Shown here piece after piece: positions 1 through 64,000 of a DNA stretch of 64,000 bases. Within the stretch, counting starts at the first letter, position 1. Every line of letters starts with the position of its first letter. The notes beneath the pieces are model-generated. The model was not told the DNA's origin. It searched no databases and worked only from the letters and a program-made list of their open reading frames with translations. Made by a program: the position numbers and the translations under genes. The stretch is from Anaerococcus mediterraneensis (GTDB lineage Bacteria; Bacillota; Clostridia; Tissierellales; Peptoniphilaceae): contig NZ_LT635772.1 of assembly GCF_900128415.1 (NCBI RefSeq), forward strand, positions 1,922,001-1,986,000. Direction: 5' to 3'.

Positions 1-19
1 GAAAATGTAAGAGATCTAG

Positions 20-730
20 CAAAACAGGACTATTTTAAAATTATGAGATTCCTCACTGCGTTCGGAATGACAAGCCTTGACCGTTGATACCTAGACAAAT
101 ATCCATTGTTTCGACTAAGGGCGAAGCCCGCATGGAGAAATCTATTTGCTTTGTTCGCTTTAGAAATTAAAAATGATTTGAAAAGAGATCTCTCGACTCC
201 GCTGTGCTCCGCTCGAGATAAGGGGTTGGCCGTGACTCCGTACGAGATTAGGGATTGGGGCGTGACTCCGTACGAGATAAAGAGTTGGTGGTAATTCCCG
301 GTCGAGATAATAGTTGGCTCAGTCAGGTTTGAGGTAAGGTGAAAATTTTTAGCTTATGAGTTTTTTCTAGACCTGGCAAAAGTTATCTAGAAGTAATGTT
401 AGGTTTCACAAAACAGGAAAGTTTTTAAATCATGAGATTCCTCACTGCGTTCGGAATGACAAGCCTTGACCATTGATACCTAGGTAAATATCCCTTGTTT
501 CGACTAAGGGCGAAGCCTGCATGGAAAAATCTCTTTTCTTGATTTGCTTTGGAAATTAAAAATAATTTTGAAAAGAGATCTCTCGACTCCGCTGCGCTCC
601 GCTCGAGATAAGGGTTGGGGCATGACTCCGTACGAGATAAGAAGTTGGGGTGGTCGACTAAGGGCGAATCCCCGCTTGGAGAAATCTATTTTCTTTATTT
701 GCTTTGGAAATTAAAAATCATTAAAAAAGA
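20..730. repeat. Degenerate interspersed repeat, two long copies and one partial
   Basis: Copy 1 (about 20-293) and copy 2 (about 409-650) share long near-identical stretches: the segment around GAGATTCCTCACTGCGTTCG, then a GACTAAGGGCGAAGCC block, then GAGATCTCTCGACTCCGCTG and TACGAGATAA. A third partial copy (about 651-730) repeats only the GACTAAGGGCGAA to AAATTAAAAATCA part and runs into the murJ terminator. The blocks are richer in CpG-like GC words than the flanking AT-rich genes. Short ORFs cross them but have no family resemblance and do not respect the repeat units, so I treat the region as non-coding. The elements resemble REP or MITE-type repeats; mobility is inferred, not shown. 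Confidence 0.8.
214..320. repeat. About 30-bp degenerate tandem repeat inside copy 1
   Basis: Units start with CGAGAT at 214, 243, 273 and 303, with a period of 29-30 bp. The first two end in CGTGACTCCGTA; the third has decayed to AATTCCCGGT. Copy 2 carries about 1.8 equivalent units near 603-655. The differing unit number suggests slippage within the interspersed repeat. Confidence 0.7.
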
Positions 731-754
731 GATGGCTATTCCATCTCTTTTTTT
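723..754 (-). terminator. Terminator of murJ, bidirectional shape
   Basis: Stem GAGATGG/CCATCTC around a CTATT loop, with A-tract on one side and T-tract on the other. On the minus strand it follows the murJ stop codon directly and ends in a U-tract. Its left arm continues the third repeat copy. Confidence 0.8.
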
Positions 755-2324
755 AGTAATTCTTTTTTCTTTTTCTCTTTGCCACTCTTTTTGGATTTTG
801 TTTTTTGCCTGATATCTTATGGTAAAGTTTATTTACTAGGTCCATGACTTCTGGGATCCTTGCTATAAGGATCAAGAATACATACACTAAACCTGCTATA
901 GCTATTGATAATAATAGTGATGTGATATGGCCAGTCCTTGCATCAAAAAAGTTGTGGACTTTGCTTGCAAGAAATGCCATTATGGCTGTGGCAAGTCCTA
1001 TTTTTATAAGCGATATGAGAGCCTGTCTAAATTTAAAAGATCCAAAATTGTCCCTAAATTTATAAAGCATGGTCATCGATCCTATGGCTGTGGATAAGAC
1101 TGTAGCATAGGCTAGACCTGCTAGATCAAAGTATTTTATAAAGATAAAATTCATGCCTATATTTAGGATTTGTTGGATTACAACTATTATTACCGGAGTT
1201 TTTGAATCACCTACTGCATAAAATCCCCTATCGATAACATCAGTTAGGGATTGGAAGATTATATAGGGAGCGTAGGCAAAAAGTAGGCTTGCTACTATGA
1301 TTGTATCATCATTTGTAAAGGCCTTTCTCTCAAAAACTAGCTGGATAATTGGTTCTGACAAAACCATCATGCCGATTGTAGCTGGTATAACAAGGCTCAT
1401 AGTTGTGACAACTGCTGATGATATGTTTTCTTTCATCTTTTCTATGTGCCCTGCCTGGCCCAATTGTGCAATCTTTGGAAAGATCGCTGTAGTGACAGAT
1501 ACTGTGATGACTCCTGTTATCAAGGTCAGCATGGTTTTGGAATAGAAAAGTTTGGCTACAGATGCCTTGCCAAAAAAGGCTGATGCCATAGAGTTGTCTG
1601 CTATTATGGATAGCTCGCCTGCTGCTGATGATATTATGATTGGGATTGCAATTATCATCAAGTTTTTTACATATTTGTTATGGATATCTACAAAACGGCT
1701 ATGTTTGTAGCCTGCTTGTCTTACCGCCTTTGGAAAGAGCATATACTGCAAAACATTGCCCAAAAGAGCCCCTATGATCAACAAATAAGGATTGCCTGTG
1801 ATGCCTGTCAGTACTGTGAAAATTATAATGACAATATTCATCAAGATTCCTGTAATGGCAGGATCAAAGAAATTGCCCTTGAGGTTTAAATACCCCCTAA
1901 AAATCGCAGAATAAAGATAGGCAAATACTGCAAACATCATTATTCTTGTGTAGTTTGTCGCAAGATCTAGCCATTCCCCTTCAAGGTCAGGGCTTAGGAT
2001 TTTGGAAAATGGTCTTGCAAAAACAATACCAAAGATTACCGCACCAAGGGCAAAGCGCATCAAAATATTAAATACATTTGAGGTAAATTCCTCTGCGGCT
2101 TCCTCGCCCTCTTCATTTTTTGCTTTGTTATATATAGGTATAAAACCTGAGATAATACCCATTGCCACGAAGTTTGACACAACTACAGGCAGGGTGTTGG
2201 CTGTTGTATATACACTTTTTAGATCACCTGCTCCAATGTAATAAGCCATCACACCTTCTCTTAAAAATCCGAAAACCTTTGAGATGATGGTTATTATCAT
2301 GAGCATCATAGTAGTTTGACCCAT
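753..2324 (-). CDS. murJ: Probable lipid II flippase MurJ (MviN family)
   Basis: A 523-residue polytopic membrane protein of the MOP flippase superfamily, the expected size for MurJ, which moves lipid-linked peptidoglycan precursor across the membrane. The start of the protein (TIISKVFGFLREGVMAYYIG) is the characteristic first-helix signature. About fourteen hydrophobic segments follow, ending in a Lys/Arg-rich tail. The start is supported by GAGAGG upstream. It lies 69 bp downstream of the exporter pair and could be read from the same promoter. Flippase activity is inferred from the family; related MOP proteins export other polysaccharides, but the motif favours MurJ. Confidence 0.9.
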   Translation of the reverse strand: MGQTTMMLMIITIISKVFGFLREGVMAYYIGAGDLKSVYTTANTLPVVVSNFVAMGIISGFIPIYNKAKNEEGEEAAEEFTSNVFNILMRFALGAVIFGIVFARPFSKILSPDLEGEWLDLATNYTRIMMFAVFAYLYSAIFRGYLNLKGNFFDPAITGILMNIVIIIFTVLTGITGNPYLLIIGALLGNVLQYMLFPKAVRQAGYKHSRFVDIHNKYVKNLMIIAIPIIISSAAGELSIIADNSMASAFFGKASVAKLFYSKTMLTLITGVITVSVTTAIFPKIAQLGQAGHIEKMKENISSAVVTTMSLVIPATIGMMVLSEPIIQLVFERKAFTNDDTIIVASLLFAYAPYIIFQSLTDVIDRGFYAVGDSKTPVIIVVIQQILNIGMNFIFIKYFDLAGLAYATVLSTAIGSMTMLYKFRDNFGSFKFRQALISLIKIGLATAIMAFLASKVHNFFDARTGHITSLLLSIAIAGLVYVFLILIARIPEVMDLVNKLYHKISGKKQNPKRVAKRKRKKNY

Positions 2325-2393
2325 AAATTTCCTCTCTTATAAAGACTTTCCTATATTATATCTAAAAAATGTCGCATTTACAAATATAGGGTT

Positions 2394-4052
2394 TTAGGAA
2401 TTCCTCCTGCCCTTGATTTGAATTTTCTCATCAGCTATAGATAAGCTTGATAGGGAGTGACTTACGAGAATAATAGTCTTATCCTTGCTCTCTTTTTTTA
2501 TTGATTTTAGGATGCTTGCTTCATTTAGAATATCAAGATTACTTGTTGGCTCATCAAAAAGCATGAGGTCTGAGTCATGGAGGAAGGCTCTAGCTATGCC
2601 AATTCTCTGTCTCTCCCCAGCTGAGAGGGTCGATCCTAATTCTCCGGCTCTGGTTTCATAAGATTCTGGTAGAGAACTTATAAAATCATGGATAGAAGCT
2701 TTTTTTGCAGCCTCTATTATTTCTGTGTCTGTAGCGTCAAGCTTGGCAAGTCTGATATTGTCCTTTAAGCTCATATTAAAAATATAGGTGTCTTGTCCAA
2801 GAAGACTTTGCATTTGTCTTAAATTTTTGCTTGGAATTTCTTTAACATTTTTGTCATTTATCCTTATTTCTCCCTGGTCCACATCCCAAAACCTCATTAA
2901 AAGTCTTAGGAGGGTTGATTTTCCAGATCCACTTTTGCCATAGAGTCCAAAAATCTTGCCCTTTGCAAAATTCAAAGAGAAATCTTCGAGAATTTTCTCC
3001 TCTCCGTAGGCAAAGGAAATCTTATCTATTTCTGCCGATTCAAAGGCTTTCTTGTCATAATTTCCCAAAACTTCGTCAACTATCGGTTCTTCTTCCAAAA
3101 GATCTAGGACCCTGTCCCCACTTGCAAGGGTGTGGGAGAGGATATTGCCCAGGTTAGAAAGGGCAACAAAGGGACCAAAGCTTGAAAACATGGCTATACT
3201 TGGTATGATAAAGCCCTTTAGGTCGACAATATTATTTTTATAAAGAAATAGGGATAAAAGAAGCATAGCAAAGGAGAAAACTAGGATAAGGCCTCCGATT
3301 AGGGCTTCTGAACCTGCCCTTATTTGATCAAGTTTATTGGCAGTTGATCTTAATTTCCTAGATTTTTTCCTGAGTATAGAAAGCTGTCTGTCTTCTAGGT
3401 CAAATTGCTTAACCTCGTCCATATTTCTGATAGTTTCAAGGACAAAAGAGTTCAATTCTCCAGTTTTATTCCTAAGATCAAGACCCAGACTAGAATTTTT
3501 TCTGCCAATTACCATAGGACTTATTAAGCCAATAGTAATATAGGCAAAAAATGCCAGAATAGCTTGGTAGATAGAAAAACTTCCTAGGAAAATTTCCATT
3601 ACAATTAAGTAAGTTATGGCTATTCCAATCGGTGAAATTGTGTGAGCGTAGAAAACTTCTAGCAATTCTATATCTGATGTAATCAGGCTTATGAGATTGC
3701 CCTTGTCCTTGCCAGCTAGTTTTGCTGGGGCGAGACTTCTCATTTTCTTAAAGACAAGGTGTCTGATTTTTGCTAAAATTTTAAAGGCAAGATAATGGTT
3801 GGCGTATTGCTCAATATAATGGAAAATCCCCCTTAAGATAGCAAAAAGTACCATCAGTTTTATTATAAAAATGCTTTTGCCGTCGTTTTGATAATTCGAC
3901 AAAATCCCATAGCCTGCAAGAATTGTTACAAAGCTTGCACAAAGGTGGCCAAGGCTGCCTATTATGATGGCTAGGGCCATGACTGGTTTTAATTCACCAA
4001 CAAGGCCTATCATATTTTTCATTATACCAAGGCTAGATCTCCTAGTTTTCAT
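2394..4052 (-). CDS. Heterodimeric ABC exporter half, CydC-like
   Basis: Fused permease-ATPase of 552 residues. Six transmembrane segments occupy roughly residues 1-310. The nucleotide-binding domain follows, with Walker A GKSGSGKST near residue 370, a variant signature LSAGERQR near 479 and Walker B LMLFDEPTSNLD near 499. It overlaps the upstream half-transporter by 11 bp, so the two are almost certainly translated together and form a heterodimer. The arrangement and sequence resemble CydC of the CydDC thiol exporter, but no cytochrome bd genes are nearby. Substrate is therefore unknown; peptide, lipid or thiol export are all possible. The start follows a strong GGGGG-type ribosome site. Confidence 0.85.
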   Translation of the reverse strand: MKTRRSSLGIMKNMIGLVGELKPVMALAIIIGSLGHLCASFVTILAGYGILSNYQNDGKSIFIIKLMVLFAILRGIFHYIEQYANHYLAFKILAKIRHLVFKKMRSLAPAKLAGKDKGNLISLITSDIELLEVFYAHTISPIGIAITYLIVMEIFLGSFSIYQAILAFFAYITIGLISPMVIGRKNSSLGLDLRNKTGELNSFVLETIRNMDEVKQFDLEDRQLSILRKKSRKLRSTANKLDQIRAGSEALIGGLILVFSFAMLLLSLFLYKNNIVDLKGFIIPSIAMFSSFGPFVALSNLGNILSHTLASGDRVLDLLEEEPIVDEVLGNYDKKAFESAEIDKISFAYGEEKILEDFSLNFAKGKIFGLYGKSGSGKSTLLRLLMRFWDVDQGEIRINDKNVKEIPSKNLRQMQSLLGQDTYIFNMSLKDNIRLAKLDATDTEIIEAAKKASIHDFISSLPESYETRAGELGSTLSAGERQRIGIARAFLHDSDLMLFDEPTSNLDILNEASILKSIKKESKDKTIILVSHSLSSLSIADEKIQIKGRRNS

Positions 4053-5784
4053 AGCTTACCCCCTTTGCATAAGAACAAAGCTCTTTTTGTTTATCAAAGA
4101 TATTTTTATAAGACTCACAATTTTCATATAAATCTGAGTGGGTACCGGATTTTTGAATTTTGCCGCCTTCTAAGAAATAAATCCTGTCGCTAGCCAGTAA
4201 GTTTATTAGCTTGTGGGAAATGATTAAAACCGCCTTTTCTTTGGCAAATTTTTGGATTATGGCCATGATTTTTTCTTCATTTGGCCCATCTATATTGCTT
4301 GTAGCCTCATCAAAAATATACAAAAGTCCATCAAACAAAAAGGCCCTGGCAAGGACAAGTCGCTGTCTTTGACCGCCTGAAAGGTTTGAAGCATTTTCTA
4401 AAATCTCTGTATCAAGCCCTTCTTGGTTTTTGAAAAAATCATATAAGTTGACCTTTTTTAATGCTTCTAGCATTTTTTCATCACTGATGTCTTCTCCTGC
4501 GATTTTTAAATTTTCCCTGACACTTCCCTTAAAGACCTTGCCATCAAAATCCACATTTATAATGTTTTTATTAAGGCTTTTTGGATCATAAGAATTTTTT
4601 TCAAGGCCATTTATAAGGATTTTCCCTCCATAAGAAAGACCTGGATCCTTGATTAGTTTAGCAAGGGTGGATTTACCGGACCCACTTAGGCCGACAAGAC
4701 TTACGATTTCTCCTGTTTTTATTCCAATATTAATGTTATCTAAGATTTGCCTTTGGCCATCATAAGAGAAGGTCAAATTATCAAAGCTAAGGTCGATTTT
4801 TTCTCCTACTAGACTTTCATTTCCCAAGTCCCTATCAAGGCTATCAATTAGGACCATAAGCTTGTTTGAGGCAGCAATTCCATTCATGGCTATGTGGAAA
4901 TATGATCCGAGTAGTCTTAAAGGAAGGAAAAATTCTGCAGCCAAAAGGCTGATAAATACAAGACCAAATATATTTATGTCTCTTTGACTAAATTCTATGA
5001 GGGCGACTCCTATACCAGCCGCAGCTCCCCCATAGGCTATAATATCCATGACAGATGTGGAATTTAGCTGCATTACAAGGACTCTCATAGTCGCTTTTCT
5101 AAATTTTTCGGCGAAATTATCCATCAAGTCCTGCCTATAAGAATCAGCTCCGTAAGATTTTAATTCATTGAGGCCTTCCAGATTTTCTAGAAATATATCA
5201 GCAAGGCTCATATAGGATGTCCAATAAGACCCCAAAAGTTTTTTGGCAATTTTCTGGATTAATATTATAGAAACTGGGATTAGGGGCAGGCAAATTAGAA
5301 GGGTAATTGCCGCAGTTTTGCTGATATAGGAAATACAGGCAAAAAGTATTAGGGCTGATGATAGGGAATAATAAAGTTGTGGAAGATATGATGTGAAATA
5401 AATCTCCAACTGGTCAACCCCCTCCACAGCTAATTGCAAAATAGCAGATGTTGGCAAATTTTCCTCAAAGCCTATCCTATCGTCAATAAGTTTTTCAAAG
5501 ATTATTTTCCTCATTTTTTCCTTAATAAATTTTGTTGAATGAAAAGAAATTCTTGTTACCATATATTGACAAAAAAGTTTTATAGCCAAAAATAAAATCC
5601 CGTAGAGAATAATTTTTACTAGGGAAATCTCCCCTATCTTTTGTCTAAAGACTAAGGAAATAACCTGACTAAATATGCAAACTATGCCAATTTGCATAAA
5701 GAGAGACACAAAGCGAAAAAGTAAATTTACATACAAATATTTTTTTGATCCCTCAAGCATTGCTAGGAGTTTTTTATTTACCAT
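4042..5784 (-). CDS. Heterodimeric ABC exporter half, CydD-like
   Basis: Fused permease-ATPase of 580 residues, first gene of the exporter pair. The membrane domain spans about residues 15-310. The ATPase has Walker A GLSGSGKST near residue 368, signature LSGGQRQR near 470 and Walker B LLYIFDEATSNID near 491. Unlike its partner, whose signature is degenerate (LSAGE), this half has canonical LSGGQ and a DEATS Walker B, as in asymmetric exporters with two unequal ATP sites. A good promoter lies just upstream (5832-5860). The CydD-like label rests on general resemblance and the pair arrangement; the exported compound cannot be read from sequence. Confidence 0.85.
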   Translation of the reverse strand: MVNKKLLAMLEGSKKYLYVNLLFRFVSLFMQIGIVCIFSQVISLVFRQKIGEISLVKIILYGILFLAIKLFCQYMVTRISFHSTKFIKEKMRKIIFEKLIDDRIGFEENLPTSAILQLAVEGVDQLEIYFTSYLPQLYYSLSSALILFACISYISKTAAITLLICLPLIPVSIILIQKIAKKLLGSYWTSYMSLADIFLENLEGLNELKSYGADSYRQDLMDNFAEKFRKATMRVLVMQLNSTSVMDIIAYGGAAAGIGVALIEFSQRDINIFGLVFISLLAAEFFLPLRLLGSYFHIAMNGIAASNKLMVLIDSLDRDLGNESLVGEKIDLSFDNLTFSYDGQRQILDNINIGIKTGEIVSLVGLSGSGKSTLAKLIKDPGLSYGGKILINGLEKNSYDPKSLNKNIINVDFDGKVFKGSVRENLKIAGEDISDEKMLEALKKVNLYDFFKNQEGLDTEILENASNLSGGQRQRLVLARAFLFDGLLYIFDEATSNIDGPNEEKIMAIIQKFAKEKAVLIISHKLINLLASDRIYFLEGGKIQKSGTHSDLYENCESYKNIFDKQKELCSYAKGVSYEN

Positions 5785-5831
5785 AATTACCTCATTTTTA
5801 TTCTAATATTGTTAATAATATATTATATTTT

Positions 5832-5860
5832 ATTTTATCATATGAAATAAAACTGTGCAA
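5832..5860 (-). promoter_or_regulatory. Promoter of exporter/murJ transcript
   Basis: On the minus strand TTGCAC and TAAAAT are separated by 17 bp, with the start codon of the first exporter gene about 48 bp downstream. Confidence 0.6.
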
Positions 5861-5921
5861 TCGATTTTCAGTATCAAGGATAATTCAAATATATAAAAAA
5901 CTTAGAAATTTACGCACAAAA

Positions 5922-5942
5922 AAGAGGAGCTTAAAGCTCCCC
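5922..5942 (-). terminator. Terminator of hydrogenase operon
   Basis: GGAGCTT/AAGCTCC hairpin followed on the minus strand by TCTTTTTT, a dozen bases beyond the hydrogenase stop codon. Confidence 0.8.
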
Positions 5943-5953
5943 TATATTATTTA

Positions 5954-7480
5954 TTATTTTTGCAATTTGCTATCGTCTGGTTTGTCTGCTGCTGGGATTT
6001 TTGTATTGTCAGCTGGTGATTTGAATATTGATTCTTTAGAAAATTGCAATACAGCTTTGCCAGATTTTTTGTCATCGACAACTGTACCTGGTCCACCAAC
6101 GCAGCCACCCATGCAGGCCATACCCTCGATTAGCTTGCCATTCATCTTGCCAAGCTTGGCCATTCTGGCTAGTTTTACACAATCATGTAGGCCTTCTGCC
6201 TTTTCGATTTCTACTTTTATGTCTGGATCTATTTCATGGATTCTTTTTTCTACAGCTTGGGCAACTCCACCGCTTACTGCGTAGTACCTACCTGTTGCAG
6301 ATGCATCCATGAAGTCTTCTTCTACTTCTATTTCTGATGGCTCTATGCCCTTTGCTAAAAGCATACCCAAAAGCTCTTCGTAGGTTATAACAAAGTCTAT
6401 AACCTCTGCTACTTCTGGCTCTAGAGCCTCAAGTTTTTTGGATATACATGGTCCTATAAATACAACCTCGCAGTTTGGATCTAGTTTTTTCATCTGCTTG
6501 CCAGAATAAATCATAGGTGTAGATGATTCTGAGATCTTGTCATTTATCTCTGGGAAATTTTTTCTAACCATAGACTTCCATGAGAAACAGCAAGATGTAC
6601 CCATAAATGGAATTTCGCCTGTTGGTACAAGCTCTAAAAACTCGTGGGCTTCGTTTAGGGTTGTAAGGTCAGCCCCTAGACCTACTTCTATAACATCATC
6701 AAAACCTAAAAGCTTGATAGCTTCTCTGATTTGTTTTGGTGATACATGGGCTCCAAATTGTCCAACAAAGGATGGGGCCACAACTGCATAAACTTTTCTT
6801 TCTGATTGGAGAGATTTTATTAGCTGATAGATCTCGCTCTTATCAGATATAGCTCCAAATGGACAGGTTATTATACACCTACCACAAGCTACACACTTAT
6901 CTTCATCTATTGATGCACGACCTAGTTCATCTGATTTAATCGCCTTTACACCACAAGATTCGGCACAAGGTCTTTTTTGATGATTTATAGCATTGTATGG
7001 GCAAGCCTCAACGCACTTGCCGCATTTGATACATTTTTCTTGATCAATTATAGCACCCTTGGCTGTGTATTCTACTGCGTTTTTTGGGCAGACATTGACG
7101 CATGGGTGGCCTATACAAGCGTGACATTGGTCTGTGACTGTTACCTTGTTTTCTGGGCAAGCCTCACAGGCAATTTTTATAACTGATACTAATGGTGGAT
7201 GGTAGATTCTCCTATCAGCATCCATATCAGCAAGACCTTCTGTAATGGCTTCGGTTTTGTCAGCTGTTCTTGCGTCAAGACCTATACACATCCTAAGCCT
7301 CTCGCCCATTACAGCTCTTTCTCTAAATATATTTTCTCTATAGGATGCTTCTTCTCCAGGAAGGATCTTATAAACTTCTAATCCTATATCTGTTAGCGGC
7401 CTATTTTCATAGGCAATTTTTGCAATCGCCTCAAAGGCCATTCTCCTAATATTTAAAATATCTATGTACGATTCTTTCAT
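5954..7480 (-). CDS. Monomeric [FeFe] hydrogenase, group B-like
   Basis: 508-residue iron-sulfur protein. The N-terminal half carries several Cys clusters (about residues 105-131, 150-160 and 196-206), including two ferredoxin-type CxxCxxC patterns. The H-cluster domain follows. The three active-site motifs are present but non-classical: L1 GTSCCFSW (Cys297, Cys298), L2 IGPCISKKLE (Cys345) and L3 EGMACMGGCVGGPG (Cys456, Cys460). All cluster ligands are kept, so it should be able to bind an H-cluster. The GPC and GGCVGGP forms fit the poorly understood group B better than the classical fermentative group A. Role in H2 metabolism or redox sensing is inferred. It forms an operon with the small protein upstream. 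Confidence 0.85.
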   Translation of the reverse strand: MKESYIDILNIRRMAFEAIAKIAYENRPLTDIGLEVYKILPGEEASYRENIFRERAVMGERLRMCIGLDARTADKTEAITEGLADMDADRRIYHPPLVSVIKIACEACPENKVTVTDQCHACIGHPCVNVCPKNAVEYTAKGAIIDQEKCIKCGKCVEACPYNAINHQKRPCAESCGVKAIKSDELGRASIDEDKCVACGRCIITCPFGAISDKSEIYQLIKSLQSERKVYAVVAPSFVGQFGAHVSPKQIREAIKLLGFDDVIEVGLGADLTTLNEAHEFLELVPTGEIPFMGTSCCFSWKSMVRKNFPEINDKISESSTPMIYSGKQMKKLDPNCEVVFIGPCISKKLEALEPEVAEVIDFVITYEELLGMLLAKGIEPSEIEVEEDFMDASATGRYYAVSGGVAQAVEKRIHEIDPDIKVEIEKAEGLHDCVKLARMAKLGKMNGKLIEGMACMGGCVGGPGTVVDDKKSGKAVLQFSKESIFKSPADNTKIPAADKPDDSKLQK

Positions 7481-7510
7481 TTATTACCTCAACTAACTTA
7501 TTTTTTATCC

Positions 7511-7813
7511 TTATCTAGCAGCTTTTCTCTTATCCCTGTCTAGTTTTAGTTTTGCATACATTTTTTCCATTAAAACTTCTGGTTTCGCCTTTGTTATGTA
7601 CTCATTATCTAATTTTACAATTGGCGATAATCTCTCAGAATTTTCAACCTCATCCATTATGTTTTTATATGCAATTTCGATTTCAGGAGCGTTTCCTAAA
7701 TTATCTACTTCGTAGGCAACTTCAACATCTTTTTTTACAACCACAGCAGAATCATACAAATATTCATTACCATGGGCTGTACATCTTGCGCAAGAGCATA
7801 TAGTTAGCTTCAT
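7511..7813 (-). CDS. Small Cys-rich protein upstream of hydrogenase
   Basis: A 100-residue soluble protein starting with a Cys cluster, TICSCARCTAHG (Cys6, Cys8, Cys11), and ending in a basic tail. The first strand and Cys pattern vaguely resemble thioredoxin-fold [2Fe-2S] proteins of the NuoE type, but the protein lacks a second Cys pair and I do not assign it to a family. It has its own strong promoter and AAAGGAG ribosome site and precedes the hydrogenase by 30 bp, so an electron-transfer or assembly role for that enzyme is a reasonable guess. Confidence 0.7.
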   Translation of the reverse strand: MKLTICSCARCTAHGNEYLYDSAVVVKKDVEVAYEVDNLGNAPEIEIAYKNIMDEVENSERLSPIVKLDNEYITKAKPEVLMEKMYAKLKLDRDKRKAAR

Positions 7814-7842
7814 ATCTTTCTCCTTTTTTAGTCTTTATATAG

Positions 7843-7871
7843 ATTGTATCAAATTTAACATAATATTTCAA
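7843..7871 (-). promoter_or_regulatory. Promoter of hydrogenase operon
   Basis: TTGAAA and TACAAT with exactly 17 bp between them on the minus strand. The -35 box overlaps the last codons of the sensor kinase gene, so no terminator separates the pst/pho operon from this one. Confidence 0.7.
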
Positions 7872-9190
7872 TATAGGTCTGGCTTATCGTCGATTTTAAT
7901 ATCTATAATAAAGGTTGAACCCTGACCTAGTTTGCTTTCTAATTTTATATCCATATCCAAAAAGTCTGCTATGTGCTTAGCTATAGATAGGCCAAGGCCT
8001 GTTGATTTTACATTTCTATCCCTAGCTTTGTCCGCCACATAAAATCTTTCAAAAACTCTCTTTTGGTCAGGTCCGCTTATACCAACACCTGTATCCTTTA
8101 TAAATATCCTAAGAGATTTTTCTAAGAGAAGAGAAGAAATGATTATATCTCCATTTTCTACATTATATTTTATAGCATTCTCATAGATATTTGTCAACAA
8201 ATCTGTAAAAAGTGACCTAGAGGTATAGACCCTAAAAGAAGCTAAGTTATTTTCTACTTTTATAGATTTTTGGTCAGACTTTCTTTTAAACTTTTCTATT
8301 ATTTTATCCATCTCTTCTTTTACATCTACATAGGTTTTTTCTATAGTCTGGCCCTTGTCATCAAGCTTTGAAATCCTTATGATATCGTCAATCATATCTA
8401 GGAGCCTGTTGCCCTCTTCATATATGATTTTGGCAAATTTTTCTATATCATCTTCTTTGGCAATCCCTGTGGCTATGAGCTCTGCATAGCCATTTATAGA
8501 AGTCAAAGGACTTTTTAGCTCATGGCTGACATTGGATGAAAATTCTTTTCTCATAAGCTCTGCTTTTCTACTTTCCGAGTAGTCTATGACTATAACAACA
8601 AAACCCAGGCTTGCATTTTCACTTATAGGATCTATAAAAACCTTTAGGTGGTAGCCATTTAGGTCTAGGGATAGGCTTTTTGATTTTGATAGGATCTTGG
8701 CCTCTTTAACAGCGAGTTTGTAATCTTTGTCATCTATTAGATTATCAAGATTTGTAGACTCATCTTTCAATAAATAGGATTTTGCAGAATCATTTATAAG
8801 CTCTACTGATCCTTTGCCATCAAAGACTATAAAACCCTCCTCCATATTGGAGGCTATATTTTTTATCTCCTTGATTTGTCTTTTTAGGAGGGAAATATTT
8901 TTTTCTAGGCTGACATTTTTTCTCAAAAGTTTTCTATAGATCTTGCCAGCGTCTTCAAAATCTTCGGCCATGCCATCAAAATCATAAAATCTGTCAAATT
9001 TTGATACGCTTTTGCTATATTCGTCTAATTTTTTGTCAATATATATATTATTTGCCAAAAGTAGTAGAAAAAAAACCAAGTACAAAATTAGTGTCGGCAT
9101 ATATATTTTTGTATATAGAGAAAAAACCATAGCAAAAATACTAGCTATGGTTATTGAGATTATCAATGATTTTTTAGTTAATTTATTCAT
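7868..9190 (-). CDS. phoR: Phosphate-responsive sensor histidine kinase, PhoR-like
   Basis: 440 residues. Two transmembrane helices lie at about 8-25 and 31-48 with almost no external loop. A coiled segment and a PAS-like domain (about 110-205) follow, then the dimerisation domain with the phospho-acceptor His223 in SHELKSPLTS and an ATPase domain with NAIKYN, DTGVGIS and GLGLSIAKH boxes. It overlaps the response-regulator gene by an ATGA junction. Lack of an extracellular domain is as in PhoR proteins that read transporter state through PstB and PhoU, which are encoded just upstream. Assignment rests on that context. Confidence 0.88.
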   Translation of the reverse strand: MNKLTKKSLIISITIASIFAMVFSLYTKIYMPTLILYLVFFLLLLANNIYIDKKLDEYSKSVSKFDRFYDFDGMAEDFEDAGKIYRKLLRKNVSLEKNISLLKRQIKEIKNIASNMEEGFIVFDGKGSVELINDSAKSYLLKDESTNLDNLIDDKDYKLAVKEAKILSKSKSLSLDLNGYHLKVFIDPISENASLGFVVIVIDYSESRKAELMRKEFSSNVSHELKSPLTSINGYAELIATGIAKEDDIEKFAKIIYEEGNRLLDMIDDIIRISKLDDKGQTIEKTYVDVKEEMDKIIEKFKRKSDQKSIKVENNLASFRVYTSRSLFTDLLTNIYENAIKYNVENGDIIISSLLLEKSLRIFIKDTGVGISGPDQKRVFERFYVADKARDRNVKSTGLGLSIAKHIADFLDMDIKLESKLGQGSTFIIDIKIDDKPDLY

Positions 9191-9846
9191 ATTTCACCAA
9201 ATTTATACCCTAAATTCCTAACAGTTTTGATAAAATCTCCTGAGCCTTTGAGTTTTGACCTGAGGCTTGCTATATGGACATCTACAGTCCTGGTCTCCCC
9301 CTGGTAGTCATAGCCCCAAATTTTTAAAAGAAAATCATCTCTTTTTATGACATTGCCTATATTTTTCATAAAATATTGGAGCATCTCAAATTCTTTAAAG
9401 GTTAACTCTACCTTTTCACCATCGATTTCTACTGTTCTTTTTTTGGTATTCATTATGATATTTTTATAGGAAAGCTGACTGTCATCACTCTTTTTTGAAC
9501 GCCTCAAAACTGCCTTGACCCTGCTTATAAGCTCAAGGATAGAAAAAGGCTTGGATATATAATCATCTGCCCCACTTTCAAGACCCATGACTTTGTCAAA
9601 CTCATCTGTCTTGGCAGTCAGAATTATAACTGGCAGATCAGAGAAGGTCCTGATCTCTTTCAGGATGGAAATCCCATCTTTTTTGGGTAACATCAGATCC
9701 AAAATCAAAAGGTCACATGGGTCTTTTTTTATAAGATCTACAATCTCTCCCCCGTCTTCAAAGCTTTCTACCTCATAGCCTTTTTCTTTTAGGGCATAGG
9801 CCACTAGGTTTCTAATTGACTTGTCATCTTCCACTACATATATCAT
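9187..9846 (-). CDS. phoP: Response regulator, PhoP/PhoB-like
   Basis: 219-residue OmpR-class regulator. The receiver domain has acidic residues EDD at 6-8, phospho-acceptor Asp50 in ILDLMLP and Lys in ISKPF. A winged-helix DNA-binding domain follows from about residue 125, with VDVHIASLRSKL and a final VRNLGYKF. It begins one base inside the phoU stop (TAATG) behind GAGG. It is probably the activator of the pst promoter, where three 11-bp-spaced repeats match the PhoP pattern. Confidence 0.9.
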   Translation of the reverse strand: MIYVVEDDKSIRNLVAYALKEKGYEVESFEDGGEIVDLIKKDPCDLLILDLMLPKKDGISILKEIRTFSDLPVIILTAKTDEFDKVMGLESGADDYISKPFSILELISRVKAVLRRSKKSDDSQLSYKNIIMNTKKRTVEIDGEKVELTFKEFEMLQYFMKNIGNVIKRDDFLLKIWGYDYQGETRTVDVHIASLRSKLKGSGDFIKTVRNLGYKFGEI

Positions 9847-10463
9847 TATAACCTCGTTGCTAAGTCTGCTACTCTTGCCAGCCTATCTCCTAATCTTTCA
9901 AAGTATTTAAAAAGCAAGATTTTGTTTGATAGGTCAAGAGCATCTATTTTTTCTTCTTTGTTTTCTTTGGCAGAAAAATTTATTGCCTCTACAAAGATTT
10001 TATTGTTGATTTGATCTTTTTCAATAGTCTTTAGGGCCAAATCATGATCTTTGTTATTAAAGGCTTCTATACCATCCTTGACCATTTGCTTTTGATTGTC
10101 TAAAAATCTATTTAAAAAATCTATCTCTTGACCTTTTACATCAAATTCTTTTAGGATCTGAGCTACTGATACTAGGTGGCTTGCTATTCTTTTTTGGCTT
10201 GATGCAAGCTTTATTTCCATTTGCAAAAACCTCAAGTCACTGGCTACAGGCTGTTGTAAGGCCAAGAGCTCAAAGCAAAATCTCTCTATACCACTAGCAG
10301 CCCTTCTAATTTCTTCTCCTAAATCTATTATATCATCTAAGTTATCGACATTTTTATTTTCTAAATATAGGTCGATCCTCTCATAGGAGATTAGGATCAG
10401 CTGCATGACATCTGCTCCCATTTTTTTTATAGATTCTAAATCGCTGTTGTATCTAAATCTCAT
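9846..10463 (-). CDS. phoU: Phosphate signalling protein PhoU
   Basis: About 205 residues, all helical, made of two PhoU repeats (around residues 10-95 and 110-200), the normal length for the family. PhoU links PstB to the PhoR kinase and represses the regulon when phosphate is plentiful. I place the start at the ATG at 10463, ten bases after AGGAAGG, rather than at the TTG nine bases upstream, which sits on the ribosome site. The pstB stop codon is one base upstream of this ATG. Confidence 0.9.
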   Translation of the reverse strand: MRFRYNSDLESIKKMGADVMQLILISYERIDLYLENKNVDNLDDIIDLGEEIRRAASGIERFCFELLALQQPVASDLRFLQMEIKLASSQKRIASHLVSVAQILKEFDVKGQEIDFLNRFLDNQKQMVKDGIEAFNNKDHDLALKTIEKDQINNKIFVEAINFSAKENKEEKIDALDLSNKILLFKYFERLGDRLARVADLATRL

Positions 10464-10464
10464 A

Positions 10465-11313
10465 TCAACCAAACCTTCCTGTTATATAATCTTCGGTTCT
10501 CTTGTCAGCCGGGTCATTGAAAATCTTTAAGGTCTTATCCATTTCTATAACCTCACCTGTAAGGAAAAATGCAGTTTCATCTGAGATCCTGGCTGCTTGT
10601 TGCATATTGTGAGTTACTATGACAATAGTGTATTTTTCTTTTAGCTGGTCACAAAGATCTTCTATGGCTGATGTTGATATAGGGTCAAGGGCACTTGTTG
10701 GCTCATCCATCAAAATTATTTTTGGATCTACTGAAAGACTCCTAGCTATACAAATCCTCTGTTGCTGACCACCAGAAAAAGATAGGGCGTTTTGTTTTAG
10801 TTTATCTTTGACCTCATCCCAAATAGCAGCTGATTTCAGGGACCTTTCTACAATCTCATCTAATTTGTCCTTATCTTTTATACCTGAGATTCTCGGTCCA
10901 TAGCTTATATTATCATAAACTGACTTTGAAAATGGGTTTGGTGACTGAAAAACCATCCCTACATTTCGACGAAGATTTACAACATCAACATCTTTTTTAT
11001 AAATATCTTGGCCTTCTACTTCGATTAGGCCCTCTATTTTGCAGTCATCTACCAAGTCATTCATCCTATTAAAACATTTAAGTGTAGTAGATTTACCGCA
11101 CCCAGAAGGTCCTATAAAAGCTGTGACTTTATTCTTTTTAATATCCATATTTACATTTTTTAGGGCCTGAAAGTCTCCATAATATAAATTCAGGTCTTTG
11201 ACAAAGATTGCGCTCTCATCACCCATATTGTTCATTTGGAGTTTTTCCCTATTATCTTTAACATTCTTGTTTTTTATTTCAATTTTTTTATCCAAAATAT
11301 GATCCTTATTCAT
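10465..11313 (-). CDS. pstB: Phosphate ABC transporter ATPase PstB
   Basis: ATPase of the phosphate importer. Walker [10 protein letters not shown] near residue 69, signature [10 protein letters not shown], Walker [12 protein letters not shown] and the typical C-terminal [13 protein letters not shown] are all present. AGGAG favours the ATG at 11313, giving 282 residues. That is roughly 30-40 residues longer at the N-terminus than ordinary PstB; the extra segment is Lys/Asp-rich and of unknown function. The alternative upstream start at 11331 overlaps pstA. Confidence 0.92.
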
Positions 11314-11323
11314 CAATATTCTC

Positions 11324-12139
11324 CTAGGCATTTACAATTTTTTTGCTGATCTTTGTAGATATAAAGTTTATTAGAACTACAAAAACTAGTAGGAGGACAG
11401 CTGTGGCGTAGGCTTCTTTGACATGAAATCCTTCGCTAGAAAGCACATACATATGGACTGCCATGGTTCTAGCAGATTTGAACAAGCCTTTTGGTATATC
11501 AGTATTAGATCCCATAGTGAAAATTAGGGCTGCTGATTCACCTACAATCCTACCTGTTGATAAAAATATCCCCCCGAGAATCCCATCCATAGCATCAGGG
11601 ATTACAACCTTAAATATGGTTTGAATCTTTGTCGCTCCAAGGGCAAGGGAGGCGTGTGCTTGGAGAGGATTTACTGTCAAAATCGCCTCCTCAGTTGTCC
11701 TTATGAGGGTTGGCAATACCATAATTGCCACAGTCAAACAGCCTGCAAGGAGCGAATACTGCATACCTAGACCATGACCTGCATTTGATACAAAAAACAA
11801 ATAACCAAAAAGGCCATAAACTATAGAGGGAATTGAAGATAGGATTTCAGTAGAAAACCTAACTGCCTTTATCAAAAACTTGTTTTTTGCATAATTTGAT
11901 AGGTAAATCGCTGTAAATATCCCTATGGGAAGGGCAATTATCAAGGTCAATCCTATGGTCAAAAGTGTTGTAATAAGTGCAGGCATTAGGGAAACATTCT
12001 CTGTTGTGTATTTTAATTCAAATAAACCAGGAGATATATTTGGTATGCCTTTGATCAAAATATAGGCAATTACAATCCCTGCCATGGCATAGCCAATTGT
12101 TGTGAGGGCCATTATCATGCCTTTATAAAATTTGCTCAT
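11324..12139 (-). CDS. pstA: Phosphate ABC transporter permease PstA
   Basis: 271-residue permease with six hydrophobic segments and the binding-protein-dependent transport loop containing [13 protein letters not shown], which contacts PstB. It follows pstC by 8 bp. GGAGATTTT precedes the ATG. Together with PstC it forms the membrane channel of the high-affinity phosphate importer. Confidence 0.92.
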
Positions 12140-12147
12140 AAAATCTC

Positions 12148-13011
12148 CTATAATCTTTCTTCGGTTTTACTTCTAACTATGTTAAAAATAATGTTAACAA
12201 TGAGGATAAAGAAAAATAAAACCATACCTGTTGCAATTAGGGCCTGCCTGTGCATGCCTGATGCATATCCCATTTCAAGAACTATATTTGTTGTTAGGGT
12301 CCTAGCCCCCTTTAAAATTGATTCTGGCATAAGGGGTTGGTTACCTATTACTAGGTAAACTGCCATGGTTTCTCCTATTGCCCTGCCTATGGCAAGGATT
12401 ATAGATGAAAAAATACCAGACCTGGCATAAGGAACCATGACCTTGGATATAGTTTGTTCTTTGGTCGCCCCAAGGGCCAAAGATCCTGTCATAAAAGTCT
12501 TTGGCACTTGTCTTAGGGAGTTTTCAGAAATATTTACCATGGTTGGCAAGATCATTATGGCAAGTAGTATGGATGCTGTGAGCATATTCATGCCAGATTT
12601 TATCTGAAATATGTCTTTGACCCAGGGTACTATAACCATCATTGCAAAAAAACCATATACTACCGATGGTATAGCTGCCATGAGGTTGATAAGTGATTTT
12701 AATGGTCCGTAGGTTTTTTTTGAATAATAGGCCATAAATATAGAAATTCCTAGTCCAAAAGGGAGGGCTATAATTGTTGATAAAAAAGTTACGATAAGTG
12801 ATCCTATAATCATCGGGTAGATACCAAATTTTGGATTGCCTGCAGTTGGTTTCCACACCTTGCCGGTTATGAATTTTAAAAGTCCGTACTCATTTACAAA
12901 CTTAATCCCCTCAGAAAATATGAAAAAGATTATAAGAAGTATCAGAAATACGGACATTACTGCAGACAAGAGGAAAATTATCTCGCCGATTTTTTCTCTT
13001 GTCTTGTTCAT
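12148..13011 (-). CDS. pstC: Phosphate ABC transporter permease PstC
   Basis: 287-residue permease with six membrane segments and the EAA-type loop [13 protein letters not shown]. The gene is second in the pst operon, one base after pstS, with AGGAAAATAAA before its ATG. Length and segment order are typical of PstC. Confidence 0.92.
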   Translation of the reverse strand: MNKTREKIGEIIFLLSAVMSVFLILLIIFFIFSEGIKFVNEYGLLKFITGKVWKPTAGNPKFGIYPMIIGSLIVTFLSTIIALPFGLGISIFMAYYSKKTYGPLKSLINLMAAIPSVVYGFFAMMVIVPWVKDIFQIKSGMNMLTASILLAIMILPTMVNISENSLRQVPKTFMTGSLALGATKEQTISKVMVPYARSGIFSSIILAIGRAIGETMAVYLVIGNQPLMPESILKGARTLTTNIVLEMGYASGMHRQALIATGMVLFFFILIVNIIFNIVRSKTEERL

Positions 13012-13012
13012 T

Positions 13013-13978
13013 TTATTTTCCTAATTCGCTTGTATTTTTAAGTTCGCCCTTAAATATTTGTTTAAGTTCATCCATTGTTAGGTCTTCAACCTTGCTTTCA
13101 TTGTTGACAATTACAGCTATACCGTCTGTTGCTATTACTTCTACAGCAAGTTTTTCTTTTTCTTCATCTTTTAGCTCTCTTGAGGCCATAGCTATATCTG
13201 CTGCTCCATCGATAACTGCTTCTATACCAGCAGATGATCCTGTAGATTGGATTTCGATTGTAGCATCTGGGTTTAGCTCTTTATATTTTTCTGCCATTTT
13301 TTCTATAAGTGGGGTTACAGATGTAGAACCAGCTACTGTTAGGGTTCCTGAAACTTTTCCAGCTTCATATTTTTCTGTCTCTTGTAGTGGAACATAGCCT
13401 TCTTCTGAGCTTATAGCTTGGGCTTGTTCTGATAGGCAGAATTTCAAAAAGTCTTTTGCAAGATCATTTATTTCTGCTTCTTTGAAGGCTAGGTTAAATG
13501 GTCTTGAGATTTTGTATGAACCATTTACTATATTTTCTTCTGTAGCTTCTACGCCTTCAATTTTGACAGCCTTTACTGTATCATTTAGAGATCCTAGAGA
13601 AATATAACCGATAGCTGCGGAATCCTGGCTAACTGTTTGCATAACAGCGTTGGTTGAGTTTTGTACAATGGCTTCCTGGGTTGTCATATCTTCTTTTTGG
13701 CCATCTACTTCTTCTTCAAGACCAACAAGCTCTATAAAAGCGCCTCTTGTACCAGAACCATCTTCTCTAGATACTACTGAAAAATCATAGTCTTCTGCGC
13801 TTGCTTCAGTATTTTCTTCTTCTTTGTTTTCCTCTGGAGCTTGTGCTGTTTCTGTTTGAGTAGTTTCTGTCTTTACAGATTCATCTTTTGCATCTTTTTC
13901 TCCATTGTTGCCACATCCTGCTAGGATTAGACCTAGTGAAAGACTTGCTGCTAGTATTTTTTTATTTGTAATTTTCAT
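13013..13978 (-). CDS. pstS: Phosphate-binding lipoprotein PstS, circularly permuted
   Basis: 321-residue lipoprotein: lipobox LILAGC with Cys22, then an acidic linker to about residue 62. The half that normally forms the C-terminal part of PstS comes first (SREDGSGTRGAF at 70-81, IGYISLGSL, EEGYVPL near 193-198). A short linker (about 199-209) leads into the normal beginning (TLTVAGSTSVTPL at 212-224, STGSSAG at 245-251, MASRELKDEE, FKGEL) and the protein stops at SELGK. Joining the end to the beginning restores the usual order, so this is a circular permutation, not a truncation. All phosphate-contacting loops are kept. GGAGATAAAA supports the start. I recall similar domain order in other Clostridia, so it may be a family feature. 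Confidence 0.9.
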   Translation of the reverse strand: MKITNKKILAASLSLGLILAGCGNNGEKDAKDESVKTETTQTETAQAPEENKEEENTEASAEDYDFSVVSREDGSGTRGAFIELVGLEEEVDGQKEDMTTQEAIVQNSTNAVMQTVSQDSAAIGYISLGSLNDTVKAVKIEGVEATEENIVNGSYKISRPFNLAFKEAEINDLAKDFLKFCLSEQAQAISSEEGYVPLQETEKYEAGKVSGTLTVAGSTSVTPLIEKMAEKYKELNPDATIEIQSTGSSAGIEAVIDGAADIAMASRELKDEEKEKLAVEVIATDGIAVIVNNESKVEDLTMDELKQIFKGELKNTSELGK

Positions 13979-14009
13979 TTTTATCTCCTTATTTTCTATC
14001 TGTATTCAC

Positions 14010-14063
14010 ATCATACTAGGTCAATATGCGATAGGTTTTAAGCCCTTGTAAAATAAATGTAAA
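14010..14063 (-). promoter_or_regulatory. pst promoter with PhoP-box-like repeats
   Basis: On the minus strand TTTACA, TTTACA and TTAAAA follow each other with an exact 11-bp period (58-63, 47-52 and 36-41 of the 14000s), the layout of Bacillus PhoP boxes. TATGAT (14010-14015) is a plausible -10 element. Its -35 position falls on the last repeat and is poor, as expected for an activated promoter. Confidence 0.75.
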
Positions 14064-14070
14064 ATAAAAA

Positions 14071-14101
14071 ACTGACCCAAGATATTTAATCTTGAGTCAG
14101 T
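14071..14101 (-). terminator. Terminator of radical SAM gene
   Basis: A 13-bp stem (ACTGAC.CAAGAT with its complement) around a 5-base loop. On the minus strand it is followed by TTTTTTATTTT. Confidence 0.85.
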
Positions 14102-14115
14102 CTCTATAAGGATCA

Positions 14116-15495
14116 TTATTTTTTAACTAAATTTTTATCATCTTCATACCAAATTTCATCAGCCTTTACCTGCCAATCCTTGGCGTAGTCTATACATTTG
14201 CCACACAAATGTTCTACACTTTCTGGAGATTGTAGGTCAGTTGATTTGACCTTGGTATCATTTACAATCCTTTGTAGGATTGCTGGATTTTCTAACATTG
14301 GGCAAGGTCTTAGGTGGTTTTCATTGAAAGGTTGGTTATCATGGTAGGCCATAAATAATGGTCTTTTTAGGATTTCTAGGATTGAGTAGTCTTTGATATT
14401 TGAATCTGAATAATGGATAAATACGCAAGGCTCTGCATCACCATTGGCATTGATATGGAAGTAATTCTTGCCACCTGCTATACAGCCATTAATATATTCA
14501 CCATCATTTTGGAAGTCCATAGTAAATAGGCCCTCGCCAGTTTCAAAATTTCTAATCTGTCTTGTCCTATTTTTGACATATTCTCTCTGGTCTGGATTTG
14601 GTAGAAGTTCTACGCTGGCATCATTGCCTACTGGCATATAGTGGAAATATAAGGCATACCTACAGCCTTTATCAACCATGAGTTTTATGTATTCTTGATC
14701 AGTAACTGCCTTGTAGTTTTGTGATGTATAGCAAATTGATGAACCAAAAACTAGACCATGGGCTTTTAATAGGTCCATAGCATGCATTACCTTGTCATAT
14801 ACACCATTACCACGACGCAAGTCATTGACATCGCTAGATCCTTCTAGACTTATGGCTAGGGCAAGGTTGCCTACTTCTTGCATTTCTTTACAAAGGGCTT
14901 CATCTACCAAAGTACCATTTGTAAAGGCGAAAAACTGGCAGTCTCTATTGTCTTTGCAAAGTCTTATAAGGTCATCTTTTCTGACAAGTGGCTCTCCGCC
15001 AGTAAACATATAAAAATGTACGCCAAGTTCTTTGCCTTGTCTTACAACATCATTTAGCTGATCATAACTTAGGTTTAGTTTGTTGCCATATTCTGCAGCC
15101 CAACATCCTGTACAGTGTAGGTTGCAAGCACTAGTTGGATCCATAAGTATAAGCCAAGGCACATTGCATTTATGTAGTTCTTTCATTTTGTGCATTGTTT
15201 TTGTACCATAGAGCATGGATTCAAAACCTAGGTTAAGGATTGTAGTTTTGGCTACAAAAGGATCGACTTCGTCTAGGGTTTTGTTTAAATATTTGTTTAA
15301 GGCAGTATTTTTATCCGAAACTATTTTTCTAGCATAAGAAAAGTCTACAAAATCTTCACCTGACATATATTTTTCTACAAAGTCTATGACTTTGACCATT
15401 TCTTCTTCACGATTATCTTTATTTACCTTGTTTAAAAGTACATCTACTGCTAGGCTTGCAGCTTTTCTAGCAGACATATGAGTAAATTTATTCAT
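14116..15495 (-). CDS. Radical SAM/SPASM-type protein
   Basis: About 459 residues. The radical SAM cluster motif CNLHCTGCW follows DPTSA, and FTGGEPL is the SAM-binding GGE motif. C-terminal Cys residues (CIAGG, CVFIHY, CPM, CGKC) form a SPASM-like region that would bind extra Fe-S clusters. I choose the ATG at 15495 because AAGGAG lies just upstream; the longer reading has no ribosome site. SPASM proteins modify peptides or other substrates, but no precursor peptide is visible nearby. It follows the patatin-like gene closely, likely one transcript. Substrate unknown. Confidence 0.85.
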   Translation of the reverse strand: MNKFTHMSARKAASLAVDVLLNKVNKDNREEEMVKVIDFVEKYMSGEDFVDFSYARKIVSDKNTALNKYLNKTLDEVDPFVAKTTILNLGFESMLYGTKTMHKMKELHKCNVPWLILMDPTSACNLHCTGCWAAEYGNKLNLSYDQLNDVVRQGKELGVHFYMFTGGEPLVRKDDLIRLCKDNRDCQFFAFTNGTLVDEALCKEMQEVGNLALAISLEGSSDVNDLRRGNGVYDKVMHAMDLLKAHGLVFGSSICYTSQNYKAVTDQEYIKLMVDKGCRYALYFHYMPVGNDASVELLPNPDQREYVKNRTRQIRNFETGEGLFTMDFQNDGEYINGCIAGGKNYFHINANGDAEPCVFIHYSDSNIKDYSILEILKRPLFMAYHDNQPFNENHLRPCPMLENPAILQRIVNDTKVKSTDLQSPESVEHLCGKCIDYAKDWQVKADEIWYEDDKNLVKK

Positions 15496-15518
15496 TTTTT
15501 CTCCTTTCTTTTTAAATA

Positions 15519-16376
15519 TCAATTATTATTATAAAACTTGGCCAATTCTATGATAGCTTTTTTACCATCCCTCCTTCCAGAAAAATATAAATCATCCAAG
15601 AGATCATGGTCTTGGGTCAAAGTTTTTAGTTTGCCAATTGATTTTGGTCCTATGATGATTACTTTTCCTTCCTTTTCTAATTCTAATATTTCATGAAGGG
15701 ACCTGTTATAAAGATTGGCCCTATTTTTTAGGGCTAGGGCTGCCTTTGGATAAGATTTTTTTAAAAGCCTGTAGGCTTTTAGGTCATCTTTAGGATTTCT
15801 AAAATCATTCTTAGGCCTGGTCAAAACTACGACTAGCTTGTCACAACCAGACTCAAAGGCCCTTTTGTAGGGTATAGGGTCTGACAATCCCCCATCAAAG
15901 TATCCCTGGTCACCTATATAATATGGCTTGCATAGCAAAGGCACACAGCAGGAAGCTTTTATAGGATCATAAGAATCTTTTTTTAGGTCATCCTTTTCAA
16001 AATAATAAGCTTTTCCTGTATCTACTAGACTTGTAACTATTTCAAATTCTGATGGATTAGCGTTTATACTTTCATAATCCAGGGGGTCTTGTCCGTCTGA
16101 GTTGCTAAGGTATGAATATACATATTCTAGGTCAATATAGGACCCATCCCTTATAAAATTTCTCAGACTCATATAGTCTTTTCTAAAGGCATAGTCATTA
16201 TAAAACCTATAATTCCTATAGGTTTGCCCTGCCAAAAAAGCCGCCCCATTGGCTGCTCCTGCTGATACTCCTATGAAATAATCACATTTTATATTATTTT
16301 CTAGAAAAGTATCGAATATCCCGGCTCCATATATGCCTCTTGTTCCACCACCAACATCTACAAATCCTAACTTCAT
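15519..16376 (-). CDS. Patatin-like phospholipase family protein
   Basis: About 285 residues with the three patatin hallmarks: oxyanion motif GGGTRG at the start, the nucleophile elbow GVSAG, and the catalytic Asp in FDGGLSDPIP. No signal peptide, so cytoplasmic. It resembles the bacterial YjjU/RssA-like group of serine hydrolases. The start is the ATG at 16376, behind GGAAGGG; the extra 12 residues upstream lack a ribosome site. Lipid hydrolysis is inferred from the family. Confidence 0.88.
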   Translation of the reverse strand: MKLGFVDVGGGTRGIYGAGIFDTFLENNIKCDYFIGVSAGAANGAAFLAGQTYRNYRFYNDYAFRKDYMSLRNFIRDGSYIDLEYVYSYLSNSDGQDPLDYESINANPSEFEIVTSLVDTGKAYYFEKDDLKKDSYDPIKASCCVPLLCKPYYIGDQGYFDGGLSDPIPYKRAFESGCDKLVVVLTRPKNDFRNPKDDLKAYRLLKKSYPKAALALKNRANLYNRSLHEILELEKEGKVIIIGPKSIGKLKTLTQDHDLLDDLYFSGRRDGKKAIIELAKFYNNN

Positions 16377-16469
16377 TATCCCTTCCTTGCAAAAATTATA
16401 TATCATAAACATATGTAAGTATATATATTTTTATTATACATTGTTTTGAAATTAAATAAATAGACAAAA

Positions 16470-16504
16470 AGACCTGATTGCACAAAAATTTAACAATCAG
16501 GTCT
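16470..16504 (-). terminator. Terminator of nucleobase permease
   Basis: Perfect 11-bp stem AGACCTGATTG/CAATCAGGTCT, then TTTTTGTC on the minus strand. Confidence 0.88.
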
Positions 16505-16528
16505 CTTTGCATAGTTTACTATAATATA

Positions 16529-17920
16529 TTAATTTTCTTTTTCCAAAATTTCTTCTACCAGATTTTCTTTTTTCTTATCTGCATCTGTTTCTGGTATGAC
16601 CACATTCATCAAGATAGAAGTGATAGCCGCAAGGACAACTGGTGATACACCTATAGCATTTTTTAGGGCCTCTGGCATAAAGACAATACCAGCAGTATCT
16701 GCTGTAGATACTATGGTTGTAAAACCAAAACCAATTGCAATTGCTATACCTACTATAGAGGTATTTCTAACTGTAAGTGGCTGTTCGGTTATCATTCTGA
16801 TCCCATTCATGGTTATGGCTGCAAAAACTGATAGTGTTGCCCCACCTACTACTGGTGCAGGAATTGTTGTCAATAATGATGATATTTTTGGCACGAAACC
16901 TGCAACTAGGATAATGATTCCTGAAAGGGTAAATACTTTTCTATTTATAACCTTGTTTACTGATACGATACCAGCATTTTGTGAAAAAGTAGCTGTTGGT
17001 AGGCAGCCTATAAAAGCGCCAATAACATTTGCCACACCAAAACCTACAATACCACCCCTAAGCTCATCAGATGTTGGGACCCTGTCCATACCACCTATGG
17101 TTGTAGATGACATATCGCCGATTCCTTCTATACAGGTGACCATAAAGATGATTACAAATGAAATAATAGCAGAGATATCAAATTTTATGCCAAAATGCAT
17201 AGGGCTTGCTATAGAAAACCAGCCTGCCTCAGCAACTGGGCTTAAATCTACCATTTTAAAAAACAAGGCTACAATATATCCTACAACCATAGCAAATAAA
17301 ACTGATGCTAGTTTGCCTATGCCCTTGCCAAAGTGGTTGAGACCTACGTTGACCAAAAGGGTAATGATACCAACTAGCCAATTTTGCCAAGCTCCCCAAC
17401 CTGGTGCTGTGACCGCTCCTGCTCCGCCCATATTTGTAAGGGCAACTGGATATAAAGTTAAACCAATAGCCAAAACTACTGTACCTGTTACAAGGGGTGG
17501 GAAAAATGGTGTTATGTATTTGAGAGCTAAACCAAAAACTATAGAAACAATAGCACCTATTAGCTGAGAACCGAGCACGATAGAAACTATGCCCACAGGT
17601 CCTAGGTCAGAAAACTGGCCACAAAGGGCAAGCATAGTTGGTACGTAAGCAAAGGATACACCATAAATCATCGGCAACCTAGAACCCAAAATACCTATTG
17701 GATAAAGCATAATAAATGAAGTAAGGGCCGAGCCGATTAGGGCCATCTGAACAATGATAATACTATCAGCATGGCTAAGTCCTGCAGCTGATGCAAAGAT
17801 AAGAGCTGGGGCTACACAACCTGCTATCATTGCAATTACGTGCTGGAGGGCTAGAGGGAATGCTTCTTTAAAACCAACCTTTCCCTCAAACTTGAACAAT
17901 TCTTTAAGATTTTCTTGCAT
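16529..17920 (-). CDS. NCS2 uracil/xanthine permease
   Basis: About 463 residues with twelve or more hydrophobic segments. The NCS2 signature appears as TFSQNAGIVSVNKV (consensus QNxG). It should be a proton symporter for xanthine, uric acid or uracil. The Gln before Asn-Gly favours the xanthine/urate side of the family, but this does not settle the substrate. The start is taken as the ATG at 17920, five bases after AGGAG; the GTG two codons upstream lies on the ribosome site. A folded leader with an attenuator-like hairpin precedes it, suggesting ligand control. Confidence 0.9.
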   Translation of the reverse strand: MQENLKELFKFEGKVGFKEAFPLALQHVIAMIAGCVAPALIFASAAGLSHADSIIIVQMALIGSALTSFIMLYPIGILGSRLPMIYGVSFAYVPTMLALCGQFSDLGPVGIVSIVLGSQLIGAIVSIVFGLALKYITPFFPPLVTGTVVLAIGLTLYPVALTNMGGAGAVTAPGWGAWQNWLVGIITLLVNVGLNHFGKGIGKLASVLFAMVVGYIVALFFKMVDLSPVAEAGWFSIASPMHFGIKFDISAIISFVIIFMVTCIEGIGDMSSTTIGGMDRVPTSDELRGGIVGFGVANVIGAFIGCLPTATFSQNAGIVSVNKVINRKVFTLSGIIILVAGFVPKISSLLTTIPAPVVGGATLSVFAAITMNGIRMITEQPLTVRNTSIVGIAIAIGFGFTTIVSTADTAGIVFMPEALKNAIGVSPVVLAAITSILMNVVIPETDADKKKENLVEEILEKEN

Positions 17921-17951
17921 TTTCACTCCTATTTTTTTGTATTAGATAAAC

Positions 17952-18050
17952 AAAAAGCCAGCTAGGAAGCTGACAGGATATTTATTTATCTTAGTGCGAT
18001 TGAAGAATATAATTCTTCATGGTCTTGTTATACATTTTATGGAGATAAAT
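17952..18050 (-). ncRNA. Structured leader with attenuator, candidate riboswitch
   Basis: On the minus strand an 8-bp closing stem (AUUUAUCU at 18050-18043 with AGAUAAAU at 17991-17984) encloses an internal loop containing GUAUAAC and AUCGCACUA. An 8-bp hairpin UGAAGAAU/AUUCUUCA lies at 18019-18001. A terminator hairpin GUCAGCU/AGCUGGC with a following UUUUUG sits at 17974-17952, 30 bases before the permease start. This shape fits a small single-hairpin riboswitch controlling a nucleobase permease. It lacks the conserved core of the purine riboswitch. A NMT1-type xanthine class is a hypothesis only. Confidence 0.45.
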
Positions 18051-18154
18051 TCAAGAAAAAATTATCTTTTAAAAGCTAATATGGTCTAAAAATTATCCAA
18101 AAAACTTTTTATTGATACATTTAGTAGTAAAGTAAAATAGGTAAGGAGATAAAA

Positions 18155-19165
18155 ATGAGCAAATTACTTATACCAGAAGATTATAAATCAAGCCAAGACT
18201 TGTATAAAACCCAAGTACTTATAAAAGAAATAAAAGATTATTTTCAAATAAACCTAGCCAACAACCTCAACCTAAAGAGGGTATCTGCCCCACTTTTTGT
18301 ATCAGAAGAATCAGGTCTAAATGATAACCTAAATGGTGTAGAAACCCCAGTTAGTTTTAACCTACCAGAGGCTGACAATGCAAAAATGGAGATAGTTCAT
18401 TCCCTAGCCAAGTGGAAAAGATATGCCCTAAAAGAGTACAATTTCAAAATCCACGAGGGCCTATATACAGATATGAACGCCATCAGAGCCTGCGAAGAGC
18501 CTGATAACACCCACTCTTTTTATGTAGACCAATGGGACTGGGAGCTTATCATAGACAAGGATGATAGGACGATAGACTACCTAAAGCACATAGTCAACGT
18601 CATCTACAGGACCATGAAAAGTCTGGATGAATACCTATGTACCCTCATACCTACAAGGCAAAAACTCCTAAAAGATCAGATCAGATTCATAACAAGCCAA
18701 GAGCTTTTGGATATGTACCCTGACAAGGACCCAAAAGAAAGAGAAAGGCTTGCCAGCAAAAAATTTGGATCAATATTCTTATCTCAGATAGGCACAGTCC
18801 TTTCAAATGGCGACAAACATGACAACAGGGCACCAGACTATGATGATTGGCTATTAAATGGGGACATAATTGTCTACAACCCAGTTTTAGATGATGCCCT
18901 AGAGTTATCATCAATGGGTATTAGAGTTGACAGTTTTAGGTTAAATGAACAACTAAAAAAATCTGACAATCTCGATAGGCTAAAATATGACTACCACAGG
19001 ATGCTTCTTGACGATAAACTTCCTCAAACTATAGGTGGTGGTATAGGCCAGTCTAGACTATGTATGTTCTTTTTGCAAAAGGCCCACATAGGCGAAGTCC
19101 AAGTATCATATTGGCCAGACAAACAAAGAAAAGTTTTGGCCAACAAAGGCATACAACTATTATAA
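18155..19165 (+). CDS. asnA: Aspartate--ammonia ligase AsnA
   Basis: 336 residues, the standard length for AsnA, which makes asparagine from aspartate, ammonia and ATP in the cytoplasm. Family segments include VSAPLFV, GLNDNLNGVE, SLAKWKR, the central FYVDQWDWE and the C-terminal TIGGGIGQSR with LCMFFLQKAHIGEVQVS. AAGGAG lies seven bases before the ATG. It is transcribed divergently from the permease and ends in its own terminator. No T-box leader is visible upstream. Confidence 0.95.
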   Translation: MSKLLIPEDYKSSQDLYKTQVLIKEIKDYFQINLANNLNLKRVSAPLFVSEESGLNDNLNGVETPVSFNLPEADNAKMEIVHSLAKWKRYALKEYNFKIHEGLYTDMNAIRACEEPDNTHSFYVDQWDWELIIDKDDRTIDYLKHIVNVIYRTMKSLDEYLCTLIPTRQKLLKDQIRFITSQELLDMYPDKDPKERERLASKKFGSIFLSQIGTVLSNGDKHDNRAPDYDDWLLNGDIIVYNPVLDDALELSSMGIRVDSFRLNEQLKKSDNLDRLKYDYHRMLLDDKLPQTIGGGIGQSRLCMFFLQKAHIGEVQVSYWPDKQRKVLANKGIQLL

Positions 19166-19170
19166 AAAAA

Positions 19171-19211
19171 GAGACCTTGATGATTAAAAAATCATTCAAG
19201 GTCTTTTATTA
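19171..19211 (+). terminator. Terminator between asnA and cupin gene
   Basis: GACCTTGA/TCAAGGTC stem with an inner TGAT/ATCA extension around an A-run, flanked by A-tract and T-tract. It can serve the convergent genes on both strands. Confidence 0.8.
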
Positions 19212-19856
19212 TTTATCTATAGATAAGATTAATAACATCTTAAATTTTGTAATTGCACTTACATTATGGATTACATTTGCTGGGAAAACTAATTGTTGGC
19301 CAGCTTCAATCACAACTTCTTCATCTCCAACAAGAAGCTTTGCCTTGCCCTCAAGGGCCATGACAAGGGCATCTCCAGGAGCCTTGTGGGCTTTTAGACC
19401 CTCACCTGCATCAAAAGCCATCATCACTACCCTAAAATCATCTTTTGAAACAAGGTCAATATTGGCTATGGCTCCGTCTATATAATCCAAATAGTCAACT
19501 AATTTTATTTTCTTTCCCTTATCGATATTTTTCATCTCTTCCTCCTTTAAATCGATTCCTATTTCTAAAAAAATACTTTCCTTATCTGCCTCAATATCAA
19601 AGAGTTTATTTTTTTCAAAAAGTATTAATTCATTGTTAATAAGTTTTTCCTTATTAAAGTTAATCTCGCCTTTTAAAACAGTATATAATCTTTCCTCAGC
19701 ATAAAATTCAGGGGAAATGTCCGTGTTTTGGTCAAGACTCATAAGTAAAATGTGAAAATCCTCCAAATCTACAAGTTTCTTGCTTATAGTTTGGTTTTCT
19801 CTTAGGGGAATCATCTCTTCTGGCTTTAAGATTATTCCCTTACTAATATTTTTCAT
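19209..19856 (-). CDS. Double-cupin domain protein
   Basis: 215 residues with two cupin-like beta-barrel halves. The second half has the clearer signature: HKAPGDALVMALEGKAKLL, then GQQLVFPANVIHNV. Only one or two metal-ligand His are visible, so it may bind a metal or small ligand without being an enzyme. It is the last gene of the Fur-box operon, one base after the ATPase gene, with TAGGAG before the ATG. A role in handling the imported chelate is inferred from position only. Confidence 0.75.
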   Translation of the reverse strand: MKNISKGIILKPEEMIPLRENQTISKKLVDLEDFHILLMSLDQNTDISPEFYAEERLYTVLKGEINFNKEKLINNELILFEKNKLFDIEADKESIFLEIGIDLKEEEMKNIDKGKKIKLVDYLDYIDGAIANIDLVSKDDFRVVMMAFDAGEGLKAHKAPGDALVMALEGKAKLLVGDEEVVIEAGQQLVFPANVIHNVSAITKFKMLLILSIDK

Positions 19857-19857
19857 T

Positions 19858-20661
19858 TTAATCTCCTACTATACTTAGTGGAATAATTGTACTATAATAT
19901 TTATCATCTTTTTTTATATTTTCAAGTATAACTTCTACCCCAAATGCTTGCCTTATATTTTCCTTGCAAATAATATCAGATGTTTTGCCAATTTTATACC
20001 TAGCATCTTTCATTAAAATCAAGCACTTATCTGCTATTTCAAGAGCGTGGGCTGGATAATGGGTATTTATAATAACACTAATATTTTCTTTTTTGGATAG
20101 GTTTTTGATTAAGGAAATTATTCTGAGTTGGTTTTTAAAATCAAGCCCACTTTCTGGTTCATCTAGGATAATCAGGCTCGGATTAGAAATCAAAGCCCTG
20201 GCTATGAGAACCATCTGGAGCTCTCCCCCACTCATTACCGAACAAGACTTATCCTTAAGCTTTTCTATGGCTAAACTTTTCATGAGTTTTTCTGCCTTGT
20301 CATAGTCTTTTTGACCTGGTTTTGCAAAAGGCCCAAGCTTGCTAGCAAGACCTAGAACTACCATATCTATACCAGAATATTCAAAAGAAAATGACCTTTT
20401 TTGTGGAACGTATGATATATTGGACCATAATTCCCTTCGGCTAAATGATCCAATATCCTTTCCGTCCAAATAACTCTTACCCAATTTCCATCTTTCAAAA
20501 TCACATATACATCTTATAAGGCTTGTTTTGCCAACTCCATTAGGTCCTAATATTGATAAAACCTGACCTTGTTCCAAACAAAAAGATAAATTTTTAAATA
20601 ATACATGATTTTTATCATAATAAAATCCTGCATCTTTGACTTCTAATTTAATTGAAACCAC
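19858..20661 (-). CDS. Iron-chelate type ABC transporter ATPase (FecE-like)
   Basis: 267 residues. Walker A GPNGVGKTS near residue 39, signature VMSGGELQMV (LSGGE variant), Walker B LIILDEPESGLD, and a switch His in INTHYPAH. The LSGGE-like signature and DEPESGLD resemble FecE/BtuD-type importers. The start is uncertain: the GTG at 20661 lies within the G-rich ribosome site and overlaps the permease by 14 bp, and no ATG follows nearby. It powers the permease encoded upstream. Confidence 0.88.
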   Translation of the reverse strand: MVSIKLEVKDAGFYYDKNHVLFKNLSFCLEQGQVLSILGPNGVGKTSLIRCICDFERWKLGKSYLDGKDIGSFSRRELWSNISYVPQKRSFSFEYSGIDMVVLGLASKLGPFAKPGQKDYDKAEKLMKSLAIEKLKDKSCSVMSGGELQMVLIARALISNPSLIILDEPESGLDFKNQLRIISLIKNLSKKENISVIINTHYPAHALEIADKCLILMKDARYKIGKTSDIICKENIRQAFGVEVILENIKKDDKYYSTIIPLSIVGD

Positions 20662-21676
20662 CCCCAGTTTTTCTAATTAGGCTTATAAAAATTGGAGCTC
20701 CTATAATTGCTGTAAGAACTGAAATAGGTAGTTCTATTACAGAAACCGTCCTTGATAAGGCTTCTATTAGTACCATAAGACTTGCACCTAAAGATATACT
20801 AAAGGGGAGGGTGTGAGTGTTGTTTGCTCCCACCATCATCCTTGCCATGTGGGGAATTATCAAACCAATCCAACCAACTTGGCCACACATTGATATGGAT
20901 GATGCTGTAATAAGAGTGGATGCAAATATGAAAAGAAACCTAGTTCTTTTGACATTTACACCAAGACTCTTTGCTTCATCTTCCGATAGGCTCATAATAT
21001 TTAATCTAAAAATCAAAAGTCTAATCAAAATTATACCAAAAATTATTAGGGGTGCTGAAAGCGCCAAGTTTTTGTAAGATGATCTTGCAAAAGAACCCAT
21101 GAGCCAATAGCTAATTGCTGGCAATTTATCTGTAGGGTCAGCTGTATATTTTAATAAGGATGCAAAGGCATTTGTTAGGGAAGAAACTACCAGACCTGCT
21201 AAGATAAGCATTATTGTCGATGACTTAGTCCTAGTCTTGCCTATATATAGGGTTAATACAACTCCAATTAAACCAAAAACTAAAGCTAAGGCTTGGATGG
21301 ATAGGGTTGAAAGTGATAGGAGTATGCCGATTACAGCTCCTAGGCTTGAGGCTGAACTAACACCTAAAATATCTGGAGTTGCCAAGGGGTTTGAAAAAAC
21401 CCCTTGAAAGGCAAGACCAGCTGTGGAAAGACCAGCTCCGACTACGAGGCCTGTAATAATTCTTGGTAATCTTACATTTATTATTACTGATTCTAGCATG
21501 GGATCAAAGTCTCTACCACCTAAATAAGCACCTAAAAATTCTATAATCTGCCCTAGACTAAGTGGCATCCTACCTATGGCAAGTGCCAAAATGCTAATTA
21601 ATATGGGTAGACTTATAAGTATTAGATATGAAGTTAATTTTATTTTTTTATCTTTGATAAAGATTTCTTTAATCAT
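20648..21676 (-). CDS. Iron-chelate type ABC transporter permease (FecCD family)
   Basis: 342 residues, ten predicted helices, typical FecCD length. Signatures include RLPRIITGLVVGAGLSTAG near the start, FSNPLATPDILGVSS, and the C-terminal WIGLIIPHMARMMVG loop that contacts the ATPase. It starts on an ATGA overlap with the binding-protein gene. The family imports iron siderophores, haem or cobalamin; the Fur box in front of the operon favours iron. Confidence 0.92.
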   Translation of the reverse strand: MIKEIFIKDKKIKLTSYLILISLPILISILALAIGRMPLSLGQIIEFLGAYLGGRDFDPMLESVIINVRLPRIITGLVVGAGLSTAGLAFQGVFSNPLATPDILGVSSASSLGAVIGILLSLSTLSIQALALVFGLIGVVLTLYIGKTRTKSSTIMLILAGLVVSSLTNAFASLLKYTADPTDKLPAISYWLMGSFARSSYKNLALSAPLIIFGIILIRLLIFRLNIMSLSEDEAKSLGVNVKRTRFLFIFASTLITASSISMCGQVGWIGLIIPHMARMMVGANNTHTLPFSISLGASLMVLIEALSRTVSVIELPISVLTAIIGAPIFISLIRKTGGGFN

Positions 21677-22875
21677 ATATCAAACATATCCTCAATTTGT
21701 TCATCATTTAATTCATATCCATACCATTTTTGATAATATTCTTTAATCATAGACTTAAGGTCATAGTCTTTAAATTCTTCAGGATAGGTTGATTTTGCAA
21801 GCCAAGCTAGGACAAGTGGTCCATCTGGGTTTGGTGTAAACCAGTTCCACATACCAAGCTTGGTGTTATAAACTTTTTTATCCTTGACTGCTTTCATATT
21901 TGAAAAATCAATACCCTCTACTGAATTTTCAAATACATCTTTTGTTGTAATATCAAGAAGACCAGGTCCATCAAGATAAAGTATATCTGGATTCCATTGA
22001 TAAATTTGTTCTACAGAAACTTTAGCAAAACCTTTTGCTTCATCAGCCAGATTTTTGACACCAATTCTCTTTAGCCAAAAATCTCCAAAAACACCCTTAC
22101 CTGCAACCATTGGTACACCTTGAGTATATTTCCATAAAATCATGCCGGTTGGTTTTTTGCTATCGTCTATTTTTGCAATTCTTTCTTCAACATCTTTTAC
22201 AATCTCTTGACCAGCTTTTATAAAATCATCTGTCTTTCCGCTTTCACCAAATACATCTTCTAAGAGTTTTAACCATTGTGTGTATCTATCTATTGGGTCA
22301 GCTGGTCCATTTGTACCAACAGTAGCAAAACCAACACATGGTATGCCAGTTTTTGATAAGGCTTCATAATGTTCTTTGTTTGATGCGTTGTAGAAAATAA
22401 CATCTGGTTTAAGTTTCATTATTTCTTCAATATTTATGTCAGATTGAGCTTGAACAGTATTTTGACTATCAAGAAGCTCTGGGGCTATGTCCTTTAAAAC
22501 TGTATTTGAAATTACCTGCTTGAGAGAACCGGCATAACCTACTATATATGGGGCCTTTCCATGATGGTAAGCCATATAAGTTGATAGTATCGGAATTTGA
22601 TCTATAACTATTTTTTCAATTTTTTCTGGAACTTCAACCTTATTGCCTGCATGGTCTGTTATTGTCCTTGTTTTTTTACTTTCATCCTTGTTTTCTTGAG
22701 GCTTTTCTTCTTTTTTATCTGCCTTTTCATCTTCTTTTTCTTCTTTATTTTCGCTTTGAACTACTTCCTTGCTTTCTGACTTTTGTTCAGTTTTTGCCTT
22801 ACCACAAGCTGCCATACTTGTTAAAGCAAAGGCTTGTAAACATAAAATTAATAGTATTTTTTTAATATTTTTCAT
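21673..22875 (-). CDS. Iron-chelate type substrate-binding lipoprotein
   Basis: 400 residues. Signal peptide with lipobox SMAACG (Cys near residue 24), a long Lys/Glu-rich linker (about 27-68), then a FecB/BtuF-type binding domain starting TRTITDHAGNKVEVPEKI. It contains LKPDVIFYNA and a C-terminal WNWFTPNPDGPL segment. It should capture the metal complex at the cell surface for the FecCD permease. AAAGGAGG precedes the ATG, immediately after the methyltransferase stop codon. The ligand is unknown; siderophore, haem or corrinoid are possible. Confidence 0.9.
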   Translation of the reverse strand: MKNIKKILLILCLQAFALTSMAACGKAKTEQKSESKEVVQSENKEEKEDEKADKKEEKPQENKDESKKTRTITDHAGNKVEVPEKIEKIVIDQIPILSTYMAYHHGKAPYIVGYAGSLKQVISNTVLKDIAPELLDSQNTVQAQSDINIEEIMKLKPDVIFYNASNKEHYEALSKTGIPCVGFATVGTNGPADPIDRYTQWLKLLEDVFGESGKTDDFIKAGQEIVKDVEERIAKIDDSKKPTGMILWKYTQGVPMVAGKGVFGDFWLKRIGVKNLADEAKGFAKVSVEQIYQWNPDILYLDGPGLLDITTKDVFENSVEGIDFSNMKAVKDKKVYNTKLGMWNWFTPNPDGPLVLAWLAKSTYPEEFKDYDLKSMIKEYYQKWYGYELNDEQIEDMFDI

Positions 22876-23634
22876 CTAATCCTCCTTTTTACTTGCCAAA
22901 ACTATATATGAATTATTTAAACTTTTAGACCTTTCTAGCATTTTTGTAAACCTTGCCCTGTTTTCTTCGGCATAAGCGTTTCTATAAAAATTTGCAGCTC
23001 CAACCGGCCCCTCATCCTTTATGATTGTATCCCTGTCTAAAAGAATCATCCTGCCAGTCCTTTGTGAAAAAGGTCTAAAAGAATTTTCTATAAACAGTTT
23101 ATTCCAATTTTCCACTGTTAGAGGATATACATCCACATTTGTAAATTTTGAAAGTTGCCTTCTTAAATCTTCGCTTTCATTTTCAACTGCTACATCATGA
23201 GTTAGTAAGTAACCGCCCTTTTTTAAAACCCTATGATATTTTTTAAGAGCCTTTGCTTTGTCTTCATTTGTAAGCATGGTAAGCATAGCCTCATTGATTA
23301 TTAAATCAAATGTTTCATCTTCAAAATCCAACTTTAGAGCATCCATATTCATAACTTCAATTTCTTTGTCTAAGCCTAGAAGCTTTATATTCTCTAAGGC
23401 TTGGTCTAAGGCAACTTGATCAATGTCTATGCCTATTATTTTGCATTTATATTTAGTATAAACTCTTATTAGGTTATCACCTCTATTGCAAGCAACCTCC
23501 AAAACTTTCATATCTTTATCAATATGTACCTGATCAAGTAACCAATCGGTCATAAGACCTCCACCTGGTCTGAGTCTTGTTCGTCCAAGCATCTTTAAAA
23601 AATCATGTCCAAATATAATTTTGTTTTGATCCAT
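22876..23634 (-). CDS. Class I SAM-dependent methyltransferase in iron operon
   Basis: 252 residues. The Rossmann SAM-binding core shows VLEVACNRGDN (motif I), IIGIDIDQ (motif II), DLIINEAML and LKKGGYLLTHD. The N-terminus has LGRTRLRPGG. It is the first gene of the iron-uptake operon, so it may modify the imported chelate or a self-made metallophore. No biosynthetic enzymes for a metallophore are present here. A ubiE/menG-like or arsenite methyltransferase-like alternative cannot be excluded. AAGGAG supports the start. Confidence 0.8.
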   Translation of the reverse strand: MDQNKIIFGHDFLKMLGRTRLRPGGGLMTDWLLDQVHIDKDMKVLEVACNRGDNLIRVYTKYKCKIIGIDIDQVALDQALENIKLLGLDKEIEVMNMDALKLDFEDETFDLIINEAMLTMLTNEDKAKALKKYHRVLKKGGYLLTHDVAVENESEDLRRQLSKFTNVDVYPLTVENWNKLFIENSFRPFSQRTGRMILLDRDTIIKDEGPVGAANFYRNAYAEENRARFTKMLERSKSLNNSYIVLASKKED

Positions 23635-23648
23635 TTATTTTCTCCTTC

Positions 23649-23681
23649 TTGATAATAATAATCATTACATATATAATTATA
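23649..23681. promoter_or_regulatory. Fur box between divergent promoters
   Basis: GATAATAATAATCATTACA (23651-23669) matches 16 of 19 positions of the classical Fur box. It overlaps the -35 element of a plus-strand promoter (TTGATA 23649-23654, 17 bp, TATAAT 23672-23677) for the Crp-type gene. It also covers the start region downstream of a minus-strand TATAAT (23676-23681) for the methyltransferase operon. Confidence 0.78.
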
Positions 23682-23702
23682 ACATAGATAATTTTTATTG
23701 CA

Positions 23703-23716
23703 GTTGCTAAAGCAAC
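23703..23716. promoter_or_regulatory. Small palindrome before Crp-type gene
   Basis: GTTGCT and AGCAAC separated by two bases, directly upstream of the GAGAGG ribosome site. It could be a binding site for the encoded regulator or a short mRNA hairpin that limits translation. Confidence 0.4.
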
Positions 23717-23729
23717 AAGAGAGGATTTT

Positions 23730-24323
23730 ATGGAAGAAATTATTGTGAAAAGTGAATTATTTTATGGTTTAGATGAGACTACTATAAAACATATTTTTTC
23801 TTGTATAGGCCATAAAATCTTAAATTTCTCTAAAGGCGAATACCTATATGATTTTTCTAAGGGCTTTAAGGCAGGTATAGTTTTGGATGGAAGAATTGAT
23901 TTGTCTACAATAAATGATGATAAGGAAATTATTGATAGAATTTATGAGTCTTCAGATTCTTTTTCTTTAAATTTTTCCTCCCTAGCTGATAGATTTATGA
24001 TTGCAAAAAAAGATTCTAAAGTTTTGGCCCTTGATGTTAGCAAAATCTTTGAAAAAAATAAAAGGTCCTGTTCAAGCAGACCGATTTTTATGGAAAATAT
24101 TATAAAATTGTATAATGAACAAATTTCATACTTAACTTACAAATTAGATATATATTCTAAACCTAAGATTAGGGATAAAATTAATAAATATATAGACAAA
24201 TTTGGTAAAGACACCTTATTTTCTAATAAGTTATCCAGAGAGGATTTGGCGAAATTTTTAGCTTGTAATAGACCTGCCCTTTCAAGAGAGCTATCCCTTA
24301 TGAAAAAAGAAGGTTTGATATAA
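23730..24323 (+). CDS. Crp/Fnr-family regulator, short C-terminus
   Basis: 197 residues. An N-terminal cyclic-nucleotide-type beta-barrel (about 1-110) is followed by a dimer helix and a helix-turn-helix around LSREDLAKFLACNRPALSRELSLM. The protein stops at KKEGLI, where most relatives continue for 10-20 residues through the wing, so it is slightly short. The bases after the stop would encode NYGLIK before a second stop. It is divergent from the iron operon and shares its Fur box, so it may be a local activator or repressor. Effector unknown. Confidence 0.82.
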   Translation: MEEIIVKSELFYGLDETTIKHIFSCIGHKILNFSKGEYLYDFSKGFKAGIVLDGRIDLSTINDDKEIIDRIYESSDSFSLNFSSLADRFMIAKKDSKVLALDVSKIFEKNKRSCSSRPIFMENIIKLYNEQISYLTYKLDIYSKPKIRDKINKYIDKFGKDTLFSNKLSREDLAKFLACNRPALSRELSLMKKEGLI

Positions 24324-24329
24324 AATTAT

Positions 24330-24358
24330 GGACTGATTAAGTAAAAAATAATCAGTCC
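24330..24358. terminator. Hairpin between Crp-type gene and recQ
   Basis: Perfect 10-bp stem GGACTGATTA/TAATCAGTCC with an A-rich loop, between two convergent genes. The T-tracts are weak on both sides. Confidence 0.6.
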
Positions 24359-24375
24359 TCAGAATCTTTATTTTT

Positions 24376-26163
24376 TTAACTCAAATAATCTTTTATTTCT
24401 TCTATAAACAAGTCCCCATATTGGATGAGTTTTTTCTCCCCAACTCCCTTTATCCTCAAAAATTCTTCCTCACTTACTGGCTTTTTATCGGCCATATCCC
24501 TCAGCGACTGGTCAGAAAAAATTATAAAGGGTGGGATATTTCTCTCTTTGGATAAATCTAACCTGAGCTTTCTTAGAATTTCAAAGAGGTCTTTATCATA
24601 ATCAGTAATATCGACAGCTTTTGCCTTTCTCTCCTTATTTTCTTCTATCTTCCTGATATAAAATTTTTCTTTGGAAAACAAGATATCTTTTGATTTTTCT
24701 GTGAGAGCTAGGATTGGATAATCCATGCCTACAACCTTTATATAGCCATCAGCTAGGAGATTTCCAATCAGTGACCTGATTTCTTTTTGGGTCAAATTTT
24801 TCATCAGGCCAAAGGTTGATACTTGACTAAGATTTTTTTGGCGGGAACTTTGACTATTTGATCCCTTTAGGCAATCAACAACAGTACTCATCCCATATCT
24901 TTGGTCAAGCCTATATATACAAGATAGGATTTTTTGAGCCTCTATAGTTTTATCTATTTTTTCAAACTCATCAAGGCAAGAAGAACAGTTTCCGCAATAC
25001 TCATCTGCCTTTTGGCCAAAATACTCAAGTATATAGGCCCTTAGACACGTGCTGGTATTGGCATAACCTATCATGGTTTGGAGTTTTTCAAGCTGGACTT
25101 TTTTAAAGGCCAAGTTGGAACTTTGGTTGATCAGGTGTTTGTTTATAACAATATCCTGGGGCGAGTAGAGCAAGATACATTCTGATTTTTCGCCATCTCT
25201 GCCAGCCCTGCCTGCTTCTTGGTAGTAGGACTCTATATCCTTTGGCATATTGTAGTGGATAACAAATCTGACATTAGACTTATCTATCCCCATGCCAAAT
25301 GCATTTGTAGCTACAATTATATCTTTTTTATCATAGATAAAATCATCCTGGGCCCTAATCCTTTCTTCTTCGCTAAGACCAGCATGGTATTTGCAAACAG
25401 AAAAACCACTGGCCCTTAAAATCCTATCCAAATCATCCACTCTTTTTCTAGTAGAAGCATAGATAATACCTGGATCGCCTTTTCTCTCTTTCAGATAGTC
25501 AAAGAGATAGGACCTCTTATTTTTAGTTTGCCTGACCATAAATTTGAGATTTGGCCTATCAAAACCAGAAATTTTGACAAAGGGATCATCAAGAGATAGG
25601 TTTCTTATAATATCGTCTTTTACAAGGCTAGTAGCGGTTGCAGTAAAGGCAGCAATCTGTATATTTTTTTCCAAAAGCTCTCTCAAATCACCTATGATCT
25701 TGTATGAGGGCCTAAAATCATGGCCCCACTGGGATATGCAGTGAGCCTCATCTACTGCCACAAAGGATATATTTATAGTCTTTAAAAAATCCCTAAAAAA
25801 CTCATTTTCAAGTCTCTCAGGAGCCAAGTACAAGAGTTTTATCTGATCTGTTCTAGCCATTTCTAAACTTCTTACATAGTCATCATAGGACTGGCTAGAA
25901 TTTATAAAAGCAGATTTTATCCCATCTTCCTCTAGGGCATCAACCTGGTCTTTCATTAGGCTTATGAGGGGAGATATAACAAGGCAGAGCCCATCTTTTA
26001 TTATAGCTGGCAACTGGTAGCAAATAGATTTCCCGCCACCAGTTGGCAAAATCCCCAAAACATCTTTGCCCTTTAGGATATTAGAAATGAGCTCTTCCTG
26101 GCCTTGCCTAAAGGAGTCGTAGCCAAAATATTTTTTTAAATTATATAGTATATTTTCTTCCAT
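24376..26163 (-). CDS. recQ: ATP-dependent DNA helicase RecQ
   Basis: 595 residues with full RecQ architecture. Helicase motifs: Walker A LPTGGGKSICYQ near 43, VDEAHCISQWGHDFRPSY near 136, and VI YYQEAGRAGRDG. Zinc-binding Cys cluster CLRAY..YCGNCSSC lies near residues 375-395, then a winged-helix RQC region and an HRDC domain from about 520 (LRLDLSKERNIPPFIIF, FLRIKGVGEKKL). It unwinds DNA in recombination and fork repair. It has its own ribosome site and follows the terminator of the DUF4097 gene. Confidence 0.95.
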   Translation of the reverse strand: MEENILYNLKKYFGYDSFRQGQEELISNILKGKDVLGILPTGGGKSICYQLPAIIKDGLCLVISPLISLMKDQVDALEEDGIKSAFINSSQSYDDYVRSLEMARTDQIKLLYLAPERLENEFFRDFLKTINISFVAVDEAHCISQWGHDFRPSYKIIGDLRELLEKNIQIAAFTATATSLVKDDIIRNLSLDDPFVKISGFDRPNLKFMVRQTKNKRSYLFDYLKERKGDPGIIYASTRKRVDDLDRILRASGFSVCKYHAGLSEEERIRAQDDFIYDKKDIIVATNAFGMGIDKSNVRFVIHYNMPKDIESYYQEAGRAGRDGEKSECILLYSPQDIVINKHLINQSSNLAFKKVQLEKLQTMIGYANTSTCLRAYILEYFGQKADEYCGNCSSCLDEFEKIDKTIEAQKILSCIYRLDQRYGMSTVVDCLKGSNSQSSRQKNLSQVSTFGLMKNLTQKEIRSLIGNLLADGYIKVVGMDYPILALTEKSKDILFSKEKFYIRKIEENKERKAKAVDITDYDKDLFEILRKLRLDLSKERNIPPFIIFSDQSLRDMADKKPVSEEEFLRIKGVGEKKLIQYGDLFIEEIKDYLS

Positions 26164-26182
26164 AAAAATCCTAAGTAAAAAA

Positions 26183-26210
26183 AATAATTAAGCCCTAGGA
26201 CTTAATTATT
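26183..26210 (-). terminator. Terminator of the eight-gene operon
   Basis: AATAATTAAG/CTTAATTATT stem with an 8-base loop, followed by TTTTTTTT on the minus strand. It overlaps the stop codon of the DUF4097 gene. Confidence 0.85.
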
Positions 26211-27308
26211 TTCTTTGTCTTCTTTAGAGTCTTTTTCTTCAGTCTTCTTTTTTTCTAGGTCTTTGTTTTCTTTTTCGGTTCTTTTTATATTTTTCTCAAG
26301 AGCGTTGGAGTTTTTCTCTTTGACCTTGCTTTCCTTGGTCAAGTATTCTTCCTTTTCTACAGAAGCCCCCTCACCCTTGTTAAAATTGATATCTCCTATC
26401 TTTGTCCTAAGAGTGATATTATTTTTGGCCTTGTTATCTAGAACATAGCCGTCTTTAATATTTCTATAAGAGATATTGCCTAGGATAAAATTGCCTACAT
26501 CAAGGGCTGCTGTGATATTATAATTATCTATAGAATCCCTTGCCTCTACAATTATATCCCCAGTTCCTGTCTGAAAATCTAGCCTATTGCCTAGTTTTGA
26601 ATCTATTACCCTTATGTCACCACTTGTTGTAGTAAGCTTGGTATTGTATATCTCATTTCGTTCTAGACTGATAGATCCTGATTCATTTTCTATAGAGCCT
26701 TGGAAAAAAGAATTTTTAAGGCTGATATTGCCGCTTTTGATTTTAAGGTCAAAGTTTTTGACTTCCAAATCATCTATTTTTACATCTCCAGCCTTGATCG
26801 TACCTTTGATTTCTTCTATGCCGCCTTCTGCTGGCATGAAAATCCTCACTATAGGAATTTTGTCTTTCATGTAGAGCTCTTTGCCCTCAACAACAGATTT
26901 TAATTTCAAGACCCCTTGTTCGAAGCTGACATCAAGTTTGTAGGCAGCATCCTCTGCTCCAAATAAGTTTGTATACTCTATATAAGGATTTGTTGGAGAT
27001 CTCTGGATCCTAACATCAGATGATCCTAGGTCAAAATCTATGGATTTTATCTGGTTTAGGTCAACCCTCATAATCCTAGATTGGTTATAAGAGTTTTCAT
27101 CGATATGGGTCCCTGTTGCGGCATTTTTGACCGCTGTATTTTTTCTGGCTTTTATAAAAAATACAGATAAACCAACTACTAGCAAAATCCCAATAATGAT
27201 CAATATATATTTGACCTTACCTGAGATAAAAGATTTTTTCTTTTTATCTTTTTCATCTAAAAAGTCATCATCAATTTTTATTTTTTTATCATCCACTGTG
27301 GCCACCAC
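26202..27308 (-). CDS. Membrane-anchored DUF4097-like beta-repeat protein
   Basis: About 368 residues: a Lys-rich cytoplasmic start, one transmembrane helix (about 32-50), then a series of short beta-strand repeats (IKAGDVKIDDL, IKSGNISLKN, TTSGDIRVID, GTGDIIVEA, TKIGDINFN) typical of DUF4097/DUF4098 putative adhesin domains. The last 60 residues are a charged Lys/Glu tail. Start is GTG and ambiguous between several in-frame GTG codons that overlap the previous gene. DUF4097 proteins often sit in envelope-stress operons; function here is unknown. Confidence 0.75.
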   Translation of the reverse strand: MVATVDDKKIKIDDDFLDEKDKKKKSFISGKVKYILIIIGILLVVGLSVFFIKARKNTAVKNAATGTHIDENSYNQSRIMRVDLNQIKSIDFDLGSSDVRIQRSPTNPYIEYTNLFGAEDAAYKLDVSFEQGVLKLKSVVEGKELYMKDKIPIVRIFMPAEGGIEEIKGTIKAGDVKIDDLEVKNFDLKIKSGNISLKNSFFQGSIENESGSISLERNEIYNTKLTTTSGDIRVIDSKLGNRLDFQTGTGDIIVEARDSIDNYNITAALDVGNFILGNISYRNIKDGYVLDNKAKNNITLRTKIGDINFNKGEGASVEKEEYLTKESKVKEKNSNALEKNIKRTEKENKDLEKKKTEEKDSKEDKENN

Positions 27309-27678
27309 CTAGTTTTTGCAAGATTAGTATTAGAGTTGTCAGAACAAATATCCATCCTGTGTAGAAGATCTGTCCTGGATCTTTAGCGAAAATCCAAAAG
27401 ATTTTTTCATAAACTTTTGCATTTATTTCACCTCTTAATAGATATTGTATCATAAAAATAAAAGTAAATACATTAAGAAGGCAAATAATTATCAAAAAAA
27501 TACCCCTAGATATTCTTAGGTCCGAGTAGGTCATATATAAATTTAGGACTAAAAATATAAAAGAATTAATAGCCAAAAGAGGCAAAAAATATGATTCTTT
27601 TACAAAAAATAAAGAAAAAATGGCAAATATAAGGATTATCAAAGCCTTAAATTCTTTTATAAAATTTTCTTTTGTCAA
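27289..27678 (-). CDS. Small four-helix membrane protein of unknown function
   Basis: About 129 residues with four hydrophobic segments and no recognised family. GGGAGG lies seven bases before a TTG whose last two bases start the truA stop codon (TTGA), so I take that TTG as the start. It overlaps the following DUF4097 gene by 20 bp. Tight coupling suggests the two products work together, perhaps as a membrane partner of the beta-repeat protein. Confidence 0.65.
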   Translation of the reverse strand: MTKENFIKEFKALIILIFAIFSLFFVKESYFLPLLAINSFIFLVLNLYMTYSDLRISRGIFLIIICLLNVFTFIFMIQYLLRGEINAKVYEKIFWIFAKDPGQIFYTGWIFVLTTLILILQKLGGGHSG

Positions 27679-28415
27679 TATTCTACCTCCCATAAATAAA
27701 GTCCTTTTGGGCTTAGGGCTGGATTTGCCCTTGTTTTTGATTCTTTATCAAAAAACTTTTCAAAATCTGATATAGAAATCCTACCCCTGGCTAGCTCTAT
27801 AAGGGCCCCTGACATTATCCTAACTTGGTTGTGGAGAAAAGAATTTGCCCTAAAATACAAGGACAGCTTATCTCCTTCTTTTATAAAAAAGCACTCATCT
27901 ATAGTCCTAACAGTATTTACCTCAACCTTGTCATCTTCTTTCATAAAAAGCCTAAAATCGTGTTCGCCTTCTAGGATTTTTAGGCCCTGGCCTAGTTTGT
28001 CATAGTCAAGTTTGTAGTCAATATTTGCCAGGTAATTTCTGTAGATCGGATGGACTGGTTTAGTCTGTTTTATAAGATACCTATAGGTCTTGGTCTTGCA
28101 GGAAAACCTAGCGTGAAAGCCCAGGTCTACCTCCTTGGAGGATAAGGCCAATATGTCATCGGGCAGGTGGGGTTGAATATGAAAGCAAAAAGCCTTTGGA
28201 TTTATATTTGTAGCTGTCAAAAAGTTTACAAAATGGCTTTTTGCGTGGACTCCTGCATCAGTCCTCCCACAAGATACGATCCTATTTTCCTCACCTGTGA
28301 CCTTGTTTATTGCTTTTTTTAGCTCCTCTTCTATGGTTCTTTGGTCTTTTTGATATTGAAAACCAGAAAAATCGCTCCCGTCAAAAGCTATTTCTAATAA
28401 AACATTTTTTATCAT
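27675..28415 (-). CDS. truA: tRNA pseudouridine synthase A
   Basis: About 246 residues. TruA makes pseudouridine at positions 38-40 of tRNA anticodon arms. The catalytic Asp lies in CGRTDAGVHA; YDGSDFSGFQYQ-like start (here FDGSDFSGFQ), HARFSCKTKTYRY and FLHNQVRIM are also family segments. The start is the ATG overlapping the ecfT stop (ATGA); the longer TTG start is unnecessary. Cotranscription of ecfA1-ecfA2-ecfT-truA is common in Firmicutes. Confidence 0.94.
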   Translation of the reverse strand: MIKNVLLEIAFDGSDFSGFQYQKDQRTIEEELKKAINKVTGEENRIVSCGRTDAGVHAKSHFVNFLTATNINPKAFCFHIQPHLPDDILALSSKEVDLGFHARFSCKTKTYRYLIKQTKPVHPIYRNYLANIDYKLDYDKLGQGLKILEGEHDFRLFMKEDDKVEVNTVRTIDECFFIKEGDKLSLYFRANSFLHNQVRIMSGALIELARGRISISDFEKFFDKESKTRANPALSPKGLYLWEVEY

Positions 28416-29206
28416 AGGAAATGTAAAACAATTATGACTATACAAAATACATGCATCAAAATCAGAACTATCCAGTCTATCTTTCTCATGTGTATATCAT
28501 TTAGCCTAGTTCTCTCATGGCCTATCCTATAAAGCCTAGCCTCCATGGCTGTTGCCAAATCACCAGATCTTTTTAGGGCATTTATAAAAAGTGGAACCAA
28601 AAGTGGAACCATGGACATGGCCCTATCTATGAGGTTGCCTGATTCAAAATCTGCTCCCCTTGCCATCTGTGCCATCTTTATCTTGTTAGCCTCATCAAAA
28701 AGAGTTGGTATGAACCTAAGTGATATAGATATCATCATAGCAAGCTCTCCTGCAGGAAATCCAATCACTTTTAGAGGAGAAAACAACTTTTCTAGTCCAT
28801 ATGTTAGCTCCATCGGACTTGTTGTATAGGTAAAAACTGATGTAGCAAGGATTATAAGAACTAGTCTTAGGATTGTAAATCCAGTCCTATAAAGACCTTC
28901 TTTTGTTACAGAAACTGGTCCTATTTTAAATAAAGGATCTCCTGGTGTTGTGATTAGGTTTATAAGGCCTGTCAAAACTATCAAAAAAATCAAGGGTTTT
29001 AAGGACCTTAGGACAGATTTGAAAGGTATCTTTGCTACAAGTAGCATTGCTATTAATAAAACAACAAAAGGTATATAGGTTATAAAATTGTCTACAAAAA
29101 ATATGGTTATGATATATAAAAATATCCCACAAAGTTTGACCCTTGGATCTAGCCTATGGATAAATGTATCGAAGGGCAAATATTGTCCTATACTTATATT
29201 AGCCAT
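28412..29206 (-). CDS. ecfT: ECF transporter transmembrane subunit EcfT
   Basis: 264 residues, five to six membrane helices. The two conserved Ala-Arg-Gly-type coupling motifs appear as AQMARGAD and AMEARLYRIG, which bind the two ATPases. The start (FDTFIHRLDPRVKL) is the typical N-terminus. With EcfA1 and EcfA2 it forms the shared energising module for vitamin and metal uptake; the substrate-specific S components are encoded elsewhere. Confidence 0.94.
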   Translation of the reverse strand: MANISIGQYLPFDTFIHRLDPRVKLCGIFLYIITIFFVDNFITYIPFVVLLIAMLLVAKIPFKSVLRSLKPLIFLIVLTGLINLITTPGDPLFKIGPVSVTKEGLYRTGFTILRLVLIILATSVFTYTTSPMELTYGLEKLFSPLKVIGFPAGELAMMISISLRFIPTLFDEANKIKMAQMARGADFESGNLIDRAMSMVPLLVPLFINALKRSGDLATAMEARLYRIGHERTRLNDIHMRKIDWIVLILMHVFCIVIIVLHFL

Positions 29207-30056
29207 TTTTGCCCCCTAGTTTTTTATAAAGCTCATCAACAGCCTTGTCAACTGTATAAATCCTATCATCAATTTCTGGATTTTTCTCTTTATAGGCTCT
29301 CATAAATTTAGTTATCTGTGGCACATCAAGACCGATTGATTCTAGGTCTACTTCTGTAAAGGTCTCATAGGTAGGCTTATCAGAAAAAACCTCTCCCTGG
29401 TGCATAACTATGACCCTGTCAACATACTCTGCCACATCCTCCATAGAATGGCTAACCAAAACTATGGTCAGCTCATCATCTTTATTATAAATATCTAAAA
29501 TTTCTGAGAAAATCTCATGGCGTCCTACTGGGTCAAGTCCTGCTGTAAGCTCATCTAAAACCAAGACTTTTGGCTCCATTGACAAAATTCCTGCAACAGC
29601 TACCCTTCTTTGCTGACCTCCAGAGATTTCAAAGGGAGAAACATCCTTGTATTTTTCATAATCAAGACCGACCTTTTCCATAGCATCTCTAACTTTTTTG
29701 TCAATCTCTTCTTTTTTAAGCCCCATATTCTTTGGACCAAAGCCTATGTCTTTGACTATAGTTTCTTCAAAAAGCTGGTGTTCTGGGTACTGAAAAACAA
29801 GTCCCACCTTAAACCTAGCTTCTTTTCTTTTGGACTTATCCTTAGAATTTACCCCATCAATAATGACATCGCCATTTGATGGGATCAAAAGTCCATTTAG
29901 AAGTTGGACCAAGGTTGATTTACCTGATCCAGTCTGACCAATAAGACCTATGATCTCTTTGGAATTAATCTCTAAATTTACATCTTTCAGGGCATAAACC
30001 TCATCAGGCAGGCCCTGGTTGTAGATATAATCAACATTTTTAATCTCTATTTTCAT
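29199..30056 (-). CDS. ecfA2: ECF transporter ATPase EcfA2
   Basis: 285 residues. Walker A GQTGSGKST near 39, Q-loop in VFQYPEHQLFEET, signature ISGGQQRRVAVAG, Walker B VLVLDELTAGLD, where the usual Pro is Leu (DELTA), as is usual in EcfA2. It overlaps ecfA1 and ecfT by a few bases. It pairs with EcfA1 to hydrolyse ATP for the ECF module. Confidence 0.94.
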   Translation of the reverse strand: MKIEIKNVDYIYNQGLPDEVYALKDVNLEINSKEIIGLIGQTGSGKSTLVQLLNGLLIPSNGDVIIDGVNSKDKSKRKEARFKVGLVFQYPEHQLFEETIVKDIGFGPKNMGLKKEEIDKKVRDAMEKVGLDYEKYKDVSPFEISGGQQRRVAVAGILSMEPKVLVLDELTAGLDPVGRHEIFSEILDIYNKDDELTIVLVSHSMEDVAEYVDRVIVMHQGEVFSDKPTYETFTEVDLESIGLDVPQITKFMRAYKEKNPEIDDRIYTVDKAVDELYKKLGGKNG

Positions 30057-30877
30057 ATGCTCTCTAAAAACTCCTCTATAGTTAGGGGTAGGCTGTCAAT
30101 TTCTATACCCTTTTGCTGTAGGCTGTAGGCAACTTCTGTCACCTGTGGTACTGTTAGACCTAGTTTTTTCATCTGGTCTACTTGGGAGAAAACCTCCCTA
30201 GCACTACCTTCCAAGGCTTTTTTGCCCTTATCAAGGACTACTATCTTGTCAGCTAGAACAGCTTCTTCCATATAGTGGGTTACATAGATTATTGTCTTGC
30301 CATAGTCTTTATTCAAACTTTTTATAAGTTCTATGACATCCTTCCTGCCTTGGGGATCTAGCATAGCTGTTGGTTCGTCAAAAATTATATAATCACTCAT
30401 CATAGCTATGACCCCTGCTATAGAAACTCTTTGTTTTTGCCCACCTGACAAATTTGATGGGCTTCTTTTTTTGTATTTTATCATCCCTACTTGTTCTAGA
30501 GCAGAATCTACCCTCTCCCTAAGCTCAGGATGCTGTATTTGCAAATTTTCTGGTCCAAAGGCAACTTCATCTTCTACTGTGGTTGCAACCATTTGATTAT
30601 CTGGATTTTGAAAAACCATGGAACATTTTTTTCTAATCTCCCACTCACTATCCTCATCAAGGACTGATATACCATCAATTTTTATATCACCTGAGCTTGG
30701 TTTTATCTGGGCATTTAATAATTTGCCCAGGGTTGATTTTCCAGAACCATTGTGGCCAAGGATGGCTACAAAGTCACCCTTTTCTATATCAATAGATAGG
30801 CCATCAATCGCCTTTACTTCGCTTTCTTTTTCATCTACACCAGGATAGGCGTAGGTTATATTATCAATTTTTATCAT
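30053..30877 (-). CDS. ecfA1: ECF transporter ATPase EcfA1
   Basis: 274 residues. Walker A GHNGSGKST near 41, VFQNPDNQMVATTVEDEVAFG, signature [13 protein letters not shown], Walker B YIIFDEPTAMLDP. The DEPTA form and the FQNPDNQ loop are typical of EcfA1. GGAAGAG precedes the ATG; it lies nine bases after the L,D-transpeptidase. Confidence 0.94.
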   Translation of the reverse strand: MIKIDNITYAYPGVDEKESEVKAIDGLSIDIEKGDFVAILGHNGSGKSTLGKLLNAQIKPSSGDIKIDGISVLDEDSEWEIRKKCSMVFQNPDNQMVATTVEDEVAFGPENLQIQHPELRERVDSALEQVGMIKYKKRSPSNLSGGQKQRVSIAGVIAMMSDYIIFDEPTAMLDPQGRKDVIELIKSLNKDYGKTIIYVTHYMEEAVLADKIVVLDKGKKALEGSAREVFSQVDQMKKLGLTVPQVTEVAYSLQQKGIEIDSLPLTIEEFLESI

Positions 30878-30885
30878 TTCTCTTC

Positions 30886-32307
30886 CTAATATGACATTGC
30901 TGAAGAGTAGTTTGTGCTTGATTCATAAACTACAACTGGAGTATTGTGAGGAGCTAGCTCAAAAAGTTTTCCTGCAAGTGCTGGTGGCATATTTATACAG
31001 CCGTGAGATCCGTTTGAAAAATATATACCTCCACCAAAGGCTCCGCCCCTCCAAGGCGCATCATGGAAGCCTTCTCCATCCCAACCAATTGGCATCCAAA
31101 ATTTGACATCTGTTTCATATCTTGATAGCCCGTCAAAATTATCTCCCCTTAGGGTTTGATTTGCAGCTTTAGAAAGAATAGACCCAACTCCAACATTGGT
31201 TGCCCATTTTCTTGTATTTGGAAGACCAGAAACTATGGATGTTTCAAAAATCAAACTTCCATCTAGGTAAAACCACATATATTGTCTAGATAGGTCTACC
31301 TCTACATAGGTGTTGCCCAAATCGCCCCCGTCAGAATATCTAGCAAGGCCTGTCCTCTCATAAACAGGCTCTATGTCACCAGATTTTCTATTATTTACAA
31401 GTTCGTATACCTTGTCAACTGTCTTTGGCACATCAAGGATAAAACCATAGACTCCAGGGTTGACTGTAATCTTTCCTATGCCTGTGGCATTGAAGGTCCT
31501 ATTTTTCCCGTAGGTATTAGTCTCTTCTGCCAGGTATTTGACATAGTCAGTTAATTTTTCATAGTTTAACTCAAAATGTTCGCCACTAGTATCAAACATA
31601 TCCATAAGTTCGCTGCCGGCAAGTTTAAAATCAAAACCATTGAAATTAAAACCTATATTTAGCTTTTCTATAGTCTTACCGTCTGCCAAAAGGTGGGCAA
31701 GCTCTTTAGAATTATTTTTTACCTTTGGATTTACATAGTCTTTATCACTTAGGACTATTTCTTCTTGGTGGTTATAGATCGCATCTTTTATTGTCTCATT
31801 GATTTTAGCTTGATCTATTTTGTTGCCCATAACTTCTTTTATGATTTTAAAATTACCATCTTCAAATTTTAGGCTGGCATCTTTTGGCTCAACAACCTTG
31901 TTCATCAGAGATGAAGATTTGATTTCATCTTCTAATTTTTTCTCATCATATTTTATGTTGTAGTCAAATTTCAAATCATCCCTATAAAGATTTAAAAATG
32001 CTGCTGGCCAAAGCAAAGGATTTTGGTCTATAGATGCCTCAGCTGGTATGCTAGCTTGGTAGTCTATATCTTTGAGGTTTAGGGTCATTTCCTTGTTGTC
32101 CCTGCCCTTTATATTTATAGAAAAACTTTCTATAGGTTTGCCCAAAGCTTCTTCTTTTGAGGCAAAGGATATATCCTTGCCATTTATAGAAGTATTTGGT
32201 AGGGCTATGAATGAAAATATCACAGTTACAATCAAATAAATTATTACTAATATAAGAATGGCTATGACCAAAGGTCTTGCCTTCTTGTTTTTCTTTACTT
32301 CTGTTAT
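30886..32307 (-). CDS. L,D-transpeptidase with YkuD domain
   Basis: One N-terminal membrane helix, a peptidoglycan-binding-like region of about 250 residues, then a YkuD catalytic domain ending in GSHGCINMP with the nucleophile Cys. It should make 3-3 cross-links in peptidoglycan or attach substrates outside the membrane. The start is odd. AGGAGG is followed five bases later by in-frame ATA (32307-32305), with ATT just before it and no ATG, GTG or TTG until a TTG at 32271 inside the charged segment that leads into the helix. Starting at ATA gives a normal Lys-rich N-terminus (TEVKKNKKARP). The alternative TTG start lacks a ribosome site. Confidence 0.85.
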   Translation of the reverse strand: MTEVKKNKKARPLVIAILILVIIYLIVTVIFSFIALPNTSINGKDISFASKEEALGKPIESFSINIKGRDNKEMTLNLKDIDYQASIPAEASIDQNPLLWPAAFLNLYRDDLKFDYNIKYDEKKLEDEIKSSSLMNKVVEPKDASLKFEDGNFKIIKEVMGNKIDQAKINETIKDAIYNHQEEIVLSDKDYVNPKVKNNSKELAHLLADGKTIEKLNIGFNFNGFDFKLAGSELMDMFDTSGEHFELNYEKLTDYVKYLAEETNTYGKNRTFNATGIGKITVNPGVYGFILDVPKTVDKVYELVNNRKSGDIEPVYERTGLARYSDGGDLGNTYVEVDLSRQYMWFYLDGSLIFETSIVSGLPNTRKWATNVGVGSILSKAANQTLRGDNFDGLSRYETDVKFWMPIGWDGEGFHDAPWRGGAFGGGIYFSNGSHGCINMPPALAGKLFELAPHNTPVVVYESSTNYSSAMSY

Positions 32308-32316
32308 AATATCCTC

Positions 32317-33438
32317 CTAACTAGGTTTTTTGCCAAAATATTGGTAAAAATCCACTTTTTGGCCACCATTATACAACTTTCTTTTTTTGGAAAGTTTTCT
32401 CTTAAACTTCTTGTCGAATTTCTCATCAGCAGTGATAAAATACATGGACCAAGTGTCCATTTTTGCTAATTTATTGTTGAGCTTTTTATAGATCTCATCT
32501 AGGTTATTTTCTGATAGCCTCATGCCATAGGGTGGGTTTGAGATGAATACCCCATAATCATCTTTTATAGCTACATTTTCAAAATCCCTAGTTATAAAAG
32601 ATATATCCTCACCAACACCAGCATTTATAGCATTTTGTTTGGCGAGACTTATGGCCCTACCAGAAATATCAGATCCCAAAATATTTAGTTTTTTGGAGTA
32701 GTCAATCATCCCCAAGGCTTCTTTTTTTGCATCTTTATAGGTTTTTGGATCTATAAATTTAAATTTTGTAAAATCAAAATCCCTATCAATACCTGGAGCT
32801 ATATTTCTAGCACGCCTTGCTGCTTCTATCAGTATAGTCCCTGACCCACAGAAACCATCTAGCAAAAATCTATCTGGATTATAAAAAGACAGGTCAACAA
32901 GGGCTGCTGCTATATTTTCTCTAAGAGGTGCCTTTACAGAATCCTCCCTATAGCCTCTTTTATGAAGCCCATCTCCAGATGTATCAATGGTCACAGTGGC
33001 CATGTTTTTATCTAGCATTATCTCTATCTTAACCCTCTCAGCACTTTTTGAAAAGTGCCTTTGGCCGTAGGACTTTGATAATTTATCTATAATTGCCTTC
33101 TCACTTATGGACTGGATAGACCTGATAGAAAATAATTTGGACTTATAGGTCCTAGCATTTACTATAAAATTGCTATCCCTGCCTAGTATTTCCTCCCAGC
33201 TTATTTTTTTGACTCCCTCATAGAGCTGGTCAAAATCAAAAGCCTTAAACTCATCTACAACAAGGTAAACCCTGTCTGCATGCCTCAGGTTAATATTTAG
33301 TTTTCCTATATCAGATAAGCCTGCATCTAGGCTTATCATCCCATCACTGATTGTAAAATCCTGGTAGCCTAAATCTCTTAGCTGAAATTTTACCAAACTT
33401 TCCAGACCAAAACCAGTGGTAATTAGTATTTTTCTCAT
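32317..33438 (-). CDS. THUMP-domain 23S rRNA guanine-N2 methyltransferase, RlmL-like
   Basis: 373 residues. An N-terminal THUMP/ferredoxin-like region (about 1-155) is followed by a methyltransferase domain with LLDGFCGSGTILIEAA (motif I), ILGSDISGRAI, and the catalytic NPPYG motif. It resembles the B. subtilis YpsC type, which lacks the second methyltransferase domain of E. coli RlmL. No ribosome site precedes the ATG; a TATAAT sits only six bases upstream, suggesting leaderless translation. Its stop codon lies on the ribosome site of the next gene. Confidence 0.88.
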   Translation of the reverse strand: MRKILITTGFGLESLVKFQLRDLGYQDFTISDGMISLDAGLSDIGKLNINLRHADRVYLVVDEFKAFDFDQLYEGVKKISWEEILGRDSNFIVNARTYKSKLFSIRSIQSISEKAIIDKLSKSYGQRHFSKSAERVKIEIMLDKNMATVTIDTSGDGLHKRGYREDSVKAPLRENIAAALVDLSFYNPDRFLLDGFCGSGTILIEAARRARNIAPGIDRDFDFTKFKFIDPKTYKDAKKEALGMIDYSKKLNILGSDISGRAISLAKQNAINAGVGEDISFITRDFENVAIKDDYGVFISNPPYGMRLSENNLDEIYKKLNNKLAKMDTWSMYFITADEKFDKKFKRKLSKKRKLYNGGQKVDFYQYFGKKPS

Positions 33439-33444
33439 AAGTGT

Positions 33445-33473
33445 ATTATAACTGTTTTTGTGATCTTTTCACC
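33445..33473 (-). promoter_or_regulatory. Promoter giving a leaderless start
   Basis: TATAAT at 33450-33445 on the minus strand ends six bases before the ATG of the rRNA methyltransferase, so transcription should begin at or next to that codon. The -35 region (GTGAAA/GGTGAA) is weak. Confidence 0.5.
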
Positions 33474-33488
33474 CTTATTTTACAAATA

Positions 33489-33515
33489 AAAAGCCACAAA
33501 ACGTGGCTTTTTTTA
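33489..33515 (-). terminator. Terminator of hydrolase/flavoprotein operon
   Basis: AAAAGCCAC/GTGGCTTTT stem with an AAAAC loop; A-tract and T-tract on the two sides make it usable in both directions. Confidence 0.85.
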
Positions 33516-33583
33516 ACTTTGTTCATCTTATCTCTTGACCATAGGGTTTTGCCAAGGCCAAAGACTAAAGTGTGAAAATATTT

Positions 33584-34405
33584 TTATAGATTTTCAAAAA
33601 ATTCATATGATTTTTCAAAAACTATCTTTCTCAAATCTTCGTTTCTAAAGGAGTGGTCTGCTCCTTCTATCTCCTCATATTTTGCATTAGGGAAGGCTTT
33701 TTCTAGTTTTTCATTGGCATCCCTAAATACAAGTGTATCATCTGTACCCCTTAGGATTAAAACCTTGCCATCATATTTTTTGGCTGGACCATATATATCT
33801 TTTAGGATAAAGTCAATGAGGAATTTTTTATTGATCTTCATCCCACCAGTATCTACATCCTCGATTTTTTCTATCATTTCATCATAGGACTTGTGGGAAC
33901 CTACTGTACTTTGTCTTGCAGCTTCTCCCTCAAAGAGAGTTTTGGCCATTACCTTTAGGTAGTCCTTGTTATTCATATCGCTAGCTGGAGCCAAAAGAAC
34001 CATTGCCTTTGGTTTTAGTTTGTAGGCTAAGATTGTTGCTATAACACCACCTAGGGAGTGGCCAATCCAGTAGAGCCTGTCCTTGTCTACAAAGTATTTC
34101 ATCTTTGTAAAATCGTGGATCATCTCTGCCTCTTTTAGCTCACGGCTTACTGTCATGTCATAAAAGCTCCCATCTGATTCTCCTGATCCAGAAAAATCAA
34201 ATCTTACAACTACATATCCTCTTTCGGTTAGGTATCTGGCGTGTTGGATCCTAAAGGTTGTCGAACCATTCCTATCACCTCCAAAACCATGATAGATTAT
34301 GACCGTTGGATATTTTTTGTTTGGATCAAAATCATCAGGAGTATTTATAACACCCCTCATTATAATCCCATCTGCTTTTTGGATTTCTGAATAAATATAT
34401 TTCAT
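33584..34405 (-). CDS. Alpha/beta hydrolase
   Basis: About 273 residues. Oxyanion loop HGFGGDRNG, nucleophile elbow WIGHSLGGV, Asp in LRGTDDTLV and His in ADHSF make a full serine hydrolase triad. No signal peptide. It resembles bacterial acylaminoacyl/feruloyl-esterase-like or lipase-like cytoplasmic enzymes. The start is the ATG in a TAATG overlap with the flavoprotein stop codon. Substrate unknown. Confidence 0.86.
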   Translation of the reverse strand: MKYIYSEIQKADGIIMRGVINTPDDFDPNKKYPTVIIYHGFGGDRNGSTTFRIQHARYLTERGYVVVRFDFSGSGESDGSFYDMTVSRELKEAEMIHDFTKMKYFVDKDRLYWIGHSLGGVIATILAYKLKPKAMVLLAPASDMNNKDYLKVMAKTLFEGEAARQSTVGSHKSYDEMIEKIEDVDTGGMKINKKFLIDFILKDIYGPAKKYDGKVLILRGTDDTLVFRDANEKLEKAFPNAKYEEIEGADHSFRNEDLRKIVFEKSYEFFENL

Positions 34406-35775
34406 TATGCTAATACCCTCGCCACTTCTATACCACAAGCTGATGCCTGGGATAGGGAGTGGGTCGCACCTGAACCATCACCTATACAATATAGGCCTTT
34501 TTGTGTGGATTCAAAATTCTCGTCTACTTCTATCTCTGAGTTGTAGAATTTAACCTCTATGCCATATAAAAGTGTATCGTCATTTGCCATACCTGGTGCT
34601 ATTTTATCGAGCTGGTAGATCATCTCTATAATATCATCTAGTTGTCTTTTTGGCATGACTAGGGAAAGGTCTCCAGGTGTTGCATTCATGGTTGGTTTGG
34701 TAAATGATTTTGCCATTCTCCTATCTGATGAACGGCGGCCCTTGATAAGGTCTCCAAATCTTTGCATCAAAACTCCACCGCCAAGCATATTTGATAGTTT
34801 GGCTATAGATTCACCATATTCGTTTGAGTCTTTAAATGGCTCTGTGAACCTATTTGTAACCAAGAGTGCAAAGTTTGTATTATTTGATTGGAGTTTTGGA
34901 TCAGTAAAGGAATGGCCATTTACTGTCAAAATCCCATTTGTATTTTCTGTTACTACATGGCCATAAGGATTCATACAAAAGGTTCTGACTATATCGTTGT
35001 ACTGTTTGGTTTGGTACATGATTTTTGCTTCATAAACATCATCTGTAATATGTTTAAAGACTTCAGCTGGCACTTCTATCCTTAATCCTATATCAACCCT
35101 GTTTCTCTTTGATTCTATACCAAACTTATCGCAAACATCGCCTATCCACTTAGATCCAGATCTTCCTGCCGCAAGAACTAAATCATCAGCCGAAAATTCC
35201 TCGCCCTTGTTGGTTTTTACTATATATCTGCCATTTTCGTATTCTACATCCTCAACCATTGTAGAAAACTCAAAGTCTATTGTATCTTTGACATAATCAT
35301 ACATCCTTTTAAGGATTATCTTGTTCCTATCTGTACCAAAATGACGAACTTTAGCATCTAATAAATGCAGATCGTGTCTTAGACATTTTGTCTTTAGGTC
35401 ATTTTTATCTGTAGAATATAAACTTAGGTCATCTCCACCATCAAAATCCATTAGGACGCTGTCTACATATTCCATCAGCTCCATGGCTTTTTCTTCGCCT
35501 ATGTACATGTGGAGGTCTCCACCAAAGTTTGTTGTTATATTGTATTTGCCGTCAGAAAGTGTACCTGCACCACCAAATCCATACATTATATTGCATGGTT
35601 TGCATCCTATACAATGGTCAACCTTGCCATCTGTTATAGGACAAGTCCTGTTTTCTACTTTTCTACCACCGTCAATGATCAAAACTTTCTTTTTTGTTTC
35701 TAGTTTTGTCAATTCATAAGCAAGAAAAGCTCCCGCTGCACCTGCTCCTACTACAATTATGTCGTAATCTTTCAT
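34405..35775 (-). CDS. FAD-dependent NAD(P)-type oxidoreductase
   Basis: 456 residues. The dinucleotide motif IIVVGAGAAGAFLAYEL opens the protein, and DGSGATHSLSQASACG near the end is the second FAD-contacting region. A Cys-rich insertion CPITDGKVDHC..CKPCNIMYGFGGAG follows the first motif. It belongs to the large family annotated as FAD-dependent dehydrogenases of unknown substrate. GGAGATACA supports the start, and the hydrolase is translationally coupled behind it. Confidence 0.85.
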   Translation of the reverse strand: MKDYDIIVVGAGAAGAFLAYELTKLETKKKVLIIDGGRKVENRTCPITDGKVDHCIGCKPCNIMYGFGGAGTLSDGKYNITTNFGGDLHMYIGEEKAMELMEYVDSVLMDFDGGDDLSLYSTDKNDLKTKCLRHDLHLLDAKVRHFGTDRNKIILKRMYDYVKDTIDFEFSTMVEDVEYENGRYIVKTNKGEEFSADDLVLAAGRSGSKWIGDVCDKFGIESKRNRVDIGLRIEVPAEVFKHITDDVYEAKIMYQTKQYNDIVRTFCMNPYGHVVTENTNGILTVNGHSFTDPKLQSNNTNFALLVTNRFTEPFKDSNEYGESIAKLSNMLGGGVLMQRFGDLIKGRRSSDRRMAKSFTKPTMNATPGDLSLVMPKRQLDDIIEMIYQLDKIAPGMANDDTLLYGIEVKFYNSEIEVDENFESTQKGLYCIGDGSGATHSLSQASACGIEVARVLA

Positions 35776-35997
35776 TGTATCTCCTCTTTTTCTTCTAAGT
35801 CAGTGATTTAGCCTGCTATATTATACAAGTTTTATGCCTATATTCAAACTATTTTTCTTTTTTTGTAGATTTATGTTAAAATATAGATAATTTAAAGGAA
35901 AGTTTAAATTTAAAGCCTAGTCCTAAATATAATTTACTTATTATAAGGACAAATATCCATTGATTTCTGGTATATCTTTCCAAAAAAAGGAGTTAAT

Positions 35998-36681
35998 ATG
36001 AAAAAAGCATTTAAAAAAGCCCTCCCCTACACAGTCCCCGTTATAATCGGCTACATATTTTTGGGGATCACCTTTGGTATTATGACTACCCAAAGTGGCT
36101 TGAAACCAATTTTTGCTCCGCTGATGAGCCTTACAATCTATGCAGGATCAATGCAGTTTATTATCCTGCCCCTTTTAAAAACTAACATATCAGTCATAGC
36201 TATTATAATTTTGACCCTGTCAGTCAATATCAGGATGATGTTTTATGGGATAAGCCTTATCAACGAATTTAAAAATTCTAGGTCTAAATTTTTATTTATC
36301 CTAACCCTATCTGATGAGACCTTTGCCCTAGATACTTCTATCAAAGCCCCAAAGGATGTCAAAAAATCTGATTTCTTTTTGGCAATCGGTATCATAAATT
36401 ATCTTGTTTGGGCCATAGCTTCTTATATTGGTGCTATTTTAGGCAATCTCATCACCTTCAATACAATGGGTATGGATTTTGTCTTGACAGCCCTATTTTT
36501 AGTACTTTTAGTTGAGCAATACAGGTCAACTAACAACCACGCACCACTCAAACTAGGACTTGCTATTTCTATAGTGTCCCTGCTTATCTTTAGGCCAGGA
36601 CGCTTCATGATCCCAGCTTTGCTGCTAATAGTTTTAAGTCTATATGGACTTAGAGAAAGAATCGAGGCTATCCATGACTAG
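35998..36681 (+). CDS. azlC: AzlC family branched-chain amino acid exporter subunit
   Basis: 227 residues with five to six helices. The start YTVPVIIGYIFLGITFGI and MSLTIYAGSMQFI are AzlC signatures; the large subunit of the branched-chain amino acid exporter. AAAAGGAG precedes the ATG. The 222-bp divergent region before it holds no clear regulatory motif beyond AT-rich promoter-like sequence. Confidence 0.9.
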   Translation: MKKAFKKALPYTVPVIIGYIFLGITFGIMTTQSGLKPIFAPLMSLTIYAGSMQFIILPLLKTNISVIAIIILTLSVNIRMMFYGISLINEFKNSRSKFLFILTLSDETFALDTSIKAPKDVKKSDFFLAIGIINYLVWAIASYIGAILGNLITFNTMGMDFVLTALFLVLLVEQYRSTNNHAPLKLGLAISIVSLLIFRPGRFMIPALLLIVLSLYGLRERIEAIHD

Positions 36682-36994
36682 GACATTGATTTTAATACTT
36701 ACATCTACAATTACAACTTTTTTGATCAGGTCAACTCCATTTTTATTTTTTTCAAAAAAAGAAATGCCTGATCTGATCAGATATTTCGGCAAATACCTAC
36801 CTTTTGCCCTCATGCCGCTTTTGGTAATCTTTGCCCTTAGAAATATAGATGTGACTGTCTACCCATACGGACTGGCAGAAATCATCGCAAGCCTAGCTGT
36901 TATAATCCTTCATCTAAAGTTTAGAAAACTCTTTTTATCAATATCTATAGGCACTTTTGTCTATATGATATTAATTCAATTAGTTTTTATCTAA
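36674..36994 (+). CDS. azlD: AzlD family exporter subunit
   Basis: About 106 residues, three to four helices, the small partner of AzlC. RSTPFLFF and RYFGKYLPFALMPLLV are family segments. The ATG at 36674 overlaps the end of azlC by 8 bp and follows GAGG; an upstream in-frame start lacks support. Confidence 0.88.
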   Translation: MTRTLILILTSTITTFLIRSTPFLFFSKKEMPDLIRYFGKYLPFALMPLLVIFALRNIDVTVYPYGLAEIIASLAVIILHLKFRKLFLSISIGTFVYMILIQLVFI

Positions 36995-37045
36995 AAATAA
37001 GGTAAAATACCTAAAAAGAATTTTTATTCTAAGAAGGGAATAAGT

Positions 37046-38782
37046 ATGAAAAAAGAAATCAATATATCAAAGAACAAAGCGGTTATAAACTTTTCTAAAG
37101 CTTACTTCAACAATGTTGATGACCTACTCAAAAGCCAAGGTTTTTTTGATGTCATCTGCTCTTTTGTAAGCTTCCACAAGGAAAACCAAACAAAAATCTA
37201 CACATATTTGGAGAAATTTTTCAGATCTTCTGACATAAACCAACTTTCTAGCGAAATCAGAGATATAACAAAAATCCTCACAGTGATGAGTCTAGATGAA
37301 ATATCTGAAAAGATAAACAAATACCACGACCTAGACAAAGAAAGAGCTGCCATTATAAGGGTTGTAGAAGACATCTACGACTATTGGAGAAAGCTTGAAA
37401 GATATTCCATAATTGAGCAATCTGACTATGACAGGGGTATAGAGGTGGAAAACTTCCTGTCAGCTAATATAAGGTTTAAAGAACTAATCCTTGAGATCTA
37501 TAGAAAAGCAGAAGTCTCTGTTACAGGCCAAAGACCAAAAGTCTACAGGCAAGTCCCAGCTGGTGCAAACGCATCAATGATAGTCAAAAATTTTGAGATT
37601 GATTATCCAGAAGACTATGCCTACCTAAATGAAATACCATTTTTGACCAAGGTTATAATCGAAACTCCTTATATAACCTACACAAAATCAAACAAAAGAG
37701 ATGGATACTTCGAGGAAGTTTTTGAAAACCCAATTACAAACCTAGACATAGATACAGATGAATTTTTATGCTACCCAGCCAAGGTCGGGGACAATTTAGT
37801 CTATATATATTTCCACCAAGACCTGATTACTCACGGGATTTCTGCATCAAACCTTTTTGACCTAGCAGATGAAAATGAGATCACAAGCTCAAAACCTGAT
37901 GCAATCTATGTATTTGGTGGAGAAAATAGCAAAGATCAAAACGTATTTTATGAAGATAAAAACGGACTTTTGATAGGCTATTGCAACTATACTGATGCCA
38001 AAGATTATTTTGGCTACCTTAAAAAAATGTGCCTAACACTATCAAATATCATTTCCATGAAAAAATCTTACCTGCCTATCCACGGTGCTGGTGTCAATAT
38101 AGTTTTGCAAAATGGCAAATCAGCCAATGTTGTAATCCTAGGAGATTCTGGTGCAGGCAAGAGTGAATCAATCGAAGCCTTTAGGGCCCTTGCCAAAGAT
38201 TATATCAAGGATATGACTGTTATCTTTGACGATATGGGGACCTTTAGACTAAAAGAGGATAAGGTAATGGCATACGGTACAGAAATCGGCGCCTTTGTAA
38301 GACTAGATGATTTGGATGCAGGCTATGCTTTCAAACAAATAGATAGGTCCATTTTTATGAACCCAGACAAGATAAATGCAAGGCTTATAATGCCAGTTGC
38401 TGATTATAGCCAAATAATGGAAGGCTACGAAGTTGACTTCTTCCTCTATGCAAATAACTATGACAAGCTTGAAAAAGATCAAAAATCAATCAACTTTTTA
38501 TCTGATAAAAAACAAGCCATAGAAGTTTTTAAAAGAGGAGCAAGACTAGCAAAGGGTACAACCACAGAAAAAGGCCTTGTAGAGTCCTACTTTGCAAATC
38601 CTTTTGGTCCTTACCAAAAACAAGAAGCCTGCAACAAGCTAATAGATAAGTATTTCGACAAACTTTTTGAAAACAAAAAGAAAGTAGGAGTCATCAGAAC
38701 CCAGCTTGGTATAGAAGGCATGGAAACAGACGGCCCACTAAAATCAGCCAGGGAACTTTTTGAAATAATAAAGGCCCTTTAA
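37046..38782 (+). CDS. PEPCK/HprK-like P-loop protein of unknown function
   Basis: 578 residues. The first 320 residues are mostly helical and unrecognised. From about 340 there is a nucleotide-binding module: P-loop ILGDSGAGKSES at 364-375, an acidic VIFDDMGTF near 393-399 and TEIGAFVRLDDLDAGYAF, IDRSIFMNPDKINARL. The P-loop GDSGAGKSE is like HPr kinase, while the later segments recall the C-terminal domain of ATP-dependent phosphoenolpyruvate carboxykinase; the carboxykinase substrate domain is missing. A kinase or phosphotransferase role is inferred; the substrate is unknown. It is 51 bp after azlD and ends in a strong terminator. Confidence 0.7.
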   Translation: MKKEINISKNKAVINFSKAYFNNVDDLLKSQGFFDVICSFVSFHKENQTKIYTYLEKFFRSSDINQLSSEIRDITKILTVMSLDEISEKINKYHDLDKERAAIIRVVEDIYDYWRKLERYSIIEQSDYDRGIEVENFLSANIRFKELILEIYRKAEVSVTGQRPKVYRQVPAGANASMIVKNFEIDYPEDYAYLNEIPFLTKVIIETPYITYTKSNKRDGYFEEVFENPITNLDIDTDEFLCYPAKVGDNLVYIYFHQDLITHGISASNLFDLADENEITSSKPDAIYVFGGENSKDQNVFYEDKNGLLIGYCNYTDAKDYFGYLKKMCLTLSNIISMKKSYLPIHGAGVNIVLQNGKSANVVILGDSGAGKSESIEAFRALAKDYIKDMTVIFDDMGTFRLKEDKVMAYGTEIGAFVRLDDLDAGYAFKQIDRSIFMNPDKINARLIMPVADYSQIMEGYEVDFFLYANNYDKLEKDQKSINFLSDKKQAIEVFKRGARLAKGTTTEKGLVESYFANPFGPYQKQEACNKLIDKYFDKLFENKKKVGVIRTQLGIEGMETDGPLKSARELFEIIKAL

Positions 38783-38787
38783 GAGAA

Positions 38788-38822
38788 AAAATTATCACCT
38801 GGAAGACCAGGTGATAATTTTT
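38788..38822 (+). terminator. Terminator of azlCD/kinase-like transcript
   Basis: AAATTATCACCTGG/CCAGGTGATAATTT stem with an AAGA loop, followed by a T-run. Strong on the plus strand. Confidence 0.9.
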
Positions 38823-38893
38823 ATCCTAAATAAAAATCCTAGCAAAATTTATACTAGTTTTTTTAAATATATCAATTTTAAAAAAAGAACTAA

Positions 38894-39027
38894 CTTTGGC
38901 TTATCCCAGCGCCATCGAGAATATTTGGCCAAGAAGGAAGAAAAATAGACATGTTTTTCTATATTTTTTATTAACAAGATAATTTCTAAGCCTAAAATCT
39001 TGTTGATGGCGCTGGGATAAGCCAAAG
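38894..39027. repeat. 134-bp element bounded by perfect 23-bp inverted repeats
   Basis: The arms at 38894-38916 and 39005-39027 are exact reverse complements and start with CTTTGGCTTATCCC; they are much more GC-rich than their surroundings. An inner AACAAGAT/ATCTTGTT pair (38973-38980 and 38997-39004) abuts the right arm. No ORF lies inside. It fills most of the 385-bp gap between two convergent genes and looks like a small MITE or a structured RNA; a GAGCTAAAA/TTTTAGCTC pair (39027-39068) follows. From 39069 to 39167 I see nothing recognisable. Confidence 0.7.
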
Positions 39028-39167
39028 AGCTAAAAATTAAATTTTTATTTATTTTAAACTTTTAGCTCAATCTCTTGTATTTGCTATTTTCTATTATCTT
39101 TTATTTCAATTAAGCATTTATAGACTTTAAACCATAAAGCTTCTAGGACCTAAAAAAATTTCTTCTC

Positions 39168-40691
39168 TTATCCCCTTCCCATTATTGATTGGACCTTCTC
39201 GTATAGTGGTCCTGAGAATGAATATTCTACTACTGTTTTATCCCAATCTAAAATCTTGCTTGCATCTATTATCTCTGGGTTTAGGCCACTCATTTGACCA
39301 TTTTTATCTAAACTTACAAGACTTTCTATTTCCTTATCCCTGTAGGCGATTTTGATTTTCACACTTGGAGTGTCATTTTCTTGGCTCTGACAAATAAGTA
39401 CGGTTGACCTCTGGCAAATCCCATCTAGAAAGTCATTATCTTTTTCGATGACCTTTCCATTATCTGCCTTCTCAACAGACCTTAGACTTACCACTGCTTT
39501 GTCCCATTTTGGTACGACTAGGTAAAAGTCATTACCAGTTAGAAAGGCATCATAGGTATAAGGATCTCTCTGGCCTTCTAAGATTAGTCTTGGGTCTTTA
39601 TAGTCTGCAAATACGGCTTGCCATGCAAATAGTTTGCTCATAACATTCGGTAGGGTATCTTCTGCATTGGCCCTGCCCATATAGATTATAAAGGCATTTA
39701 CTTTTTGGTCATCTGGGTCTATACCAAGCTTTGTAGCCATCCTTACAAAGTCATCTGAGTATCGGCTAGTTTTATAATCAGGTCTAGCTAGGGTTTGGAT
39801 TTCTATTACTTCCCCTATGCCTGTATCTGGATAGATTTTGCTAAAAAACATTAGCCTACCTACTTCATTTACATAAAATATATTAGTATTATCTTGCCAC
39901 AAGGCTTTGATGGCAAAACCTTCTTTATTTCCCATGTCATACTGGTAGGAAGGATTTGATAGATAACTGTCATAATGGTCAATTATGTGCCTATAGTAGT
40001 CCCCTACACTTTCTTCCATTAGGTCTAATTTCTGGTCAGGACTAATAGCAAAATAGGATAAGAGCTCATCATCTGTAAGACGCTTGCCATCTTTAATTGA
40101 AAAATTATAGGCCCTATATACTTGAAAACCTGAGTCAGTATTATTGTAGAGATGGATATAGAGGCTTAGGATTTCTTCGTCTTGGTAGGTTGAAAACTCT
40201 GCATGAACAAAGGGTTCATCGCTATCTTTAGTATATTCATCCGCATCCTTGTACATGGTTTTTAACTCTTCAAGGTCCTTTTCTATTTCCTCATTGGCTA
40301 GGTCTGCATCCTTTGAATCTAGCAAAATTTTTGGTAGGTGGATACCAAAGCGTGGTCCCTTTGCCTTTTCTATTTGTTTTTCATCTACAAAATCATCCCA
40401 GACTTTTCTATCTTCTACTAGGGTTGACTTACTACCAGCCTTTGCTCCTTCTAGGGCCTGGCCCTTTATTGGATTTCTTTTATTATTTATTTCTTCGACA
40501 GATTTTAAATCCTCTTTTCTTTCTTCTTTTACAGCAATTTTTTCTTTAGAGTCACTCTCTTCTCCCTCAGATTTTTCTGCCAATTTTCCCTCACTTATCT
40601 TTGTAGGTTCTTGACCTACTTTTTCTTTGCCACATCCTGCTAGTGCTAGGGCTAGAAAGATAAGAAGAATTTTTTGCTTTTTGCCTATCAT
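39168..40691 (-). CDS. Lipoprotein with DUF4163/PdaC-like region
   Basis: 507 residues. Lipobox LALAGC with Cys near residue 20, then a long Lys/Glu-rich linker to about 100. The segment GIHLPKILL..ANEEIEKDLEEL, followed by an acidic YQDEEILSLYIHLYN, resembles the DUF4163-DUF3298 region found in PdaC-like envelope proteins. The rest is unrecognised. As third gene of the SPFH operon it may occupy the place of B. subtilis YdjH, but that equivalence is contextual only. AAGGAGGGG precedes the ATG. Confidence 0.72.
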   Translation of the reverse strand: MIGKKQKILLIFLALALAGCGKEKVGQEPTKISEGKLAEKSEGEESDSKEKIAVKEERKEDLKSVEEINNKRNPIKGQALEGAKAGSKSTLVEDRKVWDDFVDEKQIEKAKGPRFGIHLPKILLDSKDADLANEEIEKDLEELKTMYKDADEYTKDSDEPFVHAEFSTYQDEEILSLYIHLYNNTDSGFQVYRAYNFSIKDGKRLTDDELLSYFAISPDQKLDLMEESVGDYYRHIIDHYDSYLSNPSYQYDMGNKEGFAIKALWQDNTNIFYVNEVGRLMFFSKIYPDTGIGEVIEIQTLARPDYKTSRYSDDFVRMATKLGIDPDDQKVNAFIIYMGRANAEDTLPNVMSKLFAWQAVFADYKDPRLILEGQRDPYTYDAFLTGNDFYLVVPKWDKAVVSLRSVEKADNGKVIEKDNDFLDGICQRSTVLICQSQENDTPSVKIKIAYRDKEIESLVSLDKNGQMSGLNPEIIDASKILDWDKTVVEYSFSGPLYEKVQSIMGRG

Positions 40692-40702
40692 AAAACCCCT
40701 CC

Positions 40703-42148
40703 TTACTCAAATTTAATCTTATTTCCCTTGATTTCAGAGCTATTTTCTCCATCAATACGAGAGTTTTTAAGGCCGTATTCATGCCTTATAAATTCATCAT
40801 GGCTTATAAGATTAGTCACTTCGTGTTTGTTTTCAACCTCATAGGAGTGCCTTGCATCCTGGTTCCTATATTTGCTGTAGACATGATAATAATATATGAA
40901 GCCAGCAACTAAGAGTACCCAGAAAAAGTTTCTGGAATCTTGAAACTTTGTATCATCAAATATATCAAGAGCTGCAACGAACCATAGGACAAGGGCTATT
41001 AAGAAACTTATAACTTCCACAAGGGCTGATACCCTAAAAAGTTTTTTGAAATTTATAGGCACTGATCCCATGGTTTCCTTAGTCCTTGCATTTACTGCAA
41101 CATAGTGTAAAACGTGTTTATCGCCCTTATTTTCCATATATGAGTAAAGCCAAACCGGCAAATAGGAAGCCTTCCAAGAATCGCCTTTTACAATAAATTC
41201 TTCTTCTTGCCAGTTAACTCCTCTGTCATATTCTTCGATGGTATCTTTGATGGCAAATCTAGCCACATCTGAGCCCCACACGTCTGTAATTTTTTTAAGG
41301 TCAGATACATTGGTATCTCTCTTTTCGGATGTATAGCCTTTTAGGTAGTTGGCATTGTATTTGACACAATTTTCTGTATCAAAAGGCATGATTGAATTTA
41401 TGATATTTGTTGTCTTTTCCTTTGAAGAATAGTCAAGTTTATCCAAACTTGATTCTATTGATAAATCATCAATGCTTATGTCAAAGTCCCTGCCTACTCT
41501 GTAAAGATCAGCATCATAGACGGTTTTTTCCTTATCACCATCTTTTACTGTCCTTGTATTGGTTAAGATTTCTCCCTTGCCACTGAGTTTCATATGGCCG
41601 TTTATATCAACAAGCATATATGGAAAATACACCCCACATATATTTTCGGCATTAAATTCCTTAATAAATTGTGGGTGAGCAAAGGTCATTCTTTGACCAA
41701 CAAAATTTTCAATCTCTTCTTTTGCTTCATTCTTAGTCACAGAAAATGGCAAAATTACGTCAGGTACAGCTCCATTAGCAATTTTAGAATTTATTGAAAG
41801 GGTATTTCTGCACCAATGACACCTGGCTTGGGTAGAAGTTGCTGTATCGATAACTACCTCAGCCCCACAACTTTCACATTTTAAGGTTATAATATCATCA
41901 GCATTTGAATCTATATCTGCCGCTCCTGTCCCTAGGTAATTTCCTTCTAAACTAGAAATATCAGCATCTTCTTCCACAAATTCTGGGTCAAATTCATGCC
42001 TGCAGAAATTGCACCTAAGCTTGCCAGTCTTGGTATTTGTAGAAATATCACTAGAACCACACTTTGGACACTTAACCTGGCCATCTTTTACTTGGTCTGT
42101 ATCTTTAATAATGTTTATATTTTCATTATTATCTCTTTCACCTTCCAT
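40703..42148 (-). CDS. Membrane protein with two zinc ribbons, YdjG-like
   Basis: 481 residues. Two N-terminal zinc ribbons: CPKCG..CNFC near 27-49 and CESCG..CHWC near 90-112. A large soluble middle part follows, then two helices near residues 360-420 and a charged tail. Order and membrane tail match B. subtilis YdjG, part of a complex that brings PspA to the membrane. It lies between the SPFH gene and the lipoprotein, all with strong ribosome sites and short gaps. No PspA homologue is encoded in the window. Confidence 0.78.
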   Translation of the reverse strand: MEGERDNNENINIIKDTDQVKDGQVKCPKCGSSDISTNTKTGKLRCNFCRHEFDPEFVEEDADISSLEGNYLGTGAADIDSNADDIITLKCESCGAEVVIDTATSTQARCHWCRNTLSINSKIANGAVPDVILPFSVTKNEAKEEIENFVGQRMTFAHPQFIKEFNAENICGVYFPYMLVDINGHMKLSGKGEILTNTRTVKDGDKEKTVYDADLYRVGRDFDISIDDLSIESSLDKLDYSSKEKTTNIINSIMPFDTENCVKYNANYLKGYTSEKRDTNVSDLKKITDVWGSDVARFAIKDTIEEYDRGVNWQEEEFIVKGDSWKASYLPVWLYSYMENKGDKHVLHYVAVNARTKETMGSVPINFKKLFRVSALVEVISFLIALVLWFVAALDIFDDTKFQDSRNFFWVLLVAGFIYYYHVYSKYRNQDARHSYEVENKHEVTNLISHDEFIRHEYGLKNSRIDGENSSEIKGNKIKFE

Positions 42149-42158
42149 AGCCTCCTCC

Positions 42159-43376
42159 TTAGAATCCTAAAAGATCAGATTTAACCTTATCAAATTCTTC
42201 CTGGCTAATAACTCCTGCATCTAAAAGTTTTTTCATTTGAATTAATTTTTCTGTTGGATCTTCTGGTGGATTGTTTTGACCTGACTGATTCTGATTTTGT
42301 GCATTTTGACCACCTGCAAAATTAGGCTTATAAGAATTTGCTCCCTCTGGCTGGTTAAGTCCACCTGCCATGGATCCTGCAGCATTCATTCCCATGCCCA
42401 TAAAGGCCATTCCTGCACCACCGCCATTTTCTCCTGCACTTTGCATACCCCTAGCAACTGATTGTTGGAAGAATGAATTTCCACGATTTCCAGATAGAGC
42501 ATCCGCTTTTTTGACATCTGATAATAATTTTTTTGTATCTTCGTCATATTCGATAGCAAGAATTGCTGTTTTTATAATTTCAAGTCCCCTATCTGTCTTC
42601 CATTGGTAGGCATCCTCAACAGCCTTGGTTAGGGACTTAGCAAAACCAATTTGATCACCCTGGATTTTGCTCATCCTATTTCCCCTTGAAGGGTCATTTG
42701 TATAATTAGAAAAAGCTGCGGATAGGCTGCCTACAACTTCGTTAAAGAGTTGTTCACCTAGCTCATTATCCATATCACCAAAGTCAAAAACAGGTGCATC
42801 CTCGATTAAGTATTTTTGAGGAAGGAAATTTTTGACAAAAAGAAGGGGATCGACAATCTTAAGTGTATATGTTCCCCTGGTTACAGCCCCTACTTGAGTG
42901 CCAAAATATGCATCATCCCAATAGATTTCGCTTTGGGTGCCAAAGCGGTTGTTTGGAATTTCTTTTAAGTTAACATAAAATGCAAGTTGCTCTGCCCCTG
43001 GTTGGCCGCCAAACTTAATCTTTTCCCAAGTTGACTGAATTAGTGAACCCATGACTCCATCACCTGCGAAAATTGACTGGGAATCTGTTTCGTCACTTGA
43101 ATATATAAAGCCACCAGCTTCTGCAACTAAGCCAGTAATCATCCCATTTTCGATTGTAATTAAGGCTGTTCCTTCTGGGACGATTATCTTAGACCCATTA
43201 GAAATAATATTTTCACTTGACCTGGTGTTTGAGCCTCTACCTTGATTAGTTCCTTGGCTTACTGCCGGAAAAATTCCTGCTGTAGCAGAAATTCCTGGCA
43301 TAGGTTTATAAAAATCTAGCCATTGGTCTGCAAAACTTCCTCCGAGTGCTCCTGTAAATGCTCTAATAAATCCCAT
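42159..43376 (-). CDS. SPFH-domain protein, YdjI-like
   Basis: 405 residues. An SPFH (stomatin/flotillin) region spans about 30-260, containing IVPEGTALITIENG, YWDDAYFGTQVGAVTRGTY, and VDPLLFVKNFLP. A Gly/Ala/Met-rich stretch (about 300-345) and an Asn/Gln-rich linker follow, then a C-terminal SHOCT motif (LLDAGVISQEEFDKVKSDLL). This is the YdjI/virion-core-like architecture that recruits membrane-stress proteins. First gene of the operon, behind AAGGAGG and two palindromic operator candidates. Confidence 0.85.
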   Translation of the reverse strand: MGFIRAFTGALGGSFADQWLDFYKPMPGISATAGIFPAVSQGTNQGRGSNTRSSENIISNGSKIIVPEGTALITIENGMITGLVAEAGGFIYSSDETDSQSIFAGDGVMGSLIQSTWEKIKFGGQPGAEQLAFYVNLKEIPNNRFGTQSEIYWDDAYFGTQVGAVTRGTYTLKIVDPLLFVKNFLPQKYLIEDAPVFDFGDMDNELGEQLFNEVVGSLSAAFSNYTNDPSRGNRMSKIQGDQIGFAKSLTKAVEDAYQWKTDRGLEIIKTAILAIEYDEDTKKLLSDVKKADALSGNRGNSFFQQSVARGMQSAGENGGGAGMAFMGMGMNAAGSMAGGLNQPEGANSYKPNFAGGQNAQNQNQSGQNNPPEDPTEKLIQMKKLLDAGVISQEEFDKVKSDLLGF

Positions 43377-43482
43377 CTTATCCTCCTTATTTTTTGTTAT
43401 TTTTGATAAATCCTTGTAAACTTGTCTAAGTTTTTCTTATCAATTCTCACTTATATTAAATCACAGTATTTAGGCAAAATAA

Positions 43483-43536
43483 ATAGACCAGAGGTCAATC
43501 TTTGGCTAAATTTACAAAGATAGACCTTTGGTCTAT
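43483..43536. promoter_or_regulatory. Twin palindromic operator candidates
   Basis: Two 17-bp sites, ATAGACCAGAGGTCAAT (43483-43499) and ATAGACCTTTGGTCTAT (43520-43536), share the pattern ATAGACC-N3-GGTC. Centres are 37 bp apart. Inner ATCTTTG/CAAAGAT arms also make the whole 54 bp able to fold as one long hairpin. They lie about 107-160 bp upstream of the SPFH gene. Confidence 0.55.
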
Positions 43537-43551
43537 ATAAAAAAAATAAAA

Positions 43552-43600
43552 AAAGCACCTCCCTATTGCTAGCATAATTACTAAAATAAGGAAGTACTTT
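43552..43600 (-). terminator. Terminator of SBP/LuxR pair
   Basis: A 16-bp stem (43552-43567 with 43585-43600) that is complete on the minus strand only when G-U pairs are counted, followed by a T-rich tract of about fifteen bases. It therefore acts for the minus-strand regulator gene. Confidence 0.8.
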
Positions 43601-43611
43601 ATAACTTTCTT

Positions 43612-45219
43612 TTATTCTATTTTTTCATTGTCCTGGTCATTTTCTTCATTAACATTTCCTATTATCTGATCAACCATTCCACAGCCCTTAATGAGGTCAA
43701 GGTAAAGAAGTAATTCACCCCTAGATGATACATTAAGTTTTTTATAAATTTTCAAAATGTGGTGTTTGGCAGTGCTCTTACTAATGTAGAGTATTTCAGG
43801 TAGTTGGTCTACGTCATAACCCTTTATCAAAAGAACCAATACATTTAACTCTGCTGGTGTTAGACTTGATGTTGCCTCAATAAAATTTTTAAACTTATAT
43901 TCTAGATAAGTTGGCAGGCCTTCTATAGGCTTATTTTTCATATTTCGCCTTAAGGTTTCTATAAATTGGTTTATTTCATAAAAACCAGTTTCTGAAATTT
44001 CGAGCATATATTTTTCATCTAGGATTTTCTCCTGGTTTTCTATTAGGGAAAGTCCATCTGTAATTGGGCTTATGTACCTTCTAGTAAAATTCCAGCTAAT
44101 GACTATGGCAAAAAATAAAAATAAGACAACAGAAATTGCAATATTGGATATATTTTTAAAAATATCCCTATTATATTCATCAAGAGGAATCATAGAAATA
44201 ATTAAGGACTTATCCCCATTTTCTATTAGGGAAACTTCTCTCAATAAACCTATGTATTTGGATTTTGAGCCTACAAACTCCTTTAAGTCCCTACCATGAT
44301 CTTTGATTTCTAAAATATCATCTGGAAGAAAATAATATCCATCCTGAGTTCCGCTGCTAAGGGCCTTTTCGGTATCTATTTTACTATCTGCCACTGGCAA
44401 AAATACAGAACTTAACCTCTTCATCTTGGATGGTTGGGCAATTTTTTCCTTAAAAAACATCTCTTCTACTTCAAAGCCACATACTCCATAAAGCTTGCCA
44501 TCCCTACTCGTAATAGGAAGGCTTATTAACATGACCTTTTCACTTGTTCCAGGTAGGGTAAATACTTTGGTCATCCTATAGGAATCATAAATAGACTTAT
44601 TTACATTTTTAGCAAGGAGAGCGTAGGCAGGTAGATTTGATAAATCATATTCTAACTTCCACTTCCTATGGGGCATTGCTGAGTGTTTCTTAGCCACCTC
44701 TGCATCTCCCCTATATACAGTAACAGACGATTCCTGCAAACTCCTAGAATCAAGTTTTAAATACAAACCAGACCTAGAATCTTTTGCCCCCTTATTTTTA
44801 GAATTAACAGTGGTATTGAACAAGACAAAGGCTCCTGATGTATCTGCATAAAACATGGAGCTTTTCAGGTTTTCGAATATCCTATCCTGTATTTGACTAA
44901 GGAGTTTTTGATTATCTCTTAAATCTTCAAAAGAAATTTTTTCCTCATCCAAAATCTCTTCTAGGTAGTCCCTTGTATCTTGGGATAAGTGCATGGCAGA
45001 AATAGCTGACTTATCAAAATAACCCTTTATTTCCTTATCCAGCATAGATACTTGGATATCAAGGCTCTTTACATAATTTTTTCTAACATTTTTGTATTGG
45101 TCAAATAAAACCAAAGCCAAAACTATGAAAAATAGCAAAAGCCCAGCAAAAATAATCATATAGATAAAAAGCTTTCTATACATTGAATTTTTTTGATATT
45201 TCTTATTTATATCAAACAA
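43612..45219 (-). CDS. Membrane-bound LuxR-type regulator with extracellular sensor
   Basis: 535 residues. One helix near 18-38, a roughly 300-residue extracellular region of dCache/single-Cache flavour (VFLPVADSKID, GVCGFEVEEMFF), a second helix near 355-375, then a cytoplasmic linker and a C-terminal LuxR helix-turn-helix (LTPAELNVLVLLIKGYDVDQLPEILYI… split here: SKSTAKHHILKIYKKL). It is a one-component receptor that binds a signal outside and DNA inside. Start is a TTG six bases after AGGAG. It lies 15 bp after a gene for an anchored solute-binding protein, its probable ligand partner. Confidence 0.82.
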   Translation of the reverse strand: MFDINKKYQKNSMYRKLFIYMIIFAGLLLFFIVLALVLFDQYKNVRKNYVKSLDIQVSMLDKEIKGYFDKSAISAMHLSQDTRDYLEEILDEEKISFEDLRDNQKLLSQIQDRIFENLKSSMFYADTSGAFVLFNTTVNSKNKGAKDSRSGLYLKLDSRSLQESSVTVYRGDAEVAKKHSAMPHRKWKLEYDLSNLPAYALLAKNVNKSIYDSYRMTKVFTLPGTSEKVMLISLPITSRDGKLYGVCGFEVEEMFFKEKIAQPSKMKRLSSVFLPVADSKIDTEKALSSGTQDGYYFLPDDILEIKDHGRDLKEFVGSKSKYIGLLREVSLIENGDKSLIISMIPLDEYNRDIFKNISNIAISVVLFLFFAIVISWNFTRRYISPITDGLSLIENQEKILDEKYMLEISETGFYEINQFIETLRRNMKNKPIEGLPTYLEYKFKNFIEATSSLTPAELNVLVLLIKGYDVDQLPEILYISKSTAKHHILKIYKKLNVSSRGELLLYLDLIKGCGMVDQIIGNVNEENDQDNEKIE

Positions 45220-45234
45220 GGGCTGCTCCTAAAA

Positions 45235-46554
45235 TTATCCTATCAGCTTTTCCCAACATTCTTCTATCAGACTATTAACATCTTCGCCACTTTTATATCT
45301 TTCTTCAAAGGATTTTTGATTAGCCCTAAGCCAATCATAAAAATTTAAAACCTTATTATAATCATAAGACTCGCCCAAGAAAGTATAGTCATCCTGCATC
45401 TTTGATAAACTATTATAAAGTTCTCTATAGTCATTATTTTCAAAATCCATAGAAGAAATTTTCTTAAAGGCTTCACGTCTTACAGGCATATAGCCAGTTT
45501 TTGTAACAAAATCTAAGTTTCTCCCACTTTCTGTAATCCATTTGGCAAATATGGCTGCCGCCTTTGCCTTTTCATCAGTAGTCTTATAGGCGCAAAGCCC
45601 TGTACCAGCTAGGGTATCAAACTTATTACCACTCTTATTTATTGGCAAAGCTAAAACTTTTAGATCCATAGGCTCAGACCTATTGTCTGGGTAGGTCACC
45701 GTATCATTATAATATAAAACAGCGGCAGATGAACTTATCCCTGCTAGAGTTTCCCCTGTCATCATCTGGGTATTGGCATAAAGATCTGACACAATGATAT
45801 GGCCCTTTACCAGGGAGGTCATAAATTTATCAAATTCTTTTTTAAATTCCATGTTATTTTTATCATACCAACCATGGTCGTTATGGAGTTTGGCATTTGG
45901 ATTTGTTGAAAGATTGGCCAGTTCAATTTCCCTCAAAATGTAGTCCATGGCACAAAAAGCCTTGCCATCTGACCAGTCATAAAATTTCTCAGCCGCATCA
46001 AAAAATCCATCCCAACTTACAAGGTCGTCATAACTTATACCTGTTTCCTCAGAAAACCTAGCAAACATAGACCCATTTATAAAGAGCATATGGGTCGATT
46101 TTGAGATAGGAAAAACTAAAAGCTTATCTCCCACCTTGCCATCTTCTAAAAAATCTTCCTGATAATCACTGAGTTCTTCTTTTGTAAAATAATCTTGCCA
46201 ATCAATTAGGTTTTCACTCCCCAAATCATCGGCATTTCCACTATGGCAAAAGAACAAATCTGGCATTTTTTTTGCCCCGGACTTGCCCGCCTGAGAATCT
46301 AAAAGCTCATCGCCAATTTCTGCTGAATTACTTGTCGCAGTAACATTTATAACAATTCCTTCCTTACTACCCACAGTTTCGTTAAAGTCGTCAACGAGCT
46401 TATCCATAGGAGATGAAGCCTGTTCGCCATAAACGTGCCACATTGTAAGACTTACTGGTTCTTTTTTATTATTTAAAAGTATAACAAGCAGGGTGATAAT
46501 TATAAAAACAAATATAATAATTATAGCCAGCTTTTTGTATTTGCTCTTTTTCAT
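45235..46554 (-). CDS. Membrane-anchored extracellular solute-binding protein, orphan
   Basis: 439 residues. The N-terminal helix (about 9-27) has no lipobox Cys and probably stays as an uncleaved anchor. The rest is a type 1 solute-binding fold (VSLTMWHVYGEQ, VGDKLLVFPISKSTHMLFIN, GTGLCAYKTTDEKAKAAAIFAKWI, YMPVRREAFK) like sugar-binding proteins of ABC importers. No permease or ATPase is encoded with it; the next gene is a membrane LuxR regulator. I infer that it delivers ligand to that sensor rather than to a transporter. Confidence 0.82.
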   Translation of the reverse strand: MKKSKYKKLAIIIIFVFIIITLLVILLNNKKEPVSLTMWHVYGEQASSPMDKLVDDFNETVGSKEGIVINVTATSNSAEIGDELLDSQAGKSGAKKMPDLFFCHSGNADDLGSENLIDWQDYFTKEELSDYQEDFLEDGKVGDKLLVFPISKSTHMLFINGSMFARFSEETGISYDDLVSWDGFFDAAEKFYDWSDGKAFCAMDYILREIELANLSTNPNAKLHNDHGWYDKNNMEFKKEFDKFMTSLVKGHIIVSDLYANTQMMTGETLAGISSSAAVLYYNDTVTYPDNRSEPMDLKVLALPINKSGNKFDTLAGTGLCAYKTTDEKAKAAAIFAKWITESGRNLDFVTKTGYMPVRREAFKKISSMDFENNDYRELYNSLSKMQDDYTFLGESYDYNKVLNFYDWLRANQKSFEERYKSGEDVNSLIEECWEKLIG

Positions 46555-46592
46555 AAAGTCCTCAATTCATAAAAAAACATCTTCTCTATTTA

Positions 46593-46621
46593 AAACTAAC
46601 ATAATTTTTTTACAATGTCAA
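46593..46621 (-). promoter_or_regulatory. Promoter of SBP/LuxR pair
   Basis: Perfect TTGACA, 17 bp, then TAGTTT preceded by TG (extended -10) on the minus strand, about 38 bp before the ATG of the solute-binding protein. Confidence 0.5.
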
Positions 46622-46692
46622 GATAAGTTCATATAGGAATTGGTTAAAATATTATCATTAATTCTAGCATGCTTTAAATAGTTTGTATTAAA

Positions 46693-46740
46693 AAAGATGA
46701 AATATCAAAATAGACTTCTCTATTCTAATATTTCATCTTT
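46693..46740 (-). terminator. Terminator of ogg/sortase transcript
   Basis: 13-bp outer stem AAAGATGAAATAT/ATATTTCATCTTT with a nested AATAGA/TCTATT hairpin, followed by TTTTTTAAT on the minus strand. Confidence 0.85.
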
Positions 46741-46744
46741 ATTC

Positions 46745-47647
46745 TTATTTGCCTATTGCATTTTCTCTTCCATAATAAAATAGGTATTGCTGGGCATAGC
46801 CTGCTAGGTCTCCAAAGATTTCTCTGGCGTAGTCGTCTACTTGTTTTTTTGGTACTTCCTTGCCGATAAAAAGTGTTTCCATCACCCTTTTAATCCAAAC
46901 ATCAACTGGAAAGGTCTCTCTCCTGTGGTAGGCAAAAAGCATAATACAATCTGCTACCTTTGGGCCAATACCTGGTAGGCTCATCAGTTTCTTTTTCAAA
47001 TCTATATCAGAAAGATTTTTTTCATTATCAAAGTCCAAAAACCCATCTACAAAGGCCTTTGCTGTTTCTACAATTCTAACATCACGAAAACCAACCCTGG
47101 CATATTCCCTTAGGTCTAGCGGATCGACCTTGGCTAGGACATGAGGGCTTGGAAATTCATAATAGGTCCTGCCCATATATTCGCCTATTGGTTTGCCATA
47201 TCTTTCTGAGATAATTCTGACTGCTTTTTTTATCCTCGGGATTTGGTTGTTGGCTGAGATTATAAAAGAGATTGTTGTTTCGAAGAGCTCTTGGTTTAAA
47301 ATCCTAATCCCATGGCCATAGTTGCTGGCTTCTTTTAGGATATCTGATTTTGACAAATCTCTTTTTATAGATCCGTAGTCTGTTCCGAGGTCAAAATAAT
47401 CATAAAAAATCTCATAAAATTCTTCTAAACTTACATTTCTTATAAGGGTATAGTCGTCAATCTCGAGGAGGTTTATTATCTTAGCTAAAAAGACAGCTGT
47501 ATAAGAGCCGTCTTCTTCAAGATTGAAATTAAAGCACTGACCACACTCAAAAATATGGTCAGGCTTGAAGGAATCCTCCCTAAGGATTAGACCCTCGGGT
47601 CTTTCTTCGATATTTAATTTTCTCTTTTTGCTTGTTTGATATCTCAT
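46745..47647 (-). CDS. ogg: 8-oxoguanine DNA glycosylase, OGG family
   Basis: 300 residues. The helix-hairpin-helix reads LMSLPGIGPKVADCIML with the catalytic Lys near 230, and the catalytic Asp is in FPVDVWIKR near 248. The N-terminal domain has FECGQCFNF, typical of bacterial OGG1-like enzymes that remove 8-oxoguanine and cut the strand. Its start overlaps the sortase stop (TAATG). Confidence 0.92.
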   Translation of the reverse strand: MRYQTSKKRKLNIEERPEGLILREDSFKPDHIFECGQCFNFNLEEDGSYTAVFLAKIINLLEIDDYTLIRNVSLEEFYEIFYDYFDLGTDYGSIKRDLSKSDILKEASNYGHGIRILNQELFETTISFIISANNQIPRIKKAVRIISERYGKPIGEYMGRTYYEFPSPHVLAKVDPLDLREYARVGFRDVRIVETAKAFVDGFLDFDNEKNLSDIDLKKKLMSLPGIGPKVADCIMLFAYHRRETFPVDVWIKRVMETLFIGKEVPKKQVDDYAREIFGDLAGYAQQYLFYYGRENAIGK

Positions 47648-48429
47648 TATCTAATCCTTACAGCGTGTACTGCCAATCTTTGGTCATCATAATCGTATTG
47701 GCAGGTAGAAAGGGTTATAATTGTGTCGTCTTCTTTAAATGGTCTTGTATCCAAATTTACCTCTGATCTTGACATGAGTTTGTTATAATAAGGAACCTTG
47801 TCTCCTCCATAGGTAAAATCTAAGGTCCTATAGTCATAATCAGATGGGGTACCATAGGCTGAGAAAATCTCATATTCCCTAAGCCCTTCTTCTGTAGTCA
47901 GGTAAACAATTCTATTTTTTTCTGCAAATTCTTGTTTTCTATATTGGTCAAGAGGTGTAAACATAGAGTCAATCTCTAGATGGTGACCATAGATAACTGT
48001 ATTATCATCATTGATATCTGTGGAGTTATAAACATCCATAAAGATAGAACCGGCTATATCATACTCCTTATTTAGGCCCTTTCTTAGATAAAACTCATTG
48101 TCAGGTCCTTGGAGGATTGGGTATTTTATACCTGTCCCTGGTATTTCTAAAATAGCTACTACATCTGAGTTTTGCTCTTTTAGTTTTTTTAGCAGGGTCA
48201 AATGAACTTTTTCCAGTCTTGCTAGAGGGTCTTGCTTGTCAGAAGCATTTCCATCATCTGACTGGTCCCTATCTACATCAGCCTCTACTTCTTCGGATAG
48301 GTTTTTCAAATATTTGTTATTTTGATAATTGGTTCTATAATCTAAAAATCTCTTGCCCAGTATAGTTATGCAGGCCAAGATGATCAAAATTAGGATAAAC
48401 CTAATAAACGCCATTACTTTTGATTTCAT
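47647..48429 (-). CDS. srtB: Class B sortase
   Basis: 260 residues. One N-terminal helix (about 8-24), then the sortase barrel with YGHHLEIDSMFTPL (catalytic His) and LSTCQYDYDDQRLAVHAVR (Cys243 and the conserved Arg). The class B signature is the long segment between strands and the TLSTC motif. It anchors a surface protein to peptidoglycan; no substrate with an NPxTx-like signal is encoded in the window. AAGGTGG precedes the ATG. Confidence 0.92.
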   Translation of the reverse strand: MKSKVMAFIRFILILIILACITILGKRFLDYRTNYQNNKYLKNLSEEVEADVDRDQSDDGNASDKQDPLARLEKVHLTLLKKLKEQNSDVVAILEIPGTGIKYPILQGPDNEFYLRKGLNKEYDIAGSIFMDVYNSTDINDDNTVIYGHHLEIDSMFTPLDQYRKQEFAEKNRIVYLTTEEGLREYEIFSAYGTPSDYDYRTLDFTYGGDKVPYYNKLMSRSEVNLDTRPFKEDDTIITLSTCQYDYDDQRLAVHAVRIR

Positions 48430-48516
48430 TATTCCACCTTTAAAAACTTATTTTCATTAGTATAATATACCATAAGAGAAAATAAATAAAAGTTTTTTAC
48501 CAAAAAAGGAGATACC

Positions 48517-48753
48517 ATGAAAGATTACAAATTATATGTAGGAACAGTTTGCAGATTTTGCAAAAAAGTGGAAAATTTTATGGCAGAAAATGATATTGAT
48601 ATACCTACAGTAAATATACAAGAAGATAGACAAGCTATGCTAGATTTGGTAGAAAATGGCGGAAAAAGACAAGTACCTTGCCTCTACCACGATGGCGAAT
48701 ACCTATACGAATCTGATGATATTATAGAGTATTTGAAAGAAAACTATAGATAG
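48517..48753 (+). CDS. Glutaredoxin-like protein
   Basis: 78 residues, a minimal thioredoxin fold with the redox motif CRFC near residues 12-15 and the cis-Pro in RQVPCLYHDG. The C-terminal DDIIEYLKENY is typical. Likely a small cytoplasmic thiol reductant, or a glutathione-transferase N-domain-like protein. AAAGGAG gives a clear start; the HAD gene follows by 7 bp. Confidence 0.9.
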   Translation: MKDYKLYVGTVCRFCKKVENFMAENDIDIPTVNIQEDRQAMLDLVENGGKRQVPCLYHDGEYLYESDDIIEYLKENYR

Positions 48754-48760
48754 GATATAT

Positions 48761-49564
48761 ATGATAAAATTAATAGCATCTGATATAGACGAGACCATAA
48801 TAGATAAAAACCAAAAAGTCCCGGAAAGAAATAAAAATGCTATAAAGGCTGCTCTTGACAAGGGCCTTATAGTCATGCTTGCTACAGGCAGGGGACCTTA
48901 TGAACTTTTTGATATAGCTGACCAGGCCGGAGTCGTAGCAGATGATAGATATGTCATATGCTGCAATGGTGCAGTCATAATGAATGTCAAAACAAAAGAG
49001 ATAGTAGATGTACTCGATATGGATTTTTCTTATGCTAAAGAAATTTTTTCTTATGCCTACGAAAACAAACTAACATTCTATATCTATACGCTAAATAATA
49101 AATACGGTCTAAACCTATCAGACGATACAATCATAGCAGAAAAACATATAAATATAATCGATACAGACAATATAGATTTTCTGGAAAATGAAACGATACT
49201 AAAGGTCATCATAAAAAATGAAGACCTAAACTTACTCCAATCCCTAGAAGTAGATGTAGCAGCGATCACAAACTATGACCTTGAGATCACCTACTCATCT
49301 AATATGTATATGGAGATAAATTCCAAGGGAGTTAATAAGGCCATAGCCTTAGAAAAAGTAGCCAACCACCACGGCATAGATATGAAAAATGTCCTAGCAA
49401 TTGGCGATAACTACAATGATGTTGCTATGCTAGAAAGTGCAGGCACAGCTGTAGCAGTCAAAAACGCTAGACTCCAAGTCAAAGATAGTGCCGACTATGT
49501 AACAAAAGCCGACCACTGCCAGGGTGCTGTTGGAGAAGCCATAGAAAAATTTGTACTAAATTAA
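48761..49564 (+). CDS. Cof-type HAD-family phosphatase
   Basis: 267 residues. HAD motifs: SDIDETIID (nucleophile Asp8), ATGRG (motif II), Lys near 210 and IGDNYNDVAML (motif IV). A C2B cap domain fills the middle. Cof/YidA-type enzymes dephosphorylate sugar phosphates or flavin precursors; the substrate is unknown. It ends in a strong terminator. Confidence 0.9.
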   Translation: MIKLIASDIDETIIDKNQKVPERNKNAIKAALDKGLIVMLATGRGPYELFDIADQAGVVADDRYVICCNGAVIMNVKTKEIVDVLDMDFSYAKEIFSYAYENKLTFYIYTLNNKYGLNLSDDTIIAEKHINIIDTDNIDFLENETILKVIIKNEDLNLLQSLEVDVAAITNYDLEITYSSNMYMEINSKGVNKAIALEKVANHHGIDMKNVLAIGDNYNDVAMLESAGTAVAVKNARLQVKDSADYVTKADHCQGAVGEAIEKFVLN

Positions 49565-49588
49565 ACTAGCAGGTGCTAGTTTTTTTTA
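49564..49588 (+). terminator. Terminator of glutaredoxin/HAD pair
   Basis: AACTAGC/GCTAGTT stem with an AGGT loop and a run of T residues, starting at the stop codon of the HAD gene. Confidence 0.88.
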
Positions 49589-49590
49589 TA

Positions 49591-49615
49591 AAAAAAATGA
49601 TGGCCAAGCCATCAT
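49591..49615 (-). terminator. Terminator of small membrane protein
   Basis: ATGATGGC/GCCATCAT with a 3-base loop; on the minus strand it is followed by a T-run. A back-to-back pair with the previous terminator separates convergent genes. Confidence 0.85.
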
Positions 49616-49627
49616 CTGAAAAATATT

Positions 49628-49870
49628 TTAACTATATGTCCAATTTTTATAAGCCCTATAGACAAATATTACAAGTCCTATAAATAGGGCATAAGGCAAG
49701 AGTTTCAAAACAAAACTAAAAACCATAGCCAATATTAGAAGTATTGGAAGAAGTATCAGAAATCCCAATGAAAATATGGAAAAAGTAAAAAATCTTGTTT
49801 TTATACCAAAAATCTGTTTTAACATAGGAAGACCCACAACCAACAAGGCTATCATTAACAATATTGTCAT
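49628..49870 (-). CDS. Small hydrophobic membrane protein
   Basis: 80 residues, nearly all hydrophobic, with two to three membrane segments and a basic tail (VYRAYKNW). No family is recognised. AAAGGAG lies nine bases before the ATG and a terminator follows the stop, so it looks like a real single-gene unit. Confidence 0.65.
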   Translation of the reverse strand: MTILLMIALLVVGLPMLKQIFGIKTRFFTFSIFSLGFLILLPILLILAMVFSFVLKLLPYALFIGLVIFVYRAYKNWTYS

Positions 49871-49985
49871 AATTTCAAACTCCTTTTTATTTTATTATAC
49901 ATAATCAAAGATAAAAGTCAATAATATTAAACTATGATTTAATTTTTTTATTTATTATTCTTTATCAGATATTTGGAAATAAAAA

Positions 49986-50002
49986 AGGAGGCTAGGCCTC
50001 CT
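49986..50002 (-). terminator. Terminator of ferritin gene
   Basis: AGGAGGC/GCCTCCT with a TAG loop, then TTTTTT on the minus strand. Confidence 0.85.
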
Positions 50003-50014
50003 AAAATATTATTA

Positions 50015-50494
50015 TTATTGTCTTCTACCAAGTTGACCATCAAGGATGTAGATACCACCCCAGTTGCCATTGATTCTTTCAAGTCTTGTAACGATTTTGC
50101 CTACAGTGTCTTCTTCTTCTACTTGCTCATCGATAAAGCCTTTAAGGAATGAAAATACTCTAAGGTCTTCTTCTCTAGCTAGTTTTGCAATTTCTGTAAT
50201 TCTTCTTGTAACTTCTTTTTCATGGTCTAGAGCTGCCTTAAATACATCTACTAGACTTTCATAGTCATATTGTGGTTCGCCTATAGCTTTGTATCTAACA
50301 TCATAGCCTACTTCTTGTAGGAAATGTTTTATAGCTTCACCATGTTCGATCTCTTCGCGTACTTGGCTACCAAACCAATGGGTAAATCCATCAAGCTCAA
50401 GTCTATCTGTATAAGCAGCCATTGCCTTGTAGATATAAGCTGACTCATACTCAAAGTTCATTTGTTCATTTAATAAATCTAATACTTTACTCAT
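50015..50494 (-). CDS. ftn: Ferritin, non-haem iron storage
   Basis: 159 residues, a four-helix bundle. Ferroxidase residues appear in MNFEYESAYIY, REEIEHGEAIKHF and DEQVEEEDTV. The final NWGGIYILDGQLGRR segment is typical of Firmicute ferritins. It forms the 24-mer iron store. AAAAGGAG supports the start, overlapping the previous small gene by 8 bp. Confidence 0.92.
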   Translation of the reverse strand: MSKVLDLLNEQMNFEYESAYIYKAMAAYTDRLELDGFTHWFGSQVREEIEHGEAIKHFLQEVGYDVRYKAIGEPQYDYESLVDVFKAALDHEKEVTRRITEIAKLAREEDLRVFSFLKGFIDEQVEEEDTVGKIVTRLERINGNWGGIYILDGQLGRRQ

Positions 50495-50792
50495 TTATTT
50501 CTCCTTTTTCTAGATACTCCTCATAAGGTATATATATGCCATATATATCCAAATTTTTATCTAGGATCTCCTTTATTACTTTTGTTGTATATTTGGAGAT
50601 TATATTGACTGTAAAAGCTCCATCCTTTATCATAAACTCATCATTTTCTATAATCCCTTTTGCTTTTAGGCTCGAAAAAATATCCATCGCCTTTTGCTTG
50701 CTAAAGTTTTTATCAAGCACAAAGGTATATGGAAATACTTTGTCAGAATCCCCTAAGGGCTTTATTTTTTTGATGAGTAATAAATCCTTCAT
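50487..50792 (-). CDS. Small conserved-looking protein of unknown function
   Basis: About 101 residues, soluble, with alternating strand and helix content and an acidic end. No family is recognised. AGGAG is six bases before the ATG at 50792; the ATG two codons upstream is too close to it. Overlap with the ferritin start suggests coupled translation, but no sequence feature ties it to iron. Confidence 0.65.
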   Translation of the reverse strand: MKDLLLIKKIKPLGDSDKVFPYTFVLDKNFSKQKAMDIFSSLKAKGIIENDEFMIKDGAFTVNIISKYTTKVIKEILDKNLDIYGIYIPYEEYLEKGEINE

Positions 50793-50833
50793 AGCCATCT
50801 CCTATAATATATATTACCCAAATCCAAAAAAAT

Positions 50834-51463
50834 CTAACAATTTTTATATTTTTCTTCCATCTCCTCTTTAGAAAAAATACATCCGCAATAATCTTGTCTG
50901 TAAATTTCATACTTCTTTGACAAGTCTATAGATTTTTTGTAGCCGTCTTTTTTCTTAAAATCTGCATAAAGATATTTGATCCCATATTTTTTCTCTAAAG
51001 TCTCCCCGATTTGGTTTAGCCACTGGGCATTTTTATAGGGAGATATAGAAAGAGATGTTGAGAAATAATCATAGGCGTTTTCTTTGGCAAAGATTGCCGT
51101 TTTATCTAGTCTAAGCTCATAGCAGTCATAACAGGCTAGGCCAAACTCCCTATCGTCTTTGCGCTTTATAGCTACTTTTTCAAAGTCTCTTATGTCATTA
51201 GCAGGAATTATAACATTGCCCTCAAAATTTGATTTTTCTGCAACTTTCTTTAGATAAAAAGCCCTCTTATCAAGCTCGGCTTTTGGGTAGATCATGGGAT
51301 TATAAAAATATAAGTCCATATCAAAATGATCCCTGAGCCTTTCTATAACCTGGGTTGAGCAAGGCCCACAACAAACCTGGAGCAAGAGCCTAGGTTTTTT
51401 TCCATCTTGGTCCAATTTTTTTATAATATCTTCCATGACCTTTTCATAATTGATCTTGTTCAT
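50834..51463 (-). CDS. queH: Epoxyqueuosine reductase QueH
   Basis: 209 residues. The Cys motifs VCCGPCST, CYDCYELRL and DYCGC are the metal and cluster ligands of the DUF208/QueH family, which performs the last step of queuosine formation in tRNA. FYNPMIYPKAELDKRA is another family segment. AAGGAAAG precedes the ATG. It follows glnN by 26 bp. Confidence 0.93.
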   Translation of the reverse strand: MNKINYEKVMEDIIKKLDQDGKKPRLLLQVCCGPCSTQVIERLRDHFDMDLYFYNPMIYPKAELDKRAFYLKKVAEKSNFEGNVIIPANDIRDFEKVAIKRKDDREFGLACYDCYELRLDKTAIFAKENAYDYFSTSLSISPYKNAQWLNQIGETLEKKYGIKYLYADFKKKDGYKKSIDLSKKYEIYRQDYCGCIFSKEEMEEKYKNC

Positions 51464-51489
51464 TTCTTTCCTTTACTTCAAAATATATT

Positions 51490-53550
51490 TTACAAAGTTT
51501 TTAGCATATCTACATAGTTTGGACATGAATAATTTTCTCTTGATATCAATTTTTCTAAACCATCTGCAATTTTTCGAAAATCACTAGCAAGCTTTCTTGT
51601 TTCTTTTTGTAAATAATAGGCCTTTTCTTCCATATCAAAAATCCCATCACTTGTTTCTATAATTTCTGATATTTTTTCTAAATAATCTAAAAGTTCAGAA
51701 ACATTTTTATTTATCTTTATAGCCCTTTGTCTAAGCCTCTCATTTTCAATAAAAGATAAGTAGTCTTTGATTTCCTTAATCTCCCTAATAGCTGATGGAA
51801 GAATTTCTGCATGGATCATATTATTTAAGATTTCTAGTTGGGATGAGAAAAATTTGATAACATCTTCAAATTGTACCTTGATTATAGATTCTATCTCTTT
51901 TCTGCTAAATATACCAGCTCTTTGAAAAATATCGTAGGCATTTGTTTCTTTACCTGCCTTTAGGGCATCTAGAAAACTAGGATAATTTTCTAGGCCTCTT
52001 TTTTTGGCCTCATCCTTCCAAGCCTTAGAATAGCCATCGCCTTGGAAAAGTATGTTTTTATTAGCTAGGTAAATTTCCTTAATTATTTTATAGGCTTGTG
52101 CTTTTAAAGATTTTTCATCAATATTTTCTAGCCTCTTATAAATTTTCTCCAAAGACTCTGCCATAGCTATATTTATTACAGTATTAAGGTCTGCTGCAGA
52201 TTGTGAAGAGCCTAGCATCCTAAATTCAAACTTATTTCCGGTAAAGGCTATAGGAGAAGTTCTATTCCTATCTGATGTATCGGTTTTTATTTCTCCTAAA
52301 TATGGAATTTTGACCCTATTTGAAAGAACTTTTTCTTCAAAATTATCACTTGCAATTGACTTTAAAACTTCTTCTAAGTCTAAACCTATAAACATAGATA
52401 TTATAGCTGGTGGAGCTTCATCTCCACCCAACCTATAGTCATTGGTTACTGATGAAGATGCAATTCTTATAAGATTTTGATATTTATTGCAAGCTTCAAT
52501 CATAGCTGATAAAAACAATAGAAAAATAAGGTTATTTTTGGGGTCCTTGCCTGGGGAAAATAAATTCTTGCCATAATTTGTAGCAAGTGAATAATTATTA
52601 TGTTTGCCAGAACCTGCCATATTTTTAAAAGGTTTTTCTTTTAGCAAGCAAACTAAATCATGCTTTAGGGCAGTTTTTTCCAAAATATACATCAATAGCT
52701 GGTTATTGTCCACAGAAACATTGGCATTTTCAAACATAATTGCTATTTCAAATTGGTTTGGTCCCACCTCGTTATGCTCAGCTTCTACATAGATACCGAG
52801 GTCAAAAAGCTCTTTGTTTACATCTTCATAAAAATCATTTACTCTTTGTGGAATGGCTCCAAGATAGTGAGAAACAAGGTCTTTTTCAACCATTGGATCA
52901 GACCCTACCAGAGTCATACCAGAATACTCTAAATCAATCCTCTTATCATAATATTTTTTATCTATCAGGTAAAACTCCTGCTCAAGGCCAACCTTGGCCT
53001 TAACCCTATAAGTAGGCTCATCTTTTAAAAACAAATTGCAAACTTTAGTAGCCATCTTGCTTACCATGTTCATCGATTCTATTAGGGGAAGCTTTTTATC
53101 AAGCTTTTCTCCATAAAAAGAAACAAAAACAGATGGTATATACAAAACCTTGTCTATGATGAAGGAATTGGCTGTCAAATCCCAATACGTATAGCCCCTA
53201 GCTTCAAAAGTTGAACGCATACCACCTGATGGAAAAGAAGATGCGTCAGGCTCTCCTTTAATAAGCTCCTTGCCAGAAAACTTATTTATGGGATTGTGTT
53301 TTTCATCCCTGGTCAAAAAGGCAGTTTTTTTGCTAGCCGTCTTTCCATTTAATGGTTGAAACCAGTGGGTATAAGAAGTCGCCCCAAGAGATATGGCCCA
53401 AGATTTCATAGCATGAGCTATTGAATCAGCCGTTTCCCTATCCAAAGTCGCATTGTTTCTAGCAGCCTCCTTCCATTTCAAATAAACTGGGTATGGCACA
53501 TTTTTCTTCATTGTCTTTTTATCAAAAGCTAAATTTCCAAATTCTTTCAA
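51490..53550 (-). CDS. glnN: Type III glutamine synthetase GlnN
   Basis: 686 residues, the length of type III enzymes. Signatures include THWFQPLNG near the start, FLTRDEKHNPINKFSG, QEFYLID, EAEHNEVGPNQFEIA, MAGSGKHNNYS and DRNRTSPIAFTGNKFEFR. The enzyme makes glutamine from glutamate and ammonia as a large oligomer in the cytoplasm. The start is TTG at 53550, seven bases after AAGGAAG. An extended -10 promoter is nearby; a palindrome pair lies further up. Confidence 0.94.
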   Translation of the reverse strand: MKEFGNLAFDKKTMKKNVPYPVYLKWKEAARNNATLDRETADSIAHAMKSWAISLGATSYTHWFQPLNGKTASKKTAFLTRDEKHNPINKFSGKELIKGEPDASSFPSGGMRSTFEARGYTYWDLTANSFIIDKVLYIPSVFVSFYGEKLDKKLPLIESMNMVSKMATKVCNLFLKDEPTYRVKAKVGLEQEFYLIDKKYYDKRIDLEYSGMTLVGSDPMVEKDLVSHYLGAIPQRVNDFYEDVNKELFDLGIYVEAEHNEVGPNQFEIAIMFENANVSVDNNQLLMYILEKTALKHDLVCLLKEKPFKNMAGSGKHNNYSLATNYGKNLFSPGKDPKNNLIFLLFLSAMIEACNKYQNLIRIASSSVTNDYRLGGDEAPPAIISMFIGLDLEEVLKSIASDNFEEKVLSNRVKIPYLGEIKTDTSDRNRTSPIAFTGNKFEFRMLGSSQSAADLNTVINIAMAESLEKIYKRLENIDEKSLKAQAYKIIKEIYLANKNILFQGDGYSKAWKDEAKKRGLENYPSFLDALKAGKETNAYDIFQRAGIFSRKEIESIIKVQFEDVIKFFSSQLEILNNMIHAEILPSAIREIKEIKDYLSFIENERLRQRAIKINKNVSELLDYLEKISEIIETSDGIFDMEEKAYYLQKETRKLASDFRKIADGLEKLISRENYSCPNYVDMLKTL

Positions 53551-53594
53551 AATAATACTTCCTTATAATTTTCTTTTTCAAAATTTACTTTTTC

Positions 53595-53603
53595 ATTATA
53601 CCA
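53595..53603 (-). promoter_or_regulatory. glnN promoter, extended -10
   Basis: TGGTATAAT on the minus strand (a TGnTATAAT extended -10), about 45 bp before the TTG start. No good -35 hexamer is visible. Confidence 0.6.
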
Positions 53604-53699
53604 CGTGAATTTTAAAAATAAATTTGAATATTTATACTTATATTAATTTTTATAATAATTTCCTAAATGACATGGTCTAAAAATTTTATTTTATAACAT

Positions 53700-53747
53700 A
53701 TCTTCCGGAAGATATATCTTGACAAAAAAATTCATCTTCCGGAAGAT
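53700..53747. promoter_or_regulatory. Two identical 14-bp palindromes upstream of glnN
   Basis: ATCTTCCGGAAGAT occurs at 53700-53713 and 53734-53747, centres 34 bp apart. TTGACA (plus strand, 53719-53724) and its TTGTCA reverse lie between them. This is the layout of a repressor with two operator sites. The remaining part of the 330-bp gap between glnN and rpsI is AT-rich with no ORF supported by a ribosome site. Confidence 0.6.
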
Positions 53748-53833
53748 TTCATCATTTTTTAATTTTCTTTGTTACTAGTGTGTTACTAATGAGGCAAATT
53801 TTGCTAGTTTTCATAAAACTTTCAAATAAAGAA

Positions 53834-53864
53834 AAACCGCAAGAACATAGCATTCCTGCGGTTT
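53834..53864 (-). terminator. Terminator of rplM-rpsI
   Basis: AAACCGCA/TGCGGTTT stem with an inner GAA/TTC pair, followed by TTTCTTT on the minus strand. Confidence 0.85.
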
Positions 53865-53880
53865 GTTGTATATTGAATAA

Positions 53881-54273
53881 TTATCTCTTTGAGAATTGTG
53901 AAGATTTTCTTGCCTTTTTAAGACCAGCTTTCTTTCTTTCTTTTTTACGTGAATCACGTGTCAAGAATCCTGCTCTTTTTAGGGCTACTCTGTAGTCAGG
54001 GTTAGCTTCAAGTAGGGCTCTAGCTATAGCATGTCTAATAGCTCCTGCTTGTCCATTGTATCCACCACCGTTAACATTTACCCTAATATCATAGCTTGTT
54101 AGGTTTTCTGTTAGGGCAAGTGGGCTTCTTGCTACAATTCTTAGAGATTCAAAGTTGAAGTATTCATCTAAGTCTCTACCATTTACTAATATATTTCCAG
54201 ATCCTGGTACCATTGTTACTCTTGCAACAGAGGTTTTTCTTCTACCAGTTGATTGAATAATGTTATTTGCCAT
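53881..54273 (-). CDS. rpsI: 30S ribosomal protein S9
   Basis: 130 residues, standard length. [12 protein letters not shown] at the start, [21 protein letters not shown] in the middle and the C-terminal [17 protein letters not shown] identify uS9. It follows rplM by 10 bp with AAGGAG before the ATG. Confidence 0.97.
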
Positions 54274-54283
54274 AATCTACTCC

Positions 54284-54727
54284 TTACTTAAGATCTAAAG
54301 TTTCTGGGAATTGTGCTTCATGGCCGTGTTCGCTACCTGCATAAACTCTAAGTTTTTTAGCCATAGCGCGTCCTAGCTTGTTGTGTGGAAGCATTCCTAC
54401 TATTGCGTGCTCTACAATTCTTTCTGGATATTTAGCTTTCATATCTTTGTATTTTGTGATTTTTAGACCGCCTGTGTATCCTGAATATCTCTTGTATTCT
54501 TTTTGATCTTCTTTGTTTCCAGTAAGAACTACTTTATCAGCATTGATAACTATAACATAATCTCCAGTATCAAAGTGTGGAGTAAATGTTGGTTTGTTCT
54601 TTCCTCTTAGTATTGCTGCAACTTGGCTTGCTAGTCTACCTAGAACCATGCCTTCTGCATCAACAACATACCATTTTCTTTCGATGTTTGATGGAGTCGC
54701 AGTCCATGTCTTTTGATGTTTCATCAT
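54284..54727 (-). CDS. rplM: 50S ribosomal protein L13
   Basis: About 146-147 residues. Segments [35 protein letters not shown] and [11 protein letters not shown] are uL13 signatures. Two ATG codons are adjacent; the second (54724) has better spacing from AGGAGG. A folded leader and a near-consensus promoter precede it. Confidence 0.97.
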
Positions 54728-54861
54728 ATCCTCCTAAATATTTTTCGGCTACCTTATTTAGACACCGCCTAGGCAGCTGGCGGCTTTACTCGTCCTGGCA
54801 TTTGTCTATCGCTTCCAGGATTAGCGACTTACTCGAACTTCAATAGAAGGTCTAAGTCGAC
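54728..54861 (-). ncRNA. L13-type ribosomal protein leader
   Basis: The transcribed region between the promoter and rplM is unusually GC-rich and full of inverted repeats: CCTGGAAGC/TGCCAGG, CCGCC/GGCGG and GACCTTC/GAAG-type arms. A structured 5' leader that binds L13 for autoregulation is known in Firmicutes. The identification rests on position and evident structure, not on a covariance match. Confidence 0.6.
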
Positions 54862-54867
54862 TCATAT

Positions 54868-54896
54868 ATAATACTGTATTTTCCAATAAAAGTCAA
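54868..54896 (-). promoter_or_regulatory. rplM-rpsI promoter
   Basis: TTGACT, exactly 17 bp, TATTAT on the minus strand. It begins three bases after the trkH stop codon, so no terminator separates trkH from rplM. Confidence 0.8.
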
Positions 54897-54898
54897 TT

Positions 54899-56359
54899 TT
54901 ATTTGTTGGATATATTCCTGTAGGTATGTGGTACAAATAATAAAAGCATAGGGTAGATTTCTAGCCTACCAAAAAGCATAGCAATTGTGAGGGTGACCTT
55001 GCTTAGGCCTGAAAGTTTGGCAAAGCTTGTTATTGGCCCATATTCGCCAAGACCAGGACCTACATTGTTGTAGGTTGTAGCAACTGCCTCAAAGGCTGAT
55101 TCGAAATTTCCTATATCTATACTTACTATAAATAAAAATATGATAAAGAGCATTATATATATTACCAAGTATTTATTTACAGAATCCTCAACTTCCTTAT
55201 CAATTTTTTTATTATCCATTTTATTAACTGTGATTCTTTTTGGGTTTACAACTCGTCTTATATTGTTTATTGTAGATTTTACAAGGATCAAAACTCTTGA
55301 TACCTTTATGCCTCCTGCAGTCGACCCAGCACAGCCTCCTATAAACATCAATAAGATTAGGATAATCCTAGAAAATAAAGGCCAAGCTCCAAAATCTGCT
55401 GAGACAAAACCTGTCGTTGTTATAATCGAGGAGACAGCAAAGAGTGATTGAACACCCGTATAGGCAAGGCTATCATACATTCCCCTTATATTAATAAAGA
55501 TCAAAAGGCTTGATATGCCTATGATCCCCAGATACCAGTAGAGCTCTTCTGATTTAAACTCTTCCCTAACAGATTTTATTATTGCAAAATAATATAAATT
55601 GAAATTTATACCAAACATTATCATGGCTATGGATAGGACCATTTCTATATACCTGGAATCATAATATCCGATAGATAGTCCCTTGTTGCCAAAGCCACCT
55701 GTACCTGCTGTACCCATGGCGTAGATGAGCGAATCAAATAAACTCATCCCTCCTGCCATTAGGAATATAGTTGTTATTGCTGTCATAAGCAAATAGATAA
55801 TATATAAAACCCTAGCGGTTTGGCCAAGTCTTGGGGTGATTTTGCCAAAAGAAGGGCCTGGCATTTCTTGCCTAAGAAGTGATGAGGACTCGGTATTTGC
55901 CTTTGGCAAGATCGCCAAGGTAAAAACCAAGATCCCCATACCCCCTATAAGGTGGGATAGGGAACGCCAAAATATAATAGAATGTGGCAAAAGCTCTACA
56001 TCAACAGCTACCGATGCCCCACAGGTTGTAAAACCTGATGCCATTTCAAAGATAGCATCTATCATTGTAGGGTAGTTGCTTGGTGTCAAAAATAAGGGTA
56101 TTGCCCCTATTACTGAAAATAAGACCCAGCAAAATGCTGTGATAAACATGGCTTCTTTAGTGTAGATGTGACCATCTTCATCACCTAGTTTGACTAAAAT
56201 AGCCCCTCCGATTAGGCAAATAATGATTGGTATCAAAAAATTTATTTTATCAAGAGTTGATTCCCTATACAAAAATCCTATCAACAAGGGTATGGCCATG
56301 AGGGCTGCCAAAACCTGTAGGAGCCTGCCTAGGGTGTGGTTAATTATTTTTAAATTCAT
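54899..56359 (-). CDS. trkH: TrkH family potassium uptake protein
   Basis: 486 residues with the four pore repeats of TrkH/KtrB channels. Selectivity-filter-like segments TTCGASV, GTGGFGNKG, ITTTGF and the fourth VGPGLGEYG are visible. It imports potassium driven by ion gradients and is gated by TrkA. It overlaps trkA by an ATGA junction. Confidence 0.93.
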   Translation of the reverse strand: MNLKIINHTLGRLLQVLAALMAIPLLIGFLYRESTLDKINFLIPIIICLIGGAILVKLGDEDGHIYTKEAMFITAFCWVLFSVIGAIPLFLTPSNYPTMIDAIFEMASGFTTCGASVAVDVELLPHSIIFWRSLSHLIGGMGILVFTLAILPKANTESSSLLRQEMPGPSFGKITPRLGQTARVLYIIYLLMTAITTIFLMAGGMSLFDSLIYAMGTAGTGGFGNKGLSIGYYDSRYIEMVLSIAMIMFGINFNLYYFAIIKSVREEFKSEELYWYLGIIGISSLLIFINIRGMYDSLAYTGVQSLFAVSSIITTTGFVSADFGAWPLFSRIILILLMFIGGCAGSTAGGIKVSRVLILVKSTINNIRRVVNPKRITVNKMDNKKIDKEVEDSVNKYLVIYIMLFIIFLFIVSIDIGNFESAFEAVATTYNNVGPGLGEYGPITSFAKLSGLSKVTLTIAMLFGRLEIYPMLLLFVPHTYRNISNK

Positions 56360-57735
56360 TTCTTCTCCAATATATCATCTAAGACCTTGAAGGTATGGTT
56401 GGTTGTAGCTACAAGGACAGAATCGCCTAGGCTTATTTTTGAGTCACCATTTGGGACTTCTATCTGATCGTTGATATCATTGTGGTTTATAGCTAGGACT
56501 AGGCTATCATCTCTGATGGCCAAGTCTTTTAGAGGCCTATCTAAAATCTTCGAGTGTTCTATAGCCTTAAATTCTATGACTTCTACCTTATCATCTTCTA
56601 GCCTATATAGGGATGATATGGACTCTCCTCTGGCGTTGACCTTGCTTCTGACATATCTTGTTATAACATCAGATGCAGCCTTTTTTGGGGCAAAGGTTGT
56701 ATCTATATCTATAATTCCGGTCATTTTTATTAGCTTGGTCCTATTTACCTTGGCTATTACTTTTTTGACCCCATATTTTTGGGCAAGGAGGGACATCAAA
56801 ATATTTTCCTCATCTATGCCTGTCAGAGATATGAGGGCATCAAAATGGTCTATCCTCATCTCTTCTAAAAGCTCTGGGTTTGACCCATCAGCATTTATAA
56901 CTACAGCCTTAGAATACATCTCGCCTATGTCTTCTGCTCTTTTTTTATCTATCTCTATAACAGTCACATTAAATCCATGCTCTAAGAGGAGTCCTACAAG
57001 ATATTTTGAGATTTTTCCTGCACCTACAACCATGACATTTTTTATATCATAGGAGTCTTTTTGTTCTTTTTTATAAAAGGTGTCTACAGATCTCTTTTCA
57101 CCAATTATATATATTTTGTCATCAGCCTTTAGGATGTCATCACCATGGGGGATATTTATATCTCCACCAGAATTGACTATGCCTATCAGAGTATGATAAT
57201 TTTCAGAAAAACTCTTTAGGTCAGATATTTTTTTGCCATCAAGGTCTGAGTCCTTATCTATAACTAGCTCCATCATTATGGCTTTATCCCCAAAAAAGCT
57301 TTCTACATTTAGGGCATGAGAATATTTTAAAGTCCTTTGTATATCCTTAGCTGCTATATATTCTGGATTTATAACAGCCTTGGCAGAACAAATCTCGCCT
57401 ATCATATCCTGGCGCTTTATGTATTGAGGATGTCTGAGCCTGACCATGATATTTTTAGCTCCCATTTTTTTGGCAAAAACTGATGCTATAAAATTGACAT
57501 CATCAGATAGGGTTACAGCTATAAAAAGATCGCAGTCACTAACACCTGCTTCTTCTAGGACCTCTATGTCCCTACCATCACCCAAAAGTCCCATTATATC
57601 ATTACTTGAAAGCAGCCTTGTTAGAACTTCTTTGCTCTTGTCTATGACAACTATATTATGATTTTCCATGGAATTTGCCAGATCACTTGTTATAAATGAG
57701 CCTACCTTTCCAGCTCCTAAGATTATAATGTTCAT
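56356..57735 (-). CDS. trkA: Trk system potassium regulatory protein TrkA
   Basis: 459 residues, two tandem RCK units. GAGKVGSF at 7-14 and GAGKISKY near 233 are the two NAD-binding loops; each is followed by an RCK_C domain. Cytoplasmic gating subunit of the TrkH channel. TAGGAG supports the start. An ATAAGCTTAT palindrome lies about 40 bp upstream in the promoter region. Confidence 0.94.
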   Translation of the reverse strand: MNIIILGAGKVGSFITSDLANSMENHNIVVIDKSKEVLTRLLSSNDIMGLLGDGRDIEVLEEAGVSDCDLFIAVTLSDDVNFIASVFAKKMGAKNIMVRLRHPQYIKRQDMIGEICSAKAVINPEYIAAKDIQRTLKYSHALNVESFFGDKAIMMELVIDKDSDLDGKKISDLKSFSENYHTLIGIVNSGGDINIPHGDDILKADDKIYIIGEKRSVDTFYKKEQKDSYDIKNVMVVGAGKISKYLVGLLLEHGFNVTVIEIDKKRAEDIGEMYSKAVVINADGSNPELLEEMRIDHFDALISLTGIDEENILMSLLAQKYGVKKVIAKVNRTKLIKMTGIIDIDTTFAPKKAASDVITRYVRSKVNARGESISSLYRLEDDKVEVIEFKAIEHSKILDRPLKDLAIRDDSLVLAINHNDINDQIEVPNGDSKISLGDSVLVATTNHTFKVLDDILEKK

Positions 57736-57912
57736 TTAAACTCCTAAAATTATGTAAATATACTATCTTATCAAATAAGCTTATAACAAATGTAGGAAAG
57801 TTTCAAGCCTTGTTTATAGCATATTAGATTTAAAATAATTTCTATATTAATTATATGTTTTTTTAATAAAATTTTAAACTAAAATCCTTATATGCTTTAA
57901 AAAAGAAAAAGC

Positions 57913-57958
57913 CCCTTATTATAAGACATAGGACTGGATATGTCTTAAAATAAGGGGT
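57913..57958 (-). terminator. Terminator of potABCD
   Basis: Long stem with CCCCTTATT and TAAGACATA arms and their complements around an 8-base loop, one bulged base on a side, then GCTTTTTCTTTTTT on the minus strand. Confidence 0.88.
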
Positions 57959-58001
57959 TGGTATTGTATTTGTTAGATAAAACTTTTTACATAGGATGAT
58001 T

Positions 58002-59087
58002 TTATTTTTCATCTAGGTTTGGAGATATTTTTAAATCCAAAAATAGGTCGTTGTATAAGATTGTCTTTTCCTTGCCCAGGTCTTTGAAGACCTCCAAATG
58101 GTCTATATATCCATCATCTGGGTAGAGGGTTTTATCATTTGTCATCTCTTCTGACAAATAGTCTTTGGCTTTTGTATTTGGGGTTGAATAGCAGACATAC
58201 TCTGTATTTTTGGCTGCTACCTCAGGCCTTAGAAGATAATTTATAAAGGCATAGGCCGCCTCTGTATTTTTACTTGTTTTTGGTATAACAACTGTATCAA
58301 ACCAAATATTTGACCCATCTTTGGGTATGACATAATCTAGGTCCTCATTTTCTTCTTTTGCCATAGCTGCCTCACCAGAAAAGCTTATACCAACATTTGC
58401 TTCTCCCTGGGCCAAATACATCTTTATCTCATCTGCCAAGATTGCCTTGACATTATTCATAAAACCTGCTAGGTATTTTTGAGTTTGTATTAGGACTTTT
58501 TCATCAGTCGTATTTAGGCTATAACCCTGGGCCAATAGTCCTATGCCCAGCGTTTCCCTAGCTCCATCAAAGGATAGGATCTCGCCCTTAAATTTCTCAT
58601 CCCAAAGATTTTTCCAAGAATCAAAGTCTTCTGCCTTATATTTTTGCCTATTATAAATTATGCCTAAAGATCCCCAAAAGTATGGAATTGAATATTCATT
58701 ATTTGGATCATAGTCTAGGTTTAAAAACCTAGGGTCAATATTTTCTAGTCCCTTTATTTTTTTATGGTCTAGTTTTTTTAAAAGACCCTTATCCCTCATC
58801 ATCTCTACTGTGTATTCTGATGGAAAGGTCAAATCGTATTGGGTTTTGCCTTGCTCAATTTTTGCCATCATGGCTTCGTTAGAGTCAAAGGTTTCATAAA
58901 TTACATTATAGCCAGTTTCTTTTTCAAAATCTTTTATGATCTCTGGATCTATATAGTCTCCCCAATTATATAAGTAAAGATCCATATTAGTTGATTTGAT
59001 ATTTTTTTTACCTACATTCTTTTCAAATATAAACAAAATCCCAACAAGAGCAAAAATTGCAATTATAAATCTATAAACTTTATTCAT
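58002..59087 (-). CDS. potD: Spermidine/putrescine-binding protein PotD
   Basis: 361 residues. An N-terminal helix (about 5-21) without a lipobox Cys suggests a membrane-anchored form. The mature part begins LYLYNWGDYIDPEII, followed by FDSNEAMMAKIEQG and YDLTFPSEYTVEMM, PotD signatures. It collects polyamines for the importer. It overlaps potC by 8 bp. Confidence 0.92.
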   Translation of the reverse strand: MNKVYRFIIAIFALVGILFIFEKNVGKKNIKSTNMDLYLYNWGDYIDPEIIKDFEKETGYNVIYETFDSNEAMMAKIEQGKTQYDLTFPSEYTVEMMRDKGLLKKLDHKKIKGLENIDPRFLNLDYDPNNEYSIPYFWGSLGIIYNRQKYKAEDFDSWKNLWDEKFKGEILSFDGARETLGIGLLAQGYSLNTTDEKVLIQTQKYLAGFMNNVKAILADEIKMYLAQGEANVGISFSGEAAMAKEENEDLDYVIPKDGSNIWFDTVVIPKTSKNTEAAYAFINYLLRPEVAAKNTEYVCYSTPNTKAKDYLSEEMTNDKTLYPDDGYIDHLEVFKDLGKEKTILYNDLFLDLKISPNLDEK

Positions 59088-59880
59088 ACTTCCTGCCCTT
59101 TCTTTCCTTGCTCTCTATAATATAATAGCCAATCACCATCAAAAGAGATATTAAAAATATAATCGATGATAGGGCGTTGATTTCTAGCGAAATCCCCCTC
59201 CTAACCCTAGAATAAATCTCTATAGAAAGGGTTGAGAATCCTGATCCTGTGACAAAAAACGAAACAGCAAAATCATCTAGGGAATAGGTCAAGGCCATAA
59301 AAAATCCTGCAAAGACACCACTAGATATATTTGGCAAAATAATCTTGTTTAGTATTGTCATATCGCTTGCACCCAAGTCCTCAGCTGCCTTCATCATGTC
59401 AGAATTTAGGGCATAAAGCCTTGGCAAAACCATAAGGACAACTATGGGTATAGAAAAGGCCACATGGGCTGCCAATACCGAGAAAAAGCCCATTGGGATT
59501 TTTACCAAAAAGCTAAAGAGGATCAGAAACGAAGCCCCCATCATAACATCTGGCAAAACCATAAGGACAGAATTGAGTCCCAAGATTTTCTTTTTCATCT
59601 TTTTGCTTTTCATATAATAAATCGATATAGCCCCCAAGGTCCCGATAATAGTTGCCAATATGGATGACAAAAGGGCAAGGATTATTGTATTTATAGCTAT
59701 GGAAATAAGCCTAGGATCATCAAAAATAGCCCTATAATTCTCTAGAGAAAAACCCTCAAAGGAGTTCATGGTTGATCCGCTATTAAAAGAATAGATAATC
59801 AAATAGGCTAGGGGCAAATACATGATTACAAAAACAAAAATTAGATAGATATTTGCCAGGCTAAATTTTTTATCTTTCAT
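59080..59880 (-). CDS. potC: Polyamine ABC transporter permease PotC
   Basis: 266 residues, six helices. The start PLAYLIIYSFNSG and the EAA loop AAEDLGASDMTILNKIILP are PotC-like. It partners PotB. GGGGG precedes the ATG; overlaps potB by 11 bp. Confidence 0.93.
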   Translation of the reverse strand: MKDKKFSLANIYLIFVFVIMYLPLAYLIIYSFNSGSTMNSFEGFSLENYRAIFDDPRLISIAINTIILALLSSILATIIGTLGAISIYYMKSKKMKKKILGLNSVLMVLPDVMMGASFLILFSFLVKIPMGFFSVLAAHVAFSIPIVVLMVLPRLYALNSDMMKAAEDLGASDMTILNKIILPNISSGVFAGFFMALTYSLDDFAVSFFVTGSGFSTLSIEIYSRVRRGISLEINALSSIIFLISLLMVIGYYIIESKERKGRKYE

Positions 59881-60667
59881 TTCCAGCCCCCTTTTTATTT
59901 AGGTATGAGATAACAGCAAACATTATGACTATGAGGACAAGACCAATGGTAGATCCCATCCCCCAGTTTTGAGTCACCAGATAATGTTGCTCGACTGCTG
60001 TACCTAGGGTTATTATCTTGTTGCCCCCTATGATCCTTGTTATCAAAAACAAAGATAAGGAGGGAATAAACACTGCTTGGACTCCAGCCAAAACTCCATC
60101 CATAGATAGGGGTAGGATTATTTTTCTGAAGGTCTGAAGCCTTGTTGCTCCCAAGTCTTGACTAGCTATGATATATTCATTTGGTATAGAGTCAATAGAC
60201 CTAAATATCGGCAAAATCATAAAGGGTAGCTCTACATAGGCTGCTACAAAGATAAAGGCTGGTGTAGTAAAGAGTATTCCCTTTTCTGCCAATCCCAAAA
60301 ATCCTGCTATGGCTCCATTTTTATTAAAAAGTCCTATAAAGGCATAGGCTTTTAAAACTAAATTTATCCAAGTAGGCAAGATTACTAGCAAAAGTATAAG
60401 GCCCTTGTGTTTGAGCTTTGTCAAAAAGTAGGCAAAAGGATAGGCCCACAAAAGTGTAAAGGCAGTTATGACAAAGGCTGTCAAAAAAGAGTTGAGAGTC
60501 ATCACTATATAATTTTTGCTAGAAAAATAGGCTATATAATTATCAAAGGTAAAATTGCCATAAATATCAAAAAATGACTTATAAAATAGCAATAAAATAG
60601 GTGCGATTATAAAAATCAGGATCCAAATATAGTATATAAAGGTCAATTTTTGGTATTTTTTAGCCAT
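59870..60667 (-). CDS. potB: Polyamine ABC transporter permease PotB
   Basis: About 265 residues, six helices, EAA loop [19 protein letters not shown]. The start is the ATG at 60667, seven bases after AGGAG and inside the end of potA; the ATG at 60685 lacks such a site. Together with PotC it forms the polyamine channel. Confidence 0.93.
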
Positions 60668-61772
60668 CGCTTTCTCCTGTCGCATATTTTTCTATTCTCT
60701 TATCAAAGTCATCTTCGCTTTCGTTGTAGCGCATAACGTGGATATTTTCCGGTTCTATATCTATGCCTATATCATCTCCCTCTTCAAAATGACGGGTTGT
60801 ATGGATTTTCCATCTGAAATCTGCCTTGTCATAGCAAATAAGTTCATTAAAGACCCCACGGAATAAAATATTATCCACGTTGACAACTATATCCGCACCA
60901 TCAACAGGCACTACATTTATATCCTCAGGCCTGATGACGACTTCTACCTTTTCATTTTTATTTATACCTGCATCTGAACAGTCAAAAACTTTGCCAGAAA
61001 ATTCTACCTTGTAGTCATCAACCATCCTTGCTTCTAGGATATTTGAATCTCCGATAAATTCTGCAACATACCTATTTATTGGCTCGTCATAGATATCCTT
61101 TGGTGGACCTTGTTGGACAATTTTGCCCTTATCCATGACAAAAATCCAATCGCTCATAGCTAGGGCTTCTTCTTGGTCGTGGGTTACGAAAACGAAGGTT
61201 ATGCCAAGCTCCCATTGGAGGTCACGAAGGAGGACTTGCATGGATTTTCTAAGCTTCATATCTAGGGCTGATAGGGGCTCATCTAAAAGCAAAACATCAG
61301 GTTTATTGACTATAGCACGGGCTATGGCCACCCTTTGCTTTTGCCCACCAGACATCTGAGAAACCTCACGTTTTTCAAAGCCAGATAGGTTTACCATCTC
61401 CAAGGCCTTTTTCACTTCTTCTTTTATTATTTTTTTGTCAGTTTTTTTGATCTCTAGGCCAAAGGCTACATTATCATAGACATTCATATGGGGAAAAAGC
61501 GAATAATTTTGGAAAACTGTATTTACAGTTCTCTTGTTGGCTGGTACATCCCCTACGTTTTGGCCATTTATATATACATTTCCCTTGTTTGGCTCCAAAA
61601 ATCCTGCTATCAAATTCAAAATAGTAGTCTTGCCACAACCTGAAGGACCCAAAAGCGTATAAAATTTGCCTTTTTCTAGCTCTAGGTCGACAGATTTTAG
61701 GATCTCTTCGTCATCATAAAACTTGGAGACCCCATCCAAGACTACTGAGTACTTATCATAATTTTCTATCAT
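60660..61772 (-). CDS. potA: Polyamine ABC transporter ATPase PotA
   Basis: 370 residues. Walker [10 protein letters not shown] near 42, signature [14 protein letters not shown], Walker [12 protein letters not shown], then a TOBE regulatory domain from about 270 ([12 protein letters not shown]). First gene of potABCD. Upstream, TGGTATACT forms an extended -10 promoter (61804-61812). Confidence 0.93.
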
Positions 61773-61803
61773 CTTCTCACCCCTATTCTTTCTTATAATA
61801 AAA

Positions 61804-61812
61804 AGTATACCA
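61804..61812 (-). promoter_or_regulatory. pot operon promoter, extended -10
   Basis: TGGTATACT on the minus strand, an extended -10 shape like that in front of glnN; the -35 hexamer is weak. Confidence 0.4.
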
Positions 61813-61848
61813 CATATATTGCAAAAAACCTTGATCCCATATTTATTT

Positions 61849-61881
61849 AGATTAAAAATAACCTGGAGGTCTCTCCAGGTT
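61849..61881 (-). terminator. Terminator hairpin, left copy of duplicated target
   Basis: AACCTGGAG/CTCCAGGTT stem with a 4-base loop, followed on the minus strand by TTATTTTTAATC. It now ends the transposase transcript. Confidence 0.75.
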
Positions 61882-61900
61882 CAGAGCGTCGACAAACCCG

Positions 61901-63367
61901 CTAATAAATTGGGATTGTTGGCGCTTTTTCTATATTTATTTTAAAATATATTAATTTTTCAAATAATAACGTAAATTCTTTAGTAAACAGAGGAAAATTA
62001 CCTCCATCTCCGTCTAATCTATCCAGTAATTTTGCTAATTTTTTTATATTTAGGCACGCAAAAGTTAGTGCCGCTTTCATACTCATTTTTTCCTTACCTA
62101 TCATATTGGTATATCTAAAACTATGGTATTCTTTAGCACTTCCGAATTGTCTTTCTATTGTTTCTTTTCTTTGCTTATATTCTGCTTTTCCTGCTTTGGT
62201 TAGTCTGTACCATTCACAATAGTCTATGTATCCTTGCCATATATGCCTTATTATTACTTTTACCTTGCTTTTACTTTTTGTACATTTGCTTAAAGATGGG
62301 CAGTCTTCACATAAGCTTTTCTTGCTTTTATATATTCTGTAGCCTTCTCGTTTTGTTGTTGAGTACAGGAGTATTTTGTTTTCTGGGCATATGTAGCAGT
62401 CGTTCGTTTCGTCATATTTATATTCTTTTGGATAGAAAGATTCTTTATCGTTTCTTCTTCCTTTTGGTTTTGTATATGGTAAGACTGGCATTATTCCTTT
62501 TTCTATTAGTTCTTTTGCTATTGCTGGTATTTTGTATCCTGCATCCATTACTATCTTTTCTGACTTGTATTTTTCTAATTTTTCTTTGAAGAATGATGGG
62601 AAGGTTGTTGAGTCGTGTAGGTTTCCTGGATAGGCTTTGTATCCTAAGATCCATCCATTTTTATCACATGATGTTTGGATTGAGTATGCGTATACTTCTT
62701 TGTGGTTTCCTTTATGGAATAGTCCACTTTCTGGATCTGTTGTTGATTGACTTATTTCTTTTTCTTCTAATATTTCACCATCTGGGTAATCAAAGTCATC
62801 TTTTCCATTTTTGTTTCTGTCTTCATTTACTTCTTTTTCTAGTTTTCTTTGATAGGATTTTACTTTTTTCTTTATTTTTACTTTTTGACTTTTATGTCTG
62901 TTGGCGTGGGCTTTTACATGGGTTGAGTCTACAAATTGTATTTTTGTGTCTACGAATCCATAGCTCATTGCTTGGTCTAGGATGTTTTCGAATATTTGAT
63001 TGAATATGTCTGTGTTTTTAAATCTTCTTTCATAGTTTTTCCCGAAGGTTGAGAAGTGTGGAACTTTATCGTAGAAGTCTAGACCTAAAAACCATCGATA
63101 GGCTATGTTTACTTCTACTTCTCTTATTGTTTGCCTCATGCTGTTTATGTTGAAGAAGTATTGTAGGATTACAAGCTTTATTAATACTACTGGGTCTATA
63201 CTTGGTCTTCCTGTTGTTTGTGAGTATTTATCTTCTACTAGATCGTATATGAAGTTGAAGTCTATGTATTTGTCTATTTTTCTTAATATGTGATCTTTTG
63301 GGACCAATTGTTCTACTGATACCATTTGAACTTGTTCGGTGTTATTTTTTTCATTTTTGTATAGCAT
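61901..63367 (-). CDS. IS1182 family transposase
   Basis: About 488 residues. An N-terminal DUF772-like part (TGRPSIDPVVLIKLVILQYF, RQTIREVEVNIAYRWFLGL) is followed by a DDE catalytic region: Asp in QFVDSTHVKAHAN, Asp in KIVMDAGYKIP and Glu in RKETIERQFGSAKEYHSFRY. A Cys-rich insert (CYICPENK, CEDCPSLSKC) is usual in the family. I take the ATG at 63367, just after GGAGG, as the start. The frame is intact, so the element may be active. Confidence 0.93.
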   Translation of the reverse strand: MLYKNEKNNTEQVQMVSVEQLVPKDHILRKIDKYIDFNFIYDLVEDKYSQTTGRPSIDPVVLIKLVILQYFFNINSMRQTIREVEVNIAYRWFLGLDFYDKVPHFSTFGKNYERRFKNTDIFNQIFENILDQAMSYGFVDTKIQFVDSTHVKAHANRHKSQKVKIKKKVKSYQRKLEKEVNEDRNKNGKDDFDYPDGEILEEKEISQSTTDPESGLFHKGNHKEVYAYSIQTSCDKNGWILGYKAYPGNLHDSTTFPSFFKEKLEKYKSEKIVMDAGYKIPAIAKELIEKGIMPVLPYTKPKGRRNDKESFYPKEYKYDETNDCYICPENKILLYSTTKREGYRIYKSKKSLCEDCPSLSKCTKSKSKVKVIIRHIWQGYIDYCEWYRLTKAGKAEYKQRKETIERQFGSAKEYHSFRYTNMIGKEKMSMKAALTFACLNIKKLAKLLDRLDGDGGNFPLFTKEFTLLFEKLIYFKINIEKAPTIPIY

Positions 63368-63433
63368 AACTTCCTCCATCTTTAGTATACTTATACCCAA
63401 AAATGGCTTGATTTAAGCGTTTATCGCATAGAA

Positions 63434-63466
63434 AAAGTAGATGAAGTTTTGTTTTTCATCTACTTT
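63434..63466 (-). terminator. Inward-facing terminator-like hairpin at the IS end
   Basis: Perfect 12-bp stem AAAGTAGATGAA/TTCATCTACTTT followed on the minus strand by TTTTC, between the right IS end and the transposase start. It could stop outside transcription from entering the transposase gene. Confidence 0.6.
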
Positions 63467-63504
63467 GTCTACAGTCTGAACCTGGAGGTCTCTCCAGGTT
63501 ATTT

Positions 63505-64000
63505 TTATTCTAAATATTTTATATCTAAGTATTTGTCTGATAGTCTTGCCTTTATTATAACATTTGCTATAGAAGCATAGATTAAAACCGGAAATACAAT
63601 TGCTCCATAAATTGCAAATGGATCATCACCTAGAACCATAAATGCAACTGCAAGAATACCAACAAAAATAAAGATTGGCAAGATAACAAATTTCAACACT
63701 ATGACCAAGGTTTTTTTGATAAGTCTTTTACCAATTAGCAAGATATTTTTTATCGATGTGAAAACCGGTTCGTCCACATTGTAGCTATCAGCTAAATAAA
63801 GAGTTGAATAAGCTACCAAAAGTGCAAAAACTAGATCTACAACAAGAATTATTATTGGTAATAAAAAAGTCCCTACAGAAAATACCGAGTCATTATTTGG
63901 ATTTGCAATGGCAGAAAAAACTAACATACCGCTTGTTAGTTTTAGAAAGAAAGCCAAAACACTTGTTATCAAAGAAATGATAAAGGCCACTGTCAAGACC
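63505..64000 (-). CDS. Membrane protein, 5' end beyond the window
   Basis: At least 163 residues with four or five hydrophobic segments and a C-terminal KARLSDKYLDIKYLE. The reading frame remains open to the window edge, so the true start is probably outside. No family is recognised with confidence. Its natural terminator was the hairpin now duplicated by the insertion sequence. Confidence 0.65.
   Translation of the reverse strand, partial: VLTVAFIISLITSVLAFFLKLTSGMLVFSAIANPNNDSVFSVGTFLLPIIILVVDLVFALLVAYSTLYLADSYNVDEPVFTSIKNILLIGKRLIKKTLVIVLKFVILPIFIFVGILAVAFMVLGDDPFAIYGAIVFPVLIYASIANVIIKARLSDKYLDIKYLE

Follow-up and report, generated by a model that had tools for sequence, protein, structure and literature searches.

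A circularly permuted PstS lipoprotein heads the pst operon of Anaerococcus mediterraneensis and has relatives in many Firmicutes

In Streptococcus pneumoniae D39 the Pst2 transporter imports phosphate, and at 1 mM either of the two systems, Pst1 or Pst2, is enough (excerpts of PMC4913102). As described in the same excerpts, an unencapsulated double mutant lost about half of the uptake rate, and removing any one component of Pst2 (data not shown by the authors) restored growth yield in a phoU2 mutant. At low phosphate the canonical Pst1, not Pst2, was the main carrier, and the rate stayed the same when Pst2 alone was lost. The string 'permut' does not occur in the main text of that paper. PstS2, the Pst2 binding protein (SP_2084, PDB 4H1X), has its halves in the same permuted order as the PstS of Anaerococcus mediterraneensis described here, with which it shares 44% identity. 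The pneumococcal pst2 operon is constitutive and a canonical PstS1 is also present, whereas the A. mediterraneensis genome contains the permuted copy alone. According to the parts of PMC4990184 cited here, TpMglB-2 (Tp0684) of Treponema pallidum is, like the A. mediterraneensis protein, a naturally circularly permuted, lipid-tethered binder of an ABC importer; its homologues occur mostly in treponemes and Gram-positives, and its authors considered the topology possibly suited to membrane anchoring. A first-pass annotation of the present locus, made from the sequence alone, knew of no functional description of a permuted PstS. There are, however, the pneumococcal structure and functional work on the transporter that it serves. 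One permuted member already has a structure and a physiology paper, and the permutation itself is unnamed in the literature searched: a search with subscription journals mostly outside its reach had no work on permuted PstS among the matches listed, the portions seen of PMC12667903 (CIRPIN) contained neither 'phosphate' nor 'substrate-binding', and those of PMC12096839 did not contain 'permut'.

The window analysed is a 64,000-nucleotide stretch of the A. mediterraneensis genome, and all positions refer to it; the features given in this paragraph lie on the minus strand. The pstS gene (13013-13978; assigned from the open reading frame, Pfam and alignment to 4q8r) starts with ATG, stops with TAA, has an AAGGAG 5' of the start and encodes a lipoprotein of 321 amino acids. 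The chain opens with a signal peptide and the lipobox L19-A-G-C22 (13913-13924), in which Cys22 is expected to be lipid-anchored, followed by an acidic low-complexity tether (residues 23-63, 13790-13912) of low confidence in the predicted model. Next comes the usual C-terminal half (residues 64-198, 13385-13789), which aligns to residues 114-245 of 4q8r and contains the SREDGSGTR loop (residues 70-78, 13745-13771). A bridge located by alignment and half-HMMs (residues 199-209, 13352-13384) leads from the old C-terminus to the old N-terminus and has 11 residues, as had been estimated from the sequence. The usual N-terminal half is now last (residues 210-321, 13016-13351; aligning to 4q8r 3-114) and contains the GSTSV loop (residues 217-221, 13316-13330). 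Both halves were also recognised by half-HMMs, and both loops by conservation among the permuted proteins.

The swapped order of the halves is real and was confirmed in several ways. In a Pfam profile search PF12849 matched the protein in two stretches with 128.3 bits (cut-off 27), the better stretch placing residues 205-315 on profile positions 4-122 of 267; in the genome the match to profile positions 129-266 lies upstream of the match to positions 4-125. The NCBIfam model TIGR02136 also matched in two stretches and, with 206.0 bits, fell 0.6 bits short of its cut-off (206.6). The protein is therefore not filed as a TIGR02136 member; its name of permuted PstS rests on homology, site and operon. 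When aligned to the canonical Clostridium PstS 4q8r, residues 210-320 fell on chain positions 3-114 and residues 60-198 on positions 114-245. Since the two stretches meet at position 114, both new termini lie at one chain position. The usual order, N-half then C-half, was found neither by alignment nor with the half-HMMs. All 52 other sequences of alignment A2 (45-82% identity) have their halves in this order and share its ends, which argues that the swap is more than chance. The first-pass claims that the usual C-half precedes the N-half, and that this is a clean circular permutation cut at a single loop, thus stand. Its description of the parts as two half-domains holds for the sequence halves, but these are not the two lobes of the fold. 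From the known topology of periplasmic binding proteins and the predicted strand order, each half would contribute to both lobes, and the cut would lie within lobe II, immediately before the strand entering the SREDGSGTR loop. The N-half and the C-half showed no similarity to each other (hhalign probability 0.2%), and the idea that the cut mirrors the natural N-terminus through kinship of the halves was set aside on this basis.

Structure prediction, suggested earlier as a check, gave one bilobal fold, in agreement with the crystal structure of the relative 4H1X; the alignment supplied for the model consisted of permuted rows alone. 4H1X aligned with the A. mediterraneensis protein collinearly, in a single stretch across both halves, and was the sole one of the 36 PDB sequences matching the A2 profile to do so. 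Canonical PstS chains matched the predicted model only half by half. PstS 1 of entry 4EXL, which we take to be the pneumococcal PstS1, aligned in swapped stretches. The canonical Clostridium proteins 4Q8R and 4GD5 (the latter with phosphate bound, according to its title) aligned in both halves over almost the whole chain and have the loops in common, but their order is the usual N-then-C, unlike that of the A. mediterraneensis PstS. TpMglB-2 is a Type I glucose binder, of another fold class than PstS, with another cut and an extra hinge crossing, and Type I sugar binders of its kind were not among the structure matches listed for the model. PDB 9l8j, whose title speaks of an 'evolutionary hotspot', was among the structure matches.

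The A. mediterraneensis PstS matched 119 of 291 genomes of the class at E 1e-20. In 56 of these, counted from the matches listed, the match was collinear over the full span in one open frame, i.e. permuted; in G460 it was a fragment spanning the junction of the halves, and the remaining genomes had half matches. At E 1e-38, 16 of 398 genomes of the phylum matched, 14 being permuted by span and two containing fused canonical genes, while TIGR02136, which detects either order, found 303 of 398 at E 1e-5. In a scan of named relatives the best 80 of 576 all spanned both halves; they included 23 Lachnospiraceae, 16 Peptoniphilaceae, 6 Oscillospiraceae and 22 without a family, and also Streptococcus hillyeri and Aerococcus. 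Named isolates with the permuted order included the complete chromosomes of Aedoeadaptatus ivorii and Peptoniphilus genitalis. The early impression of the same order in other Clostridia was thus borne out, and the proposed survey of half order in Firmicutes found it in many families and beyond Clostridia. Half-HMMs applied to the open reading frames of the first 163 loci found 129 permuted, 42 canonical and no other orders, a ratio that is not a frequency because the loci were mostly fetched by permuted queries and some overlap. The half-models were spaced by 7-15 residues in 127 of the 129 permuted frames. A permuted pstS also heads pstCAB-phoU on a Treponema saccharophilum plasmid and on a Monoglobus plasmid. 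Both records name pstC, pstA and pstB and label the permuted copy 'substrate-binding domain-containing protein', an example of how the permuted order can make annotation overlook pstS. A textbook binding protein is thus found circularly permuted across many families of Firmicutes and on a plasmid of a treponeme. A Helicobacteraceae metagenome-assembled genome with a permuted PstS (L128) may be mis-binned. Genome G026, of the same family as A. mediterraneensis, contains a canonical PstS (L144, 4371-5297) on a distant branch, so that its pst operon probably has a different history.

For phylogenetic trees all PstS sequences were re-ordered to N-C first. The large tree contained 134 rows from the 163 distinct sequences past the length filter, near-copies being removed. 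In it, 98 of 99 permuted rows lay on one side of a branch with support 87, and with midpoint rooting the permuted group was nested among clostridial canonical PstS. Streptococcus, Aerococcus and Treponema fell inside the group, the pattern expected from transfer. The odd row, L149 (genome G604), had a very long branch. In a careful 70-row tree it was outside the group in 200 of 200 bootstrap trees, a single group occurring in 0 of 200; without it the permuted rows formed one group with one change. Support for the one-group branch without family f163, to which G604 belongs, was moderate: 75 with three rows added, and 93/85 in another PstS tree. For the PstC tree the 116 permuted operons were thinned to 84, of which 83 lay on one branch with support 100, and L149 was again outside on a very long branch. 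In the PstB tree (3 changes, 11 rows) the permuted operons did not stay together, and PstB was dropped as a marker. The PstS of G604 was matched in 9 of 12 genomes of f163. G775 and G776 have a PstS of the same kind, and the draft assembly G781 has a 973-residue C-N-C-N-C-N frame of three permuted units (L196, 4693-7614), whose operon also encodes a PstC that is divergent and a PstA with some 410 residues. G779 of this family carries a main-type permuted copy truncated by a contig end, and G420, G774 and G777 have canonical PstS.

These trees raise the possibility that the same loop was cut in two independent permutations, once in the main group and once in the divergent f163 set (G604, G775, G776, G781). 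The f163 set stood apart in the free trees of both PstS and PstC, and an AU test with L149 as its sole member gave p 0.040 against one group. With six f163 units, however, p was 0.227 and one group was not rejected; by eye the f163 cut matches that of the main group within a few residues, and the f163 stem is long (1.4 in the PstS tree), so that the placing of the set is weak. A double origin appears improbable; given the contrast between the two AU tests, a single origin is the straightforward interpretation, with two as a possibility. The permutation would be old, with a single origin, perhaps two, and the permuted PstS would have been inherited with its own PstC lineage.

In A. mediterraneensis the permuted pstS heads a run of minus-strand genes with spacing between an overlap of 8 bases and a space of 8 bases: pstC (12148-13011; TIGR02138, 282.6 bits, cut-off 196.45), pstA (11324-12139; TIGR00974, 236.6 bits, cut-off 193.45), pstB (10465-11331; TIGR00972, 409.6 bits, cut-off 343.2) and phoU (9846-10472; PF01895, 69.7 bits, cut-off 23.5; no NCBIfam match at E 1e-30). 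With these matches the locus is indeed a full pst operon, as first proposed. Two regulatory genes follow on the same strand, coding for a PhoB/PhoP-like response regulator (9187-9846; PF00072 and PF00486, best NCBIfam TIGR02154, below its cut-off) and a PnpS/PhoR-like sensor histidine kinase (7868-9190; PF00512 and PF02518, best NCBIfam NF046044 PnpS, below its cut-off). A PHO-type box, TTTACA-N5-TTTACA, lies 85 bases 5' of the pstS ATG (14047-14063, minus strand). The more general pattern TTWACA-N5-TTWACA is a PHO-box form of Bacillus. Of 121 distinct upstream regions of permuted pstS genes, tandem copies among them and each running from 250 bases ahead of the ORF start to 30 bases past it, 69 contained this pattern, against an expectation of 0.08 from shuffles of two-base blocks. 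Among the loci from L064 up, pstC was the first transporter gene after 94 of 97 permuted frames (with a second pstS possible between), and pstC, pstA and pstB were all downstream in 87 of the 90 frames with room.

The A. mediterraneensis protein has R71, S75, G76, T77, S218, S220 and S248, phosphate-loop residues whose part in holding phosphate we presume from work on E. coli PstS. Among 122 distinct permuted proteins R71, S75, G76 and T77 were present in 120, the other two being gapped, while G217, S218, S220, S248 and D285 were present in all. R267 was replaced by N in four of the 122, all of them downstream tandem copies; each comes from a different genome of the genus, and three of these genomes are named Anaerococcus. 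Some members of the genus carry a second, diverged permuted pstS 3' of the first (L035 467-1330, L065 2745-3653, L066 6094-6954, L068 6097-6957); in L147, a longer piece of the L035 locus, it directly precedes pstC. In place of the GSSAG and SRE of A. mediterraneensis, the loops of this second copy have NESLTG and SNK, changes that suggest another ligand or a lost one.

The second copies show that ligand divergence can occur, and the permuted protein might by the same token bind another anion or be a sensor, and not serve as the system's phosphate carrier. This is quite unlikely for the A. mediterraneensis copy, in which the conserved loop residues are all present; it heads a pst operon, carries the PHO-type box and, in a genome of 2.08 Mb, is the only PF12849 protein to exceed the cut-off (a weak match elsewhere had 25 bits). 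Given phosphate uptake by Pst2 and the precedent of TpMglB-2, the protein is most likely an ordinary phosphate binder whose anchor sits on the opposite lobe. Phosphate would be held between the two lobes, which would close as in other binding proteins and pass it to PstC/PstA, the lipid anchor being joined by the flexible linker to lobe II, not lobe I. The same rearrangement in many relatives and in one crystal structure indicates that it is real and very probably working. Taken as one, a PstS lipoprotein serving a Pst-type ABC importer, permuted immediately before the strand of the SREDGSGTR loop and with the steps and history proposed here, is the best explanation, and we hold it with high confidence. 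A bolder reading, which we offer tentatively, is that permuted PstS defines its own type of Pst transporter, passed on along with a PstC lineage that is likewise distinct. The tether on lobe II would then alter docking, the loop would maybe have been cut twice, and units would still be duplicating into two- and three-domain binders. The family offers a natural test of tether position and chain order in an ABC importer.

A permutation arising by duplication predicts fused tandem genes, and such genes were found. In-frame N-C-N-C fusions of canonical PstS (527 aa) head pst operons in L166 (4347-5930) and L167 (4129-5712), one carrier being a Clostridium sp. with a single 3.8 Mb contig (P0121). 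Among 240 proteins there were further three N-C-N-C, three N-C-N-C-N-C and one C-N-C-N arrangements, from metagenomes or metagenome-assembled genomes where labelled. The L166 and L167 proteins have the same halves as permuted PstS and the architecture expected before trimming, but their units are canonical and on a separate branch; direct kinship with the permuted group was not supported, and the fusions are parallels rather than ancestors. The originally suggested path, tandem duplication and trimming, is plausible and would be the most likely one: there are fused genes, although those placed on the tree lie away from the main permuted branch. In a PstS family with fused units it is an open route, not one proven to have been taken.

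Several candidate trimming intermediates were set aside. P0158, an N-C-N protein from a metagenome, by eye shows no difference from G683's canonical PstS as far as SREEGSGTR but is permuted thereafter, and with P0158 as query no full-length N-C-N was found in 391 class genomes among matches at E 1e-80 or better. The C-N-C proteins P0128, P0129, P0131, P0143 and P0189 were discarded with it; P0129 and P0143 have a common first part and then diverge. P0158, P0129 and P0143 are probable metagenome assembly chimeras at conserved motifs, and P0128, P0131 and P0189 are probably chimeras as well, or else recombination products. That an error of sequencing, assembly or reading frame made two pstS genes, or a contig with a rearrangement, look like one swapped gene in A. 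mediterraneensis is extremely improbable: P0158 does resemble such a chimera, but the A. mediterraneensis genome is one contig, and the same order occurs in named isolates, including the two complete chromosomes, as well as in the pneumococcal protein of the crystal structure. Short stretches 66-72% identical to the locus occur in three unannotated 'Bacteriophage sp.' records (among them MT837530.1, 3130-3417), possibly bacterial DNA within a phage collection.
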